A stretch of 64,000 nt of DNA, from NCBI RefSeq assembly GCF_003846445.2, contig NZ_CP030139.2:1116001-1180000 (forward strand), read 5' to 3'. The notes below the pieces were generated by a model that saw nothing but the letters and a program-made list of their open reading frames with translations, made no database searches and was not told where the DNA came from. This document shows positions 1-64,000 of this stretch, in pieces. Source of the stretch: Synechococcus elongatus PCC 11801 (GTDB lineage: Bacteria; Cyanobacteriota; Cyanobacteriia; Synechococcales; Synechococcaceae). Within the stretch, counting starts at the first letter, position 1; every line of letters starts with the position of its first letter. Made by a program: the position numbers and the translations under genes.

Positions 1-2
1 CG

Positions 3-608
3 CTGCGTGAACTCTGGCTCCTCTTACAACGCTGCCGATTGGTGATCGCGGATGAGGCGTTTTTAGATTTCCGGCCAGATGCTGCTGACTGGAGCCTCGA
101 GCCCTGCTTAGCCGAGAGCCGATCGCTGGTGATCGTGCGATCGCTGACCAAGTTTTACAGCGTGGCAGGGCTGCGATTGGGCTATGCGATCGCCCATCCC
201 GATCGTCTAGAGCGCTGGCAGCAGTGGCGGGATCCTTGGTCTGTGAATGGCTTGGCTGCGGCTCTAGGCCCTGAACTCCTCGCGGATCGGGCTTTTCAAG
301 CAGCGACATGGAACTGGCTCCCAGCTGCTCGCTCAGCATTAGCCAACGGTTTAGCCACAATTCCGGGGCTACGGGTGCTACCCAGTCAGGCCAATTTTCT
401 GCTGGTGCAAGCCGAGCATTCAGTGCTGCCGCTGCAAGAGTGCCTGCTCCAGCAGCATCGCATTCTGATTCGTGATTGCCTCAGTTTCGCAGAGCTAGGC
501 GATCGCTGGTTTCGGGTGGCCGTGCGCAGCGAAGCAGAGAATCAGCAGCTCCTCCGAGCGATCGCAACAGTGCTAACCGATGGTCGGGCCGGATCGATGA
601 CTGCTTGA
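3..608 (+). CDS. L-threonine-O-3-phosphate decarboxylase / HisC-like aminotransferase (5' partial)
   Basis: This is the C-terminal part of a fold-type I PLP aminotransferase of the HisC/CobD family. The reading frame is open to the left edge, so the true start lies outside the window. The motif SLTKFYSVAGLRLGY holds the Schiff-base lysine, and the arginine of the C-terminal RVAVRSEAEN segment would bind the substrate carboxylate. Cyanobacterial proteins of this type that are short and lack strict HisC features usually belong to cobalamin synthesis, where they make (R)-1-aminopropan-2-ol phosphate; histidinol-phosphate aminotransferase is the alternative. The PLP-enzyme identity is firm. The substrate is inferred and uncertain because the N-terminal half is missing. 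Confidence 0.7.
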   Translation: MRELWLLLQRCRLVIADEAFLDFRPDAADWSLEPCLAESRSLVIVRSLTKFYSVAGLRLGYAIAHPDRLERWQQWRDPWSVNGLAAALGPELLADRAFQAATWNWLPAARSALANGLATIPGLRVLPSQANFLLVQAEHSVLPLQECLLQQHRILIRDCLSFAELGDRWFRVAVRSEAENQQLLRAIATVLTDGRAGSMTA

Positions 609-665
609 GACCCGAGAGCCTCAGGGTAGGATCAGCGATGTTCTCTCAAGAAACTGAGCCACTCC

Positions 666-1289
666 GTGCGTTTGGCTGACTGCCTTTGGCAACAGAATCA
701 AGCCTTGGTTGCTGAGATTCGTTTTCATCCGTTTGTCGTGGCCTTGGTTGAGGGCAGCCTGCCCCTAAACCAGTTCCAGGCCTACATTGCTCAGGATGCC
801 TTTTTCCTCGAAGCCTTTGCTCGGGCCTACAGTATTGCTGCCGCCAAGTCTGAGCATCGAGCCGACTTTGAGCAGTTTCATCAACTGGCGGGTGGGGTCC
901 TCGAAGAGCTGCAGTTGCACGCTCGATTGGCTCAACGCTGGCAGATCGATCTGCGATCGGTGCAACCCAATCCGGCCACCCGTCGCTATGTCGATTTCCT
1001 AGTCGCCACCGCTTGGAGCCGCCCCCTCGGCGCGATCGCGGCGGCGATGGTGCCCTGTATGCGGCTCTATGCCGACCTTGGGCAATTCTGGTTGCAGCGG
1101 GGCTATGCTGCTGAACCCTACGGAGAGTGGGTGCAGACCTACGCGGATCCGGCTTTTGAGTCCTTGGCACAGCAACTCGAAGCCCTGCTCGATCGCCACG
1201 GCACTGAGGCGATCGCGGCGGAACCCTATGGCTACGCGCTGACCTGTGAGCGGGATTTCTTTAGCGCCGTGGGGAGCGCGATCGCATGA
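666..1289 (+). CDS. tenA: TenA family aminopyrimidine aminohydrolase (thiaminase II)
   Basis: The protein has 207 residues, close to the usual TenA length, and is all-helical in character. The early stretch HPFVVALVEGSLP and the following FQAYIAQDAFFL are typical of the family. The candidate nucleophile is the cysteine in VPCMRLYADLG, and a glutamate in the C-terminal CERDFF matches the family acid, so the catalytic pair looks intact. TenA hydrolyses aminomethyl-pyrimidine from degraded thiamin and returns it to thiamin synthesis. The start is GTG. The last codons overlap the ATG of the downstream ktrB by four bases (ATGA), so the two are probably translationally coupled although their functions are unrelated. 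Confidence 0.8.
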   Translation: MRLADCLWQQNQALVAEIRFHPFVVALVEGSLPLNQFQAYIAQDAFFLEAFARAYSIAAAKSEHRADFEQFHQLAGGVLEELQLHARLAQRWQIDLRSVQPNPATRRYVDFLVATAWSRPLGAIAAAMVPCMRLYADLGQFWLQRGYAAEPYGEWVQTYADPAFESLAQQLEALLDRHGTEAIAAEPYGYALTCERDFFSAVGSAIA

Positions 1290-2617
1290 CACTGGCACGC
1301 ACAATCTGCCTCGGCTTTCTGCTCGTCATTTCGGTTGGCACCCTGCTACTGGCAATGCCGTTGTCCCTGGCCGATGGCACGTGGGGCAATCCCCTCACGG
1401 CTTTGTTTACCTCAACCTCAGCCGTCTGTGTAACGGGCTTGAGCGTCGTCGATGTCGGCAAATACTACTCACCCTTCGGCCAAGTCATCCTGCTGCTGCT
1501 CTTCCAGATTGGGGGGCTAGGCTACATGACGGCCACCACCTTCCTGATGGTCTTGTTAGGGTGGCGGCTGCGCCTGCGGGATAAGGTTGCTCTGCACCGC
1601 AGCCTCGAGACTCCAGGCATGGCGGGTCTACGGCAACTGCTCAAGTCGATCATTGCCATGACCGTGGTGATTGAACTGACAGGTGCTTTTCTCCTATTGC
1701 CAGTGTTCAGCCGGGACTTTGGCTTCAGTCAAGGACTGTGGTTCTCGCTCTTCCATAGCGTCAGCGCCTTCAACAACGCTGGCTTTGGCCTACTGTCTGA
1801 CAACTTGATGCGCTACGTCGAAACCCCGATCGTCAGTTGGACGGTGGGCGGGCTGATCATCTTCGGCGGCATTGGCTATCAGGTCTTGCTGGAAGGCTAT
1901 CTCTGGCTGCGCGATCGCCAGCCACAACGTCGTCTGTTTATCTTCACGCTGCACACCAAGCTGGCTGTGACAATTACCGCTCTGCTGCTAGTGCTGGGCA
2001 CTTTGGCCATTTGGGGGACCGAGTTTCGCAATACCGATACGGTGGCACAGCTGGGGTACCTCAATAGCTGGACGGCAGCTTGGTTTCAGGCTGTTACGGC
2101 GCGAACGGCTGGCTTCAACACCGTTGACCAGATGGAGCTGACCCTAACGGCGGTGGTCGTCACAATCATTTTGATGTTCATTGGTGCCAGTCCTGGTGGG
2201 ACAGGCGGCGGCATCAAAACCACGACGCTGGGGCTGCTGGTCTTTTGTACCCATGCGGTGCTGCAGGGCAAAACAACGGTGGTCTGTTTTCAGCGGCGTC
2301 TGCCTGTAGCCGTCGTGTTCAAGGCAGTGGGAATCACCGTGGGATCGCTCTCAGCGGTCATGCTGGGCGTCATCCTGCTCTCTTTAGCCAACCCAAATCT
2401 CAATTTCATTCAAATTCTGTTTGAAGCTGTCTCAGCATTTGGGACCGTCGGGCTGGATTTGGGGGTCATGGCGACCGCCAATGCGGCCACACAGTTGATT
2501 CTGATTGGCTTGATGTACACCGGCCGGGTGGGCGTACTGCTGTTGATGTCGGCCTTGTTGGGTGACCCTCGCCCGTCTGCGATTCGCTATCCCGAAGAAG
2601 AACTTTTAGTGGGCTAA
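1286..2617 (+). CDS. ktrB: KtrB/TrkH family potassium (Na+-coupled) transporter, membrane subunit
   Basis: This 443-residue, very hydrophobic protein has the four-fold membrane-pore-membrane architecture of the Trk/Ktr/HKT superfamily. The four pore loops can be read in order: STSAVCVTGLS near residue 45, SAFNNAGFGL, TARTAGFNTVD and SAFGTVGLDLG. Each holds the conserved selectivity-filter glycine, which indicates K+ selectivity of the Ktr type. The glycine-rich loop GASPGGTGGGIKTTT in the third repeat is the gating loop of KtrB. The partner regulatory subunit ktrA starts six bases downstream. In cyanobacteria Ktr drives K+ uptake after osmotic shock. The start ATG overlaps the tenA stop. Confidence 0.9.
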   Translation: MTLARTICLGFLLVISVGTLLLAMPLSLADGTWGNPLTALFTSTSAVCVTGLSVVDVGKYYSPFGQVILLLLFQIGGLGYMTATTFLMVLLGWRLRLRDKVALHRSLETPGMAGLRQLLKSIIAMTVVIELTGAFLLLPVFSRDFGFSQGLWFSLFHSVSAFNNAGFGLLSDNLMRYVETPIVSWTVGGLIIFGGIGYQVLLEGYLWLRDRQPQRRLFIFTLHTKLAVTITALLLVLGTLAIWGTEFRNTDTVAQLGYLNSWTAAWFQAVTARTAGFNTVDQMELTLTAVVVTIILMFIGASPGGTGGGIKTTTLGLLVFCTHAVLQGKTTVVCFQRRLPVAVVFKAVGITVGSLSAVMLGVILLSLANPNLNFIQILFEAVSAFGTVGLDLGVMATANAATQLILIGLMYTGRVGVLLLMSALLGDPRPSAIRYPEEELLVG

Positions 2618-2623
2618 ACCGTC

Positions 2624-3325
2624 ATGCGTTTTGCAAAGTTGTCAGACTTTCGCCTGTTGGGCAACAACGCTCAAAATCGTCAGTTTGCGGTGATTGGGCT
2701 CGGGCGTTTTGGACGAGCGGTCTGCGCCACGCTGCACAAGATGGGTCACGATGTGCTGGGCATCGACAGTAACGAAAAGTTGGTCAATGACGCCCTGAGC
2801 GACGAGATTATTGCCCATGCGCTGATGCTGGATGCCACTCAGCCAGAAGCTCTGAAGGAAGCAGGGATTTTTGAGTTTGATGTGGTGGTGGTGGCGATCG
2901 GCAATTTCATCCAAGAGAGCATCATCGTCACGCTCAACCTCAAAGAGAACAATGTCAAAACAGTGATTGCCAAGGCATCGACGGAAATTCATGGCCGCCT
3001 TTTGGCAAAAGTGGGTGCCGACCAGGTGATCTTCCCTGAGCATGAAATGGGCTGTAACTTGGCCTATGCCCTGACACGACCAGGGATTCTGGAACGCCTC
3101 AATCTCGATGCCGATCACAGCATTGTGGAAGTGCAGGTGCCAGAGGCATTTCATGGCCAAACGCTAGAAGCGCTGCAACTGCGATCGCGCTACGGCGTCA
3201 GTGTGTTGGCAGTGGGCTGCGGCAATCGTTTTGAGATCAACCCGCCGCCGACGCTGACCCTTGAAACTGGCAAACTGCTGGTGGTGATTGGATCCAATGC
3301 TGCGATCGAGGCGCTCCCCAGCTAA
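2624..3325 (+). CDS. ktrA: KtrA, cytosolic RCK (TrkA-N/TrkA-C) regulatory subunit of K+ transport
   Basis: The 233-residue protein starts with a short tail and then a Rossmann fold, with the nucleotide loop GLGRFGRAV and the acidic end of strand two in DVLGIDSNE. This is the RCK_N domain that binds ATP/ADP or NAD(H). The last ~80 residues (from about HSIVEVQVPEAF) form the TrkA-C domain. KtrA forms an octameric ring under the KtrB dimer and gates it. The gene lies directly behind ktrB and its TAA overlaps the ATG of anmK by one base, giving a compact run tenA-ktrB-ktrA-anmK. Confidence 0.9.
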   Translation: MRFAKLSDFRLLGNNAQNRQFAVIGLGRFGRAVCATLHKMGHDVLGIDSNEKLVNDALSDEIIAHALMLDATQPEALKEAGIFEFDVVVVAIGNFIQESIIVTLNLKENNVKTVIAKASTEIHGRLLAKVGADQVIFPEHEMGCNLAYALTRPGILERLNLDADHSIVEVQVPEAFHGQTLEALQLRSRYGVSVLAVGCGNRFEINPPPTLTLETGKLLVVIGSNAAIEALPS

Positions 3326-4458
3326 TGCGCGTTTTGGGATTGATCAGTGGCACGAGTGCCGATGGTATCGATGCTGCGATCGCAGAGATTCGCGGTCAGC
3401 AAGCGGATCTACAAGTCAATCTGATTGCTTTCGAGACGATCGCCTATGACCCAGCACTACGCGATCGCATTCTGGAAGTGGCCGCAGGCTTCCCGCTCAG
3501 TGTGGCGGAGCTGACGGCGTTGGATGCAACGATCGCCCAGTCCTTTGCGAGGGCAGCCCAAACCCTGATTGCGCGATCGGGTTCTGTTGATCTAATTGGC
3601 TCCCATGGCCAGACCATTTATCACCAGCCCCCCCAAGCTGGGCAACTGGGCTGGAGTGTGCAGTTGGGCTGGGGCGCAGCGATCGCTCAACAAACTGGCA
3701 TTCCCACAATCAGTAATTTCCGCAGTGCGGATTTGGCGGTTGGGGGACAGGGTGCCCCCTTGGTTCCTGCCGTGGACCTCTGGCTATTGGGCAGTGATTC
3801 GGAAAATCGCTGCGTTCAAAACATCGGTGGCATTGGTAATTTGACGTGGCTACCGCGCCGCGATCGCCCCGACTGGCAAACCGAAGTGCGGGGTTGGGAT
3901 ACAGGACCGGGCAATTCTCTCCTCGATTTAGCCGTTCAAAAGCTGAGTCAAGGTCGCCTGAGTTACGATGCGGGCGGCCAATGGGCAGCGACAGGCCAGA
4001 TTGATCAAGCACTCTGCGATCGCTGGCTCCAAGAGGATGATTACTTCCGGCTGCCACCCCCAAAATCAACAGGGCGGGAGCGCTACGGCTGGCAGTTTTT
4101 GGAAACTTGGGCTGCGGAACTCGATCGCCTCTCGGCGGCTGATCAATTGGCAACGCTCACAGAATTCACCGCCGTCAGCATTGCCGATAACTATCGGCGC
4201 TTTTTACCCGCTCTACCCGATCGCGTCTTGCTCTGCGGCGGTGGCTTGCACAATCAGTTTTTGGTGCAGCGACTACAGCAACATTTGCCGACTGTGGCGA
4301 TCGCCAGCACCGATGAATTTGGTGTGAATTCGCAGGCGAAGGAAGCGATTTCGATCGCGGTTCTCGCCTATTGGCGACAGCACAACAGACAGGGAAATTT
4401 GCCAGCGGTGACTGGAGCAAAAAGAGCTGCACTTCTAGGGGATGTCTTTATTCCCTAG
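3325..4458 (+). CDS. anmK: Anhydro-N-acetylmuramic acid kinase
   Basis: The 377-residue protein begins MRVLGLISGTSADGIDAA, the signature of AnmK, and carries the further family motifs GSHGQTIYHQ, NIGGIGNLTWL and GWDTGPGNSLLD. These form the ATP/sugar site of the actin-like kinase fold. AnmK cleaves and phosphorylates 1,6-anhydro-MurNAc to MurNAc-6-phosphate in cell-wall recycling. Whether a MurQ etherase exists in this genome cannot be seen here. The C-terminal LCGGGLHNQFL segment is the second phosphate loop. The length is normal for the family. It is the last gene of the leftmost plus-strand run. Confidence 0.92.
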   Translation: MRVLGLISGTSADGIDAAIAEIRGQQADLQVNLIAFETIAYDPALRDRILEVAAGFPLSVAELTALDATIAQSFARAAQTLIARSGSVDLIGSHGQTIYHQPPQAGQLGWSVQLGWGAAIAQQTGIPTISNFRSADLAVGGQGAPLVPAVDLWLLGSDSENRCVQNIGGIGNLTWLPRRDRPDWQTEVRGWDTGPGNSLLDLAVQKLSQGRLSYDAGGQWAATGQIDQALCDRWLQEDDYFRLPPPKSTGRERYGWQFLETWAAELDRLSAADQLATLTEFTAVSIADNYRRFLPALPDRVLLCGGGLHNQFLVQRLQQHLPTVAIASTDEFGVNSQAKEAISIAVLAYWRQHNRQGNLPAVTGAKRAALLGDVFIP

Positions 4459-4463
4459 AGTTC

Positions 4464-4483
4464 GAGTTCAAATAATTGAACTC
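4464..4483. terminator. Inverted repeat just downstream of anmK
   Basis: Six bases after the anmK stop lies a perfect 8-bp inverted repeat, GAGTTCAA and TTGAACTC, around a four-base ATAA loop. No T-tract follows on either strand, so it is not a classical intrinsic terminator. Its place at the end of a plus-strand gene run makes an RNA 3' end or stability hairpin likely. This is an inference from position. Confidence 0.4.
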
Positions 4484-4604
4484 AGCTATTAGCAACAAGG
4501 GACCTGAAGGATCAATCAGGAGAGGTTTTAAGCTGCGATCGCTCGATGTGATCACAACTTAAAATCAGTTGTCAAAGCCGTTCTTGATGCAGCGATCGCG
4601 GCTG

Positions 4605-4775
4605 CTAAATGAATTGACCGATGATGAGCGCAGCAACCCCTGAGAAGACCGTAATACCGAGTGCAGTCAGCGGCGATTGACCTTGAGCGACTGCAAACGT
4701 GGTGACCACACCCGCGCCAAGGGCGGCAATCAGGAATTGGTCGAGCAGTGCGCTGTTCAGGAAAGGTCGCTTCAT
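4605..4775 (-). CDS. Small hypothetical membrane protein (56 aa)
   Basis: A 56-residue reading frame starts with MKRPFLNSALLDQF and then holds two hydrophobic stretches, IAALGAGVVTTFAVA (about residues 16-30) and LGITVFSGVAALIIGQFI (39-56). It looks like a two-helix membrane protein with a very short cytoplasmic start and a glycine/proline turn (QGQSPLT) between helices. A longer in-frame extension upstream reads as low-quality, cysteine-rich sequence, so I prefer the internal ATG. I do not recognise the family. The composition (clean hydrophobic blocks, a charged start, a stop straight after the second helix) is unlike chance ORFs nearby, so I think it is real. Confidence 0.55.
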   Translation of the reverse strand: MKRPFLNSALLDQFLIAALGAGVVTTFAVAQGQSPLTALGITVFSGVAALIIGQFI

Positions 4776-4881
4776 AGCCGTGTGCAGATTGCATTCTGCG
4801 CTACAGACTACTAGGGGACTGATGGACGATTTGCTTGAGTCGAGGAGACTGTAATCAACGTTTGGGTTTCGCGACTTTTCG

Positions 4882-6093
4882 TTACACCCCAGCCGGAACT
4901 GTAAAGCCACGTAACGACTGCGATCGCTCTTCTGGGCTGAGATGACGCCCCTGTAACAAGACGCCAAAGTTCCCCAAGGCTGTGGGATCCAGCAGCCGAT
5001 GCAACACTTCCCGCCGCTGCAAAAGCCGACTTAAGTCCACCCCAGTCTGGGGCTGCGACAGCGCCATCAGGCGATCGCCCAAGCCCAGCGCCATCAAAAA
5101 CAGAGCCTGCTCCGTAAAGGCCAACCGCTCCAGCCCCAGTTGCTCTCCCCAGACTTCCAGCGCCGAAAAGTTGACATGAGCCGTCAGGTCTTGCTGACCT
5201 GGACGGGCATAGAGATCACTGTGGAAACGCTGCTGCCAGTAAGCCTGCAGCGTGCCATCCCGCCGACCCGCCGCATAGTAGCGATCGCCGCTGTAGCCAT
5301 AGTCAATCGTCAGCAGATAACCCCGCTGCAACCCTTTTGCAACCTGAGCTAGCCACTGCTTCGCTGCTGGGTGCACCTCCGTGCGGTAGCCCTCGGGTAG
5401 CCGCGCGATCGCGGCTTCTAGTCCCAAATCTGTAAAAACGGCAGTCAACTCTGGACTGGAGAGCGGCCCGAGCTCTTCTTGGAGAACGCCCGCTTGTTCA
5501 GTGACGTAAATCTCCTGCCATTCACTACCCTGCCACTGCAGCCGATGCACAGGGAAGGCATCGACCAGCTCATTCGAGAACGCCACGCCGATCGTCGGCT
5601 GCGCTGCCCAGTCCTCCCAGGTCCACCAAGCGACGCGATCGCGCCAAGGCTCCAGACGCTGCTGTTGCTGCTGCTGCAGTTGTGGCGATCGCTCAATGAC
5701 CCGATAGTGCAGCGCTGATTCCAGCTCAGTTCCGGCGAGAGCTGCCAAAAAATCCGCTGCAAAATGACCGGCACCAGCACCCATCTCCACCCAGTCAAAG
5801 CGATCGGGCTTCCCAAGAACCTGCCAAAACTCCTGCGCCTGCACCGCTAGCAATTCTGCAAAGTCAGCGGACAGAGTTGGCGCTGTGACAAAATCCCCGC
5901 GATCGCCGAACTGACCCGTACGGCTGCTGTAGTAGCCCGACTGCGGATCGTAGAGCGCCCAGCTCATAAACTGCGCCATAGTTAGGCGGCGCTGGGGTTG
6001 GCGGTCGATCCAAGCTAGGAGGCGATCGGGAATCGTGTCGTTGCTCCGTTCCATCGGGGAGGTCTGGGACTGCTGGCGGCTCCGGTCATCCAT
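4882..6093 (-). CDS. MidA/NDUFAF7-type class I SAM-dependent methyltransferase
   Basis: The 403-residue protein carries the DUF185/MidA signatures in order: YDPQSGYY near residue 48, the SAM-binding loop EMGAGAGHFA at 103-112, and NELVDAFPVHR for the post-I region. Human NDUFAF7 of this family methylates a complex I subunit during assembly, so a role in maturing the related NDH-1 complex is plausible here, but that is an inference. The ATG at 6093 gives a slightly long, polar N-terminus; an internal ATG (MERSNDT, residue 14) is the alternative. It lies 48 bp downstream of rdgB on the same strand and could be cotranscribed with it. Confidence 0.8.
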   Translation of the reverse strand: MDDRSRQQSQTSPMERSNDTIPDRLLAWIDRQPQRRLTMAQFMSWALYDPQSGYYSSRTGQFGDRGDFVTAPTLSADFAELLAVQAQEFWQVLGKPDRFDWVEMGAGAGHFAADFLAALAGTELESALHYRVIERSPQLQQQQQQRLEPWRDRVAWWTWEDWAAQPTIGVAFSNELVDAFPVHRLQWQGSEWQEIYVTEQAGVLQEELGPLSSPELTAVFTDLGLEAAIARLPEGYRTEVHPAAKQWLAQVAKGLQRGYLLTIDYGYSGDRYYAAGRRDGTLQAYWQQRFHSDLYARPGQQDLTAHVNFSALEVWGEQLGLERLAFTEQALFLMALGLGDRLMALSQPQTGVDLSRLLQRREVLHRLLDPTALGNFGVLLQGRHLSPEERSQSLRGFTVPAGV

Positions 6094-6141
6094 GGTTCCG
6101 TTCTTCCCTGAACAGGCGATCGCGTGGGTCCAACCCGCATG

Positions 6142-6735
6142 TCAGTGGGCAGCTGTTTGCTGCTCAGCCAGCGATCGCAGCTGAGGCAGAATTTGCGCTA
6201 AGGCTCGGCCCCGATGACTGATCTGGCGCTTTTGCTCAGGTGCTAATTCGGCAAAACTGAGCTGTAGTTCCGGCACCCAAAAGATCGGATCGTAGCCAAA
6301 CCCCCCCTCACCGCGAGGCGCTGTCAGAATTTCCCCGGTGCAGACCCCTTCGATAGCCAACACAATTTCTCCTTGGGGTGAGGCCACCGCAATCGCACAA
6401 ATGAAGGCAGCTGTCCGCTGATCATGGTCAGTCAGTTCCCGCAGGAGGCGATCGATCCGCTCGCGATCGCTCTGACCCCAACGAGCTGAGAACAGCCCCG
6501 GCGCACCATTCAAGGCCTCAACACTCAGTCCCGAATCGTCTGCGATCGCCCATTCCCCAGTGGCGATCGCCGTTTGTTGGGCTTTGAGGGCGGCGTTCTC
6601 TGCAAAGGTCTGGCCGGTTTCTTCAATCTCCAGATCGGCTGGCTTGAGCTGCAAAGCCCAGCCACTTTCAGCGAGATAGGACTGGAGTTCCTGCAGCTTG
6701 CCAGGATTGCCTGTTGCAACAACCAAGGGTTTCAT
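6142..6735 (-). CDS. rdgB: XTP/dITP diphosphatase (RdgB/HAM1 family)
   Basis: The 197-residue protein starts MKPLVVATGNPGKLQEL, the typical RdgB N-terminus with its substrate-binding TGNPGK loop. Further family motifs are ADDSGLSVEALNG (metal-binding acids), GEGGFGYDPIFW and the C-terminal SHRGRAL. The enzyme removes ITP, dITP and XTP from the nucleotide pool by hydrolysis to the monophosphate and pyrophosphate, which prevents base misincorporation. Its ATG overlaps the stop of the upstream HpsJ-like gene by four bases (ATGA), so the two are likely translationally coupled. Confidence 0.95.
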   Translation of the reverse strand: MKPLVVATGNPGKLQELQSYLAESGWALQLKPADLEIEETGQTFAENAALKAQQTAIATGEWAIADDSGLSVEALNGAPGLFSARWGQSDRERIDRLLRELTDHDQRTAAFICAIAVASPQGEIVLAIEGVCTGEILTAPRGEGGFGYDPIFWVPELQLSFAELAPEQKRQISHRGRALAQILPQLRSLAEQQTAAH

Positions 6736-7511
6736 GCGTCAGTTTCGGGTTGAGCAGTGTGCCGTGCGGGTAAACGCAGTCCCACATTCCCCAGCCAGAG
6801 GTAAGCGATCGCCAGTAGTAAGGCGTTAAGGGCAATTCTCACTTGGCTGCGGGTCAGCTCACTGCTCAGTTGCCGCTCCTGCCGCCGTTGCTCCGCTTGA
6901 ACGCGATCGAGTTCCTGCTTTTGCTCATCTCGCAGCGCTTGGCGCACTTTCTCCGGATTGTTGCGTAGGTCAGCAGCATTCTTCTTCAGAAAGTCGGGAA
7001 TCGCTGCATTGGGATTGGCCGCGATCGCTTGCTCCAGTTCCGCCACCTGCTCAGGGCTTGCCAACAATTGGGCCAAGACCGACTCTTGCGCTTGATAGCG
7101 ATTGTTAATATCCGCTTCGCTCTGGGCGACCTGATTATTCAGGGCTTGCCGCGCTTCGCGACCAGCGGCACTGCTGTCATTCCAATAGAGCGGAATCACA
7201 GCCAGATAGAGGGCACCCAGAAGCGCGATGATTCCAAATAAAGGCAGGCGGACCTGCTGCCAACGCCCCCCACTGCGCCCCGCTAAGCCGTCTAGCCCCC
7301 AACCAAATAGGAAGAGCGCCAAGCCAATCAGGGGAATGATGCCACGATCGGTAAACTCTGCCAAAAAACTGGCGCGCCATGCGAGTTCGCCGAAGGAAGC
7401 TGCCAGTAAGCGGAGCACGAGCCCCAAGACTCCGGCAACCACAATCAGCAGTCCGCTCAGACGCAGACAAAAGGCCACAAAAGTCGGAGGCGTGCGCAAA
7501 CCGTCAGTCAT
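6732..7511 (-). CDS. HpsJ-like cyanobacterial membrane protein
   Basis: This 259-residue protein has three hydrophobic segments in the first half (about residues 12-35, 55-75 and 88-108). A long charged, glutamine/glutamate-rich region (about 115-220) follows and is likely helical or coiled coil, and a last hydrophobic segment lies near 226-243. The layout and the motif ALFLFGWGLDGL resemble cyanobacterial HpsJ-family proteins, which were named from hormogonium polysaccharide secretion. A unicellular strain makes no hormogonia, so the actual job here is unknown. It is translationally coupled to rdgB. The family assignment is from memory of the layout and is moderate. Confidence 0.5.
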   Translation of the reverse strand: MTDGLRTPPTFVAFCLRLSGLLIVVAGVLGLVLRLLAASFGELAWRASFLAEFTDRGIIPLIGLALFLFGWGLDGLAGRSGGRWQQVRLPLFGIIALLGALYLAVIPLYWNDSSAAGREARQALNNQVAQSEADINNRYQAQESVLAQLLASPEQVAELEQAIAANPNAAIPDFLKKNAADLRNNPEKVRQALRDEQKQELDRVQAEQRRQERQLSSELTRSQVRIALNALLLAIAYLWLGNVGLRLPARHTAQPETDA

Positions 7512-7558
7512 AGTGCCAGAGAGGGACTGCCGTTAGCGTACTGCCAAACCGGCGAGTT

Positions 7559-9013
7559 TCAGATCTGCTGCGCCCAATCCCGAGCCCAGTGGAGCGTGGC
7601 CTGCACCGCAGCGGGGGTGGCCGCTTCGCAATAGAGCCGCAGCAGCGGTTCGGTGCCACTGAAACGCACCATCAGCCAGCGGTTATCACTGAGACGGAAC
7701 TTAAAGCCATCGATGGTTTGGCAACTGACCACCTCCAAACCGGCGATCGCAGTTGGGGCTTGGTTTTGCAGGGCTTGGAGCACGCGATCGCGGGCCTGCA
7801 TATCTGCGAGGGGCAAGTCGATGCGATCGTAAGCCGATTGGAATTGGGTGCGCGCCTGTAGGTCGGCGTAGAGTTCGCCGAGATTGCGACCACTCTGAAC
7901 AATCGCTTCAAGGAGATAGAGGGCCGAGAGCAAGCCATCGCGCTCAGGAATGTGGCTGCCGTAGCCAATGCCGCCCGATTCCTCGCCCCCCAGCAAGACG
8001 GTCTGACTTTGCATGCGATCGGCGATGTATTTATAGCCCACCGGTAGTTCTGCGACGGGGATATCAAAGAGTGCTGCCACCTTCGGCATCAGATCCGAGC
8101 CACTGACAGTTTTCACCAGCTCTCCCGGATAACCGCGCCGCGCCGCAAGATGCTCAATCAAAATTGGGATCAGTACTTGGGAACTTAAAAATTCCCCCGA
8201 ACGATCGACGGCAGCAATGCGATCGCCATCGCCATCAAAGACAAAGCCAACTGCCAGTGGTGTTGCTACGCCGCGACTGAGCTGCTGGCAGAGACCCACC
8301 ACATTCGCCGCGAGTGGTTCTGGCGCTCCGCCCCCAAAGAGGGGATCGCGATCGCTGCGGAATTCTGTCACGGGCACCTCTAGGATCTCGCCCAGCGCAC
8401 GAGCAGCTGCCCCATGCATGACATCGACAAAGACGCTCAGCTGACCGCTGCGGATCGCGGCTTGGATGGCTGCCAAATCCACCTTCTGGCGCAGCATGTG
8501 CCGATAGGACTGCCAAGGATCGAAGCGGGCGATCGCGGCGGCTGGATCGGGTAGTGGCGGCGTAAAGCCTTGATCGAGCAGCGCTTCCACCTGGGCGGTC
8601 ACACTGCCCGGCACAGATCCCCCAAAAGCCCCTTTGATCTTCAGCCCTGAATACTGCCCGGGGTTGTGACTAGCGGTAATCACCAGCGCCCCCAAGGCCG
8701 ACTGCTCATGCACAGCCCAGCTCAAGGCTGGAGTCGTGGCGTAGTCTGTGGCGAGCTGCGCCTCTAACCCGACGCTGTGAACCGCTTGAGCGGTAACGGT
8801 GGCAAATTCCTCGGACAGGAAGCGGCGATCGTAACCGACGAACACTCGGCGCGAACCGTTGTTGCCGTAGGTATCAGCGAGGACTTGAGCTGCAGCCCCA
8901 GCAGCTCGATAGAGACGATCAAAGGTGAAATCTGCGGCAATCACACCCCGCCAGCCATCAGTGCCAAACCGAATCGGGCCAGGAGGGGTGACAGCATAAT
9001 GCACAGCAGACAT
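7559..9013 (-). CDS. Phosphoglucomutase/phosphomannomutase family protein
   Basis: The 484-residue protein is an alpha-D-phosphohexomutase. The catalytic serine loop reads TASHNPGQYSGLK, the Mg2+ loop DGDGDR, the sugar-specificity loop GEESGGIGYG, and the C-terminal phosphate-binding loop RFSGTEPLLRLY. All four active-site elements are intact and the length fits the short bacterial phosphoglucomutase/phosphomannomutase group. It interconverts hexose-1- and hexose-6-phosphates for glycogen or cell-surface sugar synthesis; the preferred sugar cannot be read from sequence. I start at the ATG of MSAVHYAVTPPG because the family N-terminus IRFGTDGWRG follows at the usual distance, rather than 15 codons upstream. 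Confidence 0.88.
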   Translation of the reverse strand: MSAVHYAVTPPGPIRFGTDGWRGVIAADFTFDRLYRAAGAAAQVLADTYGNNGSRRVFVGYDRRFLSEEFATVTAQAVHSVGLEAQLATDYATTPALSWAVHEQSALGALVITASHNPGQYSGLKIKGAFGGSVPGSVTAQVEALLDQGFTPPLPDPAAAIARFDPWQSYRHMLRQKVDLAAIQAAIRSGQLSVFVDVMHGAAARALGEILEVPVTEFRSDRDPLFGGGAPEPLAANVVGLCQQLSRGVATPLAVGFVFDGDGDRIAAVDRSGEFLSSQVLIPILIEHLAARRGYPGELVKTVSGSDLMPKVAALFDIPVAELPVGYKYIADRMQSQTVLLGGEESGGIGYGSHIPERDGLLSALYLLEAIVQSGRNLGELYADLQARTQFQSAYDRIDLPLADMQARDRVLQALQNQAPTAIAGLEVVSCQTIDGFKFRLSDNRWLMVRFSGTEPLLRLYCEAATPAAVQATLHWARDWAQQI

Positions 9014-9388
9014 GATCGGGAATCCAGCGCCGCTTACGAGTCTACCGAGCGATCGCATTCCACCGGCCCCATCAGATAGTGGTGCAAAGTCGGCTGAGCT
9101 TCACAACCCAGGTCACCACCAACCCATTTTACCGGCCGCAATCCCTGCTCGACTGCAAGGTGAGCCTCGATCCTCTTTAGGAGTCACAATCACCCCAACG
9201 GACAAATCACTGTCACTTTCCAGCCACTCCGCCGAGGTTTAACCCTCTCAACCTCCTTGGAGTTTGTGATGGAGCTGCAGGCAAGGAGTGCGGGGCGATC
9301 GCGATTCAACACACACGCGTTGAAGATGAAGATACAGACTCCCATCGCCCATTCTTGATAGACTCTCGGGAGCCGCGAGGAAGCAAGC
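9014..9388. promoter_or_regulatory. Divergent intergenic region between the phosphohexomutase gene and mgtE
   Basis: These 375 bp separate two divergent genes and should hold both promoters. I find no convincing small gene. Near 9186-9210 lies CACAATCACCCC-A-ACGGACA, which matches with one mismatch a sequence around 60900-60920 that sits in a double-hairpin element. This suggests a worn copy of a dispersed repeat. No clear -10/-35 pair stands out. Confidence 0.4.
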
Positions 9389-10786
9389 GTGGTCGATAGC
9401 AGCCGCGATCAAAGTCAAGGGACGATCGCCAGCCAAGAGCTGCGCGATATTGTTCGGCAGCAATTGCAGGGCTTGCTTGAGATTAATGACTATCAAGGTG
9501 CAAAAGTCCTCCTACAGCCAGTGCAATACCCTGACATTGCCGAGGCGATTGAAGGGCTACCCGAAACGCTCCAAGCGCTTGCTTTCCGCCTGCTCCCCAA
9601 GGATGAAGCGATCGAGGTGTATGAGTACCTCGACAGCAGTGTGCAGCAAGCCCTGATCGATGAGCTGCGCAGTCAGGACGTGCTTGACCTCGTCGAGCAG
9701 ATGTCGCCGGACGATCGCGTGCGCCTGTTCGATGAACTACCAGCCAAAATCGTCCGTCGCTTGTTGCAGCAATTAAGTCCGGCGGAGCGAGAAATTACTT
9801 CGCTGCTGCTGGGCTATGGAACGGGCACAGCAGGCCGGCTGATGACACCGGAATACATCGCCCTCAAGGAAGGGATGACCGGCGATCAGGCCTTGGCTCG
9901 GGTGCGTTTGATGGCACCACGAACGGAAACGATTTACACCCTTTACGTCACGGATGTCAGTCGTCGCCTCACTGGAATTCTGTCGCTCCGCGAACTGCTG
10001 GTTGCCTCATCAGAAGCCAGCATTGGCGAGTTGATGACGCGTGATGTGATCAGCGTCCATACGGATACCGACCAAGAAGAAGTGGCACGAGTTATCCAGC
10101 GCTATGACCTGCTGGCTGTCCCCGTGGTCGATCGCGAGGAGCGACTCGTTGGGATTGTGACGGTCGATGACGTCATCGACATTCTTGAAGAGGAAGCCAC
10201 TGAAGACATCTACACCTTGGGCGGTGTGCAGTCGGGGGAAGACGATTATTTTCAAACGAATTTGCTGACCGTTGCGCGGCGTCGGGTGGTTTGGCTCTTC
10301 GTCCTCCTAATTACCAACACTGGCACTAGCGCCGTCATTAGTAGTCAGGAAGAGGTGCTGTCTAAAGTGGTGGCTTTAGCCGCATTTATTCCTTTGCTTA
10401 TTGGCACCGGCGGCAACGTTGGGGCGCAGTCATCAACGGTGGTGATTCGCGGTCTGAATACCGATCGCCTGCGTAGCATGAACCCGCTGACAATTGTGTC
10501 GCGCGAATTGATTGCCGGTGCGTTATTGGGCGTCATGCTGGCGATCGTGGTCACGGTTTGGGCCTTCTTGCTGGAAGGTAACTGGCAAGTGGCGATCGCG
10601 GTTGGCTTCAGCTTGTTCGTAATTTCCGTGCTGGCCTCCACAGCCGGCTCTGTGCTGCCCTTGATCTTCAAGCGCTTTGGCCTCGATCCAGCGCTGATGT
10701 CCGCTCCATTCATCACCACTGTGGTGGATGTAGCAGGCGTGTTTGTCTACCTGCAGCTCGCCCGCGTCATCTTGGGCTTGAACTAG
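9389..10786 (+). CDS. mgtE: Magnesium transporter MgtE
   Basis: The 465-residue protein follows the MgtE order. An N-terminal superhelical domain (about residues 20-145, with YEYLDSSVQQALIDEL and MSPDDRVRLFDELP) comes first. A CBS pair follows (about 150-275, with GELMTRDVISVHTDTDQEEVA and VGIVTVDDVIDILEEEATEDI), then five membrane helices from about residue 295. The segment GTGGNVGAQSSTVVIRGL and the later DPALMSAPFITTVVDVAG are the conserved pore regions. The acidic N-terminal and CBS domains sense Mg2+ and close the channel when it is abundant. The start is GTG at 9389. No Mg2+ riboswitch is apparent upstream. Confidence 0.93.
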   Translation: MVDSSRDQSQGTIASQELRDIVRQQLQGLLEINDYQGAKVLLQPVQYPDIAEAIEGLPETLQALAFRLLPKDEAIEVYEYLDSSVQQALIDELRSQDVLDLVEQMSPDDRVRLFDELPAKIVRRLLQQLSPAEREITSLLLGYGTGTAGRLMTPEYIALKEGMTGDQALARVRLMAPRTETIYTLYVTDVSRRLTGILSLRELLVASSEASIGELMTRDVISVHTDTDQEEVARVIQRYDLLAVPVVDREERLVGIVTVDDVIDILEEEATEDIYTLGGVQSGEDDYFQTNLLTVARRRVVWLFVLLITNTGTSAVISSQEEVLSKVVALAAFIPLLIGTGGNVGAQSSTVVIRGLNTDRLRSMNPLTIVSRELIAGALLGVMLAIVVTVWAFLLEGNWQVAIAVGFSLFVISVLASTAGSVLPLIFKRFGLDPALMSAPFITTVVDVAGVFVYLQLARVILGLN

Positions 10787-10857
10787 ATTTCAGGACAAAG
10801 CCCGATTTCGCATCCTCTTTTTGGACCAATCTGCAGACGACTGGCAAAGCAGGAGGG

Positions 10858-11424
10858 TTATCTCGATGACAAGACTTGAAACGATCGCAATATCTCTCGA
10901 TAGCGTTGGGGTTGCTGCTCAAATTCACGGGCAGGCAAAGAAATCACAAAGGTATAAAGCTGTCCTTGAACCAAAGCGATCGCCGCTAGATCATGGCGAG
11001 CTTGCTGCCCGATCTGCACCGCATATTCCAGCAAATACGCCGGCCCTAAGGCCGTTTCTTGCTGTTCAGCTGTCAATAGTTCCACTTGCCGACCGCGATC
11101 GGGCTGATTCAACCACTGCGTTTGCAAGGTGTAGCCAACTGTCGGTGGGTCGCCGAGATCTGTGAGCTGACTCGTCGCCGGCACAGGACTGATCAGCAAA
11201 CTCAGATTACGATCGGGACTGAGGGGATCGCGAAAGGCGATGGTTGCAGGTCCAGGCTCTTCCACAGCGACCCAAGCAGGTGGATAAGCAAACTGCCAGT
11301 TAGCACCTTGATAAATCGGCAGTGCCAATGTCTGACAGGCGGTCAACAACAAGAGCGACGCGATCGCAAAACCCAGTCCGATTCTCGTCAGCCAGCGAGC
11401 CCTTGTGCGAGCGATCGCGACCAT
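10858..11424 (-). CDS. psbP2: PsbP-like lipoprotein (CyanoP type)
   Basis: The 188-residue precursor has a basic start, a hydrophobic stretch and a lipobox LLLTAC at about residues 25-30, so the mature protein would be a lipid-anchored thylakoid-lumen or periplasmic protein. The mature part begins with YQGANWQFAYPPAWV, the PsbP-domain start, and ends with REILRSFQVL, the usual terminal PsbP segment. CyanoP associates with early photosystem II assembly intermediates rather than being a strict oxygen-evolving subunit. Its ATG is 11 bp beyond the speA stop, so the two may be cotranscribed. PsbP paralogues exist in cyanobacteria, so the precise member is not certain. Confidence 0.75.
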   Translation of the reverse strand: MVAIARTRARWLTRIGLGFAIASLLLLTACQTLALPIYQGANWQFAYPPAWVAVEEPGPATIAFRDPLSPDRNLSLLISPVPATSQLTDLGDPPTVGYTLQTQWLNQPDRGRQVELLTAEQQETALGPAYLLEYAVQIGQQARHDLAAIALVQGQLYTFVISLPAREFEQQPQRYREILRSFQVLSSR

Positions 11425-11435
11425 CGCAGATGCCC

Positions 11436-13379
11436 TCAGCGCAAACTGAGATAGGTGTAGCGTTGCAAGCTCTCCTCATAGTTTCGGAGCAATCGTTGGG
11501 ATTCATCGAGACTGATCTGATCCTGTTGCAACGCAGCTTCAGCTTGTTGGCGCAGGCGCTCGAGGAGTTGTTCAGCATCATATTGGACGTAGCCTAAGAC
11601 CTCAGCCATCGTGTCCCCTTTGACCACGTGTTCAATGCTGTAGCCCTTAGGCGTCAGCTTGATATGGACAGCATTGGTATCCCCAAAGAGGTTATGAAGG
11701 TTGCCCATGATCTCTTGATAGGCACCTCCCAAAAACATCCCCAGAACGTAGGGTTGATTGGGTTTTAACGGATGGAGTTCTAAGGTTGATTTGACATCCA
11801 ACAAATCAATAAAGCGATCGATCTTGCCATCGCTGTCACAGGTCAAATCTGCCAGCGTCACCCGCTGACTTGGCTCTTCATTCAAGCGATGAATCGGCAT
11901 AATTGGGAAGAGTTGATCGATCGCCCAAGTATCAGGAGCCGACTGGAAGACCGACAGGTTGACGTAATAAATCGACGCCATCACCCGCTCAAGATCTTCT
12001 AAGTCTTCTGGGATGCGATCGAGTTGCTGCAGAAGCTCTTGAATGCGATGGCAACAGCTCCAAAATAGTCGTTCTGCTTTGGCCCGTTCTGTCAGGCTCA
12101 AGTAGCCCAAGCGGAAGGCCGAAACGGCATCTTCCTTGAGCTTGAAGGCATCGTGGTAGCACTCTTGCAGATTGTCAGGCGCGATCGCTTCCAGCACTTC
12201 ATAGAGCGTGCGAACGATCGCTGAGTCTGCTTCCTGTGGCGGCTCACTCTCCGATCGCGGCACTTCGCTACTGCCCAGCACATCAAAGACCAACACCGAT
12301 TGATGCGAGGCGATCGCCCGTCCACTCTCGCTGATCAAGGTTGGAACTGCGAGATGATGCACCTGACAGGCATCTTTAATCGTGGCGACGACATCGTTGG
12401 CATAGGTCTGCATGTTGTAGTTTTTGGAGGCATGAAAGTTCGTCTTCGAACCGTCATAGTCCACGCCTAAACCACCGCCGACATCGAGGTAGCGCATGTC
12501 GGCGCCAAGCGCCGCAAGCTGCACATAGATCTGGGCAGCTTCTTGAATCGCGTCCTTGAGCACGCTGATATCGGAAATCTGTGAGCCGATATGGAAGTGC
12601 AGCAACTGTAAGCAGTGCAGGAGGTTAGCCGCTTGGAGTTTCTCGACTGCTGCCACAATTTCCGGCATGGTCAAGCCAAACTTGGCGCGATCGCCAGCGG
12701 AACTGCCCCAGCGCCCCATCCCTCTGGCATTGAGCTTGGCACGAACCCCGAGAATCGGCTCAATTCCTAAACGCTGACTAGCCGCGATCGCCAGATCAAC
12801 TTCTTCAAGCTGCTCAATGACCAGAATGGGCGTCTTGCCCAAGCGCCGTCCCAGAATTGCGGTTTCAATATAGTCCCGATCCTTATAGCCGTTGCAGATC
12901 AACAGCGCTCCGGGTGTATCCAGATGTGCCAGAGCAATCAATAACTCTGGCTTCGAACCGGCTTCCAGACCAAATTGAAAGGGCTGACCATAACTGACGA
13001 GACTTTCAATCAGGTGGCGTTGCTGGTTGCATTTGACTGGGAAAACGCCACGATACTCACCGGCATAGTTATAGCGAGCGATCGCCTTAGCAAAGCAGGC
13101 ATTTAAGCGCTCGATGCGATCTTCCAAAATGTCAGGAAAGCGGATCAGCAAGGGTAGGTTCAGTCCCCTTCGCCGCAGTGCCTCTACCAATTCATAGAGA
13201 TCGAGAGAACCGCCGCGATCGCCTTGGGGGGAAACGGTGATGTGACCGGCTGCGTTGATGCCAAAGTAGGGCTCGCCCCAGCCTTGAATTCGATAAAGCG
13301 ATTCGCTGTCTTCAATGCGCCACTGCTGCGACTCAACAGCTACCGCTAGGGGCGCGATCGCCGTTTGTTCAGCCGCCAT
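11436..13379 (-). CDS. speA: Biosynthetic arginine decarboxylase
   Basis: The 647-residue protein is a fold-type III PLP decarboxylase of the SpeA class. The PLP lysine lies in YRGVFPVKCNQQ. The family motifs LLHFHIGSQI, YLDVGGGLGVDYDG, ISESGRAI and the C-terminal GMFLGGAYQEIMG-NLHNLFGD region are all present. It converts arginine to agmatine, the first step of polyamine synthesis. The length is normal (about 630-660). I chose the ATG of MAAEQTAIAPLA instead of a TTG five codons upstream. Confidence 0.93.
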   Translation of the reverse strand: MAAEQTAIAPLAVAVESQQWRIEDSESLYRIQGWGEPYFGINAAGHITVSPQGDRGGSLDLYELVEALRRRGLNLPLLIRFPDILEDRIERLNACFAKAIARYNYAGEYRGVFPVKCNQQRHLIESLVSYGQPFQFGLEAGSKPELLIALAHLDTPGALLICNGYKDRDYIETAILGRRLGKTPILVIEQLEEVDLAIAASQRLGIEPILGVRAKLNARGMGRWGSSAGDRAKFGLTMPEIVAAVEKLQAANLLHCLQLLHFHIGSQISDISVLKDAIQEAAQIYVQLAALGADMRYLDVGGGLGVDYDGSKTNFHASKNYNMQTYANDVVATIKDACQVHHLAVPTLISESGRAIASHQSVLVFDVLGSSEVPRSESEPPQEADSAIVRTLYEVLEAIAPDNLQECYHDAFKLKEDAVSAFRLGYLSLTERAKAERLFWSCCHRIQELLQQLDRIPEDLEDLERVMASIYYVNLSVFQSAPDTWAIDQLFPIMPIHRLNEEPSQRVTLADLTCDSDGKIDRFIDLLDVKSTLELHPLKPNQPYVLGMFLGGAYQEIMGNLHNLFGDTNAVHIKLTPKGYSIEHVVKGDTMAEVLGYVQYDAEQLLERLRQQAEAALQQDQISLDESQRLLRNYEESLQRYTYLSLR

Positions 13380-13452
13380 GAGTCTCTCCACCAATGCCCT
13401 GCTAGTCTAGCCTGCAGCTCACATTTCCCTAAAGCACAGCAAGGCTGACTGA

Positions 13453-13746
13453 TCACTCGATAGCGGGTTCCTGCCAAGCACAGCGCTGGAGCTGATAGTT
13501 TTGACCATCAAATAGACAGATCAGATATTCAGCGGCGGGATCAAGGGTTGCCAAACTACTGGCCATGTCCTCGCGCAGCACTGGATCGGGACAGCGCGCG
13601 ATCGCCTCAGCATTGAAGTAAAACAGCTCATGGCCACGACAGAGGACTAATCCTGGCCCTTCCTGCGGTGCCATCTGCCCAATGAACGCCTCAACTTCTG
13701 CTGCGAAAGGGTTATGGTTCGAATCGGTGCAGGATGAAGCAGTCAT
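13453..13746 (-). CDS. Conserved hypothetical protein (97 aa)
   Basis: The 97-residue acidic protein begins MTASSCTDSNHNPFAAEVEAF. It is soluble and has no signal sequence or membrane segment. Readable features are GLVLCRGHELFYFNAEAIARCPD in two pieces and a C-terminal EYLICLFDGQNYQLQRC, which looks like a small alpha/beta fold with three cysteines. I do not recognise a named family, but the composition and codon use match neighbouring real genes. The ATG at 13746 is preferred over a GTG five codons upstream. It is flanked by speA and a YqiA-type esterase on the same strand, which says little about its job. Confidence 0.6.
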   Translation of the reverse strand: MTASSCTDSNHNPFAAEVEAFIGQMAPQEGPGLVLCRGHELFYFNAEAIARCPDPVLREDMASSLATLDPAAEYLICLFDGQNYQLQRCAWQEPAIE

Positions 13747-13818
13747 ACAGCGTTGAGACACTCTGAAAACAGTTTTGCCTGACCCTCAGAATAGGCGATC
13801 GCCCATAACGGACTTGAT

Positions 13819-14472
13819 TCAGGATTCCGCGCGATCGCCAGCATCGAGATTGACAAACTGTCGACAGGCGCCCCAAATTTGCGAGCCGACATTACCCAAA
13901 GCGTGATCGCTGGTTAGGGGTTGGAGTGTGACCCAGGGTCGCTGGGCGGCGTAGCGATCGCTCGCTGCGAAGTCAATCACTTCATCGGCAGTGCCATGCA
14001 GGATCAACGTGGGAAGCGATCGCTTTAAATGCTCGTCCTGCCACTGCTGCAAATCCTCGACAAAGCCCCAATGCAAGGGCCGAAAATCGCGATCGCGCCA
14101 GTGATAAAACGGACGAGTTCCCTGCTGTTGCCACTGTTCTAATGCAAGTGAATCCAGCCGCGGCAGCCATTGAGCCAGAAATTCAAAAGCAGGCGCGAGG
14201 AGGAGAACCTTCATCACTTGGAGATTGCGTTCCGCCAGCCAAGCTGCCGTTAAGCCCCCCAGACTCGAGCCGATCACAACCGTTGGTTCATCGGTCAGTT
14301 GGGCTTCGACTTGGCGAATTTGCCGACTGAACGTCAGGCTAGAGAACTCTGGCTCATTCAAGTCGGGACAGATGAGATCGAATCCCAATCGTTGAAAGCG
14401 ACCGCGTAGATACTTAGCTTTCGCAGACTCTGGCCCCGAGGCAAAGCCATGCAGATAGAAATAGCGTGTCAT
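13819..14472 (-). CDS. YqiA/YcfP-family alpha/beta-hydrolase (esterase)
   Basis: The 217-residue protein starts MTRYFYLHGFASGPESAKA, a typical YqiA N-terminus with the oxyanion loop HGFASGP. The nucleophile elbow is GSSLGGLTA (serine in GxSxG), the acid is the aspartate in LHGTADEVIDF, and the histidine lies in TSDHAL, so the triad is complete. Members hydrolyse short acyl esters or thioesters in vitro; the physiological substrate is unknown. The length matches this compact hydrolase family. Confidence 0.8.
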   Translation of the reverse strand: MTRYFYLHGFASGPESAKAKYLRGRFQRLGFDLICPDLNEPEFSSLTFSRQIRQVEAQLTDEPTVVIGSSLGGLTAAWLAERNLQVMKVLLLAPAFEFLAQWLPRLDSLALEQWQQQGTRPFYHWRDRDFRPLHWGFVEDLQQWQDEHLKRSLPTLILHGTADEVIDFAASDRYAAQRPWVTLQPLTSDHALGNVGSQIWGACRQFVNLDAGDRAES

Positions 14473-14502
14473 CCCCGAGCGATCGCTGTTGAATGAACTG
14501 GA

Positions 14503-15702
14503 TCAGGAGGCAGTGGCGATCGCAGGCAACCCTAGCAGGGTTTGCAGCCGTTGAAAATCGAGCGCTTCTCGCACCAGTCGGCTGACATATTGCGCCTTGA
14601 CGATTTCATGCAACCGCACTTGGCCAAAGGCTTGGTCAATAATTTCAACGGTTGTTAAGGTATCTAACTGAACCGAGAGGATCGGAATTTCCATCTCTTC
14701 CGCACGGCTGATGATCTGCGGCAGCGGTGCCACTCGACCCGTCAGAATCAAGCACTGGGTTGAGGTTTCAAGGGCAGCCAACTGAATATCTGCGCGATCG
14801 CCACCCGTGACCACAGCCATGTTGCGACCCTTACGGAAGTATTCCATGGCCGAATTAACGTTCATGGCGCCAATCGTCAGGCTCTCGACCATCAGATCCA
14901 AGCGATCGCGGCAGCAGAGTACTTCAGCATTGAGGCGACTCACCAGCTCCGTGACACTGACGCTGCGCAGTAACGCGCTCTGGGGCAGCAAGCCCAACAC
15001 AGGAATCCCTCGCGCCTCTAGGAAGGGCACCAAGGTCTCACGCACATGCTCAATTTCAGTGCGGGGGATAGCGTTCAAGACAACCCCCAACAGGCGATCG
15101 CCCAGAGCTTGTTGCGCTGCGAGCAGACTATCGACCGATCCCGTTTCAGACCAGCGGTTCGCCAACAGCACAGGGGCATCTAAAGCAGCAGCCATCTGAG
15201 GTAAATCCAGGTTAAACACCTGACCATCAACCAGTCGCCCCGCCCCTTCAATTAAGGCGATATCCCCAGGTGGGCGATCGCGATACTGCTGTAACTGAGC
15301 CAGATAGTCCGTGCTATCAACCTGAGCTAAGCGCCGCTGCACGCTGGTGGGGTCGAGCATGACCAACGTTGGATAGCGCTGTTCATCGCTGAGGTTGAGG
15401 GTCTCGGCAATGAAACGAACATCTTCATCAATCAGGACCGTACCGGGCTTGATAGGACCCTCTTCAAAACAGGTTCCCAAGGGCTTGCCGTAGGTGATTT
15501 GCAAACCCTGCTGCTGGAAATACTGCGCAATCCCTAGCGTCAGTGCTGACTTACCGCTATACGCTTCGGTGGACCCCAACAGAAGATATGGCGAAGACGG
15601 CAGCACCTTGCCCCCTGGATCGTTTCGTGGCGAATGTCCGACCATTTTAACGGGGTCTTGCCCCCGCTCTAGCGCCCAATCGTCAAAACTTTGGCTGTTC
15701 AT
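14503..15702 (-). CDS. BioD-like ATPase with DRTGG domain (phosphotransacetylase N-terminal family)
   Basis: The 399-residue protein has a P-loop STEAYSGKSALTLG near residues 45-60, followed by switch regions resembling dethiobiotin synthase and cobyrinate synthetase (ALIEGAGRLVDGQVFNLD). A DRTGG domain follows in the second half (from about SVTELVSRLNAEVL, with MAVVTGGDRADIQLAAL). This two-domain layout equals the N-terminal half of long phosphate acetyltransferases, without the catalytic Pta domain. Stand-alone versions are common in cyanobacteria and their function is unproven; a nucleotide-sensing role is an inference. I start at the ATG (MNSQSFDDW) rather than a GTG five codons upstream. 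Confidence 0.72.
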   Translation of the reverse strand: MNSQSFDDWALERGQDPVKMVGHSPRNDPGGKVLPSSPYLLLGSTEAYSGKSALTLGIAQYFQQQGLQITYGKPLGTCFEEGPIKPGTVLIDEDVRFIAETLNLSDEQRYPTLVMLDPTSVQRRLAQVDSTDYLAQLQQYRDRPPGDIALIEGAGRLVDGQVFNLDLPQMAAALDAPVLLANRWSETGSVDSLLAAQQALGDRLLGVVLNAIPRTEIEHVRETLVPFLEARGIPVLGLLPQSALLRSVSVTELVSRLNAEVLCCRDRLDLMVESLTIGAMNVNSAMEYFRKGRNMAVVTGGDRADIQLAALETSTQCLILTGRVAPLPQIISRAEEMEIPILSVQLDTLTTVEIIDQAFGQVRLHEIVKAQYVSRLVREALDFQRLQTLLGLPAIATAS

Positions 15703-15736
15703 CAGCCTCTCAAGCACTCACTAGCTTTCGTATGGG

Positions 15737-16114
15737 TTAGTCGTCATAACCCAGCAGACGGCGATAGAAGGCGCCAGGAAAATCGGTTTGCTGCACACGT
15801 TGATAGCCCATCAACATATCAATGAGGTAATCCATGAACTCGTGGTTGGGCAGCAAGATTTCGTAGGTCAGTTCGGCATCGTTATTAAACTGCAAGTGAC
15901 AGCGCGTCATATCCGCTGGCAGTGGGGTTACCGTCCAAGTCGCTACAAAGGAAATGGGCGGGCCTCCTTCGACAGCGCGGCTACCTTCAATTGAGCTGCT
16001 TTGGTACAGGCTGAGCGCATAGGGCAAATAGCGGCGCCGATTGGGTTGCGAGTAGTAGGGCGCATAGAGGGATACTGCCCGAGGGTCTGCCGGAACAAGT
16101 TCATCAATTCGCAT
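15737..16114 (-). CDS. ebsA: EbsA-like type IV pilus biogenesis / biofilm self-suppression protein
   Basis: The 125-residue soluble protein reads MRIDELVPADPRAVSLYAPYY at the start and has a compact beta-rich middle (FVATWTVTPLPADMTRCHLQF). A C-terminal helical part (FMDYLIDMLMGYQRVQQ) follows. The size, the exclusively cyanobacterial look and the position two genes from the pix operon match my recollection of ebsA in S. elongatus. EbsA there interacts with the pilus ATPase PilB and Hfq and is needed for pilus assembly and biofilm suppression. The identification is from memory and context, not from a diagnostic motif. If right, a pilus gene sits next to the phototaxis genes that steer pilus-driven motility. 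Confidence 0.6.
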   Translation of the reverse strand: MRIDELVPADPRAVSLYAPYYSQPNRRRYLPYALSLYQSSSIEGSRAVEGGPPISFVATWTVTPLPADMTRCHLQFNNDAELTYEILLPNHEFMDYLIDMLMGYQRVQQTDFPGAFYRRLLGYDD

Positions 16115-16239
16115 GGGGATGACCAGCCGTCTAGCGCTAGGGTGCCTAGTCTGTGCTAACAGGTTTGCAGCACCTCGACCAGAGTCTACCGCCCAAAATG
16201 CCCATGTTATGGTTCAGGGGATGTGTTTGACTGCCATTC

Positions 16240-17538
16240 ATGGCTGCGGCTTGGACTGTTGCGATCGGCCTGTCTCTGCTGTCGATTCTCTGGGTCGAAC
16301 TCGTTCGCGATAGCTACCATACCCTGGCTCACTACTGGACGCCGCTCTATCGGCTGCATGTCTGGCATCACAAAGTCTTTCGTCCGGATCTGACAGTGGT
16401 CGACCCGACGGTTTACCGTCGAGCCCAGTGGTACAACGATGTCCCTGAAGCGAGTGTCATGTTGCTCTGCGGAGGGCTGTGGGGTTGGTGGGTCCAGCCT
16501 TGGTTATCAGTAGGGCACTGGTTGCCCTTTTTGGGCTGTGCCTACACCTTGATTTTCTTGGGTGGGGCGATCGCGCGCGGGTTAGCTGTCCCCAAAGCGG
16601 ATACCTTCACAGATCTCACCCATTTACCAGGTCCGTTCACAGAACCGCCCAGCACGCTATTTGTGAATCGCACCTATCATTGGCGCCATCACTTTGATAG
16701 TCAGACTGCTTATTTCTGTGGCACGTTTTCGTTTTTGGACAAGCTGATGGGAACTGCACTCTCGCTTAAGGGCAAAACAGTTGCGGTCACCGGTGCGGCT
16801 GGAGGCTTAGGGCAAGCACTGATTATTGAACTCCAGCGAGCTGGAGCTACCCCGATCGCTTTGACGAGTGGAAGCCGTCCTCTACCCGCTAGCTTTACAG
16901 ATTTGGGTGTACGGGTACTGCGCTGGCAGGTTGGGCAGGAAGCCGCGATCGCAGACGAATTGCAGCGGATTGATATCCTGCTGCTTAATCACGGTGTCAA
17001 TGTCCTGCGCGATCGTTGCGCGACAGCCATTGAGCAATCCTACGAGGTCAATGCTTTTTCCCAGTGGCGCCTCTTGGAGCTGTTCCTGGAAACCGTGACG
17101 GACAATCGCGCGATCGCCCGTAAAGAAGTCTGGGTTAACACTTCTGAAGCAGAAGTCAATCCTGCTTTTAGTCCACTGTATGAACTCAGCAAGCGAGCGA
17201 TCGGTCATCTCATAACTTTGCGCCGCCTCGATTCACCGATTGTTTTACGCAAGCTGATCTTGGGCCCATTTCGTAGCGACCTCAATCCCTATGGCGTGAT
17301 GTCGGCTCGCTGGGTGGCTCGCCAAGTGGTTGCTCTCGCCAAACGGGATGTTCGAAACATTATCGTGACGATTAACCCGCTAACCTATCTGTTCTTCCCA
17401 CTGAAAGAAGCCAGCACGTCTTGGTACTATCGCCTCTTTAGCCGACCCACTCGGTCATCGCGATCGCTCACATTTACAGACTCTTCAGAGAAAATTCACA
17501 CAGTAGGCAACCAGACTGAGCAGAACTCCTTACGATAA
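16240..17538 (+). CDS. Sterol desaturase-like / short-chain dehydrogenase fusion protein
   Basis: The 432-residue protein combines two domains. Residues ~1-170 resemble the fatty acid hydroxylase/sterol desaturase fold: hydrophobic helices and histidine clusters SYHTLAHYW, LHVWHHKVF and YHWRHHFD, which would bind a di-iron centre. Residues ~180-400 form an SDR Rossmann domain with the dinucleotide loop TGAAGGLGQ, NHGVN as the NNAG-like motif and the catalytic YELSK (YxxxK). Cyanobacterial genomes often carry this fusion; the substrate is unknown, though a lipid or carotenoid-like compound is plausible. The C-terminus is polar and probably disordered. The gene is divergent from the ebsA-like gene. 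Confidence 0.7.
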   Translation: MAAAWTVAIGLSLLSILWVELVRDSYHTLAHYWTPLYRLHVWHHKVFRPDLTVVDPTVYRRAQWYNDVPEASVMLLCGGLWGWWVQPWLSVGHWLPFLGCAYTLIFLGGAIARGLAVPKADTFTDLTHLPGPFTEPPSTLFVNRTYHWRHHFDSQTAYFCGTFSFLDKLMGTALSLKGKTVAVTGAAGGLGQALIIELQRAGATPIALTSGSRPLPASFTDLGVRVLRWQVGQEAAIADELQRIDILLLNHGVNVLRDRCATAIEQSYEVNAFSQWRLLELFLETVTDNRAIARKEVWVNTSEAEVNPAFSPLYELSKRAIGHLITLRRLDSPIVLRKLILGPFRSDLNPYGVMSARWVARQVVALAKRDVRNIIVTINPLTYLFFPLKEASTSWYYRLFSRPTRSSRSLTFTDSSEKIHTVGNQTEQNSLR

Positions 17539-17615
17539 AGGCATCCTGCGATAGCCATTCTGAACTATCCAGTTAAGCCCTTCAGGCTTCGCATTCCGTG
17601 GTTGAGGAAAGCAGA

Positions 17616-17690
17616 ATGTTAGAGTCTTTAGCATTAGCGATTGGTGTAGGAATCGTGATTGTTCTGAGCAGTTGGCATGAGGCCTCATAA
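17616..17690 (+). CDS. Possible 24-residue membrane microprotein
   Basis: A short frame reads MLESLALAIGVG-IVIVLSSWHEAS, one hydrophobic helix with a polar end. A good Shine-Dalgarno-like AGGAAAG lies about five bases upstream of its ATG. It sits alone in the 350-bp gap between two convergent genes. The size and shape resemble the tiny single-helix subunits of cyanobacterial photosynthetic complexes, but I recognise none of the known ones (PsbI/M/T/X, PetL/M/N, PsaM). The evidence is the ribosome site plus hydrophobicity only. Confidence 0.35.
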   Translation: MLESLALAIGVGIVIVLSSWHEAS

Positions 17691-17888
17691 CAAAACATTC
17701 ACTAACACCAACACACCAGTAATCAATTGGTTTCGAGACACTTTAGCCCAATCTCTAGCCTACAAATTGTCATCTTTGATCAGTTCCTTAAACTGAAGAG
17801 ACAACTGTTGACAGAGGAGGGAAGAGTAAAAGCATTGTGAATCGTAAGTCAGAGTTACCTGTCCCCATTGGTTGACACACCGCTTATG

Positions 17889-18941
17889 CTAATCACTGCT
17901 TTGAAGATCGTCGTCTAAATCAAGAGACAGAATTTCTGCAACATCAGCAAGATCTAAATCTGGTAGGTCTGCCAGATCAGGGACTTCAGGAATAGTTTCT
18001 TCTAAGACGTGAACTTCCGATTCTGCTGCTAATGGAGGTTCTGAACGCGGAGGCAGCGATTCTAAAGCGATCGATTCAGGCTCGACGAGATCAGGTTGCT
18101 CCTGTTCGTCCTGGGTCTGTGTTACTTCTGCGAGAGTTTCCTGTTCTACTAAGGGCTGCTCAATTGCTTCAGTTGCCAAATCAAGATCTAATTCTGGGTG
18201 ATCGAAAAATTCGGGATCGGGAAGGGACTCTAAATCATCCTCAGGTAGAAGTGATTCCGGTAGATCTGGAGAGCGATCAAGGTCAAAGGTAGTCGCCTGA
18301 TCGGAATGGATGACGGCATCTAAAATCTCTTCTGACGTCGCTTTATTTACATTGCTGCCACTCGCTAATGATTCAGAAAGCTGAGGCTGCTTAGCAACAA
18401 TAATTTCTTGGTTCGCAAGGGTCGACAAAACAGCAGTCGGTTCCAAGATAAAGGTTGGATGCTGTTCAGCAGTTTCAACGTCTTGAACCGATACAGAGGT
18501 GACGCCGTGAATATCTCCCCAGCGTAGATAACTGTCGGGCAGGCTAGTGATTTTCTGCTGAGAGAGACGCTGGAGTTGTGGCGGCTGTTCAACAGGTAAT
18601 CCTAATAACTGAGTTCCGTGATCAGGTTGCTCAACCTTCATCAAGATTAAAAAGTGAGCTGATTCAAGTGGGGCTGTAGCTTCAGTTCCTGAGAGGCGCG
18701 ATCGCCCCAATAAATGCTGTTCTAGATCAATCACAATGACCTGCTCACCTTGATAGGTGATTAAACCAAAACCACGTCGATGTGGATCGCCATAAATCTT
18801 AGGAGATTGAATGACCTTATAGATACTCTCAATGGGTAGGGCAAACTGCTCATCAGCAATCACGAACACTAAAAATTGCTGATAGCTAAGTTGAGGATTT
18901 TTGTTTGATCGCTGCAGCCGACGAGGGGTATAGGTAGCCAT
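17889..18941 (-). CDS. CheW-domain protein with long acidic tail (last gene of the pix operon)
   Basis: The 350-residue protein has an N-terminal CheW-like domain (about residues 18-160: QFLVFVIADEQFALPIESI at the start, then YQGEQVIVIDLEQHLLG). A ~180-residue, strongly acidic, leucine/proline-rich tail without recognisable domain follows (repeated E/D-L-P patterns such as PDLPESLLPEDDLES and LADLPDLDLADVAEI). CheW domains bridge receptors and the CheA-type kinase. It starts 10 bp from the pixL stop and closes the six-gene cluster. The tail is probably disordered and could dock a pilus motor or a response regulator, but that is speculation. Confidence 0.75.
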   Translation of the reverse strand: MATYTPRRLQRSNKNPQLSYQQFLVFVIADEQFALPIESIYKVIQSPKIYGDPHRRGFGLITYQGEQVIVIDLEQHLLGRSRLSGTEATAPLESAHFLILMKVEQPDHGTQLLGLPVEQPPQLQRLSQQKITSLPDSYLRWGDIHGVTSVSVQDVETAEQHPTFILEPTAVLSTLANQEIIVAKQPQLSESLASGSNVNKATSEEILDAVIHSDQATTFDLDRSPDLPESLLPEDDLESLPDPEFFDHPELDLDLATEAIEQPLVEQETLAEVTQTQDEQEQPDLVEPESIALESLPPRSEPPLAAESEVHVLEETIPEVPDLADLPDLDLADVAEILSLDLDDDLQSSD

Positions 18942-18950
18942 GGAAAAGCC

Positions 18951-21833
18951 CTAGGAGTGGTTGATCTGAATCAGTTCACGCAGCGTTTGTAGAAGCTCAG
19001 ATTCGCGGAAAGGCTTTGTAAAGTAGGCAGAAGCTCCGAGATTCAAGGCCAGCTTTCGGTGCTTATCACCACTGCGCGAGGTCAACATGGCAATGGGCAG
19101 CCGTCTGACTGAATCTAGATTTTTGACTTGCGCCAAGAATCCGTAGCCATCTAAACGGGGCATCTCAACATCACAGATTGCCGCTTCAACCTGCAGACCG
19201 CCTTTGAGCTTGTCAATTGCTTCTTGGCCATCTTTGGCCTGCTCAACGCGATATCCCGCTTTTTCTAAAATACTGGCTAAAAAGCGCCGCACATTAATCG
19301 AGTCATCAATGATGAGAATGGTCTCTTGTGGGGGTAATAGATACGCGGTGGACTGAGTCGGTTCTAACGGCAGTCGATTCAGCGTATGACTATTTTGAAT
19401 CCATTGCAGCAGTGCAAAGGTATCAACCAGTGGAACAATCCGTCCATCGCCCAAAATCGTACAGCTACTAAATCCTGGGGGGAGCGAGATAGTACTATTC
19501 ACCTGCCGAATCGTGACTTCTTGTTCCCCCCAGTAGCGATCGACTTTAACACCGACAAAGTTGTTGCCTTGATTGATGAGCAGAACAATCGGTTCATTGA
19601 TGGTGGGAACACCGTCCAAACTGACTGGCGGACAGGGGCGACTAAACTGAAACCATTGGTCAAGTTGGAGCAACGGAATCAGCGTATCGTCAAGGTTCAA
19701 AACAGTTTGACCCGCACTATTCAGAACCCACTGAGGATTGAGTTCAATAATTTCCTCGATCGCATCGGTTGGTACGGCAACCAGCATGTTGCTCACTTCA
19801 ATGAGTAGAACCCGTGCAACAGAGAGTGAGAAAGGAACCGTGATCGTAAACGTAGTTCCTTGACCCGATTGCGTATCAATCTGAATATCGCCCCGAATCT
19901 GATGAAGATTTGTCCGGACAACATCCATTCCTACACCACGCCCTGAAAGTTCGGTGACCTGATCAGCGGTGGTGAAGCCAGGCTCAAAAATGAGATCAAG
20001 TAATTCGCGATCGCTTGCAGCTTCAAGGCTGGCTTGATCTAAACCCATCAACTGAGCACGTTGCCGAATCTTTTGAAGATCGACTCCGTTACCATTATCT
20101 TGAATCGTAATAACGGTTTGATTACCTCGATATGCAGCAGTAATTTCAATGGTTGCGGTTGCTGGTTTACCTCGGGATTGACGAACTACGGGCGTCTCAA
20201 TACCGTGATCAAAAGCATTACGAACAAGATGCAGAAGAGGGTCAGTCAGCAACTCTAGGATGGCGCGATCGATCAGCGTATTCTCACCATTAACAATGAG
20301 CTGAACTTCTTTGCCATACTCTTGGCTGAGCTGACGAATCATACGTGGGTAACGATTCACCAAATCTGCAAAAGGACGCATTCTCACCTGTGTGAGGCGA
20401 CCTTGCATTTGCTTAGCCGTACGGTTGAGCGCTTGGCCGGTATGTTCAGTCTCTTCAAGATTGGTTTCGATATCACTCGTAATTTCTTGGATCTGAACAA
20501 TGGTTTCCATCACCTCTTGGGAAACCAAATGGACAGGACTATAGCGATCAAATTCCAAGATATCGAAGCTTTGCTGCCAAGAGTTTAGAGCGCCACCTAC
20601 AACGCTGCTGACTGGGATTGCCGTTGCTGCGCGATCGGTGGTCGCTCGTAGCTCAAAGCTCGATTGCTCCAAGCGTCGTACCTTACTCTTAAGTGTCTGC
20701 AATAACTGTCGCATTCGCTTCAGTTGCAAACTGAGGCCATTCCGCTCGATGGTCAGTTCACCAAACAGCTCACTAATATCCTCTAACTGCTGAACAGCTA
20801 CACGAACAGTTCGCACTTGGCTAACATCTGTTGCCAAATCAGAGGCACTAGATGGAGGATTGATGGTCTGAGTGGTAATCGTTTCAGGCGTAAATTCGAG
20901 CTGCGCTGTCTGAGCAACTGTCAGACCTGGCTCTGATCCCGACTGCAGATCAGCAGTGGAAACGGCTGTCCGGGGCTTGGCGAATGATGTTGATTCCCCA
21001 GTCGGGAGAAATGCCTCGGCAGCTATATCAACCTCTTCTCCCACGGCAATGGAAGGAATGGCATCTGCCAGCTCTGCCCGATAGACAAACTGATCCGGCA
21101 ACGCATTCAACTGTTGAGTCAGGACTAAAGCCTGACAGTGCCTCAAGTCTTTGAGGACTTGGCCTGCGATCGCTTTGACATCTGTTGATGGCTGTTCCAA
21201 CAAATCAGAAATTGAAAGACAGAACTGACTGAATTGAGGGAGTTCTAACATCTGCCCAAGTCCTGAAAGTTCTTGGGCAACGATCGCAAACTCTTCTCGC
21301 AGACAAGGATGATTTGGCGTCTGTAGCACAGTCTCCAAACGTTGCAAACATCCCTCCACTTCGGATTCAAACAGGAGCGATCGCATATCGTCTCCCGCTT
21401 CTTCCGACAGGAGAGCAAGATCATTCTCCGGCTGCGGCTCACCGAACTGATCTCGCAACAATCCAAACAGGGGATGAATATGTCCCTCAAGCCATTGATC
21501 CGTTGGTTCCGTTCCCTGTCGATTCAGCTGGAGCACCTGATGAACTTGGTCAACCGCATGGAGGAGCTGCCGTTCCAAGGGCTTTTCAAGGGTTTTGCCT
21601 GCTCGCATCACCTTGAAAAAGTCCTCTAATTGGTGGGCGAGATCACTAAGGACAGTGAAGCCCATCATGGCTGCGCCACCCTTAATGGAATGGGCAGCCC
21701 GCAGGATCAAATCAATCGTGGAACGGCGATCGCTAGTTTGGCTGATGTCACTAAGCTCTCGCTCAATCGTACTGAGATAGTCTTCAGCTTCTTCCAGAAA
21801 TTGAAGCCGAATCACGGCTTGAGGATCACTCAT
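18951..21833 (-). CDS. pixL: PixL, CheA-type hybrid histidine kinase with C-terminal receiver
   Basis: The 960-residue protein begins with an Hpt domain, phospho-acceptor histidine 48 in AAHSIKGGAAMMGF. A linker with low-complexity sequence follows, then a dimerisation region. The ATPase domain has HLVRNAFDHGIE (N box), DNGNGVD (G1) and GRGVGMDVV (G2). A CheW-like regulatory domain (VARVLLIEVSNMLVAVPTD) and a REC domain at the C-terminus complete it, with the acceptor aspartate in AICDVEMPRLDG and the lysine in FTKPF. It would autophosphorylate in response to PixJ and pass phosphate to PixG/PixH to steer pilus motility. The ATG at 21833 lies four bases past the pixJ stop. Confidence 0.92.
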   Translation of the reverse strand: MSDPQAVIRLQFLEEAEDYLSTIERELSDISQTSDRRSTIDLILRAAHSIKGGAAMMGFTVLSDLAHQLEDFFKVMRAGKTLEKPLERQLLHAVDQVHQVLQLNRQGTEPTDQWLEGHIHPLFGLLRDQFGEPQPENDLALLSEEAGDDMRSLLFESEVEGCLQRLETVLQTPNHPCLREEFAIVAQELSGLGQMLELPQFSQFCLSISDLLEQPSTDVKAIAGQVLKDLRHCQALVLTQQLNALPDQFVYRAELADAIPSIAVGEEVDIAAEAFLPTGESTSFAKPRTAVSTADLQSGSEPGLTVAQTAQLEFTPETITTQTINPPSSASDLATDVSQVRTVRVAVQQLEDISELFGELTIERNGLSLQLKRMRQLLQTLKSKVRRLEQSSFELRATTDRAATAIPVSSVVGGALNSWQQSFDILEFDRYSPVHLVSQEVMETIVQIQEITSDIETNLEETEHTGQALNRTAKQMQGRLTQVRMRPFADLVNRYPRMIRQLSQEYGKEVQLIVNGENTLIDRAILELLTDPLLHLVRNAFDHGIETPVVRQSRGKPATATIEITAAYRGNQTVITIQDNGNGVDLQKIRQRAQLMGLDQASLEAASDRELLDLIFEPGFTTADQVTELSGRGVGMDVVRTNLHQIRGDIQIDTQSGQGTTFTITVPFSLSVARVLLIEVSNMLVAVPTDAIEEIIELNPQWVLNSAGQTVLNLDDTLIPLLQLDQWFQFSRPCPPVSLDGVPTINEPIVLLINQGNNFVGVKVDRYWGEQEVTIRQVNSTISLPPGFSSCTILGDGRIVPLVDTFALLQWIQNSHTLNRLPLEPTQSTAYLLPPQETILIIDDSINVRRFLASILEKAGYRVEQAKDGQEAIDKLKGGLQVEAAICDVEMPRLDGYGFLAQVKNLDSVRRLPIAMLTSRSGDKHRKLALNLGASAYFTKPFRESELLQTLRELIQINHS

Positions 21834-21837
21834 GGCT

Positions 21838-24800
21838 CTATTCCTCAGCACCCACTCTAAAGGTATCAACGGAGGATTTGAGTTTTTGAGCAACGGCAAC
21901 AGTCGACTGAAGGGAAGTCGAGATATGGCGGGATGTATCCGAGATTTCTTCAGAGAAGTCTGCCATCTCTTTCATCAGGTCAGTCACAATGTTCGAAGTT
22001 TGAGACTGACTGACTGTTGCTTGTGAAATGGCTTGAACCAATTGGTCAATCTGTTGAGACACAAACACGATTTCCTCAAGATTTTTCTTCGCCGTTTCGA
22101 CAAGTTGCGTCCCTTCAACCACCTGGCTCGTGCCCGTTTCCATGGCAGTCACCACCTCATTGGTTTCTTGTTGAATGGCTTCAACAATCTGCTCAATTTC
22201 TTTGGTAGCAGCAGCAGAGCGGGTTGCCAGCTCACCCACCTCCTCTGCAACGACTGCAAAGCCTCGACCTTCTTCGCCAGCTCGTGCCGCCTCAATACTG
22301 GCGTTAATTGCCAAGAGGTTGGTCTGAAGGGCGATCTGGTTAATCAGCGAAATTACCTTGGAGATCTGTTGTGAAGACTCACCCAGTCGTTTCACTTTTT
22401 TCGCAGTCTCAGCAACTGTTTCGCGCAAGTGGAGGATGCTCCGTACGGTTTCATCCATGGTTTGACCACTGCTGATTGCCGTCTCAGACGACTTCCGAGC
22501 CACCTCAGCAGCTTGGTTTGCTGTGTTGGAGACGGCAACGATGGAGTTGGACATCTCCGCTACAGCATTCAGCGTCTGTTTAATCTTCTCGGCTTGACTT
22601 TGGGAGTCAGCAGCTAGACGTTGCATCGAGTTGGCATCGCTATCCAGAGAAGCATTCACCTTCTGGGTGGAAGCTTTCACTTGCACCACAACTGCGCGCA
22701 AACTCTCAATCAAGGAGTTGAAAATGTCAGCAACAGTACTAATTTCTCCAGCTGAGATATCTGCCCGAACCGTTAGGTCACCCCGGGATGCTTCTTCAAC
22801 ATCACTGAGCAGCCGAATCAGCTCTGTTTGAATGGCTTCAGTCCGCTGGCGTTGCTCTTGTGCCAACTGTTCTGCGCGATCGCGGGACTCTTCGGCCTGC
22901 CGGAGGAAATCAGCCCGAGCCAAGGCCAAACCGACTTGTGTTGCAAGCTGGGTGAAGAGATCAATTTCTGATTGCTGCCAGTTGCGCGGGCCCGAGCATT
23001 GGTGCGCCACAAACAGGGCAATCAGTTTTTTCTCCACCACGATTGGAGCAACGAGATTCGCTCTAACAGCTAAAGGCTCCAGTTGCTTGAGATGACATTC
23101 CGTCAAGCCAGCATTGTAGATGTCTGGAGTGGCTTGAACGCGGCCAGCCGCATAGGCGTCGACCCAATCGCGCCGGAAGCAAGGGTCATCAATGGTAACG
23201 TGCAATGCTGATGGCCACTCGTAGTCCACCGATTCAGCCACGACTGTGCCAGACCAGGCTTCATCAAATTCATAAACAACCACACGGTTAGTGGAGAGCG
23301 CTCGGCGGGTCTCTTTGACTGCGATTTGGAGGACATCTTCTGGACTTGCTTGCGCAAGAAGTCTAGATGTAATCTCACGAATCTGCTCAGCACGGTTAGC
23401 CTCAGCAACTTGTTGTTCGAGGAAGCGAGCGCGGGTAATTGCCAAGCCGAGCTGTGTTGCCAGCTGACTGAAAAGATCAATTTCAGACTGTTGCCAATTG
23501 CGAGGTCCAGCGCAGTGGTGCGCGACAAAGAGAGCGATCAGCCTTTTCTCCACCACAATCGGAGCAACCAGATTTGCTCTAACTGCCAATGGCTCCAGTT
23601 GCTTGAGGTGACACTCCGTCAAGCCAGCGTTGTAAATATCAGGGGTTGCCTGAATTCGACCTGCTGCATAGGCCTCCACCCAATCGCGCCGGAAACAGGG
23701 GTCATCAATCGTGACATTTAAGGCTGAAGGCCAAGCGGAGTTCACTGACTCCGCAATAACAGTGCCGCTCCAACTGGCATCAAACTCATAGACCACCACG
23801 CGATCGGTGGCAAGGGCACGACGCGTCGCATGAACAGCCAGTTGCAAGACACTATCAACCGTCGTGGGTGAGACGAGCTGTGAGGTAATATCCCGAACGA
23901 TTTTGGCACGGTTCGCCTCAGCGACTTGTTGTTCAAGGAAGCGAGCGCGAGTAATCGCTAAGCCGAGCTGTGTTGCTAGCTGACTGAAAAGATCGATTTC
24001 TGATTGCTCCCAGGTTCGAGTCCCTGAGCATTGGTGCGCAATAAACAATGCAATCAGTTTCTTCTCAATCACGATTGGAGCGACCAGATTGGCCCTGACT
24101 GCCAGAGGCTCCAATTGCTTGAGGTGACATTCTGTCAAGCCCGCATTGTAAATGTCAGGGGTCGCCTGAATCCGACCTGCTGCGTAGGCCTCCACCCAAT
24201 CGCGTCGGAAGCAGGGATCATCGATGACGATGTTGAGTGAAGACGGCCAAGTTGAGTCCACCGACTCCGCAATGATTGTGCCGCTCCAGTTCTCATCAAA
24301 TTCATAAACAATGACGCGATCGGTGGCGAGGGCACGACGGGTTTCTTGCACCGCTACTCGCAGCACGCTCTCAACATCTGATTGAGCAACCAAGTCCGAG
24401 GTAATGGCCCGCACCAATTTGGCGCGGTTGGTCTCTGCAATTTGTTGTTCGAGGAACCGTGCCCGAGTGATCGCCAACCCCACTTGCGTTGCCAATTGAC
24501 CGAAGAGATCCACTTCTGACTGTTCCCAATCTCGCGTCCCTGAGCATTGGTGCGCAATAAACAGTGCAATCAGTTTCTTCTCGATCACGATTGGAGCGAC
24601 CAGATTGGCCCTGACTGCCAGAGGCTCCAGCTGCTTGAGGTGACATTCCGTCAAGCCAGCGTTGTAAATATCAGGGGTTGCCTGAATCCGACCTGCTGCG
24701 TAGGCTTCTACCCAATCGCGCCGGAAGCAGGGATCATCGATGACGATGTTGAGTGAAGACGGCCAAGTTGAGTCCACCGACTCCGCAATGATTGTGCCGC

Positions 24801-26568
24801 TCCAGTTCTCATCAAATTCATAAACAATGACGCGATCGGTGGCGAGGGCACGGCGGGTTTCTTGCACCGCTACTCGCAGCACGCTCTCAACATCTGATTG
24901 AGCAACCAAGTCCGAGGTAATGGCCCGCACCAATTTGGCACGATTGGTCTCTGCAATTTGTTGTTCGAGGAACCGCGCCCGAGTGATCGCCAACCCCACT
25001 TGCGTTGCTAGCTGACCAAAGAGATCAATTTCTGACTGTTGCCAGTCACGTGGTCCTGAGCATTGGTGCGCAATAAACAGTGAAATCAATTTCTTCTCGA
25101 TCACGATTGGAGCCACTAAATTGGCTTTAACGGCCAGAGGCTCCAATTGCTTGAGGTGACATTCCGTCAAGCCCGCATTGTAAATGTCAGGGGTCGCCTG
25201 AATTCGACCTGCTGCGTAGGCTTCCACCCAATCGCGTCGGAAGCAGGGGTCATCAATGACAATGTTGAGCGAAGAAGGCCAATTTGAATCGACTGACTCA
25301 GCAATGATTGTGCCGCTCCAGTTCTTGTCAAATTCATAGATGACGACACGATCGGCATTAATGGCACGACGGGTTTCCTGCACTGCCGTCCGAAGCACAC
25401 TCTCAACATCTTCTTGAACCACAAGTTCCGAGGTGATCGCCCGTACCAGCTTGGCGCGATTGGCCTCGATCACTTGTTGCTCTAGGAACAGAGCACGCGT
25501 CATCGCCAGACCGACTTGCGTTGCCAATTGGGTGAGCAAATCAATTTCAAACTGTTGCCACTGGCGCGGTCCCGAACATTGATGGGCAATAAACAAGCCA
25601 ATCAGTTGCTTCTCAACGATGACCGGTGTAACGAGGTTGGCACGAACCGCAAGGGGAGCCAACTGGCGCAGGTGACATTCCGTCAAGCCAGCATTGTAAA
25701 TATCTGCCGTCGCCTGCACACGACCCGCTGTGTAAGCATCAATCCAATCTTTGCGGAAACAGGGATCATCAATCGTGATGTGCAGAGCTGGTGGCCAACC
25801 TGGATCAACGGACTCAGCAACGACGGTGCCCGCCCAAGTTTCATCAAACTTGTAAAGGATGACGCGATCGCAGCCAAGTGCAATCCGAGCTTCTTGAACC
25901 GCAGCGTTGAGAACGTCAGCGACACTCGATTGAGAAATCAGACGCAATGTGATTTCACGAACTAGCTGATTGACTCGCACCGTGACCGAGCGTTGCTGCT
26001 CTCGACTCACTTCTGCTGTTGCAAGAACAGTTTGAATTTGAGTGGCAGCTTGATTGACTTCCTGCCCAAGCACCGCGATTTCATCATCCCCATCAGCGGC
26101 GACAGCAACGTTCAAATCCCCTTGACTCAATTTTTCCAGTGCGTCGATGACCGCCTGCAGTCGTTGGCTACTACGGCTGGCTAAGGCCGCGGCAATCACC
26201 CCAACGGCCAAAGCTGACAACCCTGTCCCCCACAAGAGGGTGAAGAAGAGGCTGCGCTTGAGTTGTTCAGCTTCTTGTTGCGCAGTCGCACTCCCGCTTG
26301 TCTGGGCCATCTCCGTGATTGAACGGTTGACCAAACTGTGGGTAATCATGCCAACACCCAAGACTGGCAGCACCCCCATCGCGATCGCCAACAGTGTCAG
26401 CTTCAACTTCAATCCTGAGCGGACGGGCTTGCTGCCAGTACTAGAGGAATTCTGACCATTGGCTGAGGGGGTTCCCAGATCAGCGCCTATCACACCTTGA
26501 TTGAAATGCTCAGCAGTGGAGTTGCCAACTTGGGGCGCAGCATTTTCAGGGCGTTGGGTGGTGGACAT
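21838..26568 (-). CDS. pixJ: PixJ, phototaxis receptor with six tandem DXCF cyanobacteriochrome GAF domains
   Basis: The 1576-residue protein has a ~54-residue polar N-terminus and a helix near residues 55-78. A very short loop, a second helix near 105-128 and a HAMP domain follow. Six GAF units come next, on an exact 172-residue period, and the C-terminus is a methyl-accepting signalling domain (hairpin tip near [19 protein letters not shown]). In every unit a DPCF motif (Cys 270, 442, 614, 786, 958, 1130) and an ECH motif (Cys 298, 470, 642, 814, 986, 1158) are present, the dual-cysteine signature of blue/green DXCF cyanobacteriochromes. It needs a linear tetrapyrrole. Published S. elongatus PixJ is, as I recall, described with five GAF domains; here I count six. 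The ATG at 26568 follows AAAGGAAT. Confidence 0.93.
22880..25970 (-). repeat. Six tandem 516-bp GAF-encoding repeats inside pixJ
   Basis: The GAF-coding part of pixJ consists of six units repeating every 516 bp (172 codons) without indels. I checked this by locating the DPCF cysteine codons, for example at 25759-25761, 25243-25245 and 23179-23181. Units 3 and 4 are nearly identical: about 190 bp at 24207-24400 match 24723-24916 with only single-base differences, and the encoded proteins are identical for most of the domain. The first and last units are the most diverged. The pattern fits recent duplication or gene conversion in the middle of an older array. Confidence 0.9.
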
Positions 26569-26654
26569 GATAGGTCTATTCCTTTGGAGTGGAAGTTTGA
26601 GGGAAGTGAAAGGTTGGGCAAAAAGACACAAGTCACCGTCAACAAGCAACGGGA

Positions 26655-27161
26655 CTAGGTGACTTGAGGCTTGAGGTTGTTGCTATTCGCGATCGCAGCG
26701 GAATCGAGTACCAGCAACAGTTCTTGGTCGTACAGGTAGCAGCCTCTGAGGTAGGGCACCAAACTGGCCTCAACGGCCCCAACCGGTGACTGGATGCTGC
26801 TAGGGTCTAGTCGACTGAGACCTTCAACTTGCTGAATGGCTAAACCGAGTAATTGACCCGCAACTTGGATGACAACAACGGCATATTGCCGGAGATCAAA
26901 ACTCAGGGCTGGAAAACCCAACAGCTGAGGAAGATCAATCATCCAAACGACGCGGTTGCGATGGTTAAACAGCCCCAAAACGGTACTGGGCATGTTGGGC
27001 ATGAGGGTCAACTGATGGGGATTCACCATCACGACTTCCTGAGCCTCAATCGTTGGGATGACGGCGATCGCAACATCACTCAGTCTGAGCCGCAAATAGG
27101 ACTGAACTGATTGCGTGGCTAGCGATCCGGGTGTCAAGCCAAGCAAGAGCGAGCTATTCAT
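26655..27161 (-). CDS. pixI: PixI, CheW-like coupling protein
   Basis: The 168-residue protein starts [18 protein letters not shown] and contains one CheW domain: a beta-rich core with [21 protein letters not shown] and [21 protein letters not shown]. It should couple PixJ to the PixL kinase. I chose the ATG at 27161 over a longer frame that overlaps pixH, because the family N-terminus is short. The gene sits 25 bp beyond the pixH stop and 86 bp before the pixJ start. Confidence 0.85.
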
Positions 27162-27186
27162 GTCATACCTGACGGGATTACCATTC

Positions 27187-27549
27187 CTAGGAGTCAACAG
27201 AACGAACAGCTTTCACCAAATCCTCTTGTTTAAAAGGCTTGGTTACGTAAGCATCGGCTCCCTGCTTCATCGCCCACAACCGATCGATTTCCTGATTTTT
27301 GGAACTGCAGACAATCACCGGCAGTTTTTCAGTCTCAGGATTTTTCTTCAGGCTGCGGCAGAGTTCAAAACCACTCATGCCAGGCATCACCACATCCGTG
27401 ACCACGACATCTGGTTTGTACAAATCCACCTTACTTAAAGCATCTTGGGCGTTATTCGCCCCAATCACGGTGTAGCCACTGGCCTGTAGGTAAGTGGTAA
27501 TCAGCTCCATTTCGGAAGCCGTATCTTCAACAACCAGCACTGTGCTCAT
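27187..27549 (-). CDS. pixH: PixH, CheY-like single-domain response regulator
   Basis: The 120-residue protein is a stand-alone receiver. The acidic pocket is in VVEDTASEM, the phospho-acceptor is Asp52 in VVTDVVMPGMSG, the threonine/serine switch lies in IVCSSK, and the lysine is in YVTKPF. No output domain is attached, as in CheY. By analogy with the Synechocystis Pil/Pix systems it would be a phosphate target of PixL that modulates pilus retraction or polarity. It lies between pixG and pixI in the operon. Confidence 0.9.
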   Translation of the reverse strand: MSTVLVVEDTASEMELITTYLQASGYTVIGANNAQDALSKVDLYKPDVVVTDVVMPGMSGFELCRSLKKNPETEKLPVIVCSSKNQEIDRLWAMKQGADAYVTKPFKQEDLVKAVRSVDS

Positions 27550-27601
27550 GGGATGTTTTGCTTTGGTGAAAGAGGAAGAGACAGAGAGAAGGACAGGTCA
27601 A

Positions 27602-28825
27602 TCACGCACGAACATACTGCTCAACAACGTTGAGTAACCCCTCCCGAGTGAAAGGCTTCGTGAGATAGTCAGTTGCTCCTGACATCTTGGCTTTCGCTCG
27701 ATCGATCAAACCCGTGTTGCCTGTCACCATAATAATTGGCGTGTTTTTGAAGTTTGGATGGTTTCGAACAACCTTACAAAATTTGTAACCATCAACATTC
27801 GGCATTCCCACGTCGAGCAGGATAATGTCAGGTTCAATTCGCATGACCTCCATCAATGCCTTCACCGAGTCGATGATGGTAATTACCTCAAAGTGATCTT
27901 GATCTAGGAATCGTCGTAACTCGCTTAAGATGATCGGGCTGTCATCGATACAGACAATCTTGACTTTCTGATTGGCTGTGAAATCGCTTCCTTGATTTGC
28001 GATCGATGTGGAGGACTGGCTGACAAAAGCACTTCGAGAGGACGTGCGATCGGAGTTGCGCAGAGGAGGCAGCTTATCAAAGGGTGGCTGCGGCTCTCGG
28101 AGAAAAACAACACCCTCTTGGATGTAGGGGTCGAGACTTCGCAGCAACTTGATTTCATCTTGATGAATGAGAGCAGCAAGATGACGCAGGCTATAGCCCT
28201 TCAATAAATTACCGAGCTTCTGAATCTTCTCTGCACTAAATTTGCTGCTGGTCGTTTGACTAAAAAGATAGGGACGCTGGAACGGGGAATAGACTTTTTC
28301 TGAGAAACTGACCCATTCTTGGATGCGATTTCCAGCCTCTTCTAATAAAGGTGGCAAAGCAAACTCAGTCAGAACAGGCAGCGAGGAATCCAACGCCAGA
28401 AACTTATGGTTTGCGTCTTCTAGACAAAGAAAAGACTCTAGAGTTTCAGCAATTAAACTCTTAATGAGCAAGTCTGACTGGAACTGATTCAGAAACCCTT
28501 CCGATCGCAGCCAAGACAGGGCTTGATAAACAGCATTCGCTTTGGGGAGATCATCTTGATCAAAGAGCGATCGCACCTGCGCACGAACCGTGCGATCGAT
28601 CGCTGGAAGTTCTGCACTAAACAGCCGGAAGTTGCGCTCCAAGCAGTCAAAGGGATCAATTGAGGTCATGCCATAAAAGACATTGCCTTCATGGAAGTAG
28701 AAAATCCAGCTAATCTCTTGATTGAAGACGGTTAAACATCCACTCGCCTTAGAGTCAGCTAGCTGACTAAGGAGCTGTACTGGCTTCAACATTGCTGTTG
28801 ATCGATCTGTGGCAGAGTAAACCAT
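27602..28825 (-). CDS. pixG: PixG, PatA-type response regulator
   Basis: The 407-residue protein has an N-terminal PATAN (DUF4388) domain (about residues 14-120, with SGCLTVFNQEISWIFYFHEG), a helical middle with a winged-helix-like part (GNLLKGYSLRHLAALI), and a C-terminal receiver. The receiver shows CIDDSPIILSELRRF, the acceptor aspartate in IILLDVGMPNVDG and the lysine in YLTKPF. PatA/PixG/PilG proteins link CheA-type kinases to the pilus extension motor. It is the first gene of the operon, so the promoter should lie in the AT-rich gap to its right. The ATG at 28825 is preferred to a TTG one codon earlier. Confidence 0.88.
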   Translation of the reverse strand: MVYSATDRSTAMLKPVQLLSQLADSKASGCLTVFNQEISWIFYFHEGNVFYGMTSIDPFDCLERNFRLFSAELPAIDRTVRAQVRSLFDQDDLPKANAVYQALSWLRSEGFLNQFQSDLLIKSLIAETLESFLCLEDANHKFLALDSSLPVLTEFALPPLLEEAGNRIQEWVSFSEKVYSPFQRPYLFSQTTSSKFSAEKIQKLGNLLKGYSLRHLAALIHQDEIKLLRSLDPYIQEGVVFLREPQPPFDKLPPLRNSDRTSSRSAFVSQSSTSIANQGSDFTANQKVKIVCIDDSPIILSELRRFLDQDHFEVITIIDSVKALMEVMRIEPDIILLDVGMPNVDGYKFCKVVRNHPNFKNTPIIMVTGNTGLIDRAKAKMSGATDYLTKPFTREGLLNVVEQYVRA

Positions 28826-28828
28826 CAA

Positions 28829-29390
28829 CTGCGCTCCACAAAACGGACGATTTAAATGTGGGGATGACTAAATTGAGTTGAATCCTCAGGACTAGAACAG
28901 TACTGATGCCATCAGGGCTAGGCGCTCAAGATCAATACTATCCAAAAGATTAAAGATCCCTAAAGACGAACAGGAGTATCCCTTAATGTTATTAGTAACA
29001 CTTAAAATTTCTTCATGATAGAGTATTAATGCTTATCATCTCTTTATGAAGAAAAATGAGTTCGCACAGTCGAGTCGACACGATAACCTCTCTAGGTGGC
29101 TTTTCGTATCGTTCTTATTAGCGAGAACTCTTTAAAACGAACTGTTAGCTGACACAACAAATCATTGGTTAATGATGCATGTTGTTATTCGATTCATTGA
29201 GAAAACTAAATTGGCTGCAAAATTGAAGCTAGGCAATCAAAGGCTATTGACCGATCGACTCACAACTGACACCTAAGAGGCGGCTGCACTCTGCGAAGAG
29301 GGTTCCTGCAACCGCGCTGATCTGCCCAATGTGTCGCTGGCGACGTGGCGATCGCGCCGTCCTATGGCTGGCTAGACAATAGGCTGTTAA
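28829..29390. promoter_or_regulatory. AT-rich divergent intergenic region between pixG and sphR
   Basis: These 562 bp lie between two divergent transcription units and hold no convincing gene. Base composition is visibly more AT-rich than the flanks over about 28900-29240, and GCGATCGC is missing there until 29350. A TTAA-rich cluster (CTTAATGT and CTTAAAAT, near 28981-29008) loosely recalls the cyanobacterial Pho-box unit, but the spacing does not fit the 8+3 repeat, so I do not call one. The pix and sphR promoters must both be inside. Confidence 0.5.
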
Positions 29391-30164
29391 ATGATCTTCA
29401 ACTCTCCGGCAGAACCCATGGACTCGCTGACCGTTGCGCCCCCAGCGTCGTCTCCTGCGTCACGCATTCTGGTTGTCGAAGATGAAGCAGTGATCCGGGA
29501 CATGGTGGCTCTGGTACTACAGCAAGAGGGGTTTACGGTTGAAGTCGCTGCAGATGGCCAGACAGCACTGAACTATTTCCGGGGCGAGAGCCCAGAGGTG
29601 AGTGTTTCTGCAGACAGCCCCGATCTCATTGTTCTTGACCTGATGTTGCCCGCGGTCAATGGCTTGGACTTTTGTCGTTTGCTGCGACGGCAGGGAATCA
29701 CCATTCCGATCTTGATGCTCAGCGCCAAGGACACAGAGACTGATCGCGTAGTGGGATTAGAGATAGGGGCTGATGACTATCTTACAAAACCCTTTGGGAC
29801 CCGCGAGTTGGTGGCTCGCTGTCGAGCCTTATTGCGGCGTAGCCAAAATCCAGCGACTGAAGCGCCGATGGTCCTCTGTTACGAAGGACTCAAACTCTTC
29901 CCCGATCAATGCCGCGTGTTACTGGATGACCGTGAGCTGACGCTGTCCCCCAAGGAATTTCGCTTGCTGGAGCTGTTCATGCGTCATCCGCGCCGTGTTT
30001 GGTCCCGTGATCAGTTGCTTGAAAAAATTTGGGGGCTCGATTTTATGGGGGATAGTAAGACCATCGACGTCCATATCCGTTGGCTGCGCGAAAAAATTGA
30101 AGCCAACCCTAGCAACCCAACCTATCTACTCACCGTTCGAGGCTTTGGCTATCGCCTCGGCTAG
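29391..30164 (+). CDS. sphR: SphR, phosphate-regulon response regulator (OmpR/PhoB family)
   Basis: The 257-residue protein has a ~24-residue leader, then a receiver (ILVVEDEAVIRDM; acceptor Asp83 in LIVLDLMLPAVNG; lysine in YLTKPFG) and a C-terminal winged helix (LSPKEFRLLELFMRHP, RDQLLEKIWG, and the wing LTVRGFGYRLG). It would bind Pho boxes upstream of alkaline phosphatase and phosphate-transport genes when phosphorylated by SphS under phosphate starvation. The assignment rests on its pairing and size: 257 and 413 residues match what I recall for S. elongatus SphR and SphS. Met10 is an alternative start. Confidence 0.85.
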   Translation: MIFNSPAEPMDSLTVAPPASSPASRILVVEDEAVIRDMVALVLQQEGFTVEVAADGQTALNYFRGESPEVSVSADSPDLIVLDLMLPAVNGLDFCRLLRRQGITIPILMLSAKDTETDRVVGLEIGADDYLTKPFGTRELVARCRALLRRSQNPATEAPMVLCYEGLKLFPDQCRVLLDDRELTLSPKEFRLLELFMRHPRRVWSRDQLLEKIWGLDFMGDSKTIDVHIRWLREKIEANPSNPTYLLTVRGFGYRLG

Positions 30165-30176
30165 CCAAAACAGGTC

Positions 30177-31418
30177 ATGGCTGTCTGGGAATTTGCGCTA
30201 GGGCTATTGACTGCGGGCTTGTGGCGATGGTCTCGCCGCTGGCGATCGCCCGTGAAGGTTGCCCCCGTCCTGCCAGAGGATAACTCCCTAGAGCAGCAGC
30301 TGAAGCAGCTGAGGACGGATCTCAGCGATCGCGATCGCCTCTTCGAAGACCTTCCGACTAGTTTTCTATTGCTGGATGCCGATAACTGGGTGCTGGAGGC
30401 GAACCGTTCAGCGCGCGTGCTCTTGGCCTTGCCACCCGAGGATTACTGTCGCCCCCTATTAGAAGTCGTCCGCTCCTACGAACTCGATCGCTTGGTGGCT
30501 CGTTGCCGGGCAGCCGAAACGCCACAGACCGATCGGTGGACCTTGACGCCCGTCAATCCCGATCCCCTGCAAGTTGTGCCCCAAACACCACGGCCGGTAC
30601 AGGGGCAGGCCATTCCCTTGAGCAATGGTCAGATTGGAGTTCTGCTTGAAGACCGTCAGGAACTGGTGGACTTGGCACAGCAACGCAATCGTTGGGTCTC
30701 AGATGTTGCTCACGAGTTGAAAACCCCCCTAACCTCCATTCGTCTCCTCGCCGAAGCCCTGCGCGATCGCCTGCAGGATGAGCCCCAAGCCTGGGTCGAT
30801 CGCTTACTGGGGGAAACGCAGCGACTGGGACACCTTGTGCAGGATCTCCTAGAACTCAGTCGCTTGGAACAAGGGCCGAGTGGCCTGCAGAAGCTGGAGG
30901 CGATCGATTTAGTTGCTCTGTTGGAATCCGTGCACAGTAGCTTGGAGCCTCTGGCAGAACCGCTGCGCTTGGGATGGGCCTATCAAGGCCCCGATCAGGG
31001 TTTTGTACGGGGCGATCGCCAACGTCTCTACCGGCTCTGGCTCAACCTGTTAGATAACGCCATCCGCCACAGCCCCAGCGGTGGCTGCCTCTACGTAGAG
31101 CTGCGGCAGCGGGGCGACACTTGGATTTGCGATCTCTACGATGATGGCCCCGGCTTTGCCGATGTCGATTTGCCCTACCTCTTCGAGCGGTTTTATCGCG
31201 GCGATCCGTCCCGAGTTCGGCCGGTCTCACCCAGCGCGACTAGCCAGGGCAGTGGACTCGGTCTTGCGATCGCTCGCCAAATTGTTGAGGCACATCAAGG
31301 TCGCATTTCCGCACGCAATCATCCGGTCACGGGGGGGGCTTGGATTCGCGTGCAGCTTCCCCAAGAGCCATCCCTCACACCTGCGCCTAAGATCGGAGCA
31401 GGACGTCGCAGCGGTTGA
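30177..31418 (+). CDS. sphS: SphS, phosphate-sensor histidine kinase
   Basis: The 413-residue protein has a short hydrophobic N-terminal segment (FALGLLTAGLWRW), which in SphS anchors the protein. A PAS-like domain (about residues 50-165), HisKA with His179 in SDVAHELKTPLTS and an HATPase domain follow, with NLLDNAIRH (N box), DDGPGF (G1) and GSGLGLAIARQ (G2). No periplasmic sensor loop is present, as in PhoR-like kinases that sense through PhoU and the Pst transporter. It starts 13 bp after sphR, and its stop overlaps a TTG of the next gene's longer frame. Confidence 0.87.
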   Translation: MAVWEFALGLLTAGLWRWSRRWRSPVKVAPVLPEDNSLEQQLKQLRTDLSDRDRLFEDLPTSFLLLDADNWVLEANRSARVLLALPPEDYCRPLLEVVRSYELDRLVARCRAAETPQTDRWTLTPVNPDPLQVVPQTPRPVQGQAIPLSNGQIGVLLEDRQELVDLAQQRNRWVSDVAHELKTPLTSIRLLAEALRDRLQDEPQAWVDRLLGETQRLGHLVQDLLELSRLEQGPSGLQKLEAIDLVALLESVHSSLEPLAEPLRLGWAYQGPDQGFVRGDRQRLYRLWLNLLDNAIRHSPSGGCLYVELRQRGDTWICDLYDDGPGFADVDLPYLFERFYRGDPSRVRPVSPSATSQGSGLGLAIARQIVEAHQGRISARNHPVTGGAWIRVQLPQEPSLTPAPKIGAGRRSG

Positions 31419-31432
31419 GCCGCAGAGATTGC

Positions 31433-32164
31433 ATGGCCGAACGGCTGCAGAAAATTTTGTCACAACTGGGTGTCGCCTCACGTCGGCAGGCAGAACAATG
31501 GATTGCCCAGGGACGCGTTACCGTCAATGGCCGAGTGGCTGAACTGGGTCAACAGGCTGACTTAAAGCGCGATCGCATTCACTTAGATGGGAAGCGACTC
31601 CGACCGAAACACAAACCTGAGGCTTGCTATCTGCTCTTGCATAAGCCCGTAGGCGTGGTTTCCACCTGTCGCGACCCACAGCGGCGGCGCACCGTGATCG
31701 ATCTGGTCAACCCTGAATTTCGTCCCGGTCTGCATCCCGTTGGTCGGCTCGATACCGATAGTAGTGGCTTGCTCTTACTCTGCAACGATGGTGAACTGAC
31801 CTATCGGATCAGTCATCCGCGCTTCCACATTGAGAAAACCTATCGCGTTTGGGTCGAAGGACATCCGCCAGAGTCAGTGCTGGAACATTGGCGATCGGGG
31901 GTGTGGCTGGAGGATGGTCAGACGCTGCCAGCGGGAGTGAAAGCCCTCCACCAGCGGGCTGAATCGACGCTGTTGGAAGTGATTTTGCACGAAGGACGCA
32001 ATCGACAAATTCGGCGCGTGGCTGAGTACCTCGGGCATCCGGTTTTGCGGCTGACACGGATTGCGATCGGGCCGCTGCGCTTGGGATCGTTGCAGCCGGG
32101 GCAGTATCGTTCTCTAACGGCAGCCGAAGTGCATCGGCTCCGGCAGCTCGCCCAAGGAACCTGA
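31433..32164 (+). CDS. RsuA/RluB-family pseudouridine synthase
   Basis: The 243-residue protein begins with an S4 RNA-binding domain (MAERLQKILSQLGVASRRQAE, then GRVTVNGRVAELG) and continues with the catalytic domain. The invariant aspartate sits in HPVGRLDTDSSGLLLL, and the C-terminal motif GRNRQIRR is typical of the family. It isomerises a uridine in ribosomal RNA; RluB-like 23S specificity is more likely than RsuA, but the sequence alone does not decide. I start at ATG 31433, 15 bp after the sphS stop. Confidence 0.87.
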   Translation: MAERLQKILSQLGVASRRQAEQWIAQGRVTVNGRVAELGQQADLKRDRIHLDGKRLRPKHKPEACYLLLHKPVGVVSTCRDPQRRRTVIDLVNPEFRPGLHPVGRLDTDSSGLLLLCNDGELTYRISHPRFHIEKTYRVWVEGHPPESVLEHWRSGVWLEDGQTLPAGVKALHQRAESTLLEVILHEGRNRQIRRVAEYLGHPVLRLTRIAIGPLRLGSLQPGQYRSLTAAEVHRLRQLAQGT

Positions 32165-32182
32165 GTCCTGCAATCTCTTGCT

Positions 32183-32782
32183 ATGTTGTTTCGTCGCTCA
32201 CGCTCTACTCCTCCCTCGGTTGAACAATGGCAGCAGCGTTTTCAGTCGACGGGACTGCTGCTACGTGAGCAGCGTGAAAAATTAGGTCTGACCCTTGAGG
32301 AACTCGCGCAGCTGACGCGGATTCAACGACGCCAGCTTTGGGCGATCGAAGAAGGACGCAGTGAGAGTTTGCCAGAACGGGTCTATATCCAAGGAATGGT
32401 GCGGCGCTATGCCGATGCTCTAGGTCTGGATGGCCAACAGTACGCCGATGATCTGCGATCTCTGATTACCTTGCCAGTTACCAGCAGCGATCGCCCCAGT
32501 GATCAGCCGCTCGGTCGCCTACGCACTTGGCAGTGGTACTTGCTCTATCTGTTGTTTGTCTTGCTGGCAGTCAATGGCTTGAGCTGGCTGATGCGTCGCG
32601 CTGCCCTGCAAGGGGTGAATTTAGAACAACCGATTCCGGCGCTACCAGTCGAAGACTTTTTGCCGACTCCACCCCCCAAGCCCCGGCCTCCCCAGCAGCA
32701 GGCGCAGCCCCTTGAGACCGCACCACCCAACTTGGCTGAGCAACTGCGTCAAATTCCAGCGATGCCTGCCCCGGTTCGATAA
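32183..32782 (+). CDS. RodZ-like helix-turn-helix membrane protein
   Basis: The 199-residue protein has a RodZ/HTH_25-type helix-turn-helix at about residues 25-95 (LLREQREKLGLTLEELAQLT, then YIQGMVRRYADALGLDG) and one membrane helix at about 115-135 (WYLLYLLFVLLAVNGLSWL). A short proline- and glutamine-rich C-terminal tail follows. In RodZ the cytoplasmic HTH binds MreB and organises the elongasome. Here the periplasmic beta-domain of long RodZ is absent, so it is a short version. It follows the pseudouridine synthase by 18 bp. Confidence 0.68.
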   Translation: MLFRRSRSTPPSVEQWQQRFQSTGLLLREQREKLGLTLEELAQLTRIQRRQLWAIEEGRSESLPERVYIQGMVRRYADALGLDGQQYADDLRSLITLPVTSSDRPSDQPLGRLRTWQWYLLYLLFVLLAVNGLSWLMRRAALQGVNLEQPIPALPVEDFLPTPPPKPRPPQQQAQPLETAPPNLAEQLRQIPAMPAPVR

Positions 32783-32944
32783 GCCGCCGGTCACTCAGCA
32801 AGCCTGATAAAGTGACAGATCGTGCCCCAGGCACTGGGTTTCCTGAACATCGTGCGATCGCTGCTTTCTGTAGCTGCCCGATGGATAGGAGACGCTTCCC
32901 TTGTCCCTCTTGTTTGGCAGCACAGAGCTGCGTCGCAGCCCCCA

Positions 32945-33799
32945 ATGAAACGCGCCACCGCCACACTGCTGATCTCCTGTCCTGATCAGCAAGGTCTCGT
33001 CGCCCGCATCTCCAACTTCATCTTTGCGAATGGTGGCAACATTATCGATGCAGATCAGCACACAGACTTTGAAGCAGGACTATTCCTCAGCCGGATTGAG
33101 TGGGAATTAACGGGATTTAACCTCGATCGCGAGTTGATTGGTCCTGCCTTTGAGGCGATCGCCCGCCCATTGGGAGCACAGTGGCAGTTGCATTTTTCCG
33201 ATCGCAAGCCACGGCTCAGTCTCTGGGTTAGCAAGCAGGATCATTGCCTCCTCGACTTACTGTGGCGACAGCAAGCCGGAGAACTGGATGCAGAAATTCC
33301 GCTAATTATTAGCAATCACGACAAACTACGGCCAATCGCTGAGCAATTTAGTCTCGACTTCCTCCATGTGCCAATTACTCGCGAGACGAAAGCTGAGCAG
33401 GAAGCTCAACAGCTAGCAGCGATCGCTGACTACGGGATTGATCTTGTGGTGCTGGCGAAATACATGCAAGTTCTGAGTTCCGATTTCTTGGCTCAGTTTC
33501 CCCAAGTGATTAACATTCACCACTCCTTTTTGCCTGCCTTTGCCGGTGCTAATCCTTACCAACGCGCTTATGAGCGAGGCGTCAAAATTATTGGCGCCAC
33601 AGCGCACTATGTAACGCCTGATTTAGATGAAGGGCCGATTATTGAACAAGATGTCGTGCGGGTTAGTCATCGTGATGATGCTGATGATTTAGTTCGCAAA
33701 GGCAAGGACCTAGAGCGGATCGTCCTTGCGCGTGCAGTGCGCTTACATTTGCAACATCGGGTGCTGACTTACCGAAATCGCACCGTTGTGTTTGCTTGA
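32945..33799 (+). CDS. purU: Formyltetrahydrofolate deformylase
   Basis: The 284-residue protein starts MKRATATLLISCPDQQGLVARI, an ACT domain typical of PurU, followed by the formyl-transferase fold. The catalytic motif is INIHHSFLPAFAGANPY (Asn/His pair), with the aspartate in YVTPDLDEGPII. PurU hydrolyses 10-formyl-THF to formate and THF; in purine synthesis this balances one-carbon units. The length is exactly the family norm when the ATG at 32945 is used, whereas the longer frame adds 41 unconserved residues. Confidence 0.93.
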   Translation: MKRATATLLISCPDQQGLVARISNFIFANGGNIIDADQHTDFEAGLFLSRIEWELTGFNLDRELIGPAFEAIARPLGAQWQLHFSDRKPRLSLWVSKQDHCLLDLLWRQQAGELDAEIPLIISNHDKLRPIAEQFSLDFLHVPITRETKAEQEAQQLAAIADYGIDLVVLAKYMQVLSSDFLAQFPQVINIHHSFLPAFAGANPYQRAYERGVKIIGATAHYVTPDLDEGPIIEQDVVRVSHRDDADDLVRKGKDLERIVLARAVRLHLQHRVLTYRNRTVVFA

Positions 33800-33835
33800 G
33801 CCATTGGTTTGAAGTTGCAATACAAGGAAGTTGAC

Positions 33836-35227
33836 ATGACTGAGACTGCAAATCAACGCCGTGAAAGCGACAGTATGGGTGAGGTTCTGGTGCCCGCCGA
33901 TCGCTATTGGGGGGCACAGACTCAGCGATCGCTGCACTACTTCTCCATCGGTCAAGACCGAATGCCGATTGAGGTCTGTCATGCTCTCGCGATCGCGAAG
34001 AAAGCATCTGCCCTTGCCAATCGGGATTTGGGTGTTTTATCAGCAGAGAAAGCTGATCTGATTGCTCAAGCTGCTGATGAAATTATTGCGGGCCAATTGG
34101 ATGACCATTTTCCACTCTATGTCTGGATGACAGGCAGCGGCACGCAAGCCAACATGAATGTCAATGAGGTGATTGCTAATCGGGCGATTGAAATCGCCGG
34201 GGGTGTTCTTGGGAGTAAAACACCAATTCATCCCAATGATGATGTCAACCGATCACAGTCATCGAATGATGTTTTCCCCACTGCGATGCACATTGCAGCG
34301 GCTCAGGCGATCGTTCGACAACTCTTACCGAACATTGAGCGACTAGAACAAAGCCTTCAAACTAAAGTTGAGGAGTGGCAAGACATTGTCAAAATTGGCC
34401 GCACCCACTTGCAAGATGCAGTGCCATTAACGCTGGGACAAGAATTCTCAGGTTTTGTAGCGATGCTAGCCGATAATCGTCAGCGTCTCCAAAGTTCTTT
34501 GCAAGAGTTGTATCCGCTTGCTTTAGGCGGGACAGCAGTGGGCACAGGACTGAATGCACCCAAGGGATTTGATGTTGCTGTCGCTGACTACATTGCTCAA
34601 TTTACAGGTCTGCCATTTGTGACTGCAGGCAATAAATTTGCCCAAATTGGTGCTCATGATGCCTTTGTGGCCTTGAGTGGAAGCCTGCGGTGTTTAGCTG
34701 TTTCACTCTATAAAATTGCCAATGACATTCGTTTACTCGCTTGTGGTCCACGTTGTGGTTTGAATGAGTTGAGTTTGCCTGCCAATGAACCCGGCTCATC
34801 GATCATGCCGGGCAAAGTGAACCCAACACAATGCGAAGCCTTAGCAATGGTCGCCGTGCAGGTCATGGGCTACGACGCTGCAGTTGCGTTTGCAGGGGCT
34901 AGTGGTTATTTAGAACTGAATGTCTATAAGCCGTTAATGGTTTACAACGTTCTGGAATCGATTCGAATCCTCTCGGATGCTAGTGATAACTTCCGGCGTT
35001 TCACTGTGGAAGGAATGACAGCAAATACTGACCAAATTAATACTTATTTAGAGCGATCGCTGATGTTAGTCACGGCACTCACACCTGCGATCGGATATGA
35101 CCAAGCAGCTAAGGTTGCTAAGTATGCCTTTGAGAAAAATCTCAGTCTCAAGGAGGCTTGCTTGGAATTGGGCTGCATTAGTGCTGAAGAGTTTGACCGC
35201 TGGGTTGATCCAGCACAACTGGTTTAG
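33836..35227 (+). CDS. fumC: Fumarate hydratase, class II
   Basis: The 463-residue protein shows the class II fumarase/aspartase signature [15 protein letters not shown], the motif [18 protein letters not shown] and [11 protein letters not shown]-like [18 protein letters not shown]. The catalytic histidine in the latter region and the flexible SS loop are intact. FumC reversibly hydrates fumarate to malate without an iron-sulfur cluster, so it tolerates oxygen evolution. I start at [13 protein letters not shown], preceded by AAGGAAG, rather than nine codons upstream. The gene has few GCGATCGC sites and slightly lower GC than its surroundings. Confidence 0.93.
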
Positions 35228-35252
35228 GCTGATCTGAAGAAGCTGAGCAGGC

Positions 35253-35284
35253 TAGCAGCTGCGATCGCAAAATTTCAGCTGCTA
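35253..35284 (+). terminator. Hairpin downstream of fumC
   Basis: About 25 bp past the fumC stop lies a 9-bp inverted repeat, TAGCAGCTG and CAGCTGCTA, around a 14-base loop that contains a GCGATCGC site. No T-run follows, so termination strength is uncertain; it may be an RNA-stabilising 3' hairpin. Confidence 0.4.
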
Positions 35285-35384
35285 ACAGCAAGTATTACCC
35301 TCGTAGAATCATTGGCTAGACTACAAGGCCGAGTTATCAAGGTCTTTACTTTACTGGTTTTTCTTGATCTCATCTACTGAGACC

Positions 35385-35924
35385 CTAACTCAATCGCTGA
35401 ACTTGATAGTTCTCAAAAGTTGTACGAAAGCCATTGCCTTCTGGGGAAGCGCACATCATACCAACTTGGAGTGCTTCAGCATTTGGTAGATAGGTCATTC
35501 TGAAAGGGCGATAACCTGAACACTCGTGCCAGTAAAAGAGTTGAATTGTTGATTTACGTCGTTCAACTCGTAGTTGCAGATACTCAGGTGGGTTAAGGAG
35601 CGGAGTCATTGACCAGTCAGAATAGTCATGAGTCACAACAGCACTGAGATTTTGGACATCATCTACAAATTCAATCCCCGTTTTAATCCAGTGCTTATCA
35701 TCAGCGCGAATCATTAGACCAGCTTGGTCGTAGAGAGCATGATAGTCACCACGAATTTTGACTTCGATGATGAAGTCGTGAGCGATCGCCTCGAAATAGA
35801 AATGACCGCTATCACGAATAAAGTCGTAGTGAGTAATCCGCCAAAAGTCTGTCTTAGAAGCAGTTTGAACTGTTAGTTGTTTCTCTGAAACTGACCACTG
35901 AGGAGGCTCATTCAGCCATTGCAT
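35385..35924 (-). CDS. DUF1349 domain protein (concanavalin-like fold)
   Basis: The 179-residue soluble protein has the DUF1349 pattern: FWRITHYDFIRDSGHFYF, LYDQAGLMIRADDKHWIKTGIEFV (split) and a closing MMCASPEGNGFRTTFENYQV. The AGLMIR-D-D-WIKTG motif is diagnostic of this beta-sandwich family, whose members are thought to bind carbohydrates or act as regulators of unknown targets. No signal peptide is present, so it is cytoplasmic. It contains hardly any GCGATCGC and is more AT-rich than its neighbours, and both flanks are intergenic. Recent acquisition is possible. Confidence 0.78.
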   Translation of the reverse strand: MQWLNEPPQWSVSEKQLTVQTASKTDFWRITHYDFIRDSGHFYFEAIAHDFIIEVKIRGDYHALYDQAGLMIRADDKHWIKTGIEFVDDVQNLSAVVTHDYSDWSMTPLLNPPEYLQLRVERRKSTIQLFYWHECSGYRPFRMTYLPNAEALQVGMMCASPEGNGFRTTFENYQVQRLS

Positions 35925-36067
35925 AAACTTGTCCTTGAGCTTAATTAGCTATCTAGATTCCATGCAAATTTATTTATAAATCTCCAAGAAAAGGGAATGC
36001 AAGACTATCAATAAATCCATAGAACGACACCACAAAGATCATTGTTCAGATCTGGGTATCACTGAGC

Positions 36068-37147
36068 TTAAAGTTGTTTCAAGGCCGTAGAAGCCTGTTG
36101 CTGTCCTTCGCGATCGCCTTTTTGTTGATATAGCAACTGTGCTTGACTGAGTGAGGCTTTAGCCTCTGATTTCAAGCCCCGAGCTAAGTATGCAAGACCC
36201 AAACGCAAGTGGAAATCAGGATTGCGGGGTTCTAGGCGCAAAGCATCGCGAAGGTAGACCGTCGCCAGGGTTGCATCGCCTTGATCGAGCAAGACTTGAG
36301 TATAGCGATCGAGGGTTTTTGCAGAGTTGCGATTTAACTCAAAAGCACGGCGATAGTTGCGATTCGCTGCTTCGCGATCGCCCAACACAAGATAGATATC
36401 TCCCGCTTTGAGCAGAATGCTGGGATTGCGCGGATTTAGACTCAGGCTAGATTGCAGTGAAGTCAGAGCAGCACGAGGATTTTTCAGGCCAAGTTGCGCA
36501 ATCGCCAAGTTGGAATAGAGGTCAGCTTCTCGTGGTGCAATTCGTGTTGCTGCTTGTAATACTTGCAAGGCTTCGGAAAACTGTCGCTGTTGAAGATAAA
36601 GCTTGCCAATTTCATTGAGCGCTTGCCAGTTATTAGGCTCTACTTGTTGCCAGCGCCGATAGGTATTGATGGCTGCTGCTAGTCGGCCTTGACGCTGCTG
36701 AACTGTGGCTAAACCTCGATATGCTTCCGACCTTTTGCTATCAAGCCGTAATGACTGCTCGTAATAGCGCTCCGCAGCGGCATAGTCGCCTAAGTTGGCA
36801 TAGGCCGTGGCCAAGCTAAAGGGAAAAGCGGCGTTTTGTCCATCCAAAGCGATCGCCCGCTCTAGGGACAGTGCAGCCTGCCGAAAGTCACCGAGTTCGG
36901 CATAGAGGTAGCCGATTGCAGAAGCGATACGCGCCTCGCGACCATCGAGTAATTGTGCCTGCTGATAGAGACCAAGGGCTTCAGTCCAGCGTCGTTGTTT
37001 GACAGCTTCGCTCGCCGCTTCGAGGAGACGATCCAGCTCTGGATTAGGGACAGCCGCTTGAACCGGCTCGGCCATAACAGTCGCGATCGCCGGGGCTCCA
37101 AGCACCATCAGGCCGATCACAATTCTGGCTCCAAGGCGAGCAAGCAT
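36068..37147 (-). CDS. Exported TPR-repeat protein
   Basis: The 359-residue protein begins with a signal-like sequence (MLARLGARIVIGLMVLGAPA, cleavage probably after PVQA) and is then built of about nine tandem 34-residue TPR motifs with the canonical W/L-G-Y-A-P spacing. Examples are YRGLATVQQRQGRLAAAINTY (split) and LNEIGKLYLQQRQFSEALQV. TPR arrays are protein-interaction scaffolds; the partner is unknown. It would act in the periplasm or thylakoid lumen. I prefer the ATG at 37147 to a TTG seven codons earlier. Confidence 0.8.
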   Translation of the reverse strand: MLARLGARIVIGLMVLGAPAIATVMAEPVQAAVPNPELDRLLEAASEAVKQRRWTEALGLYQQAQLLDGREARIASAIGYLYAELGDFRQAALSLERAIALDGQNAAFPFSLATAYANLGDYAAAERYYEQSLRLDSKRSEAYRGLATVQQRQGRLAAAINTYRRWQQVEPNNWQALNEIGKLYLQQRQFSEALQVLQAATRIAPREADLYSNLAIAQLGLKNPRAALTSLQSSLSLNPRNPSILLKAGDIYLVLGDREAANRNYRRAFELNRNSAKTLDRYTQVLLDQGDATLATVYLRDALRLEPRNPDFHLRLGLAYLARGLKSEAKASLSQAQLLYQQKGDREGQQQASTALKQL

Positions 37148-37246
37148 AGTCGACTGCGGTCTGAACAACGCTCCCCACCCTAGCAGACGACCGACGCGAT
37201 CGCGGTTCCGTTGAGCACTGTTTGCAACCCCTGTTGATGGTGTGGA

Positions 37247-37876
37247 TCAGAGCTGAACTTGCTGCAATAGTTGCCCTGAAGGAATCCAAGCCGTCTGCAA
37301 CCCAGCCTGTTTTGCCCCTTCCAGATGCTGCGGACTGTCATCCAAAAACAGCGTGCGGCTGGGATCAAGCTGATGACGATCAATCACGGTCTGGAAAATG
37401 CTGGCGTGGGGTTTGCGATCGCCCAATTGGTGGGAGTAGTAAGCCTGCTCAAACAGGGCTGGTAAACCGCTGTGGCGATCGCCGTGGTCATCAATGAAGC
37501 GCTGTTCAAAGGCTTCTTGATGGATAGCATTCGTGTTGGACAGTAGAAAAATCGGACGCTGCGATCGCAGTTGTTCCAAGAACTCCACATGCACCAGTGG
37601 CACGCCGCCGAGCATGGCATTCCACGCCGCATCAATGGCGCGATCGCTCAACTCTTGCCCCAACAACTGGCGGAGACCATGCCGAAAAGTGGCTGGATCG
37701 ATCCGACCGGTTTCAAAGTCATCAAACAGCGCCGTTTGTTGTTGTTGGCTGTAAAGGGTCTGCCAGTCGCAGCCGCAGAACTCTTCAAACGCACGACGGG
37801 TCGCATGATAATTGAGGTCTAAAATCACGCCACCGAAGTCGAAAATGATGGCGTCGTAGTCCAACAGCTGAAGCAT
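37247..37876 (-). CDS. HAD-superfamily phosphatase (YihX-like)
   Basis: The 209-residue protein has the HAD nucleophile motif IIFDFGGVILD, motif II in IFLLSNTNAIH, the lysine in LGDRKPHASIF and the acids in LFLDDSPQHLEGA. The DFGG form of motif I and the small helical cap are typical of the YihX/glucose-1-phosphatase-like branch of HAD subfamily IA. A sugar-phosphate or nucleotide substrate is likely but unknown. Its ATG overlaps the ATG of the divergent cupin gene. Confidence 0.82.
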   Translation of the reverse strand: MLQLLDYDAIIFDFGGVILDLNYHATRRAFEEFCGCDWQTLYSQQQQTALFDDFETGRIDPATFRHGLRQLLGQELSDRAIDAAWNAMLGGVPLVHVEFLEQLRSQRPIFLLSNTNAIHQEAFEQRFIDDHGDRHSGLPALFEQAYYSHQLGDRKPHASIFQTVIDRHQLDPSRTLFLDDSPQHLEGAKQAGLQTAWIPSGQLLQQVQL

Positions 37877-38228
37877 GGAGCGTCCTGAAGTAAGCGATCG
37901 CGGCAATCTTTTGCACAACCTACCGTTGTCTGCGATCGCAGAGCAATTTGTTTCGTTAGCGCAGGGCGATCGCTGCCGAATTGAGCAAATCGTCTCAGCC
38001 GGTCAGGCTTCACCACCTGACTTTTGGTACGACCAAGACGAAACCGAGTTCGTGCTGATTCTGCAGGGTGAAGCTGAGTTGGAATGCGAAGGCGAAGCGC
38101 CGCAGATCCTCTGCGTTGGGGATTGGCGGATCTTGCCGCCGCACTGTCGCCACCGCGTCAACTACACCCAAGCCACCCCCCAGACCGTTTGGCTAGCAGT
38201 GTTTTATCCCGCCGCAACGGGCACTTGA
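37875..38228 (+). CDS. Cupin-domain protein
   Basis: The 117-residue protein is a single cupin barrel. Motif 1 reads DQDETEFVLILQGEAELE, with a glutamate/glutamine-rich version of G(X)5HXH(X)3-4E(X)6G, and motif 2 reads GDWRILPPHCRHRVNY with the metal-type histidines. The first motif lacks the usual HxH, so metal binding is uncertain. Its ATG shares the CATG at 37874-37877 with the start of the divergent HAD gene. A TTG start at the LHNLPLSAIAEQ segment would relieve the overlap. The 3' end overlaps the convergent trpE by 25 bp. Confidence 0.75.
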   Translation: MERPEVSDRGNLLHNLPLSAIAEQFVSLAQGDRCRIEQIVSAGQASPPDFWYDQDETEFVLILQGEAELECEGEAPQILCVGDWRILPPHCRHRVNYTQATPQTVWLAVFYPAATGT

Positions 38229-39757
38229 GGCGGTTGTAGACAACGGATCGCCTCTAACAAACCACGCGCCTTATTCAGGGTTTCCTCGTACTCCTTGATT
38301 GGCACAGAATCAGCGACCACACCGGCCCCAGCTTGCACACTGACCCGATGACCGCTGCCTTCCGCTTGCACAATCATCGTGCGGATCGTGATGGCGGTAT
38401 TTAGCTGACCCTCAAAGTCGTAGTAGCCATAGGCACCAGAGTAGGGGCCGCGCCGACAGCCTTCCAGCTCATGGATGATTTCCATAGCGCGAATTTTGGG
38501 CGCACCACTGACGGTTCCTGCCGGAAACGTTGCCCGTAGCAAATCCCAAGCATCGCGATCGCGATCGAGCAGTCCCACCACATTGCTCACGATGTGCATG
38601 ACGTGGGAGTAGCGCTCAATCACCATCAATTCATCGACACGGACGCTGCCTTTTTCGCAGACGCGGCCTAGGTCATTACGGCCAAGGTCCACCAGCATGA
38701 CGTGCTCAGCCACTTCTTTTGGATCAGCCAGTAGATCAGTGGCGAGAGCAGCATCTTCTGGAGCGGTACGACCCCGTGGACGAGTACCCGCGATCGGGCG
38801 AACCGTGGCTATTTGGCGATCGGGCTGGTGAGGATCTTTCTCAGCTTTGACCATCACCTCAGGGCTGGAGCCAATCAACTGCCAGTCACCAAACCGGAAA
38901 AAAGCCATGTAGGGCGAGGGATTGATCAGGCGCAGCGACCGATAGAGATCAAAGGGATCGCCACTGTAGTGCGTCGTCAGCCGTTGTGACAGCACGACTT
39001 GGAAAATGTCGCCAGCGCGAATGTAGTCCTGCCCCGTTTGAACATTGGCGCAGAATTGCTCCTGGGTGGTGTTGCTCTGATAATCGACCGGGCGCTGCGG
39101 TGCAGATTGGGGCGGCAGCCATGGCAACTGGCGATCGCTGGCACTCAGCGATCCTTGGAAACGATTGACCAGTTCTTGCACACGATTACAAGCCAGCGCA
39201 TAAGCGCGATGCAAATCTGGCTCCGCTTGTAGATCCGCATAGGCGATTGCGTAGAGCCGACGCTTCACCTGATCGAAGATCATCAGGCTATCGACCTGCA
39301 TCCAGCAGCCATCGGGTAGATCGTCTTCGCCGCCGCTGTGAACCGGCACTCGCGGTTCAATCCAGCGCATCAGCTCATAACCCCAGAAGCCAAACAGTCC
39401 GCCAACCCCCGAGGGCAATTGCGGCAAATGGACGGGCTGATAGGGCGCTAGACATTGCTTAAGTGCGGCAAATGGATCGCCGCTGAAGACTTCTTCGGAG
39501 CCATCGCGGAAACGACGAGTTGTGCGATCGCCTCTCGCTTCCAGCACCCAAAGCGGGTCGCAACCCAGAAAACTGTAGCGACCGAGATGTTCACCGCCTT
39601 CTACCGATTCCAGCAAAAAGCTATAGGGGCGATCGCGGCAAATGCGGTACCAAGCCGAAACCGGCGTATCCAAATCCGCGACCCACTCTTGATAGACCGG
39701 AATGAAGTTGCCCTGCTCAGCCAAGCTGGCAAACGTTGCAAAATCCGGGTAGATCAT
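38204..39757 (-). CDS. trpE: Anthranilate synthase component I
   Basis: The 517-residue protein shows the chorismate-binding fold. The N-terminal LLESVEGGEHLGRYSFLG holds the tryptophan-feedback element (LLES). The catalytic region has PSPYMAFFRFGD, IAGTRPRGRT, LVDLGRNDLGRV and ATFPAGTVSGAPKIRAMEII. It uses ammonia from TrpG glutamine cleavage to turn chorismate into anthranilate, the first step to tryptophan. The partner trpG is not in this window. I start at MIYPDFATFASLA, five codons inside the longest frame. The 3' end overlaps the convergent cupin gene. Confidence 0.93.
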   Translation of the reverse strand: MIYPDFATFASLAEQGNFIPVYQEWVADLDTPVSAWYRICRDRPYSFLLESVEGGEHLGRYSFLGCDPLWVLEARGDRTTRRFRDGSEEVFSGDPFAALKQCLAPYQPVHLPQLPSGVGGLFGFWGYELMRWIEPRVPVHSGGEDDLPDGCWMQVDSLMIFDQVKRRLYAIAYADLQAEPDLHRAYALACNRVQELVNRFQGSLSASDRQLPWLPPQSAPQRPVDYQSNTTQEQFCANVQTGQDYIRAGDIFQVVLSQRLTTHYSGDPFDLYRSLRLINPSPYMAFFRFGDWQLIGSSPEVMVKAEKDPHQPDRQIATVRPIAGTRPRGRTAPEDAALATDLLADPKEVAEHVMLVDLGRNDLGRVCEKGSVRVDELMVIERYSHVMHIVSNVVGLLDRDRDAWDLLRATFPAGTVSGAPKIRAMEIIHELEGCRRGPYSGAYGYYDFEGQLNTAITIRTMIVQAEGSGHRVSVQAGAGVVADSVPIKEYEETLNKARGLLEAIRCLQPPQVPVAAG

Positions 39758-39819
39758 CGCGGGCAATCCCAAAAAGCGGAAAGGCGGATCTCTCGATCCT
39801 ATTCGACACAGCCGTAAAC

Positions 39820-39846
39820 GAAAAAGGGAAGTCCTCGGACTTCCCT
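39820..39846 (-). terminator. Intrinsic terminator of psaD
   Basis: On the minus strand a perfect 9-bp stem, GGGAAGTCC and GGACTTCCC, closes a two-base loop and is followed by TTTTT. It lies about 30 bp past the psaD stop, the textbook position for Rho-independent termination of this highly expressed photosystem gene. Confidence 0.9.
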
Positions 39847-39874
39847 AACACTTGCGTGAGTTCAGACTAGAAAC

Positions 39875-40303
39875 TTAGGCCGTGTAGGGCTGTTTGCCAG
39901 TGAATTTAATGGTGGCGGGGTTGGGGTTTTGGCCAATGCGGCGATCGACTTTACCCGCGAAGGAACGACCTTCGTTCACTTTCTCAGGGAAGACACCATC
40001 TTTCGGATGGAGGTATTCCACATCGCCACCGGGGAAGACGCGGTAAATCTTGTAATTTTCGATCTTGGGTTTGAACTTGGTGCGAAGCTGCGTACCCAAT
40101 GCGAGTGCCTGCTCTTTGCGCGCAAAGTAGAGCAAGTTATCGCCTTCGTGCATTACGGCAGCGCCACCGGTCGGCAGTTCAAACACCTGTTCTTTGGTGC
40201 TGGTCCAAGTGATGGCGTATTTTTCCTCGGTCTCTGCGCTCTTGAGTAGACCACCAGTGCTACCGCCAAAAACCGGCGTTTTCCCAGTCAGTGTCTCGGC
40301 CAT
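39875..40303 (-). CDS. psaD: Photosystem I subunit II (PsaD)
   Basis: The 142-residue protein starts [20 protein letters not shown] and contains the PsaD landmarks [40 protein letters not shown] and a basic C-terminal clamp ([20 protein letters not shown]). PsaD binds the stromal ridge of photosystem I, holds PsaC and docks ferredoxin. The gene stands alone, divergent from lysC and with its own terminator. A TACGAT hexamer at 40331-40336 (minus strand) could be a -10 element, but its closeness to the start codon makes this doubtful. Confidence 0.97.
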
Positions 40304-40370
40304 GGGCTTCTCGACAGTGCTTTCCTCGGAATCGTAGCACCGCCCCCGAATCGGCTCAGAAAGGCTGTTA

Positions 40371-40388
40371 CAGAACTTCAGAGTTCTG
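40371..40388. promoter_or_regulatory. Inverted repeat in the psaD-lysC divergent promoter region
   Basis: The 231-bp region between the divergent psaD and lysC genes contains a perfect 7-bp inverted repeat, CAGAACT and AGTTCTG, around TCAG. It lies about 68 bp upstream of the psaD start and 147 bp upstream of the lysC start. It could be an operator for either gene; I know no matching regulator. Confidence 0.35.
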
Positions 40389-40534
40389 ACGCTCAGCGGG
40401 TTTGAGCGATCACGTAATGACTGAGATGAGAGCTGACAAAAGAGTTGATGGCGATCGCAAGGCAGCAGCCCTCAGAAAAGGCGATCGCGCTCACTGATAA
40501 GGTGAGAAACGGGCGTGCTGCTGATCACAATTTT

Positions 40535-42328
40535 ATGGCTCTGATTGTTCAAAAATACGGTGGGACCTCGGTCGGCAGCGTCGAACGAATCAAGGCTGTT
40601 GCCCAGCGCATCACCCAAACTGTTGCTGACGGTAATCAAGTCGTGGTCGTGGTTTCGGCCATGGGTCACAGCACGGATGAACTGCTGAAACTGGCGAATG
40701 CGATCAGTTCCAATCCCAGCCGGCGCGAGCTGGATATGCTGCTGGCCACTGGAGAGCAAGTCTCGATCGCGCTGTTGAGCATGGCGCTGCATGAGCAGAA
40801 CTGCGAAGCCATCTCCATGACTGGCGCACAGGTCGGGATCATCACGGAAGCGCACCACAGCCGTGCCCGCATTCTGGAAATTGACCCGCAACGGCTACAA
40901 AGCCAACTGGATGCTGGTCGGGTTGTCGTCGTCGCTGGCTTCCAAGGCATTGCTTCTAGCGATCGCACCGCACTAACGGAAATTACAACGCTGGGACGCG
41001 GCGGTTCAGATACCTCTGCTGTTGCTTTGGCAGCCGCACTCAATGCCGATCGCTGCGAGATCTATACAGATGTGCCCGGAATTCTGACCACCGATCCGCG
41101 CCTTGTTCCCGAAGCGCACCTGCTCGAAGAAATCACCTGCGACGAGATGCTGGAGCTAGCCAGCTTGGGTGCGAGTGTCCTTCATCCCCGTGCCGTCGAA
41201 ATTGCCCGCAACTATGGTGTCCGCTTGGTGGTGCGCAGTAGTTGGACGCAGGAACCTGGAACCGGCGTTGTTGCGCCACCGCGTCGCAGCGATCGCTCCT
41301 TGCAAGGGCTAGAAATTGGTCGCCCCGTTGATGGCATTGCGCTAGATGCCGATCAAGCTAAAGTGGCGCTGCTACACGTGCCCGATCGCCCTGGGATTGC
41401 CGCTAGTCTGTTTGGCGAAATGGCGCAGCGCGGCGTTAATGTCGACTTGATTATCCAGTCGATCCACGAAGGCAATAGCAACGATATCTCCTTCACCGTC
41501 AGCCAAGCGGATCTGGAGAAGGCGGAGGCAGGCACTACGCAACTCCTCGCAGATCTAGGCGGTGAACAACAGTCGGAAGCAGCGGTCGCCAAGGTCAGCA
41601 TTAGCGGCGTTGGTATCGTCGGTCGTCCGGGTATTGCTGCCCAGATGTTCAGCGCGCTGGCCCAGAACGGCATCAACATCCAGATGATCTCGACCTCAGA
41701 GGTCAAAGTCAGCTGTGTGATTGCGGCCGCCGATCAGGAACGGGCAATCGCGGCTCTGCAAGAGAGTTTTGAAATCGAAGAGGCGATCGCGTCTGACTCT
41801 GCAGAGGACTGCACGACCGATCTGCCCGCAGTACGGGGTGTAGCTCTCGATCGCGACCAAGCCCGCTTGGCGATTCTCAATGTGCCGGACTTACCTGGCA
41901 TGGCCGCCACGATCTTCCAAATCTTGGCCGATCGCCAAATTAGCGTCGATATGATTGTGCAATCGCAGCGCTGCCGCATTCACAATGGTCAGCCCTGTCG
42001 CGATATTGCCTGCACGCTACCGCCTGCTGACGCAGAACTAGCTGCTGCTGCTCTACAAGCCTTTGCGGATCAGCATGGCTGCAGCCTCGAAATTCAGACT
42101 GAGATTGCCAAGGTCAGCATTGTTGGCTCAGGCATGGTGCAGCAGCCCGGCGTCGCTGCGCAAATGTTTGCCGCCTTGGCAAATCACGGCATTAACATCC
42201 ACATGATTGCGACTTCCGAAATTAAGGTCAGCTGTATTGTCGATGCCAGCCAAGCGGTAGAAGCTCTGCAAACCGTTCACGCTGCTTTTGATTTAGCAGG
42301 CGATCGCCGGATTGAGGTTCCCGCTTAG
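40535..42328 (+). CDS. lysC: Aspartokinase with four ACT domains
   Basis: The 597-residue protein starts [20 protein letters not shown], the aspartokinase ATP/aspartate motif, and holds the further kinase motifs [19 protein letters not shown] and [15 protein letters not shown]. After the kinase (about residues 1-240) come four ACT domains in two duplicated pairs: [48 protein letters not shown] and [16 protein letters not shown]. Most bacterial LysC has two; four is a known cyanobacterial form, controlled by lysine and threonine. The ATG at 40535 is chosen because the motif-bearing N-terminus starts there. Confidence 0.92.
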
Positions 42329-42441
42329 CTTACAGCCTGCCTTGAAGACTCGCCGATCGGCTCTGTACCGTACGACAGCTCAAGCAAGAGGTGAGGACGG
42401 TAGGCTGAGGAAGTGTCCATGCTCCTAAACTCTGTACAACT

Positions 42442-42708
42442 GTGACTCTCTCGCGTGAACAAACTTGGCAGCTCTTGCAAGATCTCATCTTCTATGGCGA
42501 GTCAGCAGAGACCTGGGTACAGGACGTTTGGACGCAGAATGAAGGACTCGGCGAGAGTGCTGCAGCCTTGCTAGAAATCACCCAGCGACTCTGGGATCAA
42601 GTGCCAGAGTCTGTCCTGCGATCGCTGCTGCGCGAACTGGCAGCCAGCCATCCCGATCGCATTGCCGAGTTAGACAGCGCTAGCGACTGGCAAGCCTTAG
42701 CCGACTAA
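42442..42708 (+). CDS. Hypothetical protein (88 aa)
   Basis: The 88-residue acidic protein reads VTLSREQTWQLLQDLIFYGE at the start (GTG codon) and is predicted all-helical, with LRSLLRELAASHPDRIAELD near the end. I recognise no domain. It lies between lysC and cysS on the same strand with gaps of 113 and 170 bp. Composition and the absence of a competing longer frame support a real gene. Confidence 0.6.
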   Translation: MTLSREQTWQLLQDLIFYGESAETWVQDVWTQNEGLGESAAALLEITQRLWDQVPESVLRSLLRELAASHPDRIAELDSASDWQALAD

Positions 42709-42878
42709 TTTCTGGAACGCGATCGCGGCACTGGGATAGTCGCGGCCCCGCCCCAATTGGCCTCCAGCGACAGAAGCCTTAGCGGTAACCAAGCCCAAGT
42801 GAGTCAGGGTTTAGCTCTGGGTTTGAGAGCGCCCAACGGTAACGCAGAATAAATGGGTGACTTGGCCCGCTTTTTCGC

Positions 42879-44315
42879 ATGACCCTCAGCCTCTACAACA
42901 CGCTCACTCGCCAGAAGCAACGCTTCGAGCCGCTCCAACCCGGCCGCGTGAGCCTCTACTGCTGTGGCGTCACGGTCTATGACTACTGCCACTTGGGCCA
43001 TGCCCGTTCCTATATCGTCTGGGATACCCTGCGGCGTTATCTGCTCTGGCTGGGCTATCAAGTGCGCTACGTCCAAAACTTTACGGACATTGACGACAAA
43101 ATCCTGCGGCGATCGCGCCAAGAAGGCACGACCATGCAGGCGATTGCCGATCGCTATACTCAGGCCTACTTCGAGGACATGGCGCGGCTCAATATTTTGG
43201 AGGCCGACGACTATCCTCGCGCCACCCACACGCTGGATGGCATTCAACGGCTGATCGCAGAACTGGAAGATAAGGGTTTTGCCTATGCCGCTGATGGTGA
43301 TGTCTATTTTTCCGTGCGGCACTTCAAGGATTATGGCAAGCTCTCGGGTCGCAAGCTGGATGATCTCAAAGCCGGTGCTAGCGGACGAGTCGGGGGTGAA
43401 GAGGAGTCGCTGAAGCAAGACCCCTTTGACTTTGCGCTTTGGAAAGCAGCTAAGCCGGAGGAACCGGCTTGGGAATCGCCTTGGGGACCCGGTCGCCCTG
43501 GCTGGCACATCGAATGCTCGGCCATGGTCCGCGATCGCCTCGGCGACAGCATCGATATTCACGTCGGTGGCGCAGATCTTGTTTTCCCGCACCACGAAAA
43601 CGAAATTGCCCAATCGGAAGCGGTCACCGGCCATCCCCTCGCCCGCTATTGGTTGCACAACGGCATGGTCAATGTCGGCGGCGAAAAAATGTCCAAGTCC
43701 TTGGGCAACTTCACCACGATTCGCCAGCTGCTCGATCAAGGTGGCGTTGCGCCGATGGTACTGCGGCTGTTTGTGCTGCAAGCCCACTATCGCAAGCCCG
43801 TCGATTTCACGGAAGAAGCCTTACAAGCTTGCCAAAACGGTTGGGAGACCCTGCAAGAAGGCCTCCGTTTTGGCGAACACTGGGGCGATCGCCTCGGCTG
43901 GACGCAGCCACCGACAACGGATTCTGAACTGTGCGATCGCTTCCGAGCGGCAATGGATGACGATCTCAACACGCCCGCCGCACTCGCCGTTCTGTTTGAA
44001 CTCGCGAAGGAATTGCGCCGCCAGCAAAATCTGCTCGTCCATGAGGGCTATTTGGATGGCGATGCCCAGCAACTACATCAGCATTGGGTCACGTTGGTTC
44101 AACTCGCTGGCGTCCTAGGCTTGGAAGCAGAGCCAGAGGTGGCTGAAACGAGCGCCCTCAATGAAACCGCGATCGAAGATTGGATTGCCAAGCGCCAAGC
44201 GGCACGACAGGCCAAGGACTTTGCTGAAGCCGATCGCATTCGTCACTATCTTGCCGATTTGGGTATCACCTTGATCGATCAAGCAGGTGGCGTCACCCGT
44301 TGGTCCCGCAGCTAA
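42879..44315 (+). CDS. cysS: Cysteinyl-tRNA synthetase
   Basis: The 478-residue protein is a class I synthetase. The N-terminal site reads YCCGVTVYDYCHLGHARSY, which contains a zinc cysteine and the HIGH-equivalent HLGH. Further landmarks are NFTDIDDKI, PGRPGWHIECSAM (zinc cysteine), HHENEIAQSEA with the zinc histidine, and KMSKSLGN. The C-terminal DALR-like anticodon domain ends with IAKRQAARQAKDFAEADRIR. It charges tRNA-Cys. Length and motifs are standard for bacterial CysS. Confidence 0.96.
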   Translation: MTLSLYNTLTRQKQRFEPLQPGRVSLYCCGVTVYDYCHLGHARSYIVWDTLRRYLLWLGYQVRYVQNFTDIDDKILRRSRQEGTTMQAIADRYTQAYFEDMARLNILEADDYPRATHTLDGIQRLIAELEDKGFAYAADGDVYFSVRHFKDYGKLSGRKLDDLKAGASGRVGGEEESLKQDPFDFALWKAAKPEEPAWESPWGPGRPGWHIECSAMVRDRLGDSIDIHVGGADLVFPHHENEIAQSEAVTGHPLARYWLHNGMVNVGGEKMSKSLGNFTTIRQLLDQGGVAPMVLRLFVLQAHYRKPVDFTEEALQACQNGWETLQEGLRFGEHWGDRLGWTQPPTTDSELCDRFRAAMDDDLNTPAALAVLFELAKELRRQQNLLVHEGYLDGDAQQLHQHWVTLVQLAGVLGLEAEPEVAETSALNETAIEDWIAKRQAARQAKDFAEADRIRHYLADLGITLIDQAGGVTRWSRS

Positions 44316-44398
44316 CTCCATGTCAGCCGCTGATGAGCAGCGAAACTGACACACCTCTAACTACTCATCCATCGGCCAAGCTCGGCACAACAAAGATA

Positions 44399-44421
44399 TC
44401 CCCAGACGCCAGTTCTGGGGA
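44399..44421. terminator. Bidirectional hairpin between cysS and the COP23 gene
   Basis: In the 150-bp gap between two convergent genes lies a perfect 8-bp stem, TCCCCAGA and TCTGGGGA, with a seven-base loop. No long T-run follows on either strand. The position suggests a shared 3' end structure. Confidence 0.45.
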
Positions 44422-44467
44422 CGCAACTCACGTTAGTCAGTCATTAGGTTGTGGCGGGCAGCCAAAC

Positions 44468-45031
44468 CTATTGCTGAATCGGCGGCATCAGAGCTTCTGG
44501 CAAATCTGGGCCACCCACACCCGTCAAAGCATTTTGGAACTGAATAGTTGAAGGCTTCGGCAGATTTTCAGGAGTCAACGTGAACAGGACACTGCGCACA
44601 TTAATTGGTCCAGCAGCAACAACGCCTGCACTATTGACCAATCCGGGGCGAGCCATTTCAGCGATCGCTTGCATACCGGCATAATCCTGAACCCGCATGG
44701 CTAAACCGAGGTTAGTTAACCGTGCACTCACGCTCAGACATCGTGATAGTGCCTGATAGGAACCGCCCGGATAGGCAGAGTCAAGATTTTGACTCCAGAC
44801 AATCACCGGTGTTGAGTTTTCACCGGGTTGATAGGCAGGAATCGAGACGTTATAGGCCTGAACATCACCGGAGAGTAAATCAGGGCGTGCCTCCAGAACC
44901 GTGACATAGTTGGCACCATCCACTTGTTTGCAGGTAAAGCCATAGCGGTTGCTCTGGGCTTGTGCGGTTGGGGCGATCGCGGCAAGTGCAACCGCTGCAA
45001 CCGTGAGGGATAAAGCAGTGGCTTTAATCAT
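44468..45031 (-). CDS. Exported COP23-domain protein
   Basis: The 187-residue precursor starts with a clean signal peptide (MIKATALSLTVAAVALAAIA, cleavage after AQA). The mature part shows the COP23 pattern: YGFTCKQVDGANYVTVLEAR, then PVIVWSQNLDSAYPGG, SRCLSVSARL and a late GPINVRSVLFTLTPENLP. Two cysteines probably form a disulfide. COP23 was named as a circadian-oscillating protein in a diazotrophic cyanobacterium; the biochemical role is unknown. I start at the ATG that gives the signal peptide, 33 codons inside the longest frame. Confidence 0.75.
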   Translation of the reverse strand: MIKATALSLTVAAVALAAIAPTAQAQSNRYGFTCKQVDGANYVTVLEARPDLLSGDVQAYNVSIPAYQPGENSTPVIVWSQNLDSAYPGGSYQALSRCLSVSARLTNLGLAMRVQDYAGMQAIAEMARPGLVNSAGVVAAGPINVRSVLFTLTPENLPKPSTIQFQNALTGVGGPDLPEALMPPIQQ

Positions 45032-45223
45032 GGAAATGCTCCGGTCGAGGAAGGAAAGTGAACTTAGATGAGTCAGGTCACCTAAGCAGGAACTGACCCT
45101 ACAATCTGTCGATCTTTCTGCCTCAGCCAAAAAATATCAGGCTATCTTTATTTAGCTACCAGAGAAATTAAGGAATGATCTTAGGCTCATTTTTTAATTG
45201 ATTAAACAACATTGTTTCTCAAT

Positions 45224-46054
45224 TTAGACATCACTATTAGAATGCACATCTGCAGTCAGTGCTTGCCCACACTGATGACAAAAGCGCGCATCTGATACGG
45301 CGATCGCAGCACCACAATGGTGACAGGCTAGGAGCTTTTGCGTGTCGAGATGGGCTAAGTCATAAGCGACAAAGCCACTTGGGACTGCAATGATCCCATA
45401 GCCCAGCAGCATGATTCCAGAAGCTAGTAGCCGACCCAGAGGAGTTTGCGGGGTGAGATCGCCATACCCCACAGTCGTCATCGTCACAATCGTCCAGTAG
45501 AGGGTTTTAGGAATGCTGTCAAAGCCATGTTCACTACCTTCAATTGAAAAAATCAGGCTGGCAATAATCAACTGCAGAATAAAAACACCACAGAGAAAGA
45601 CAGTAATCCGACGGATGCTACTGCGCAGCGATCGCCAGAGTTGATTCGCTTCTTCTGCAAAGCGAAAAAGTTTGAGAACTCGAAAGATCCGTAATAACTG
45701 CAGCGATCGCAGAATCAATAGTGAATTAAAGCCAGGTAGAAGCGCTGAAAAATAAGTGGGCAAAATTGTAATTAAATCTACCAGTCCAAAGAAACTGAAA
45801 GCATAGCGTCGAGCGTGCGGTGCGGCGATTAATCGCAAGCAATAGTCCATACTGAAAATGAGGGTAAATCCCCATTCCAGTCCGTTAAAAGCAGAACCGT
45901 AGCTCTGCCGCCAGCTCTGCACACTACCTAAAACGACCGTCAGTACGCTCGCGATTGTACAGAGGTAAATCAGAAGATTAAAAACGCGACCCTGGGGCGA
46001 TCGCGTTTCTACAACGAGCTGATAGAGCTGCGATCGCCAGTGTTCCGATGCCAT
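45224..46054 (-). CDS. Voltage-gated potassium channel with C-terminal zinc ribbon
   Basis: The 276-residue protein has six membrane segments. The fourth carries spaced arginines (ILRSLQLLRIFRVLKLFR) as a voltage sensor, and the pore loop reads MTTVGYGDLTP, the K+ selectivity filter. After S6 (SGIMLLGYGIIAVPSGF) a short tail carries two CxxC knuckles, CHHCG at 244-248 and CHQCG at 259-263, which should bind one Zn2+. Kv-type channels with this rubredoxin-like ribbon occur in bacteria, but its role is not established. The ATG at 46054 (MASEHW) fits a short cytoplasmic start. Confidence 0.85.
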   Translation of the reverse strand: MASEHWRSQLYQLVVETRSPQGRVFNLLIYLCTIASVLTVVLGSVQSWRQSYGSAFNGLEWGFTLIFSMDYCLRLIAAPHARRYAFSFFGLVDLITILPTYFSALLPGFNSLLILRSLQLLRIFRVLKLFRFAEEANQLWRSLRSSIRRITVFLCGVFILQLIIASLIFSIEGSEHGFDSIPKTLYWTIVTMTTVGYGDLTPQTPLGRLLASGIMLLGYGIIAVPSGFVAYDLAHLDTQKLLACHHCGAAIAVSDARFCHQCGQALTADVHSNSDV

Positions 46055-46340
46055 CGTTGTCTGCAAGGAAGCGCGATTCTCAGGATAGAAGGCTGGAGTG
46101 ACTGCTGGTTTCAGAGCTGACGTGAAGAGCAACTAGCTCGCCAGCACAACTTCCACAGTGTCTTGCTGCTCGTTCTGAGTGATTTCCCTCATCATCTGGG
46201 TCAGAAGTCAGTCCTTTTGCGACCCAAACCATCACCTCGACCACGCCATTGCCATCAGGCCGGTGACTGCACCCACCAGCATGGCGAGCAGCAAGCATTA
46301 AGACAATCCCAACCAATCACCTTGGGGGAGGACATCGTAT

Positions 46341-47498
46341 TCATCCGTTGCGGGTTGTGGCTCCTTCCGGTTGCCAGCGCGATCGCAGCCGAATCCCAAC
46401 CCATGAACCCACCAGAGCTGCTCCCAACCAGACCCAGCCATGCAAACTGGTCGAGGCAATGCCTGCAAGATAGGCACTGATGTTGCAGCCGGCCGCAAGA
46501 AACGCGCCAAAGCCCATACTGAGGCCACCCGCGATCGCCAGACTGACAGCCCGAGGATGGAGACTCCCCTGCCAGCGCCAACGCCCTTCGTAGGCTGCCG
46601 CACTCAAGGCTCCCAAAATCAATCCCAGATCGGTGATGACACTCGGATCCGCAAGCAAACTACTGCTGAGGCGTTCCAGTTGCCGGCCCCAAAAGACACT
46701 ACTTTGGGGATCCCAACCCAAAACCTGAGCAGCTTGAGCAGTGGTCAGTGCTAACCCCCAAGTGACGCGCCAAGGTTGGCCATCCACGAGCAGCGTGGCG
46801 GTGTAGAGCAAGGCGATCGCTGTTGCCGCTAGCCACAGTCGCCGCGATTTGACAATCGGTAAGGGTGCCCAGCGCCACAAAACTACGGCCAAGATCAGCA
46901 GCACCCACAATTGCAGGAGCAATGCGCTTCCCCAGCCCAGCTTGTCAGCAAACGACCAAGGTTCCCACGCAGGTAATTGACTCCAAAGAGGGCGAGTCAG
47001 GGTTGCAACAAACGCCCCGATGCCAAACGCGCCCAAGGTAATCGCCAAGTTGTAGGAGCCGCCACCGACCGCCGCTAGGGTGCCACAGCCACAGGCACGA
47101 CTCAACTGCATGCCAATCCCAAACAGGAATGCGCCGCTCAGCCCTGCCCAGCCAACCGGAGCGATCGCTGGCCGCAGATCCCAGCCCAACGTCTCGCCCA
47201 GACTAAAGACACCGGCAAAAGCCACACAGGTCAGTGCGACCAGCCACAACTGCATCAGGGCAGGATAGCCATCCTGTCGCTGTAGGAGTTTGCGAAAACC
47301 ACTACTGAAGCCAAATCGGCCATGGTACAGAACGGCACCGATCGCAGCCCCCAGTAGTAACAACGCACTCTGTCGCCAGCCATGCAGACTCGCTGCGATC
47401 GCCACAGCAACCACCGCTGCTCCCGTACCCCAGAGCAATCGCCATTGCGGTAGCAGGGTACGGGGTGGCGTCAATGATTGAACGTCACTACTGGTCAT
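46341..47498 (-). CDS. YeeE/YedE-family sulfur-compound transporter
   Basis: The 385-residue, highly hydrophobic protein has about nine to ten membrane helices. The two family cysteine motifs are GMQLSRACGCGTLAAVGGG in the first half and GAFLAAGCNISAYLAGI in the second, which in YeeE carry thiosulfate through the membrane by transient cysteine contacts. It lies behind a periplasmic rhodanese gene and a small exported protein on the same strand, so uptake of thiosulfate or another sulfane compound is the likely task. The ATG at 47498 is eight bases from the stop of the small gene. Confidence 0.82.
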   Translation of the reverse strand: MTSSDVQSLTPPRTLLPQWRLLWGTGAAVVAVAIAASLHGWRQSALLLLGAAIGAVLYHGRFGFSSGFRKLLQRQDGYPALMQLWLVALTCVAFAGVFSLGETLGWDLRPAIAPVGWAGLSGAFLFGIGMQLSRACGCGTLAAVGGGSYNLAITLGAFGIGAFVATLTRPLWSQLPAWEPWSFADKLGWGSALLLQLWVLLILAVVLWRWAPLPIVKSRRLWLAATAIALLYTATLLVDGQPWRVTWGLALTTAQAAQVLGWDPQSSVFWGRQLERLSSSLLADPSVITDLGLILGALSAAAYEGRWRWQGSLHPRAVSLAIAGGLSMGFGAFLAAGCNISAYLAGIASTSLHGWVWLGAALVGSWVGIRLRSRWQPEGATTRNG

Positions 47499-47505
47499 GG
47501 ATGGG

Positions 47506-47670
47506 CTAACGATTGTTGGTGCGATTGGTCTGGGTTTGGCCAGAGCTGGGGGGCTCACAACCGCCGCCACTAGCAACAGCAGCATTGGCGAGCCAGAGCG
47601 GTAATCCCAAGGCGAGACAGCTAACGCCTACGGCGATCGCGCGATTCCAAAGCATCGAAGATTTCGACAT
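47506..47670 (-). CDS. Small exported protein between rhdA and the YeeE-type gene (54 aa)
   Basis: The 54-residue protein starts MSKSSMLWNRAIAVGVSCLA, a basic-hydrophobic signal-like sequence, and ends with a short polar tail (ASGGGCEPPSSGQTQTNRTN) holding one cysteine after the probable cleavage site. It is not a lipobox (no L-A/S-G/A-C at the hydrophobic end). I do not recognise a family. Its tight fit between two sulfur genes, with stop and next start eight bases apart, suggests a real gene of the same operon. Confidence 0.5.
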   Translation of the reverse strand: MSKSSMLWNRAIAVGVSCLALGLPLWLANAAVASGGGCEPPSSGQTQTNRTNNR

Positions 47671-47764
47671 GAGTGATTGAACCCAACGTGACGTCAAAGG
47701 CCGGATCACGGTTTGAAGCGCGATCGCGGCCTAGAACTATTTAATCCGAGCAGTGAGCTGACGC

Positions 47765-48727
47765 CTAGGAGCGATCGGGGCCGGTGGCAACAGGCAGCTT
47801 ACTGGCGCTGTATTCCGTCCAAGACCCTTCGTAAATGCGGACATTCGGATACTTGAGCAAGTGCTTGAGAACCAAGTATTGCAGGCTGGCCTCACGACCT
47901 GTGCTGCAGGTGACAATCACATCTTTATCCGGCGTGACGCCTTTCGCTTCCAGGATCGCTTTCAGATCCGAAAGCGGCTTCAGCTTGTGGGGGTTTTTGA
48001 GGCTTTCGTTGGGGTTGTTGGCTTCAGTGAAGGTTGGCCAAGGAATGTTGCGAGCCCCAGGGATGTGGCCGTTGCGAATGAACACTTGTTGCTCACCGCT
48101 GAACAGAGCAGGCGGACGCGGATCAACGAAAGTGGACTTGCCGATCAGCTGTTCAACTTGTTTGATATCGACCCGAAACTCACGATTGTCCTTGGGCGTG
48201 AATCGGACTAGCGAGTAGCGAGGATACTCTTTGGTGACAGGGAAGCCAGCGTCTTTATAGCCCTTATAGCCGCCGTCGAGGACAGCGATATCTTTAACGC
48301 CTGAGCGCTCCAGCAAGTAAGCCACTTGGGTCGCGCCCAAGATATCGTTACCGTCTGAATAAACAAGAACAGAATCGCTGTTTTTAACACCAGCTCTGCC
48401 AAACAAATCAGCCAGCTTCTGTGCGTCCCAAATCTGCACAGGCAAGAAGCCATTGGGACCCCGATAGGCGGAGTCCGCAATGTTCACAGCCCCCGGCACG
48501 TGACCTTCGATATAAGCCAAGGGATTGGTGCGGACATCCAGGATTTTCAGCTTGTTGGTGTTCAGCCGTTCGGCAACCCAAGCTGGAGAAACAAATTGAA
48601 CAGTTGCAGAGGGCGCCGCTGCTACGGGCTGGAAAAAGCCTGGCAGGGCCAAGAGCAGCGCGACAGCAACAGAGACAACCGCTAGGAACGCCTTTTGGCG
48701 CGGCCAGCGGAGCGATCGCACGGACAT
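47765..48727 (-). CDS. rhdA: Periplasmic thiosulfate sulfurtransferase (rhodanese)
   Basis: The 320-residue precursor has a twin-basic signal peptide (MSVRSLRWPRQKAFLAVVSV, cleavage near PVAAAPS). Two rhodanese domains follow. The first (KILDVRTNPLAYIEGHVPGA, then YSDGNDILGA) lacks the active cysteine, as usual. The second has Cys274 in VTCSTGREAS, plus ARNIPWPTF. It matches the sulfur-regulated periplasmic rhodanese described in Synechococcus PCC 7942, induced under sulfur limitation. It heads a three-gene set with a small exported protein and a YeeE-type transporter. The upstream gap should hold the sulfur-responsive promoter. Confidence 0.85.
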   Translation of the reverse strand: MSVRSLRWPRQKAFLAVVSVAVALLLALPGFFQPVAAAPSATVQFVSPAWVAERLNTNKLKILDVRTNPLAYIEGHVPGAVNIADSAYRGPNGFLPVQIWDAQKLADLFGRAGVKNSDSVLVYSDGNDILGATQVAYLLERSGVKDIAVLDGGYKGYKDAGFPVTKEYPRYSLVRFTPKDNREFRVDIKQVEQLIGKSTFVDPRPPALFSGEQQVFIRNGHIPGARNIPWPTFTEANNPNESLKNPHKLKPLSDLKAILEAKGVTPDKDVIVTCSTGREASLQYLVLKHLLKYPNVRIYEGSWTEYSASKLPVATGPDRS

Positions 48728-49058
48728 ATTGACCTCAAATACTAAAACTCGGTCGATTTATTGGTGATTATTGCATATCAAAATCAGGTTGACTATAGAA
48801 ACTCACCACTGCAGATGCTGCCTGTGAGGAGGAGCTATCGCTTCTGGCCGCACCGACACCAAGCGGGTTTGGCACTTCACTGGCTCAAGAGAACCATGTT
48901 GAAAAATCCATCTAGCTTCACAGTCACGGTCAAGACCGGCTGATTGCAGTGCAATTCCATCTCTCCATGGACAGATTTTTTACCGTTGAGCCTGTCTGCG
49001 CAAAAACACTTCGTCCTAACCTGCGTGTGAATTGCCATGGAGGACTGCTGTTCTGGCA
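48728..49058. promoter_or_regulatory. Upstream region of rhdA
   Basis: The 331 bp between rhdA and the terminator of the RRM gene contain no convincing gene on either strand. The part next to rhdA is AT-rich (around 48733-48790) and is the probable promoter region of this sulfur-regulated gene. I cannot point to a specific CysR-type operator. Confidence 0.45.
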
Positions 49059-49088
49059 TAAAAAAAGTCTGAGCCTTAGCCCAGACTT
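49059..49088 (-). terminator. Intrinsic terminator of the RRM protein gene
   Basis: On the minus strand AAGTCTG and CAGACTT form a 7-bp stem with an inner GC/GC pairing, and a T-run (TTTTTT) follows. It lies about 42 bp beyond the stop of the RNA-binding protein gene, a clear Rho-independent terminator. Confidence 0.88.
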
Positions 49089-49129
49089 GTCACCCATCAA
49101 TTGAGCTTTCGCTAAAGCAATTCAGCAGT

Positions 49130-49417
49130 CTAGTTTTCGGCGTAGCCACCGCTACGGGCTGCCGGACGGCGATCGTCTTTAGGACGCGCTTTGCTGACGC
49201 GCAGCTGACGACCAAACCACTCAGCGCCATCGAGTTCACTGATGGCAGCATCTTCGTGAGCATCTTCTTCCATTTCAATGAAAGCGAAGCCACGGAGGCG
49301 ACCTGTCTCACGATCAACAGGCAGGCTCACCCGGCTGACGGGGCCATACTCTGCGAACACTTCCCGAACATCTTCCTCGGTCGCGCGGAAGGAAAGATTA
49401 CCAACGTAAATCGTCAC
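49130..49417 (-). CDS. RRM-type RNA-binding protein (Rbp)
   Basis: The 95-residue protein is one RNA recognition motif, with RNP2 IYVGNL at residues 3-8 and RNP1 RGFAFIEM at 42-49, followed by a short glycine/arginine tail (RRPAARSGGYAEN). Cyanobacterial Rbp proteins of this type are often cold-induced or help target mRNAs to thylakoid membranes; the exact role of this paralogue is unknown. A 222-bp leader up to the neighbouring gene and its own terminator make it a separate unit; long leaders are typical of cold-regulated rbp genes. Confidence 0.93.
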   Translation of the reverse strand: MTIYVGNLSFRATEEDVREVFAEYGPVSRVSLPVDRETGRLRGFAFIEMEEDAHEDAAISELDGAEWFGRQLRVSKARPKDDRRPAARSGGYAEN

Positions 49418-49639
49418 TTGCGTATCCTAAAGCGAGAATCGGACTGTTCGGGAAAACGGAAAGCAAACTCTGAACCTGAACCTCTCAGACGCTGGGTCGG
49501 ATGGGCCGACCAAAGTAACCTGCGCGCTGCCGAACAAACCACGCCAATAATAGCGGAGGGATTGGGGGCGACAGGTTAAAAAAAACTGAAAGTGCCAGAT
49601 TGTTGCAGTCTTGTCATAAATCGGCTACCAGAGCCAGTT

Positions 49640-51862
49640 TCAGCGCAGCAACTGCGCCATGTAGTTGCCCCAAAGTTGCGCTGCGAGGCTGCTACTGTTA
49701 CCCGTTGGCTGGTTATCGTCATTGCCCAACCAAACACCTGTTACTAGATGGCGCGACGGGACGTATCCAATAAACCAGAGATCGACACCATCATTCGTCG
49801 TGCCGGTTTTGCCGGCCGCACCGTAGCCAATTGCAGCAGCTCCGCCAGTACCACTTTGCACAGCCTCCTGCAACATGGCTGTCAGTGTGGCCGCGGTCTC
49901 GGCTGAGATCACTTGGCGATCGCGGCGAGGTTGCTGCTGAATGTCGAAGGTGAGTGTACAGCTACGACGTTGTTCAGCCGTTGTACAACGACTGCTGTCG
50001 TAGATGCGACGAATCGCATGGGGTGGCATCCAACGTCCTTCATTGGCGATCGCGGCAAAGGCACTGGTCATTTCTAGCAGTGTGACTTCACTTTGCCCCA
50101 AGACCAAACCAGGCACCGGCTGCAGATCTGCTTTCACCCCGAACTCACGCGCCATCTTGACCACTGCATCGAGCCCCACATCTTGGGCAACCCGCAGTGC
50201 CACTGAATTTTCCGACTGGGCCAAGGCCCGATAGAGATCGATGCTGCCGCTGCTGCGCTCACAGCCTTGGAATTGCTGGCCTTGCCAAAATAAGGGAGAA
50301 CAGTCGTAGATTCGCCGTGGTGAGATGCCCTGCTCTAAGGCTGCCGCATAGGCAAACACCTTAAAGGTCGATCCAGGCTGGCGATAGGCCTGGGTTGCGC
50401 GATCGAACTGACTAGCTTGGTAATCCACACCACCGACCAGTGCCCGAATTTCACCATTGCGACTGTCGATGGTCACGATCGCCCCTTGTTTGACACCGCC
50501 TGATTGGGAGATAAGAGCCTGCAAGGACCGTTCAGCCGCAGTCTGCATGGCGGGATTGAGGCTGGTTTCAACCGCGAAATTGCCCTCCTCAACCACTGCA
50601 TCACCGAGCAACTGGGCGAGTTCCTCGACAACAGCCCCGTAGTAGTAAGGGGCTGTAATGCGGCTGCTGGTTTGGCAAGCGTCAGGTTGAATAACAATGG
50701 GCGATCGCCGAGCTGTACGGGCCTCTTCCTCGGTAATGAAGCCCAGAGACTGCATGCGCTCAATCACGCCATTTTTTTGGCGCTGGGCAGCAGCAAGGTT
50801 GGTACAAGGGCTGAAGCCATTGGGAGAAGGCAACAACCCCACTAAAAGAGCTGATTCAGCAATCGAGAGATCGCGAGCCGATTTGCCGAAGTAGATCTGA
50901 GCAGCATCTTCAAAACCGTAGCCAACCCCAAGGTAGACCCGGTTGAGGTAGGTGCGCAGCAGCTCATCTTTGCTGTAGAAGAACTCCAGCTTTAGCGCCA
51001 GGATAGCCTCGCGGATCTTGCGGCCAATCGAATCTTCGCGCCCAACGTAGTCGCTAAACAAGCTACGGGCAATTTGCTGGGTGAGAGTGCTTGCCCCTTC
51101 ACGTACCTCACCACTGCGAAAGTTACTGACGATCGCTCGGGCTGTACCGTAGGGATCCACTCCCAAATGCCAGTAAAAGCGGCTGTCTTCAGAAGCGAGC
51201 AGTGCTTTGGGAAGGACCGGTGAAAAGTCAGACAGGGTCGGCAATTCAACGTGGCTGCTGCTGCGCAGGGTTTGCAGCGGTTCGCCATCTGCAGCATAGG
51301 CAGCGATGGGGCCTTGCACAGTGCCCAGCGATCGCACCGAAACACGACTAGCTTCCAGAACAATGCCGATCGCGATTGCTCCCACCGCTGCGGTGGTGAC
51401 TGCAACCGCCTGCTTTAAGCGATTCTGCCAAGCCGGCGGCGCATGCTCGTAGTGCAGCTCCACGCGATCGGTCAGCTCGGGAGGTCCCAAATAAATCCGG
51501 TCGTTGTGCTGGAGTTCAAGGCACTCAACCCGACGCCCCCGCCAGAACACCCCATTCGTTGAATTTTCGTCTTGAAGAATAAAGTTACCTCGCTCCCGAC
51601 CCGAACGGCTGAGGCTTAGGTGCAACTTGCTGACGATCGGGCTGTTGATGGGGATGTCACAGTCGCTACCGCGACCTAAGCGATAGTAGTCTCCCAACAA
51701 CGGATAAGCCTGCTGGCGATCGCCCTGACGGACGATCAGCTGCGGAACTTTGTCCGGTTCGCGCAGGCTGAGATTGTCGAATTTGGCACGCCGCTGAACC
51801 TGCGTCACCAATTGCGTGAGGCGTTTCAAGACGGTGGGTGCCGGTTGCGGGCGATCGCTCAT
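49640..51862 (-). CDS. FHA domain / class A penicillin-binding protein (PBP1A type)
   Basis: The 740-residue protein starts with a ~150-residue cytoplasmic FHA domain (YRLGRGSDCDIPI, SKLHLSLS and ENSTNGVFWRG), then a membrane helix near 160-180. The transglycosylase domain has EDSRFYWHLGVDP and TLTQQIARSLF, and the transpeptidase domain has the catalytic serine in GSTFKVF, the SEN motif in AQSENSVALR and GKTGTTND. The FHA head would bind phosphothreonine and so tie peptidoglycan synthesis to Ser/Thr kinase signals. This fusion is known in cyanobacteria. The catalytic motifs are intact, so it should make and cross-link glycan. Confidence 0.93.
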   Translation of the reverse strand: MSDRPQPAPTVLKRLTQLVTQVQRRAKFDNLSLREPDKVPQLIVRQGDRQQAYPLLGDYYRLGRGSDCDIPINSPIVSKLHLSLSRSGRERGNFILQDENSTNGVFWRGRRVECLELQHNDRIYLGPPELTDRVELHYEHAPPAWQNRLKQAVAVTTAAVGAIAIGIVLEASRVSVRSLGTVQGPIAAYAADGEPLQTLRSSSHVELPTLSDFSPVLPKALLASEDSRFYWHLGVDPYGTARAIVSNFRSGEVREGASTLTQQIARSLFSDYVGREDSIGRKIREAILALKLEFFYSKDELLRTYLNRVYLGVGYGFEDAAQIYFGKSARDLSIAESALLVGLLPSPNGFSPCTNLAAAQRQKNGVIERMQSLGFITEEEARTARRSPIVIQPDACQTSSRITAPYYYGAVVEELAQLLGDAVVEEGNFAVETSLNPAMQTAAERSLQALISQSGGVKQGAIVTIDSRNGEIRALVGGVDYQASQFDRATQAYRQPGSTFKVFAYAAALEQGISPRRIYDCSPLFWQGQQFQGCERSSGSIDLYRALAQSENSVALRVAQDVGLDAVVKMAREFGVKADLQPVPGLVLGQSEVTLLEMTSAFAAIANEGRWMPPHAIRRIYDSSRCTTAEQRRSCTLTFDIQQQPRRDRQVISAETAATLTAMLQEAVQSGTGGAAAIGYGAAGKTGTTNDGVDLWFIGYVPSRHLVTGVWLGNDDNQPTGNSSSLAAQLWGNYMAQLLR

Positions 51863-52042
51863 CTGCCAACCTACGAGAGCACCTGAGTCAGGTGAAGAAG
51901 GATTGAAAAGGGGTGAAGCGGAAACAACGGGAGCACAGGACAGGCTCTCTGCCAGTTTCGCATTGTGACAGATGACACCCTTCAGCAGCCGGTTCAGTCT
52001 TTGAAGCGGTTACTCACCGCGATCGCAACTACCCACCTTGCA

Positions 52043-52858
52043 CTATTTATTGCCGGGGTCTGCTCGCCGAATCTGAATTTGCCCATCGATGACTTGAGCA
52101 ACCTCAGGATAGCCAGCCGCTTGGCTACTGGGCAGCCTTGCCAAGCGATCGCCAATGCGCAGCTGGGTTGCTGCCAGCGAGAGGGCAAAAATTGTGGCTT
52201 CCAAGTTCCCCGCCGCACCTGCATGGGCAATTCCCCGCAAGTTACCCCACACCAGGATGTCACCACTGGCGACAATGCTGCTGCCGGGATTAACATCTCC
52301 GACCACAATCACGGATCCGTTATGACGCACCTCAGCCCCCGATCGCAGGGTGCGTTTCAGATAGAGCGGGGCAGCGATCGCGCTGGTTAGAGACTTGGGT
52401 TGCCAACTCTCAGGCTGAGCGATCGGCTGTTCGATGGACAGCCCCAAGCTGACAGCAGCGACTGCCGTCTGACGGCGCTGGGTCGTAATCCGCGTCAGCT
52501 TCAACGCCACGCGATCCAGTTGTTGGCTCAGCCATTCCAATTGGCGGCCATCCAGCAGCCAACTGTCTGCATAGAGATGGAGTTCTGTCCCTGCTTCCCA
52601 AAAGTTTTCGCGTCCTTGGAGCAACTGTTGAAGATGCTGTTGCAGATCCAGCCAAGTGAGCCCCTCGGCATTAGCCTCTTGCCCGATCGTAGGTGCACTC
52701 GGCAATTGCAGCTGCCAGCGATCGCCCACGGCTTCTAGCTGAATCGGGGAAACAATGACCTGCTCGGCATCGGCTTCAGACGTCACCGCTTCGCTGACCT
52801 CTGGCTCAGACTGCGGTTGATCGTCTACGGCTGGCGTCGAGACGTCGAAATCACTCAT
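52043..52858 (-). CDS. minC: Septum site-determining protein MinC
   Basis: The 271-residue protein has an acidic N-terminal extension, a middle resembling MinC_N, and the C-terminal MinC beta-helix with the diagnostic GSVIVVGDVNPGS, ASGDILVWGNLRGIAHAGA and LRIGDRLARLP. MinC inhibits FtsZ and is placed by MinD. The gene stands alone here without minD and minE beside it, and the first ~45 residues are a cyanobacterial extension. I start at MSDFDVSTPAVDD. Confidence 0.87.
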   Translation of the reverse strand: MSDFDVSTPAVDDQPQSEPEVSEAVTSEADAEQVIVSPIQLEAVGDRWQLQLPSAPTIGQEANAEGLTWLDLQQHLQQLLQGRENFWEAGTELHLYADSWLLDGRQLEWLSQQLDRVALKLTRITTQRRQTAVAAVSLGLSIEQPIAQPESWQPKSLTSAIAAPLYLKRTLRSGAEVRHNGSVIVVGDVNPGSSIVASGDILVWGNLRGIAHAGAAGNLEATIFALSLAATQLRIGDRLARLPSSQAAGYPEVAQVIDGQIQIRRADPGNK

Positions 52859-53019
52859 AAAACTGGCAGGGGAAAGATACAAGCGAGCGAACTAGGACTG
52901 ATCCTGACATTCAGCGTAAGGACACAGGAAGCAGACAACACAGCCCAAAACAAATTAAAGAGCACGGGCAAGTTGAGCGGGAGCCGCCAGAATAACAGTG
53001 ATTGTCCTTGCCTGGTGTC

Positions 53020-53748
53020 ATGGCTACGCCTCCTCCCTCTCCGCTACCGAGTGGTCGCCCGCGCCCCACGCGCCCCATCCCACGTCCCAGCACCAGTGCT
53101 CCCCCGGTGCGATCGCGCAGTAGCCGCAAACCGCCTCGCCCCACGGAACTACCGCCGAAGCCAGACCATGTCACCTATCGGGCTGTCGCCTGCTTTGGAG
53201 GAACCTTGACCTGGGACCAACAAGGAGAAGCGGCCCAACTCCAAATTACGGACAATCAGAGCCTTGACGTTGCCCTGAGCGGTCTGGTGCAGGCAACCTT
53301 ACAACGCCACCCGCAACAGCTAACGCAACTGATGCAGCAGCCCCACTACTGGGTGAGCTGGCCACTGCAACGACACAAACAGCTGCAGTTTTGGCTGCGG
53401 GGCTGGCAGACCCATCCCCCCACCGATCTGCAGATTGGCCGCGTGCGGATCTGTGGTTTTGTCAAAAGTTGGAAGGATCAAAGCGGTGCCGTGCAAGTTT
53501 GGATTGGTCGCAATGAGGTTCCGCCCCCAGGACAGGACAATCAACCCGCTTGGAAAGTGAAACGCCTACAGCTGCGAGGAGCGCCGGAGCAACTCCGCCC
53601 TGGCTGGTGGCAGTTCGACTGTGAGGTGACTCGCTTTGGTCAACTGCGGATTGTAGAAGCAGCGCTGCTGGCCCCTTTCAGACCCAAGCCCTCACGGCGG
53701 GGGCGATCGCCGGCTCCAGCCCCGCGATCGAAACGACCATCAGCTTGA
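53020..53748 (+). CDS. Hypothetical protein with proline-rich N-terminus
   Basis: The 242-residue protein has a disordered, proline/serine/arginine-rich start (about residues 1-55) and a basic C-terminal tail (RRGRSPAPAPRSKRPSA). In between lies a conserved-looking folded core with tryptophan-rich strands (YWVSWPLQR, LQFWLRGWQ and WWQFDCEV). No known motif is visible, but the core resembles conserved cyanobacterial hypotheticals. It is divergent from minC. The ATG at 53020 follows the longer TTG frame by six codons. Confidence 0.6.
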   Translation: MATPPPSPLPSGRPRPTRPIPRPSTSAPPVRSRSSRKPPRPTELPPKPDHVTYRAVACFGGTLTWDQQGEAAQLQITDNQSLDVALSGLVQATLQRHPQQLTQLMQQPHYWVSWPLQRHKQLQFWLRGWQTHPPTDLQIGRVRICGFVKSWKDQSGAVQVWIGRNEVPPPGQDNQPAWKVKRLQLRGAPEQLRPGWWQFDCEVTRFGQLRIVEAALLAPFRPKPSRRGRSPAPAPRSKRPSA

Positions 53749-53869
53749 GTGACCTCTGTGGACTGATCCCCCTCAGTGGATGCATCCAACTCGAGCGGAG
53801 GTTCGTACTACTGATGAGTGAACTGAAGCACTCAACTGTCACGAGCCCCTACCAGTCCAGGTTGTTTCG

Positions 53870-54523
53870 ATGCCGTTCTTCAAACTGCGCTTGCGATCCC
53901 TTGCGATCGCCCTCGGTACCTGTCTTCTCCTGATAGGTCTGCATACAGGCCTACCCAGCACAGTCACTGCCACAGCCCTGAGCACAACGCCCACCACAGA
54001 GATCGAGCGATCGCAGCCTTTCATCCGGCCGTCGCTCCTTGCAGACTTGCAAACCACCCTGAGTCAAGCTGAGTCTAGCCCTCTGGCCCAGGCCAATGTG
54101 GGAGAAGCACGCCAGACTTATATCGCCATTCTGAAGCCGCAAGCAGTGGTTCCCACAGCTCCTGAAACTGCCGCAAGGGCAGTTGTTGGTGCAGTCTTAG
54201 TGGGCGATCGCCTTGTGATTCGAGCCAACTTTCGCGACCTTTCCAGCGGTTTCCGCGACTATGTAAAAGATCCTGTCAGCCCCCCCAACCCCAACATCAC
54301 CTCAGGCTTCCACCTGCATCGGGGCAATGCCAATCAAAATGGGCCTTTTCAGTACGCTTTGGCTGTCACCCTTGATCCCTCAGGAATCAGTGGCTCAGCC
54401 ACCGGTGAACTGACGCTTTCACCAGAACAAAAGCAAGCGCTGTCGGACGGCTTGATCTACTTCGACATTCACACCACACGCAATCGAGGTGGCGAATTGC
54501 GAGGTGTCCTCATTCCTAGCTAG
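53870..54523 (+). CDS. Exported CHRD-domain protein
   Basis: The 217-residue precursor has an N-terminal signal sequence (LRLRSLAIALGTCLLLIGLH). The CHRD domain (about residues 85-215) shows ITSGFHLHRGNANQNGPFQY (split), then SGSATGELTLSPEQKQALSDG and IYFDIHTTRNRGGELRG. CHRD is a beta-sandwich named from chordin; bacterial members are secreted and of unknown function. An ECF sigma factor and its anti-sigma gene follow on the same strand, which suggests that the protein belongs to an envelope-stress module. Confidence 0.8.
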   Translation: MPFFKLRLRSLAIALGTCLLLIGLHTGLPSTVTATALSTTPTTEIERSQPFIRPSLLADLQTTLSQAESSPLAQANVGEARQTYIAILKPQAVVPTAPETAARAVVGAVLVGDRLVIRANFRDLSSGFRDYVKDPVSPPNPNITSGFHLHRGNANQNGPFQYALAVTLDPSGISGSATGELTLSPEQKQALSDGLIYFDIHTTRNRGGELRGVLIPS

Positions 54524-54562
54524 ACGGAATGAATGGGGCGATCGCTGAATCGTGCATGGGTT

Positions 54563-54592
54563 GGGAGCCTAGGGCTCAGCCGCTAGGCTCCC
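54563..54592 (+). terminator. Strong hairpin after the CHRD gene
   Basis: Forty bases past the CHRD stop lies a perfect 10-bp stem, GGGAGCCTAG and CTAGGCTCCC, with a ten-base loop. Only a weak T-stretch follows, so it may terminate or attenuate transcription before the sigma-factor gene. Confidence 0.55.
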
Positions 54593-54703
54593 TGAACCAG
54601 TTTCCCCGAGGCAGGACAGACTGCTCGATAGGGATTTCATTTAGTTAAGTATTGTAAATTTTCAATGTTATATTTTCAGAATTGATTCACCAAGTTCTCC
54701 CTT

Positions 54704-55297
54704 ATGGGCCTTGGATTTCCCAGCCCAACTAGCAGCGACGTCAGGAATGATCACGATCTGTGGTCAGAGCTCCAGCAGGGACAGGTTGCAGCCCTTGCCA
54801 GTCTCTACGATCGCCACGCCAGTCTGGTTTACGGTATTGCGTTGCAGGTTTTAGGCAATCCTCAAGAGGCAGAAGATTTAACGCAAGATATTTTCATCCG
54901 GCTGGTTGATCGCCAGAGGTCTCACTATGACCCCCGACGCGGATCACTCAGGACCTACTTAGCGGTACTGACACGCTCGCGGGCAATCGATCGTCTGCGA
55001 TCGCGGCGCACTCAAGCGGCAGCAATCGACAAGGTGCAAAGTCAACTGGTACAACAGCAAGCCACGATCGATCCACTGATTAGCAACTTGGGAGCTGCTG
55101 AAACAAGTACCGAAGTGCAGCAGGCCTTAGCCCAACTTTCAGAGAGTCAGCAACAGGTTTTGCGGCTGGCCTATTATGAAGGACTCTCACAAGCGGACAT
55201 TGCAGAACGGCTCGGTGAGCCTCTAGGAACGATCAAAGCAAGAGCCCGCCGCGGTCTGCTAAAGCTAAAGCAAATCCTTGAAGAGAGTGTGAGCTGA
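54704..55297 (+). CDS. ECF-type RNA polymerase sigma factor
   Basis: The 197-residue protein has sigma region 2 (LVYGIALQVLGNPQEAEDLT, DIFIRLVDRQ and YLAVLTRSRAIDRLR) and region 4 (LRLAYYEGLSQADIAERLG, TIKARARRGLLKLK), joined by a linker. This is an ECF sigma of the SigK/RpoE-like type. A membrane anti-sigma gene begins 10 bp downstream. The ~110 bp in front of it are AT-rich and probably hold its promoter, possibly its own target. It likely directs envelope or redox stress genes. Confidence 0.9.
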   Translation: MGLGFPSPTSSDVRNDHDLWSELQQGQVAALASLYDRHASLVYGIALQVLGNPQEAEDLTQDIFIRLVDRQRSHYDPRRGSLRTYLAVLTRSRAIDRLRSRRTQAAAIDKVQSQLVQQQATIDPLISNLGAAETSTEVQQALAQLSESQQQVLRLAYYEGLSQADIAERLGEPLGTIKARARRGLLKLKQILEESVS

Positions 55298-55306
55298 ACT
55301 CCTGTT

Positions 55307-56125
55307 ATGACTGCTCCTGTCACCCCTGACCAAATTGAGCTGCTGATAGCGGGATATGTTCTCTGTGACCTCAGCCCAGAGGAAGCAGCCGAATTTGAAC
55401 AACTCCTGCGGGATAACCCTGCCCTTTGGGATGCAGTTGCCGAGGCACAGGCAGCGTTAGAACAAACTTTTTCAGTTGAGGAACAAGCGCCGCCTGCTTA
55501 CCTTAAGCCATCGATTCTGAGTGCAGCTCAGGTTCTGCAGCAAGCGGTCATCCCTAGCGATCGCGAAACAATTGCTTCGCCAGCAAATCCTGACAACCCG
55601 GCGATGCAAGCAGCCAACAGCAATGTGATTCCTTTGCGGCGCTGGCAACGGGGAATGGGTGCTGCAGCCGCTGTCTTAATTGCGGGCTTAGGCATCAGCA
55701 ATATTGTCCTGTGGCAATCGCTGCAAACCCTCCAAGCAGCACGACGTACTACCATAGATCCTCTTGTTTTCACACTAGAACGGACGCCACTCACGCCAAC
55801 GCCCAATGCCTCAGTGCGGGTCATGGTCGATCCCAGTGACTTGGAAGCGACCCTCGATATCAAAAACTTGCCGCCTTTGGCTGAGGGTGAGGTTTACGTG
55901 CTATGGACAGTCGTTAAACCCAATGCACCAGTCACCACCGATGATAAAGATGCGATTCTGACGCAAGTGTTTCGGGTCGATGAGCGGGGCCAATTCAGCC
56001 AGCGGATTGCCGTGCCTCCAGTCTTTCGCGATCGCGGGTTAGTTCAGGCTGTCGCTGTCACGATTGAGGATGCGAAGGCTCCTCAAAAGCACCTCGCCAA
56101 ACCCATCCTGATTCAGCGCATTTAA
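55307..56125 (+). CDS. RskA-type membrane anti-sigma factor
   Basis: The 272-residue protein has a cytoplasmic anti-sigma domain (LLIAGYVLCDLSPEEAAEFE at residues 12-31), one membrane helix at about 117-136 (GAAAAVLIAGLGISNIV) and an extracytoplasmic RskA-like domain. That domain has ATLDIKNLPPLAEGEVYVLW (split), TQVFRVDERGQF and a C-terminal VQAVAVTIEDAKAPQ. No HxxxCxxC zinc motif is seen in the N-terminal domain. It should sequester the upstream sigma factor until proteolysis releases it. Confidence 0.87.
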   Translation: MTAPVTPDQIELLIAGYVLCDLSPEEAAEFEQLLRDNPALWDAVAEAQAALEQTFSVEEQAPPAYLKPSILSAAQVLQQAVIPSDRETIASPANPDNPAMQAANSNVIPLRRWQRGMGAAAAVLIAGLGISNIVLWQSLQTLQAARRTTIDPLVFTLERTPLTPTPNASVRVMVDPSDLEATLDIKNLPPLAEGEVYVLWTVVKPNAPVTTDDKDAILTQVFRVDERGQFSQRIAVPPVFRDRGLVQAVAVTIEDAKAPQKHLAKPILIQRI

Positions 56126-56185
56126 GCAACTAAATCAACTGGAAGCCGCTCGCAGTTCAGGCTAGATGGCAATCGGAGTGTACTG

Positions 56186-56872
56186 TCAGCGCGATCGCCG
56201 ACGAGCCGTTGGCGGTGGCGTATTTTCACTCAAGTTCAGAGCCTGACGACCATTGCGGATAATTTGCATCATCTGGGTCAAGCGTTGTTCCATATCCCGC
56301 AGCACTTGATCGGCATAGCTATCGGCCCCGCGCCGCAACTCCTCGCATTCCACTAGCGTTCGTTGTCGCTGTTCCGCGAGTTGCTGCTGGGTTTGGCTCC
56401 GCAGCTGATCAACTTCGGCTTGGGTTTGCTGGCGCGAGCTGTCAGTTTCTTGACGAACTTGCAATTGAAATTGTTGAGCTTCCCCACGAATTTGGGTTGC
56501 TTCTGCGATCGCCTGTTGTCGCAAGGCTTCACACTCTTGCTGAGTTTGTTGGCGCAGTTGCTGAGCCTCACGCTCCACTTGCAGGCGAATGCTGTTTTGC
56601 TCAATCAGCAAGGCACGCTCTTGTTGCGCCTGCGCCACGATCGCCTGGGCCTGCTGTTGCGCTTCGGCCAGAATTTGCGCCTGGCGCTCAAGAATTTGCT
56701 GAGCTTGTTGGATCGCAGCAGGCAGCCCCGCTCGCACATCATCCAAGAGGTCGAGTAGGTCATTTTCCCGCACGAGGATACGCCCCGAGAGTGGCACTCG
56801 CGTGCCGTCGAGAACTGACTCTTCGAGTTGCTCCAGCAAGTTCAAGACATCGAGCGATTGGGCTTGGGTCAC
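56186..56872 (-). CDS. DivIVA-like / coiled-coil protein (228 aa)
   Basis: The protein begins with a short domain ([20 protein letters not shown], then [17 protein letters not shown]) and continues as one long glutamine/glutamate-rich coiled coil up to about residue 200. The tail is basic (TARRRSR). Annotation pipelines often call such proteins ATP-synthase-b-like, but it lacks a membrane helix, and I think a DivIVA-like scaffold is closer. The GTG start overlaps the coaD stop (GTGA), so the pair is coupled. Confidence 0.65.
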
Positions 56873-57369
56873 GTCAGGCGATCGCGCTCTACAACACGGT
56901 GAAACTGATCATAAAGGGCGGCTGCCACATGGTTAGGCACCAAATGTTCGATGTTGCCGCCAAAGCGTGTCACCTCTTTGACGAGGCTACTACTGAGGAA
57001 GCTGTACTCCGTCGATGTTGTCAAAAACACGGTTTCTAAATCAGGAGCCAGCGTTTTATTGGTATGCGCCATCTGCAACTCCAGCTCAAAGTCAGACAGC
57101 ACTCGTAAGCCCCGTAAAATTGCTCCGGCTTGACGCTGGCGGGCATAGTTGACCGTTAGGCCCTCAAAACTTTCTACCTGGGCATTGGGTAGATGAGCGA
57201 TCGCCTTGGAAATTTGTTCCAAGCGCTCCTGGACGGAGAACATTGGCTGCTTGTTGGGATTGCGCAAGACCGCTACATAGACCTGCTCGAAGAGACGACA
57301 GCCCCGCTCAATAATGTCGAGGTGCCCAAGGGTAATTGGATCGAAGCTGCCGGGATAGATGGCCTTCAA
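56869..57369 (-). CDS. coaD: Phosphopantetheine adenylyltransferase
   Basis: The 166-residue protein starts [20 protein letters not shown] with the nucleotidyltransferase (H/T)xGH motif, then [32 protein letters not shown] and [15 protein letters not shown]. It couples ATP with 4'-phosphopantetheine to dephospho-CoA, the fourth step of CoA synthesis. The start codon is TTG: an in-frame stop lies nine codons upstream and the family N-terminus coincides with it. It is translationally coupled to the downstream coiled-coil gene. Confidence 0.95.
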
Positions 57370-57457
57370 AGCAAGACTCGCTGCGGTGGCTCAATCTTAG
57401 CCCGCAGCCCCGTGGATTCTACACTGGGGAAGACCGCGATCGCTTGGGAGCAATGGG

Positions 57458-57940
57458 ATGTTGGACGAACAAGCCAAAAAGGTGCTGCTGCGTAAAATTC
57501 CGCATGGCCTCTACGTCTGCGGCGTCAAAGACGGTGAGGAAATCAACGGTTTTACCGCTAGTTGGGTGATGCAGGCGTCCTTTCAGCCACCGCTGGTGGT
57601 CAACTGCGTCAAATCTGACTCACGCTCCCATGCCATGCTCTCAGCCAGCGGTGTTTTTAGCTTGAGCTTTCTGGAAGCGGGTCAAAAAGACCTAGCAGCA
57701 CAGTTCTTCAAGCCGCAGCGACTGGTCGCCAATAAATTTGAAACGGTCAGTGCCTACCTCGGCGAAGCCACCGGCTGCCCGATTTTGGAAGAGGCCTTGG
57801 GCTACATCGAGTGCCGTGTGGTCGGCAAGGTTGAGCATGGCGATCACACTGTTTTTGTCGGTGAAGTGATTGCTGCAGGTCTCCACCGGGAGGGCGATCT
57901 GTTGACCTTAGAAAGCACCGGCTGGAACTACGGCGGCTAA
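57458..57940 (+). CDS. Flavin reductase-like domain protein
   Basis: The 160-residue protein is a flavin_Reduct family member, with the FMN-binding N-terminus LRKIPHGLYVCGVKDGEEIN, then GFTASWVMQASFQPPLVVNC (split), SHAMLSASGVFSLSFL and C-terminal HTVFVGEVIAAGLHREG. It binds FMN and probably reduces it with NAD(P)H. Cyanobacteria use the same domain at the C-terminus of flavodiiron proteins; this is a stand-alone copy. The physiological partner is unknown. An SbcC-like gene starts 11 bp downstream. Confidence 0.82.
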   Translation: MLDEQAKKVLLRKIPHGLYVCGVKDGEEINGFTASWVMQASFQPPLVVNCVKSDSRSHAMLSASGVFSLSFLEAGQKDLAAQFFKPQRLVANKFETVSAYLGEATGCPILEEALGYIECRVVGKVEHGDHTVFVGEVIAAGLHREGDLLTLESTGWNYGG

Positions 57941-57951
57941 AATCCGTTGCT

Positions 57952-60720
57952 ATGGAAATCCGCTCGGTCAGTCTACGCAACTTCAAAACCCACGCCGAAG
58001 CTGCCTTTGACTTCCGGCCGGGCGTCAATGCCATCTGTGGTGAAAACGGCGCGGGCAAAACCTCTATTCTGGAGGCGATCGCCTGGGCCCTCTTTGACTT
58101 TGACAGTGGCTACCGCAAGGAGGATCTGCGGCGGCAGGGCGAGAGTAATACCAGCGTCACCGTCGGCTTAGTTTCCGCCCGGGATGGCCGCTACTACGAG
58201 GTGCAGCGCCGCTCCTTCAAAAGTCGCCCCGATAGCTATCAGATTTATGACCCTGAGCTAGGCCTGAAGCTCGATAACGTCGAGAATATCGGCGCGGCGC
58301 GGCAGTGGCTCTGCGATCACCTTGGCTTTCGGGCGGGCATGGATCTCTCGCGGCTGTTCGCAGAGGTGATCGGCATTCCCCAAGGCACTTTTACTGCGGA
58401 TTTTCTGAAAACACCTAGCGATCGCCGACGGATTTTTGATCCCATCCTCGGCCTCGAGTCCTATCGAGATGCCCATCGCCAGTCCGTTGATTTGCAGCGC
58501 TATGCCGAAGGCCAGCAGCAGGCGATCGCGCAACAGGTGGCCATCCTGACAGCAGAAGTTGCGGATTTACCTACGCTGGAGCAGCAACTGCAGCAGATCA
58601 GCCAGAGCTTGGAACAGCAGCGATCGCAGCTGCAGCAACGCCAGCAGGAACGGCAACGGGCGCTGAGCGAGCTACAACAGCTCAAACAGCAAGCCCAACA
58701 GCAGCAACAACAGCAACAACAGCTGCAACAGCTTGAACTACAGCGACAGGCTTTAGAGCAACAGCAACAGATCCAGCTGCGATCGCGAGATGAGGCGATC
58801 GCGGCTCAGCAGACTTTAGAAGCCAGTCGAGACGGTTGGCAGCAGTATCAGCAGTTGACCGAGCAGATTCAGACTCTGAACGGACAACTGCGTCAGCGCG
58901 AGCAGGGGCGACGCCAGCTCAATCAGTTACAACAGCAGCTCAGCCAATTGCGGGAAGCGGCCGCAGGACTGGAACAGCAGATCGCTTCACAGGCCCGTTG
59001 GCAAGAGCAGATCGACCAGCGTCAGCCCGATCTGCAACGCCAAGAGCAACTGGAAGTGATCCTGCGACAACAGCAGGAACAGCAGCAGTCCCTCAGCCAA
59101 CTCGAGCAGCGGCGCCATTGGCTCCAACAGCGTTTAAAGGCGATCGCGACTGAGCAGCAGACGCTGCAACAGCGTTTGAGCGAACTGCAAAGCCTAGCGA
59201 CGAAGCTCACTGAGCTTCCCCGCTGTCAAGCCGAAATTGAGCAGTTGCAAGAGCGCTTGGCTCGAGCCGAAACGTTAGGAAATCTCGCCCAAGACCGCCG
59301 AGCCCAGCTCGAGACATTCACAGCCGCGATCGCCCAGCATCAGCAAGCAGTCGCGGCTGCTCAGGCACAACTGAACGATTTACAAGCCGCGCTGCCGCTC
59401 TATCAAGTCAATCTGGTGCAGGTTGGCGAGACGCTTGAGCAGGGACTGCAGCTCCTTGCCCGTCAACTCGACGATCAGCAATCCTTTTTTGCCCAACTCG
59501 GCGGCGGCGATCGCCCAGCCCTCAGCCAGCGGCTCCAGCAGCAACAGCAGGCCCTCTCCCAGCTGCGGCAGCTCGAAAAACAGGTTGACCAGCAAGGACT
59601 GCTGAAGCAGCAATTGCAAAAACTGCAGACTGAGCAACAGGCGCTGGAACAAGAACGACGACAGATCTCGACGGAGCTGCAAGCGGCCCCTGGAGTGATC
59701 GCTGCGATCGCCCAAGCCGAGGCCGATCTGCAAGCCCTCGGTGATCCTCGGCGCGAACTGCAACTACTGCGATCGCAACTGCAGGCAGGTGCAGCAGTCA
59801 CCAGCCAACTCGAGCAAAACCAAGCCCAGCAAGCTCAGCTACAGCCCCAGATTCAACCACTGCAAGATCGCCTTGAGGCGCTAGCGGAGCTGGAGAGCCA
59901 GCTCCATCAGGCAGAACAAACCCGTCAGCGGGCCACAGAGGACTATCGGCGCTACCTGCAGGCTGAGTCAGTCAGCCAACAGCTGCCAGAACGGGAAGCA
60001 CAGCTACAGCGCAGCACTGAACAACTCACTCAAATTCAGGCTGAATGGCAAACCTTGAAAGAGGCGATCGCCGCTGAACCCGCCCTCGATCCAGCTATCC
60101 TTGCTGCCGCGGAACAAACTTGGCAAGCACTCGAAGGGGAATGTCAGCGCCTCACCGGTGCCCTCCCTGGGCTGGAACAGGAGCAGCAACGCCTGCAAAC
60201 TGAACTGAGTCGTCGCCAAGCCGCCGCTCAAAATCTGGCGGCGCAACAACAGCAATTGCAACAGCATCAAGCGATTGGTCAATTTATCGAGACGGCACGC
60301 CGCATCTACAACCAGAGTGGTCCGCGCATGAGTCGCTACTTCATCGGCGAAATCAGCCGCGAGGGCGATCGCCTCTACCGTGAGCTGCTCGCTCGTCCCG
60401 GCGTCGCCTTGGATTGGACGGAAGACTACGAAATTCGCGTTCAAGAAGGTGGGCGTTGGCGACCGTTCAAAACCCTCTCTGGTGGCGAGCAAATGTGTGC
60501 GGCACTAGCCGTGCGCTTGGCGCTGCTACGTGTCATTGGCCAATGCCCGATCGCCTTCTTTGATGAACCCACCACCAACATGGATCTGCAGCGCCGCCGT
60601 CAGCTGGCAGACGCAATCGGCAATCTTCAGAGCTTCCGGCAGCTCTTTGTGATCAGCCACGACGACACCTTCGAGCATCTCACCGAAAACATCGTGCGAG
60701 TCGAGCGGCAACTCGTCTGA
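57952..60720 (+). CDS. SbcC/Rad50-like SMC-family ATPase
   Basis: The 922-residue protein has an N-terminal ABC head half with Walker A GENGAGKTS (30-38), a ~600-residue glutamine-rich coiled coil, and the C-terminal head half with the signature LSGGEQM, Walker B in CPIAFFDEPTTNMD and the switch histidine in VISHDD. It is most like SbcC, which with SbcD trims DNA ends and hairpins. No CxxC zinc hook is visible in the coil; the six cysteines are scattered singly. A partner sbcD is not in the window. The coil contains long glutamine tracts (around 58680-58760) from CAG/CAA repeats. Confidence 0.83.
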   Translation: MEIRSVSLRNFKTHAEAAFDFRPGVNAICGENGAGKTSILEAIAWALFDFDSGYRKEDLRRQGESNTSVTVGLVSARDGRYYEVQRRSFKSRPDSYQIYDPELGLKLDNVENIGAARQWLCDHLGFRAGMDLSRLFAEVIGIPQGTFTADFLKTPSDRRRIFDPILGLESYRDAHRQSVDLQRYAEGQQQAIAQQVAILTAEVADLPTLEQQLQQISQSLEQQRSQLQQRQQERQRALSELQQLKQQAQQQQQQQQQLQQLELQRQALEQQQQIQLRSRDEAIAAQQTLEASRDGWQQYQQLTEQIQTLNGQLRQREQGRRQLNQLQQQLSQLREAAAGLEQQIASQARWQEQIDQRQPDLQRQEQLEVILRQQQEQQQSLSQLEQRRHWLQQRLKAIATEQQTLQQRLSELQSLATKLTELPRCQAEIEQLQERLARAETLGNLAQDRRAQLETFTAAIAQHQQAVAAAQAQLNDLQAALPLYQVNLVQVGETLEQGLQLLARQLDDQQSFFAQLGGGDRPALSQRLQQQQQALSQLRQLEKQVDQQGLLKQQLQKLQTEQQALEQERRQISTELQAAPGVIAAIAQAEADLQALGDPRRELQLLRSQLQAGAAVTSQLEQNQAQQAQLQPQIQPLQDRLEALAELESQLHQAEQTRQRATEDYRRYLQAESVSQQLPEREAQLQRSTEQLTQIQAEWQTLKEAIAAEPALDPAILAAAEQTWQALEGECQRLTGALPGLEQEQQRLQTELSRRQAAAQNLAAQQQQLQQHQAIGQFIETARRIYNQSGPRMSRYFIGEISREGDRLYRELLARPGVALDWTEDYEIRVQEGGRWRPFKTLSGGEQMCAALAVRLALLRVIGQCPIAFFDEPTTNMDLQRRRQLADAIGNLQSFRQLFVISHDDTFEHLTENIVRVERQLV

Positions 60721-60997
60721 CCAGTTTTTAAGGACAGCAGACTCCAGCTATTTTCTTCCGCAAGACGTACCTTCAATCTGCGGTCAATACCGGCTTGTTT
60801 TACCCGCTGCGATCGCGACTCAACCGATGGGTCTCACCCGAAATTCTGTTGCGGGGGGTCTGGGGGAGTCGAGTCCCCCAGTGCGTGGGTGTGGGGGTGC
60901 ACAATCACCCCCACGGACAGAACGCTCGAATCTTTAGTCCAGCCAGATTGGCTCTAAGCATCTTGCTGTCTGCAATGGAGCAGCACTGATTAGCCAA
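60721..60997. other. Intergenic region with double-hairpin repeat element
   Basis: The region between the SbcC-like gene and the psbV terminator contains no gene I can support. Two hairpins stand side by side: CTGGGGGA/TCCCCCAG at 60860-60881 (six-base loop) and GTGGGGGTG/CACCCCCAC at 60891-60914 (six-base loop). The second arm and following bases (CACAATCACCCC-C-ACGGACA) recur with one mismatch near 9186-9210, suggesting a dispersed REP-like element. Confidence 0.55.
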
Positions 60998-61026
60998 TAA
61001 AAAACCGGACCCTCGGCCCGGCTTTT
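60998..61026 (-). terminator. Intrinsic terminator of psbV
   Basis: On the minus strand the sequence AAGCCGGGCC, a short loop and GGTCCGG are followed by TTTTTT, an imperfect GC-rich stem with one bulge. It lies about 35 bp past the psbV stop. A separate 14-bp palindrome (GTTCAAGCTTGAAC) follows at 61027-61040. Confidence 0.75.
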
Positions 61027-61059
61027 GTTCAAGCTTGAACAGCGATCGCGAGAAGCGAC

Positions 61060-61563
61060 TTAGTAATAGATTTTGCCGCCGCCCCACTTGCTGCCAACCA
61101 CCTTCGGCTGGAGCAAGATGTGACCTGAGATCGCCACCAAATCGTCTTCCGTCAGGTTACGCATTTTCGGGAAGATATCGGTGCTCTTGGTGCTGGGGTG
61201 CAATTCTGAAATCTCGCGCTCACCATCGTAGGTGGTGGGGTTGTGCAGGTAGTCCACCAGGCTTTCGATGCTATCGCGAGGCGGGGTGGCCAGCGCCAAA
61301 GCCTCAGGATCAAGACCAACGTTGGGGTCAGTCTTGGTAATGCCACCGACATGGCATTGACCGCAGGCATAGGCAAACAGCTGTTTACCTTCAGCAACCT
61401 GCTTCAGGCTCAACGTGACATTGTCGCCTTGGGGATTCAGCTTGACTGTGCGAGTTTCTGCTGTCAGTTCAGCGGCCTGAGCGGCACCAATATTGAACTG
61501 AAACACGGCAAGCAGGGCCGCCAAAGTCAGCCAGAGGGTTCTTCTCAGCGTCTTGAAAACCAT
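61060..61563 (-). CDS. psbV: Cytochrome c550 of photosystem II (PsbV)
   Basis: The 167-residue precursor starts MVFKTLRRTLWLTLAALLAV, a Sec signal cleaved after the AQA box before AELTAETRTV. The haem site is ACGQCHVGG (CxxCH), and the distal ligand histidine lies in DLVAISGHILLQPKVVGSKW (split). The C-terminus ends in GGGKIYY, as in PsbV. It sits on the lumenal side of photosystem II and stabilises the oxygen-evolving cluster. I start at the ATG that begins the signal peptide, 53 codons inside the longest frame. Confidence 0.95.
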   Translation of the reverse strand: MVFKTLRRTLWLTLAALLAVFQFNIGAAQAAELTAETRTVKLNPQGDNVTLSLKQVAEGKQLFAYACGQCHVGGITKTDPNVGLDPEALALATPPRDSIESLVDYLHNPTTYDGEREISELHPSTKSTDIFPKMRNLTEDDLVAISGHILLQPKVVGSKWGGGKIYY

Positions 61564-61776
61564 GGATGGTGAACTGCTCCTGACTAGCTCTCGAAAAGGA
61601 CGGCTCTCGCCAGCCCAATGTGATGAAGGGGTTGAGGCGGTTTGGCTACAGGGCAAAATGATTTGCAGCAGCCAACGGCGACCAAAACCATCCTCAATAT
61701 TTACCATGCAGGGGCGAGGCAAATGAGAAAGTTGTTAGGCTCCGTTGCAAACTTGTGACAAGTTCAGCGATCGCTG

Positions 61777-62949
61777 CTAATCCAAGCTGTTAAAGGCTGC
61801 CAGCAATGCCTCCCAGCTCCGTCCCGCAGGGGTCACACCACAGGTCTCCCGCAGGTAGCGGTAAGCAGCCCGATGAGCCGGTTCGCCATCGCCACTGAAG
61901 CGGGCCATCAGCACTTCTTTGGTAATTTGGGGCTTCCGCCGTGGCTCCGTTGCGATCGCTGGGGACTCAGGCTGACTGGGGCTTTCGGCGGCTGGCCCTT
62001 CTGTCGGCTCGTCCACAGCTAAACGGCGAGGCACGTCGTAGCTGAGGAAATCCTTAGCCAGCATCGTCTGCGGAAAAATCGCCTGAGCTTCCGCCAGCAA
62101 ATCATCGAGGGTTTGCTCATTGCCCGGGGCATAGCGCGGGCTGAAGTGGGTCAGAATCAGCTGCCGTACGCCCGCTTGCCGTGCTACTTCCGCTGCCATC
62201 GTCGCCGTTGCGTGCAGCCGCTGTTCCGCCATCTCGCGATCACGATCGGAGAAGGTTGATTCGTGAATCAGGACATCGGCATCCTGCGCAAGGGCGATCG
62301 CCGACTCACAGAAAATCGTATCGGTGCAGTAGACAACACTGCGACCACGCTCGGTCGGCCCGCAAAGCTGTCGACCGTCGATCTGGCGACCATCTTCTAA
62401 AGTGACCGTCTGTCCGTCCTTCAGTTGTTTGTAGATTGGCCCCGGCGGAATACCGAGCGATCGCGCTTTTTCCACATCAAAACGTCCGGGACGATCGCGT
62501 TCTTGGATGCGATAGCCAAAAGCTGGCACACGATGATGGAGTGGCGCACAACTGACGACAATTTCATCGTCTTCGTAGATCACCCCCGGCTGGACCATCG
62601 CAATCTGCAATGGGTAGTTGATATGGGTGCGTGAATGTTGAGCACAAGCTTGCAGGTAATCGCGCAGAGACTTGGGGCCGTAGAGATCGATGCGCTCTGG
62701 ATTTCCTGCCAACCCAACACTGGCCAACAGACCCATCAAGCCGAAGACGTGATCGCCATGCATGTGGGTGACGAAGATGCGCCGCAGCTGACTGATCCGC
62801 AGTTCACTCCGCAGAAATTGGTGCTGAGTGCCCTCTCCACAATCGAAGAGCCAGACCTCAGCACGCTGGGGCAAACGCAGCGCTACCGCCGAGACATTGC
62901 GCGATCGCGTGGGCACGCCGGAACTCGTACCAAGAAAAGTGACCTGCAA
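61777..62949 (-). CDS. rnz: Ribonuclease Z with C-terminal extension
   Basis: The 390-residue protein starts [19 protein letters not shown], the classic RNase Z N-terminus, read from a TTG codon. The metallo-beta-lactamase motif [10 protein letters not shown] is at about residues 60-69, and further ligands lie in [22 protein letters not shown] and LTHFSPRY. It trims tRNA 3' trailers. About 80 residues extend beyond the usual ~310: a proline/glutamate-rich linker and a short helical segment ([20 protein letters not shown]). The start is inferred because no ATG or GTG lies near the conserved N-terminus. Confidence 0.9.
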
Positions 62950-63064
62950 GGGGTTGAGGAATGGAGATTCGTTCCCTATCCTGTCACAGGACAGCAGCGG
63001 AACCTGCAGTCAGTTGCCAGCGTCCGGCAGCTTCGGATCTGTGGTGTGGAGTGAGTCAATCTAA

Positions 63065-64000
63065 ATGCCCATGGCAACCCTCCGGCCGGCGTTGATCGCC
63101 AGCCTTGCAGCGATCGCCTGCATTCCTGCCTTTAGTTCAGCGGCAACCGCGCAGACTTCTCCAACGATTCGTGTCGGCATTGCGATCGCCCGACCTCAGA
63201 TTCGCGTTGGCAGCTCCACCCCAGCGATCGTCCGCAATGAGCAAGGTCAGCAACTAGGGCAGCTCCCCACTCAGCAGGGCAGCTATGCCCAGCCCTTAGC
63301 CAATGGGCAGGTGCAACTCGGATCTTTTCGAGCTCGTCAGATTTGGCTGGAACCCAGCAACGACGGTCTCGTATGGATTGGCGATCGCTGGTATCGGGGT
63401 CGCCTGCAACTAATTTTGGATCAAGGCGCGGTCACTGCCGTTAACCACGTTGGACTAGAGTCCTATCTCTACAGCGTCGTTGGCAGTGAGGTCTACGCCA
63501 GTTGGCCAATGGAAGCGCTCAAGGCTCAAGCTGTAGCCGCACGCTCCTTCGTGCTCTACCGTCGCGATCGCAACCGCGACCCCCGTTTCGACGTCGGCAA
63601 TTCCACCACTTGGCAGGTCTACAAAGGGGTCTCCAGTGAAGCCCCGACCACAATCAACGCCGTCAATGCCACAGCAGGTCAGGTACTGACCTACAACAGC
63701 CGCGTTATCGAAGCCGTTTTCCATGCCTCCAGCGGCGGTCATACCGAAAATGTCGAGGACATCTGGAGCAACTCGCTGCCCTATCTGCGCGGCGTCCAAG
63801 ACTTCGATCAAAGTGCACCGGTGTTTAACTGGAGTCAAAGTTTTTCAGCGCAGGACCTCTCGGCCAAGCTCACTGGTGTGGGGCGGATTTTGCAGATTGA
63901 GCCTCTGAAAACCACACGCTTTGGCCGCATTCGTGATTTGCGCATCACTGGCGATCGCGGTAGTCGTGTTGTTAAAGGTGATGAAGTGCGGCGCGCCTTA
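63065..64000 (+). CDS. Exported SpoIID/LytB-domain protein (3' partial)
   Basis: The frame runs open through the right edge for 312 codons. It starts MPMATLRPALIASLAAIACI, a signal peptide, and the SpoIID domain follows: VNHVGLESYLYSVVGSEV, SWPMEALKAQAVAARSFVL (split) and AVFHASSGGHTENVEDIW, then SLPYLRGVQD. SpoIID-domain proteins cleave denuded glycan or enhance amidases in the cell wall; in cyanobacteria they are linked to peptidoglycan remodelling. The N-terminal ~100 residues before the domain look like a beta-rich binding part. The remaining C-terminus is outside the window. Confidence 0.88.
   Translation, partial: MPMATLRPALIASLAAIACIPAFSSAATAQTSPTIRVGIAIARPQIRVGSSTPAIVRNEQGQQLGQLPTQQGSYAQPLANGQVQLGSFRARQIWLEPSNDGLVWIGDRWYRGRLQLILDQGAVTAVNHVGLESYLYSVVGSEVYASWPMEALKAQAVAARSFVLYRRDRNRDPRFDVGNSTTWQVYKGVSSEAPTTINAVNATAGQVLTYNSRVIEAVFHASSGGHTENVEDIWSNSLPYLRGVQDFDQSAPVFNWSQSFSAQDLSAKLTGVGRILQIEPLKTTRFGRIRDLRITGDRGSRVVKGDEVRRAL

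Follow-up and report, generated by a model that had tools for sequence, protein, structure and literature searches.

The PixJ receptor of Synechococcus elongatus (PixJSe) is the closest published sister of the protein considered here, and in work by Yang et al. 2018 (PNAS) it reportedly contains five GAF domains. More broadly, PixJ is said to have between one and five GAFs (PMC13383048). A GAF within a PixJ is not necessarily photoactive, since Synechocystis PixJ1 carries a chromophore on just one of its two (PMC5812497). A longer array is that of PtxD (NpF2164) from Nostoc punctiforme, which has seven GAFs of several colour types, at least six of which bind bilin, with a second cysteine link described for two only (PMC5812497).

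Here, we analyse a pixJ gene on the minus strand of a 64,000-nucleotide stretch of cyanobacterial DNA, the whole of which we refer to as the window. The encoded protein is a known kind of receptor that has one unit more than its published sister. In our main reading, to which we give a probability of roughly 0.85, it is a six-GAF PixJ of type-IV-pilus phototaxis, with blue/green-switching units set on a helical spine and a sixth unit that would have been acquired recently in the middle of the array.

Architecture and Identity of the Receptor

The receptor is encoded by one open reading frame (Table 1), in which Pfam places six GAF stretches between one HAMP and one MCP signalling domain. Hydropathy identifies two hydrophobic helices N-terminal of the HAMP domain, giving the protein the layout of a transmembrane receptor: membrane helices and HAMP at the N-terminus and an MCP domain at the C-terminus. 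The number of units is the same by three routes, namely Pfam, motif counts (six DPCF and six ECH), and an independent direct-repeat search of the DNA, which recovered six copies in 516-nt steps; a repeat of this size far exceeds chance. An earlier sequence-only reading, which had counted six GAF units, each retaining both the DPCF and the ECH cysteine and recurring with an exact period of 172 residues, was correct on all three points, the period holding in 5 of 5 DPCF-to-DPCF steps and corresponding to 516 nt. The DPCF cysteine always lies 28 residues ahead of the ECH cysteine, so that all six are DXCF GAFs with the second cysteine at this distance before the canonical Cys-His, and all six also carry a TePixJ-like chromophore-binding stretch.

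The same reading described the six units as near-equal. This is true of units 2–6, which are mutually 76–99% identical in protein sequence and almost invariant in their chromophore-binding stretches, but not of unit 1, which is merely 55–61% identical to the others. In the five-unit receptor, mutating different GAF domains reportedly affected positive and negative phototaxis (again in the work of Yang et al. 2018); taken together with the divergence of unit 1, this makes it probable that some units cannot stand in for others.

The best four solved relatives of a unit are TePixJ-type GAF entries (E 2e-50 to 3e-49), whose dual-cysteine motifs align with those of the unit, and a model of a pair of units from the window matches the TePixJ entries 4glq and 6p58 with an rmsd of 1.1 Å and 55% identity. 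The 50 matches listed in a fold search with the unit-pair model comprised single cyanobacteriochrome GAFs, phytochrome-type modules, a dual-sensor kinase, and a mammalian GAF pair, and no tandem cyanobacteriochrome array was among them. By homology to TePixJ, bilin binding and blue/green switching are the most likely properties predicted for the units.

The gene belongs to a cluster of six chemotaxis-like genes, all on one strand, in which PixJ is accompanied by CheA, CheW, CheY, and a PATAN response regulator. The same six genes occur in identical order in the sister genome G001 (57–90% identity) and also in a more distant genome, G030, whose PixJ includes the TePixJ sequence deposited in the Protein Data Bank. 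Domain order, the TePixJ match, and the gene cluster together identify the 1576-aa protein, at the level of sequence, as PixJ, the type of phototaxis receptor that had been proposed.

Table 1. Features of the pixJ locus, in window coordinates.
Feature	Position	Strand	Evidence
pixJ, 1576-aa phototaxis receptor: 2 TM - HAMP - six DXCF GAF - MCP signalling domain	21838..26568	-	ORF (ATG at 26568, stop at 21838), Pfam, motifs, hydropathy
pixJ, predicted membrane helix 1	26329..26415	-	Hydropathy
pixJ, predicted membrane helix 2	26176..26253	-	Hydropathy
pixJ HAMP domain	26032..26184	-	Pfam PF00672
pixJ GAF unit 1 (DPCF + ECH), most divergent, orthologous to S. elongatus unit 1	25546..26061	-	Motifs, alignment, unit trees
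pixJ GAF unit 2 (DPCF + ECH)	25030..25545	-	Motifs, alignment, unit trees
pixJ GAF unit 3 (DPCF + ECH), near-twin of unit 4	24514..25029	-	94.6% DNA identity to unit 4; dS 0.22
pixJ GAF unit 4 (DPCF + ECH), near-twin of unit 3	23998..24513	-	Motifs, unit trees, dS
pixJ GAF unit 5 (DPCF + ECH), orthologous to S. elongatus unit 4	23482..23997	-	Motifs, unit trees
pixJ GAF unit 6 (DPCF + ECH), orthologous to S. elongatus unit 5	22966..23481	-	Motifs, unit trees
pixJ GAF 3-GAF 4 linker helix, 45 residues, continuous, one of five equivalent	24388..24522	-	AlphaFold2 pair and array models
pixJ MCP signalling domain	21958..22506	-	Pfam PF00015
PixG-like response regulator, PATAN (DUF4388) domain	27605..28828	-	Synteny with S. 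elongatus, 75% identity
PixH-like CheY response regulator	27190..27549	-	90% identity to S. elongatus
PixI-like CheW	26658..27197	-	Domains, synteny with S. elongatus
PixL-like CheA hybrid histidine kinase (Hpt, HATPase, CheW, REC)	18954..21899	-	Domains, synteny with S. elongatus
Second CheW-domain protein, gene 6 of the cluster	17892..18941	-	Domains, synteny with S. elongatus

A further GAF-containing gene was noticed outside the window (G000:C1:1242950-1244431; L008, L212). It encodes CBS-like, GAF, and GGDEF domains, and an in-frame TAG after the GAF part divides it, ahead of GGDEF, into frames of 472 and 185 aa; the frame in G001 is intact, at 684 aa and 82% identity. The split gene is either a decayed signal-linked diguanylate cyclase or the product of a sequencing error.

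Five Units in S. elongatus and the Origin of the Sixth

The two genomes were placed by means of KaiA. Against what we take to be the PCC 7942 KaiA sequence, KaiA of G001 is a 100% match over residues 2–284, a perfect agreement that serves as its own check on the reference, and KaiA of the window's genome is 86% identical. We therefore use G001 as a stand-in for S. elongatus and assign the window to a congeneric sister species, distinct from S. elongatus sensu stricto. The G001 PixJ has five GAF units, all with DPCF and ECH and all 172 residues apart. The contrast that the earlier sequence-only reading had drawn, six units here against the five of the published PixJSe, thus holds on an actual genome.

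In unit trees, unit 1 groups with G001 unit 1, unit 5 with G001 unit 4, and unit 6 with G001 unit 5; window units 2–4 and G001 units 2–3 cluster together and are split by species in the DNA tree. The first unit and the last two units are orthologous between the two species, with turnover of copy number in mid-array. Units 3 and 4 differ at 28 positions in 516 nt (94.6% identity), mostly synonymous, with a dS of 0.22 and a dN/dS of 0.04, and one of these near-twins is, by all appearances, the additional copy. For position-matched units and the MCP region, dS between the species is about 1.5–3.4, near saturation; since the value for units 3 and 4 is so much lower, the change in copy number, or a homogenisation, must have taken place in mid-array well after the species split, and both units seem to have been under purifying selection since then. 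When the array is compared with a copy of itself offset by one unit, similarity is uneven: the beginnings of units 5 and 6 match well and the stretches after them poorly, as expected if adjacent units recombine.

We propose that recombination of neighbouring units recently gave rise to the sixth unit, through a tandem duplication in register (or a conversion) in mid-array, and that purifying selection has retained it; the added unit is in frame and looks functional. Alternatively, the sixth unit could be older and units 3 and 4 alike through gene conversion, and the five units of S. elongatus could reflect the loss of one. Neutral drift, in which unequal crossing-over adds and removes units in mid-array and the sixth confers nothing on which selection acts, is a possible if doubtful account. 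It would fit a copy number that differs between sister species in mid-array only, as well as the identical runs and patchy similarity that indicate recombination between neighbours. The dN/dS of 0.04 for units 3 and 4 and their intact cysteines speak against it, as both copies are constrained in protein sequence, although such a value could also come from gene conversion, or from selection that guards solely against misfolding.

Spacing of the Units along a Probable Helical Spine

According to a review that cites a 2013 commentary, cyanobacteriochrome GAFs in tandem show a regular spacing with signatures of the heptad type, and the heptad spacing rule itself is thus previously noted and not new here (PMC6798134). 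We measured the linker core, defined from the conserved His past the chromophore-binding stretch to the conserved Arg that opens the next GAF, in every tandem cyanobacteriochrome GAF pair of the retrieved loci. Linkers of 78+7n residues were found in 70 of 76 pairs in a first set and 100 of 105 in a second set (80 named loci, partly overlapping the first). Pooling with removal of duplicates left 154 of 165 pairs on this lattice (138 of 78 residues, 9 of 85, 6 of 92, and 1 of 99, with 11 of other lengths). The linker was still 78 residues long in 26 of the 34 pairs in which the GAF interior had changed in length, which places the constraint on the linker. If each length is scored once within a family, whole heptads account for about 8 of the 13 departures from 78 (P about 1e-4), or for 5 of 9–10 once possibly orthologous cases are merged (P 0.005–0.008); the events were tallied manually, and their numbers are approximate.

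In an AlphaFold2 model of units 3–4, a single 45-residue helix joins the two GAFs (mean pLDDT 91.7), and a model of the array, of moderate confidence (pLDDT 76, pTM 0.38), repeats this helix five times in 172-residue steps. Taken with the linker lengths, these models make the perfect register the ordinary outcome of a helical, probably coiled-coil, spine. The exact 172-residue period, which the earlier reading linked with possible light-gathering, is no evidence of an antenna; tandem cyanobacteriochrome GAFs in many families of cyanobacteria usually have this spacing.

Distribution among Cyanobacteria

In a sample of 390 cyanobacterial genomes, with at most nine candidates scored per genome, no ORF with six strong matches was found other than that of the window's genome; the searches favour close relatives, and the six-unit count is a lower bound on how common such receptors are. 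The pattern DPCF-25 residues-xCH occurs six times on one strand in two other genomes, G090 and G315. Both were rejected as six-unit cases: the PixJ of G090 has five units, and the matches in G315 are spread over several contigs, the best of which has two in one ORF. Among the 80 named loci, the maximum was five units, in Gloeomargarita.

Several other arrays were noted in the course of this survey. A 1779-aa ORF (L117, in G027) has seven GAFs and is PtxD-like in that number; its periods range from 175 to 197 owing to GAF interiors that differ in length, and 78-residue linkers are kept in 5 of 6 cases. Five-GAF arrays with a period of mostly 172 are found at L139 5983-8571 (Okeania), L153, and L156, and the last unit in these is VPCF or VTCF, the Asp of DXCF having gone from the output-proximal unit in several filamentous cyanobacteria. 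A two-unit DPCF/ECH cyanobacteriochrome locus (L172) is titled Candidatus Gracilibacteria isolate SU_1_2 (CPR) and is probably a mis-binned cyanobacterial contig.

A Model for Signalling by Six Units

By analogy with TePixJ and PixJ1, PixJ would act as the membrane photoreceptor of the type-IV-pilus phototaxis pathway. Each unit is expected to hold a bilin on its ECH cysteine, to form a reversible second bond via the cysteine of DPCF, and to alternate between blue-absorbing and green-absorbing forms, as TePixJ homology suggests. The linker helices presumably pair in the receptor dimer to form a coiled-coil spine, and the structure models suggest that a switch in one unit could be passed along this rod to the MCP domain, which would in turn control the CheA-CheW-CheY/PATAN relay of its own cluster. 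Because the length of the linker is fixed modulo one heptad, the rod would tolerate the insertion of whole 172-residue units. A sixth unit would most likely act quantitatively, by raising the number of switches that capture photons in each receptor or by shifting the response threshold, and not by bringing in a new colour.

An extension of this model, more speculative than drift and to be held loosely, is that PixJ sets its light dose through the number of its middle units, and that this number can evolve. Recombination would insert or remove whole units in register, each of them contributing one more equivalent switch on the heptad-phased spine, and species would in this way tune the light dose required for turning, with the first and last two units keeping special jobs.

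A PtxD-like array, whose units would sense different colours, is unlikely; multi-colour arrays exist (PMC5812497) and unit 1 is clearly unlike units 2–6, but all six share DPCF, ECH, and nearly one chromophore-binding stretch. We rate lower again the idea that six equal, evenly spaced chromophores share excitation or switch jointly, so that the response is sharper than that of independent units. The close identity of units 2–6 and their almost invariant chromophore-binding stretches would suit such an arrangement, as would the modelled even spacing along the rod. Even spacing, however, is general in nearly all tandem cyanobacteriochromes examined, including those of mixed type, unit 1 is divergent, and the 45-residue helix between units would measure about 67 Å if straight. 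Since isomerisation, more than fluorescence, is the usual fate of an excited cyanobacteriochrome, only weak energy transfer would be expected over such distances, and light-gathering of this kind is unlikely at the spacing that the helix implies. Repeat misassembly is scarcely credible as the source of the sixth unit, since units 3 and 4, although similar enough to trouble an assembler, carry 28 scattered differences, and the longest exact inter-unit repeat, 131 nt inside a 2.7-Mb contig, makes a wrong unit count improbable.

Significance and Comparison with Known Receptors

The sister species provide a natural five-versus-six comparison in one receptor, through which the bearing of photosensor number on sensitivity and on the switch between positive and negative phototaxis is directly testable. 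The 78+7n lattice (154 of 165 pairs) also provides a rule for designing optogenetic receptors with cyanobacteriochrome units inserted or deleted. Set beside the receptors described so far, the PixJ of the window compares as follows:

(i) PixJSe (Synpcc7942_0858; PCC 7942 / UTEX 3055), as read from G001, has the same domain order, 172-residue period, DPCF and ECH motifs, and six-gene cluster. The two proteins are 80–84% identical across their aligned parts and differ in having five and six units, respectively, with middle copies that are species-specific (units 2–3 in PixJSe and units 2–4 in the window PixJ).

(ii) TePixJ of Thermosynechococcus supplies the nearest solved GAF, at ~55% identity to the window units, and agrees with the window PixJ in domain order and in type of operon. 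It contains only one DXCF GAF, whereas the window PixJ contains six.

(iii) The five-unit PixJ of Gloeomargarita has DPCF and xCH in all of its GAFs and follows the same linker lattice, but its periods alternate between 172 and 179, whereas that of the window PixJ is 172 throughout. Its array is the product of an independent expansion.

(iv) PtxD is, like the window PixJ, an MCP-coupled phototaxis receptor with more than five GAFs. Where PtxD has seven of several colour types, the window PixJ has six, all DPCF/ECH; an array of six units is therefore unusual, yet has a parallel in the seven of PtxD.
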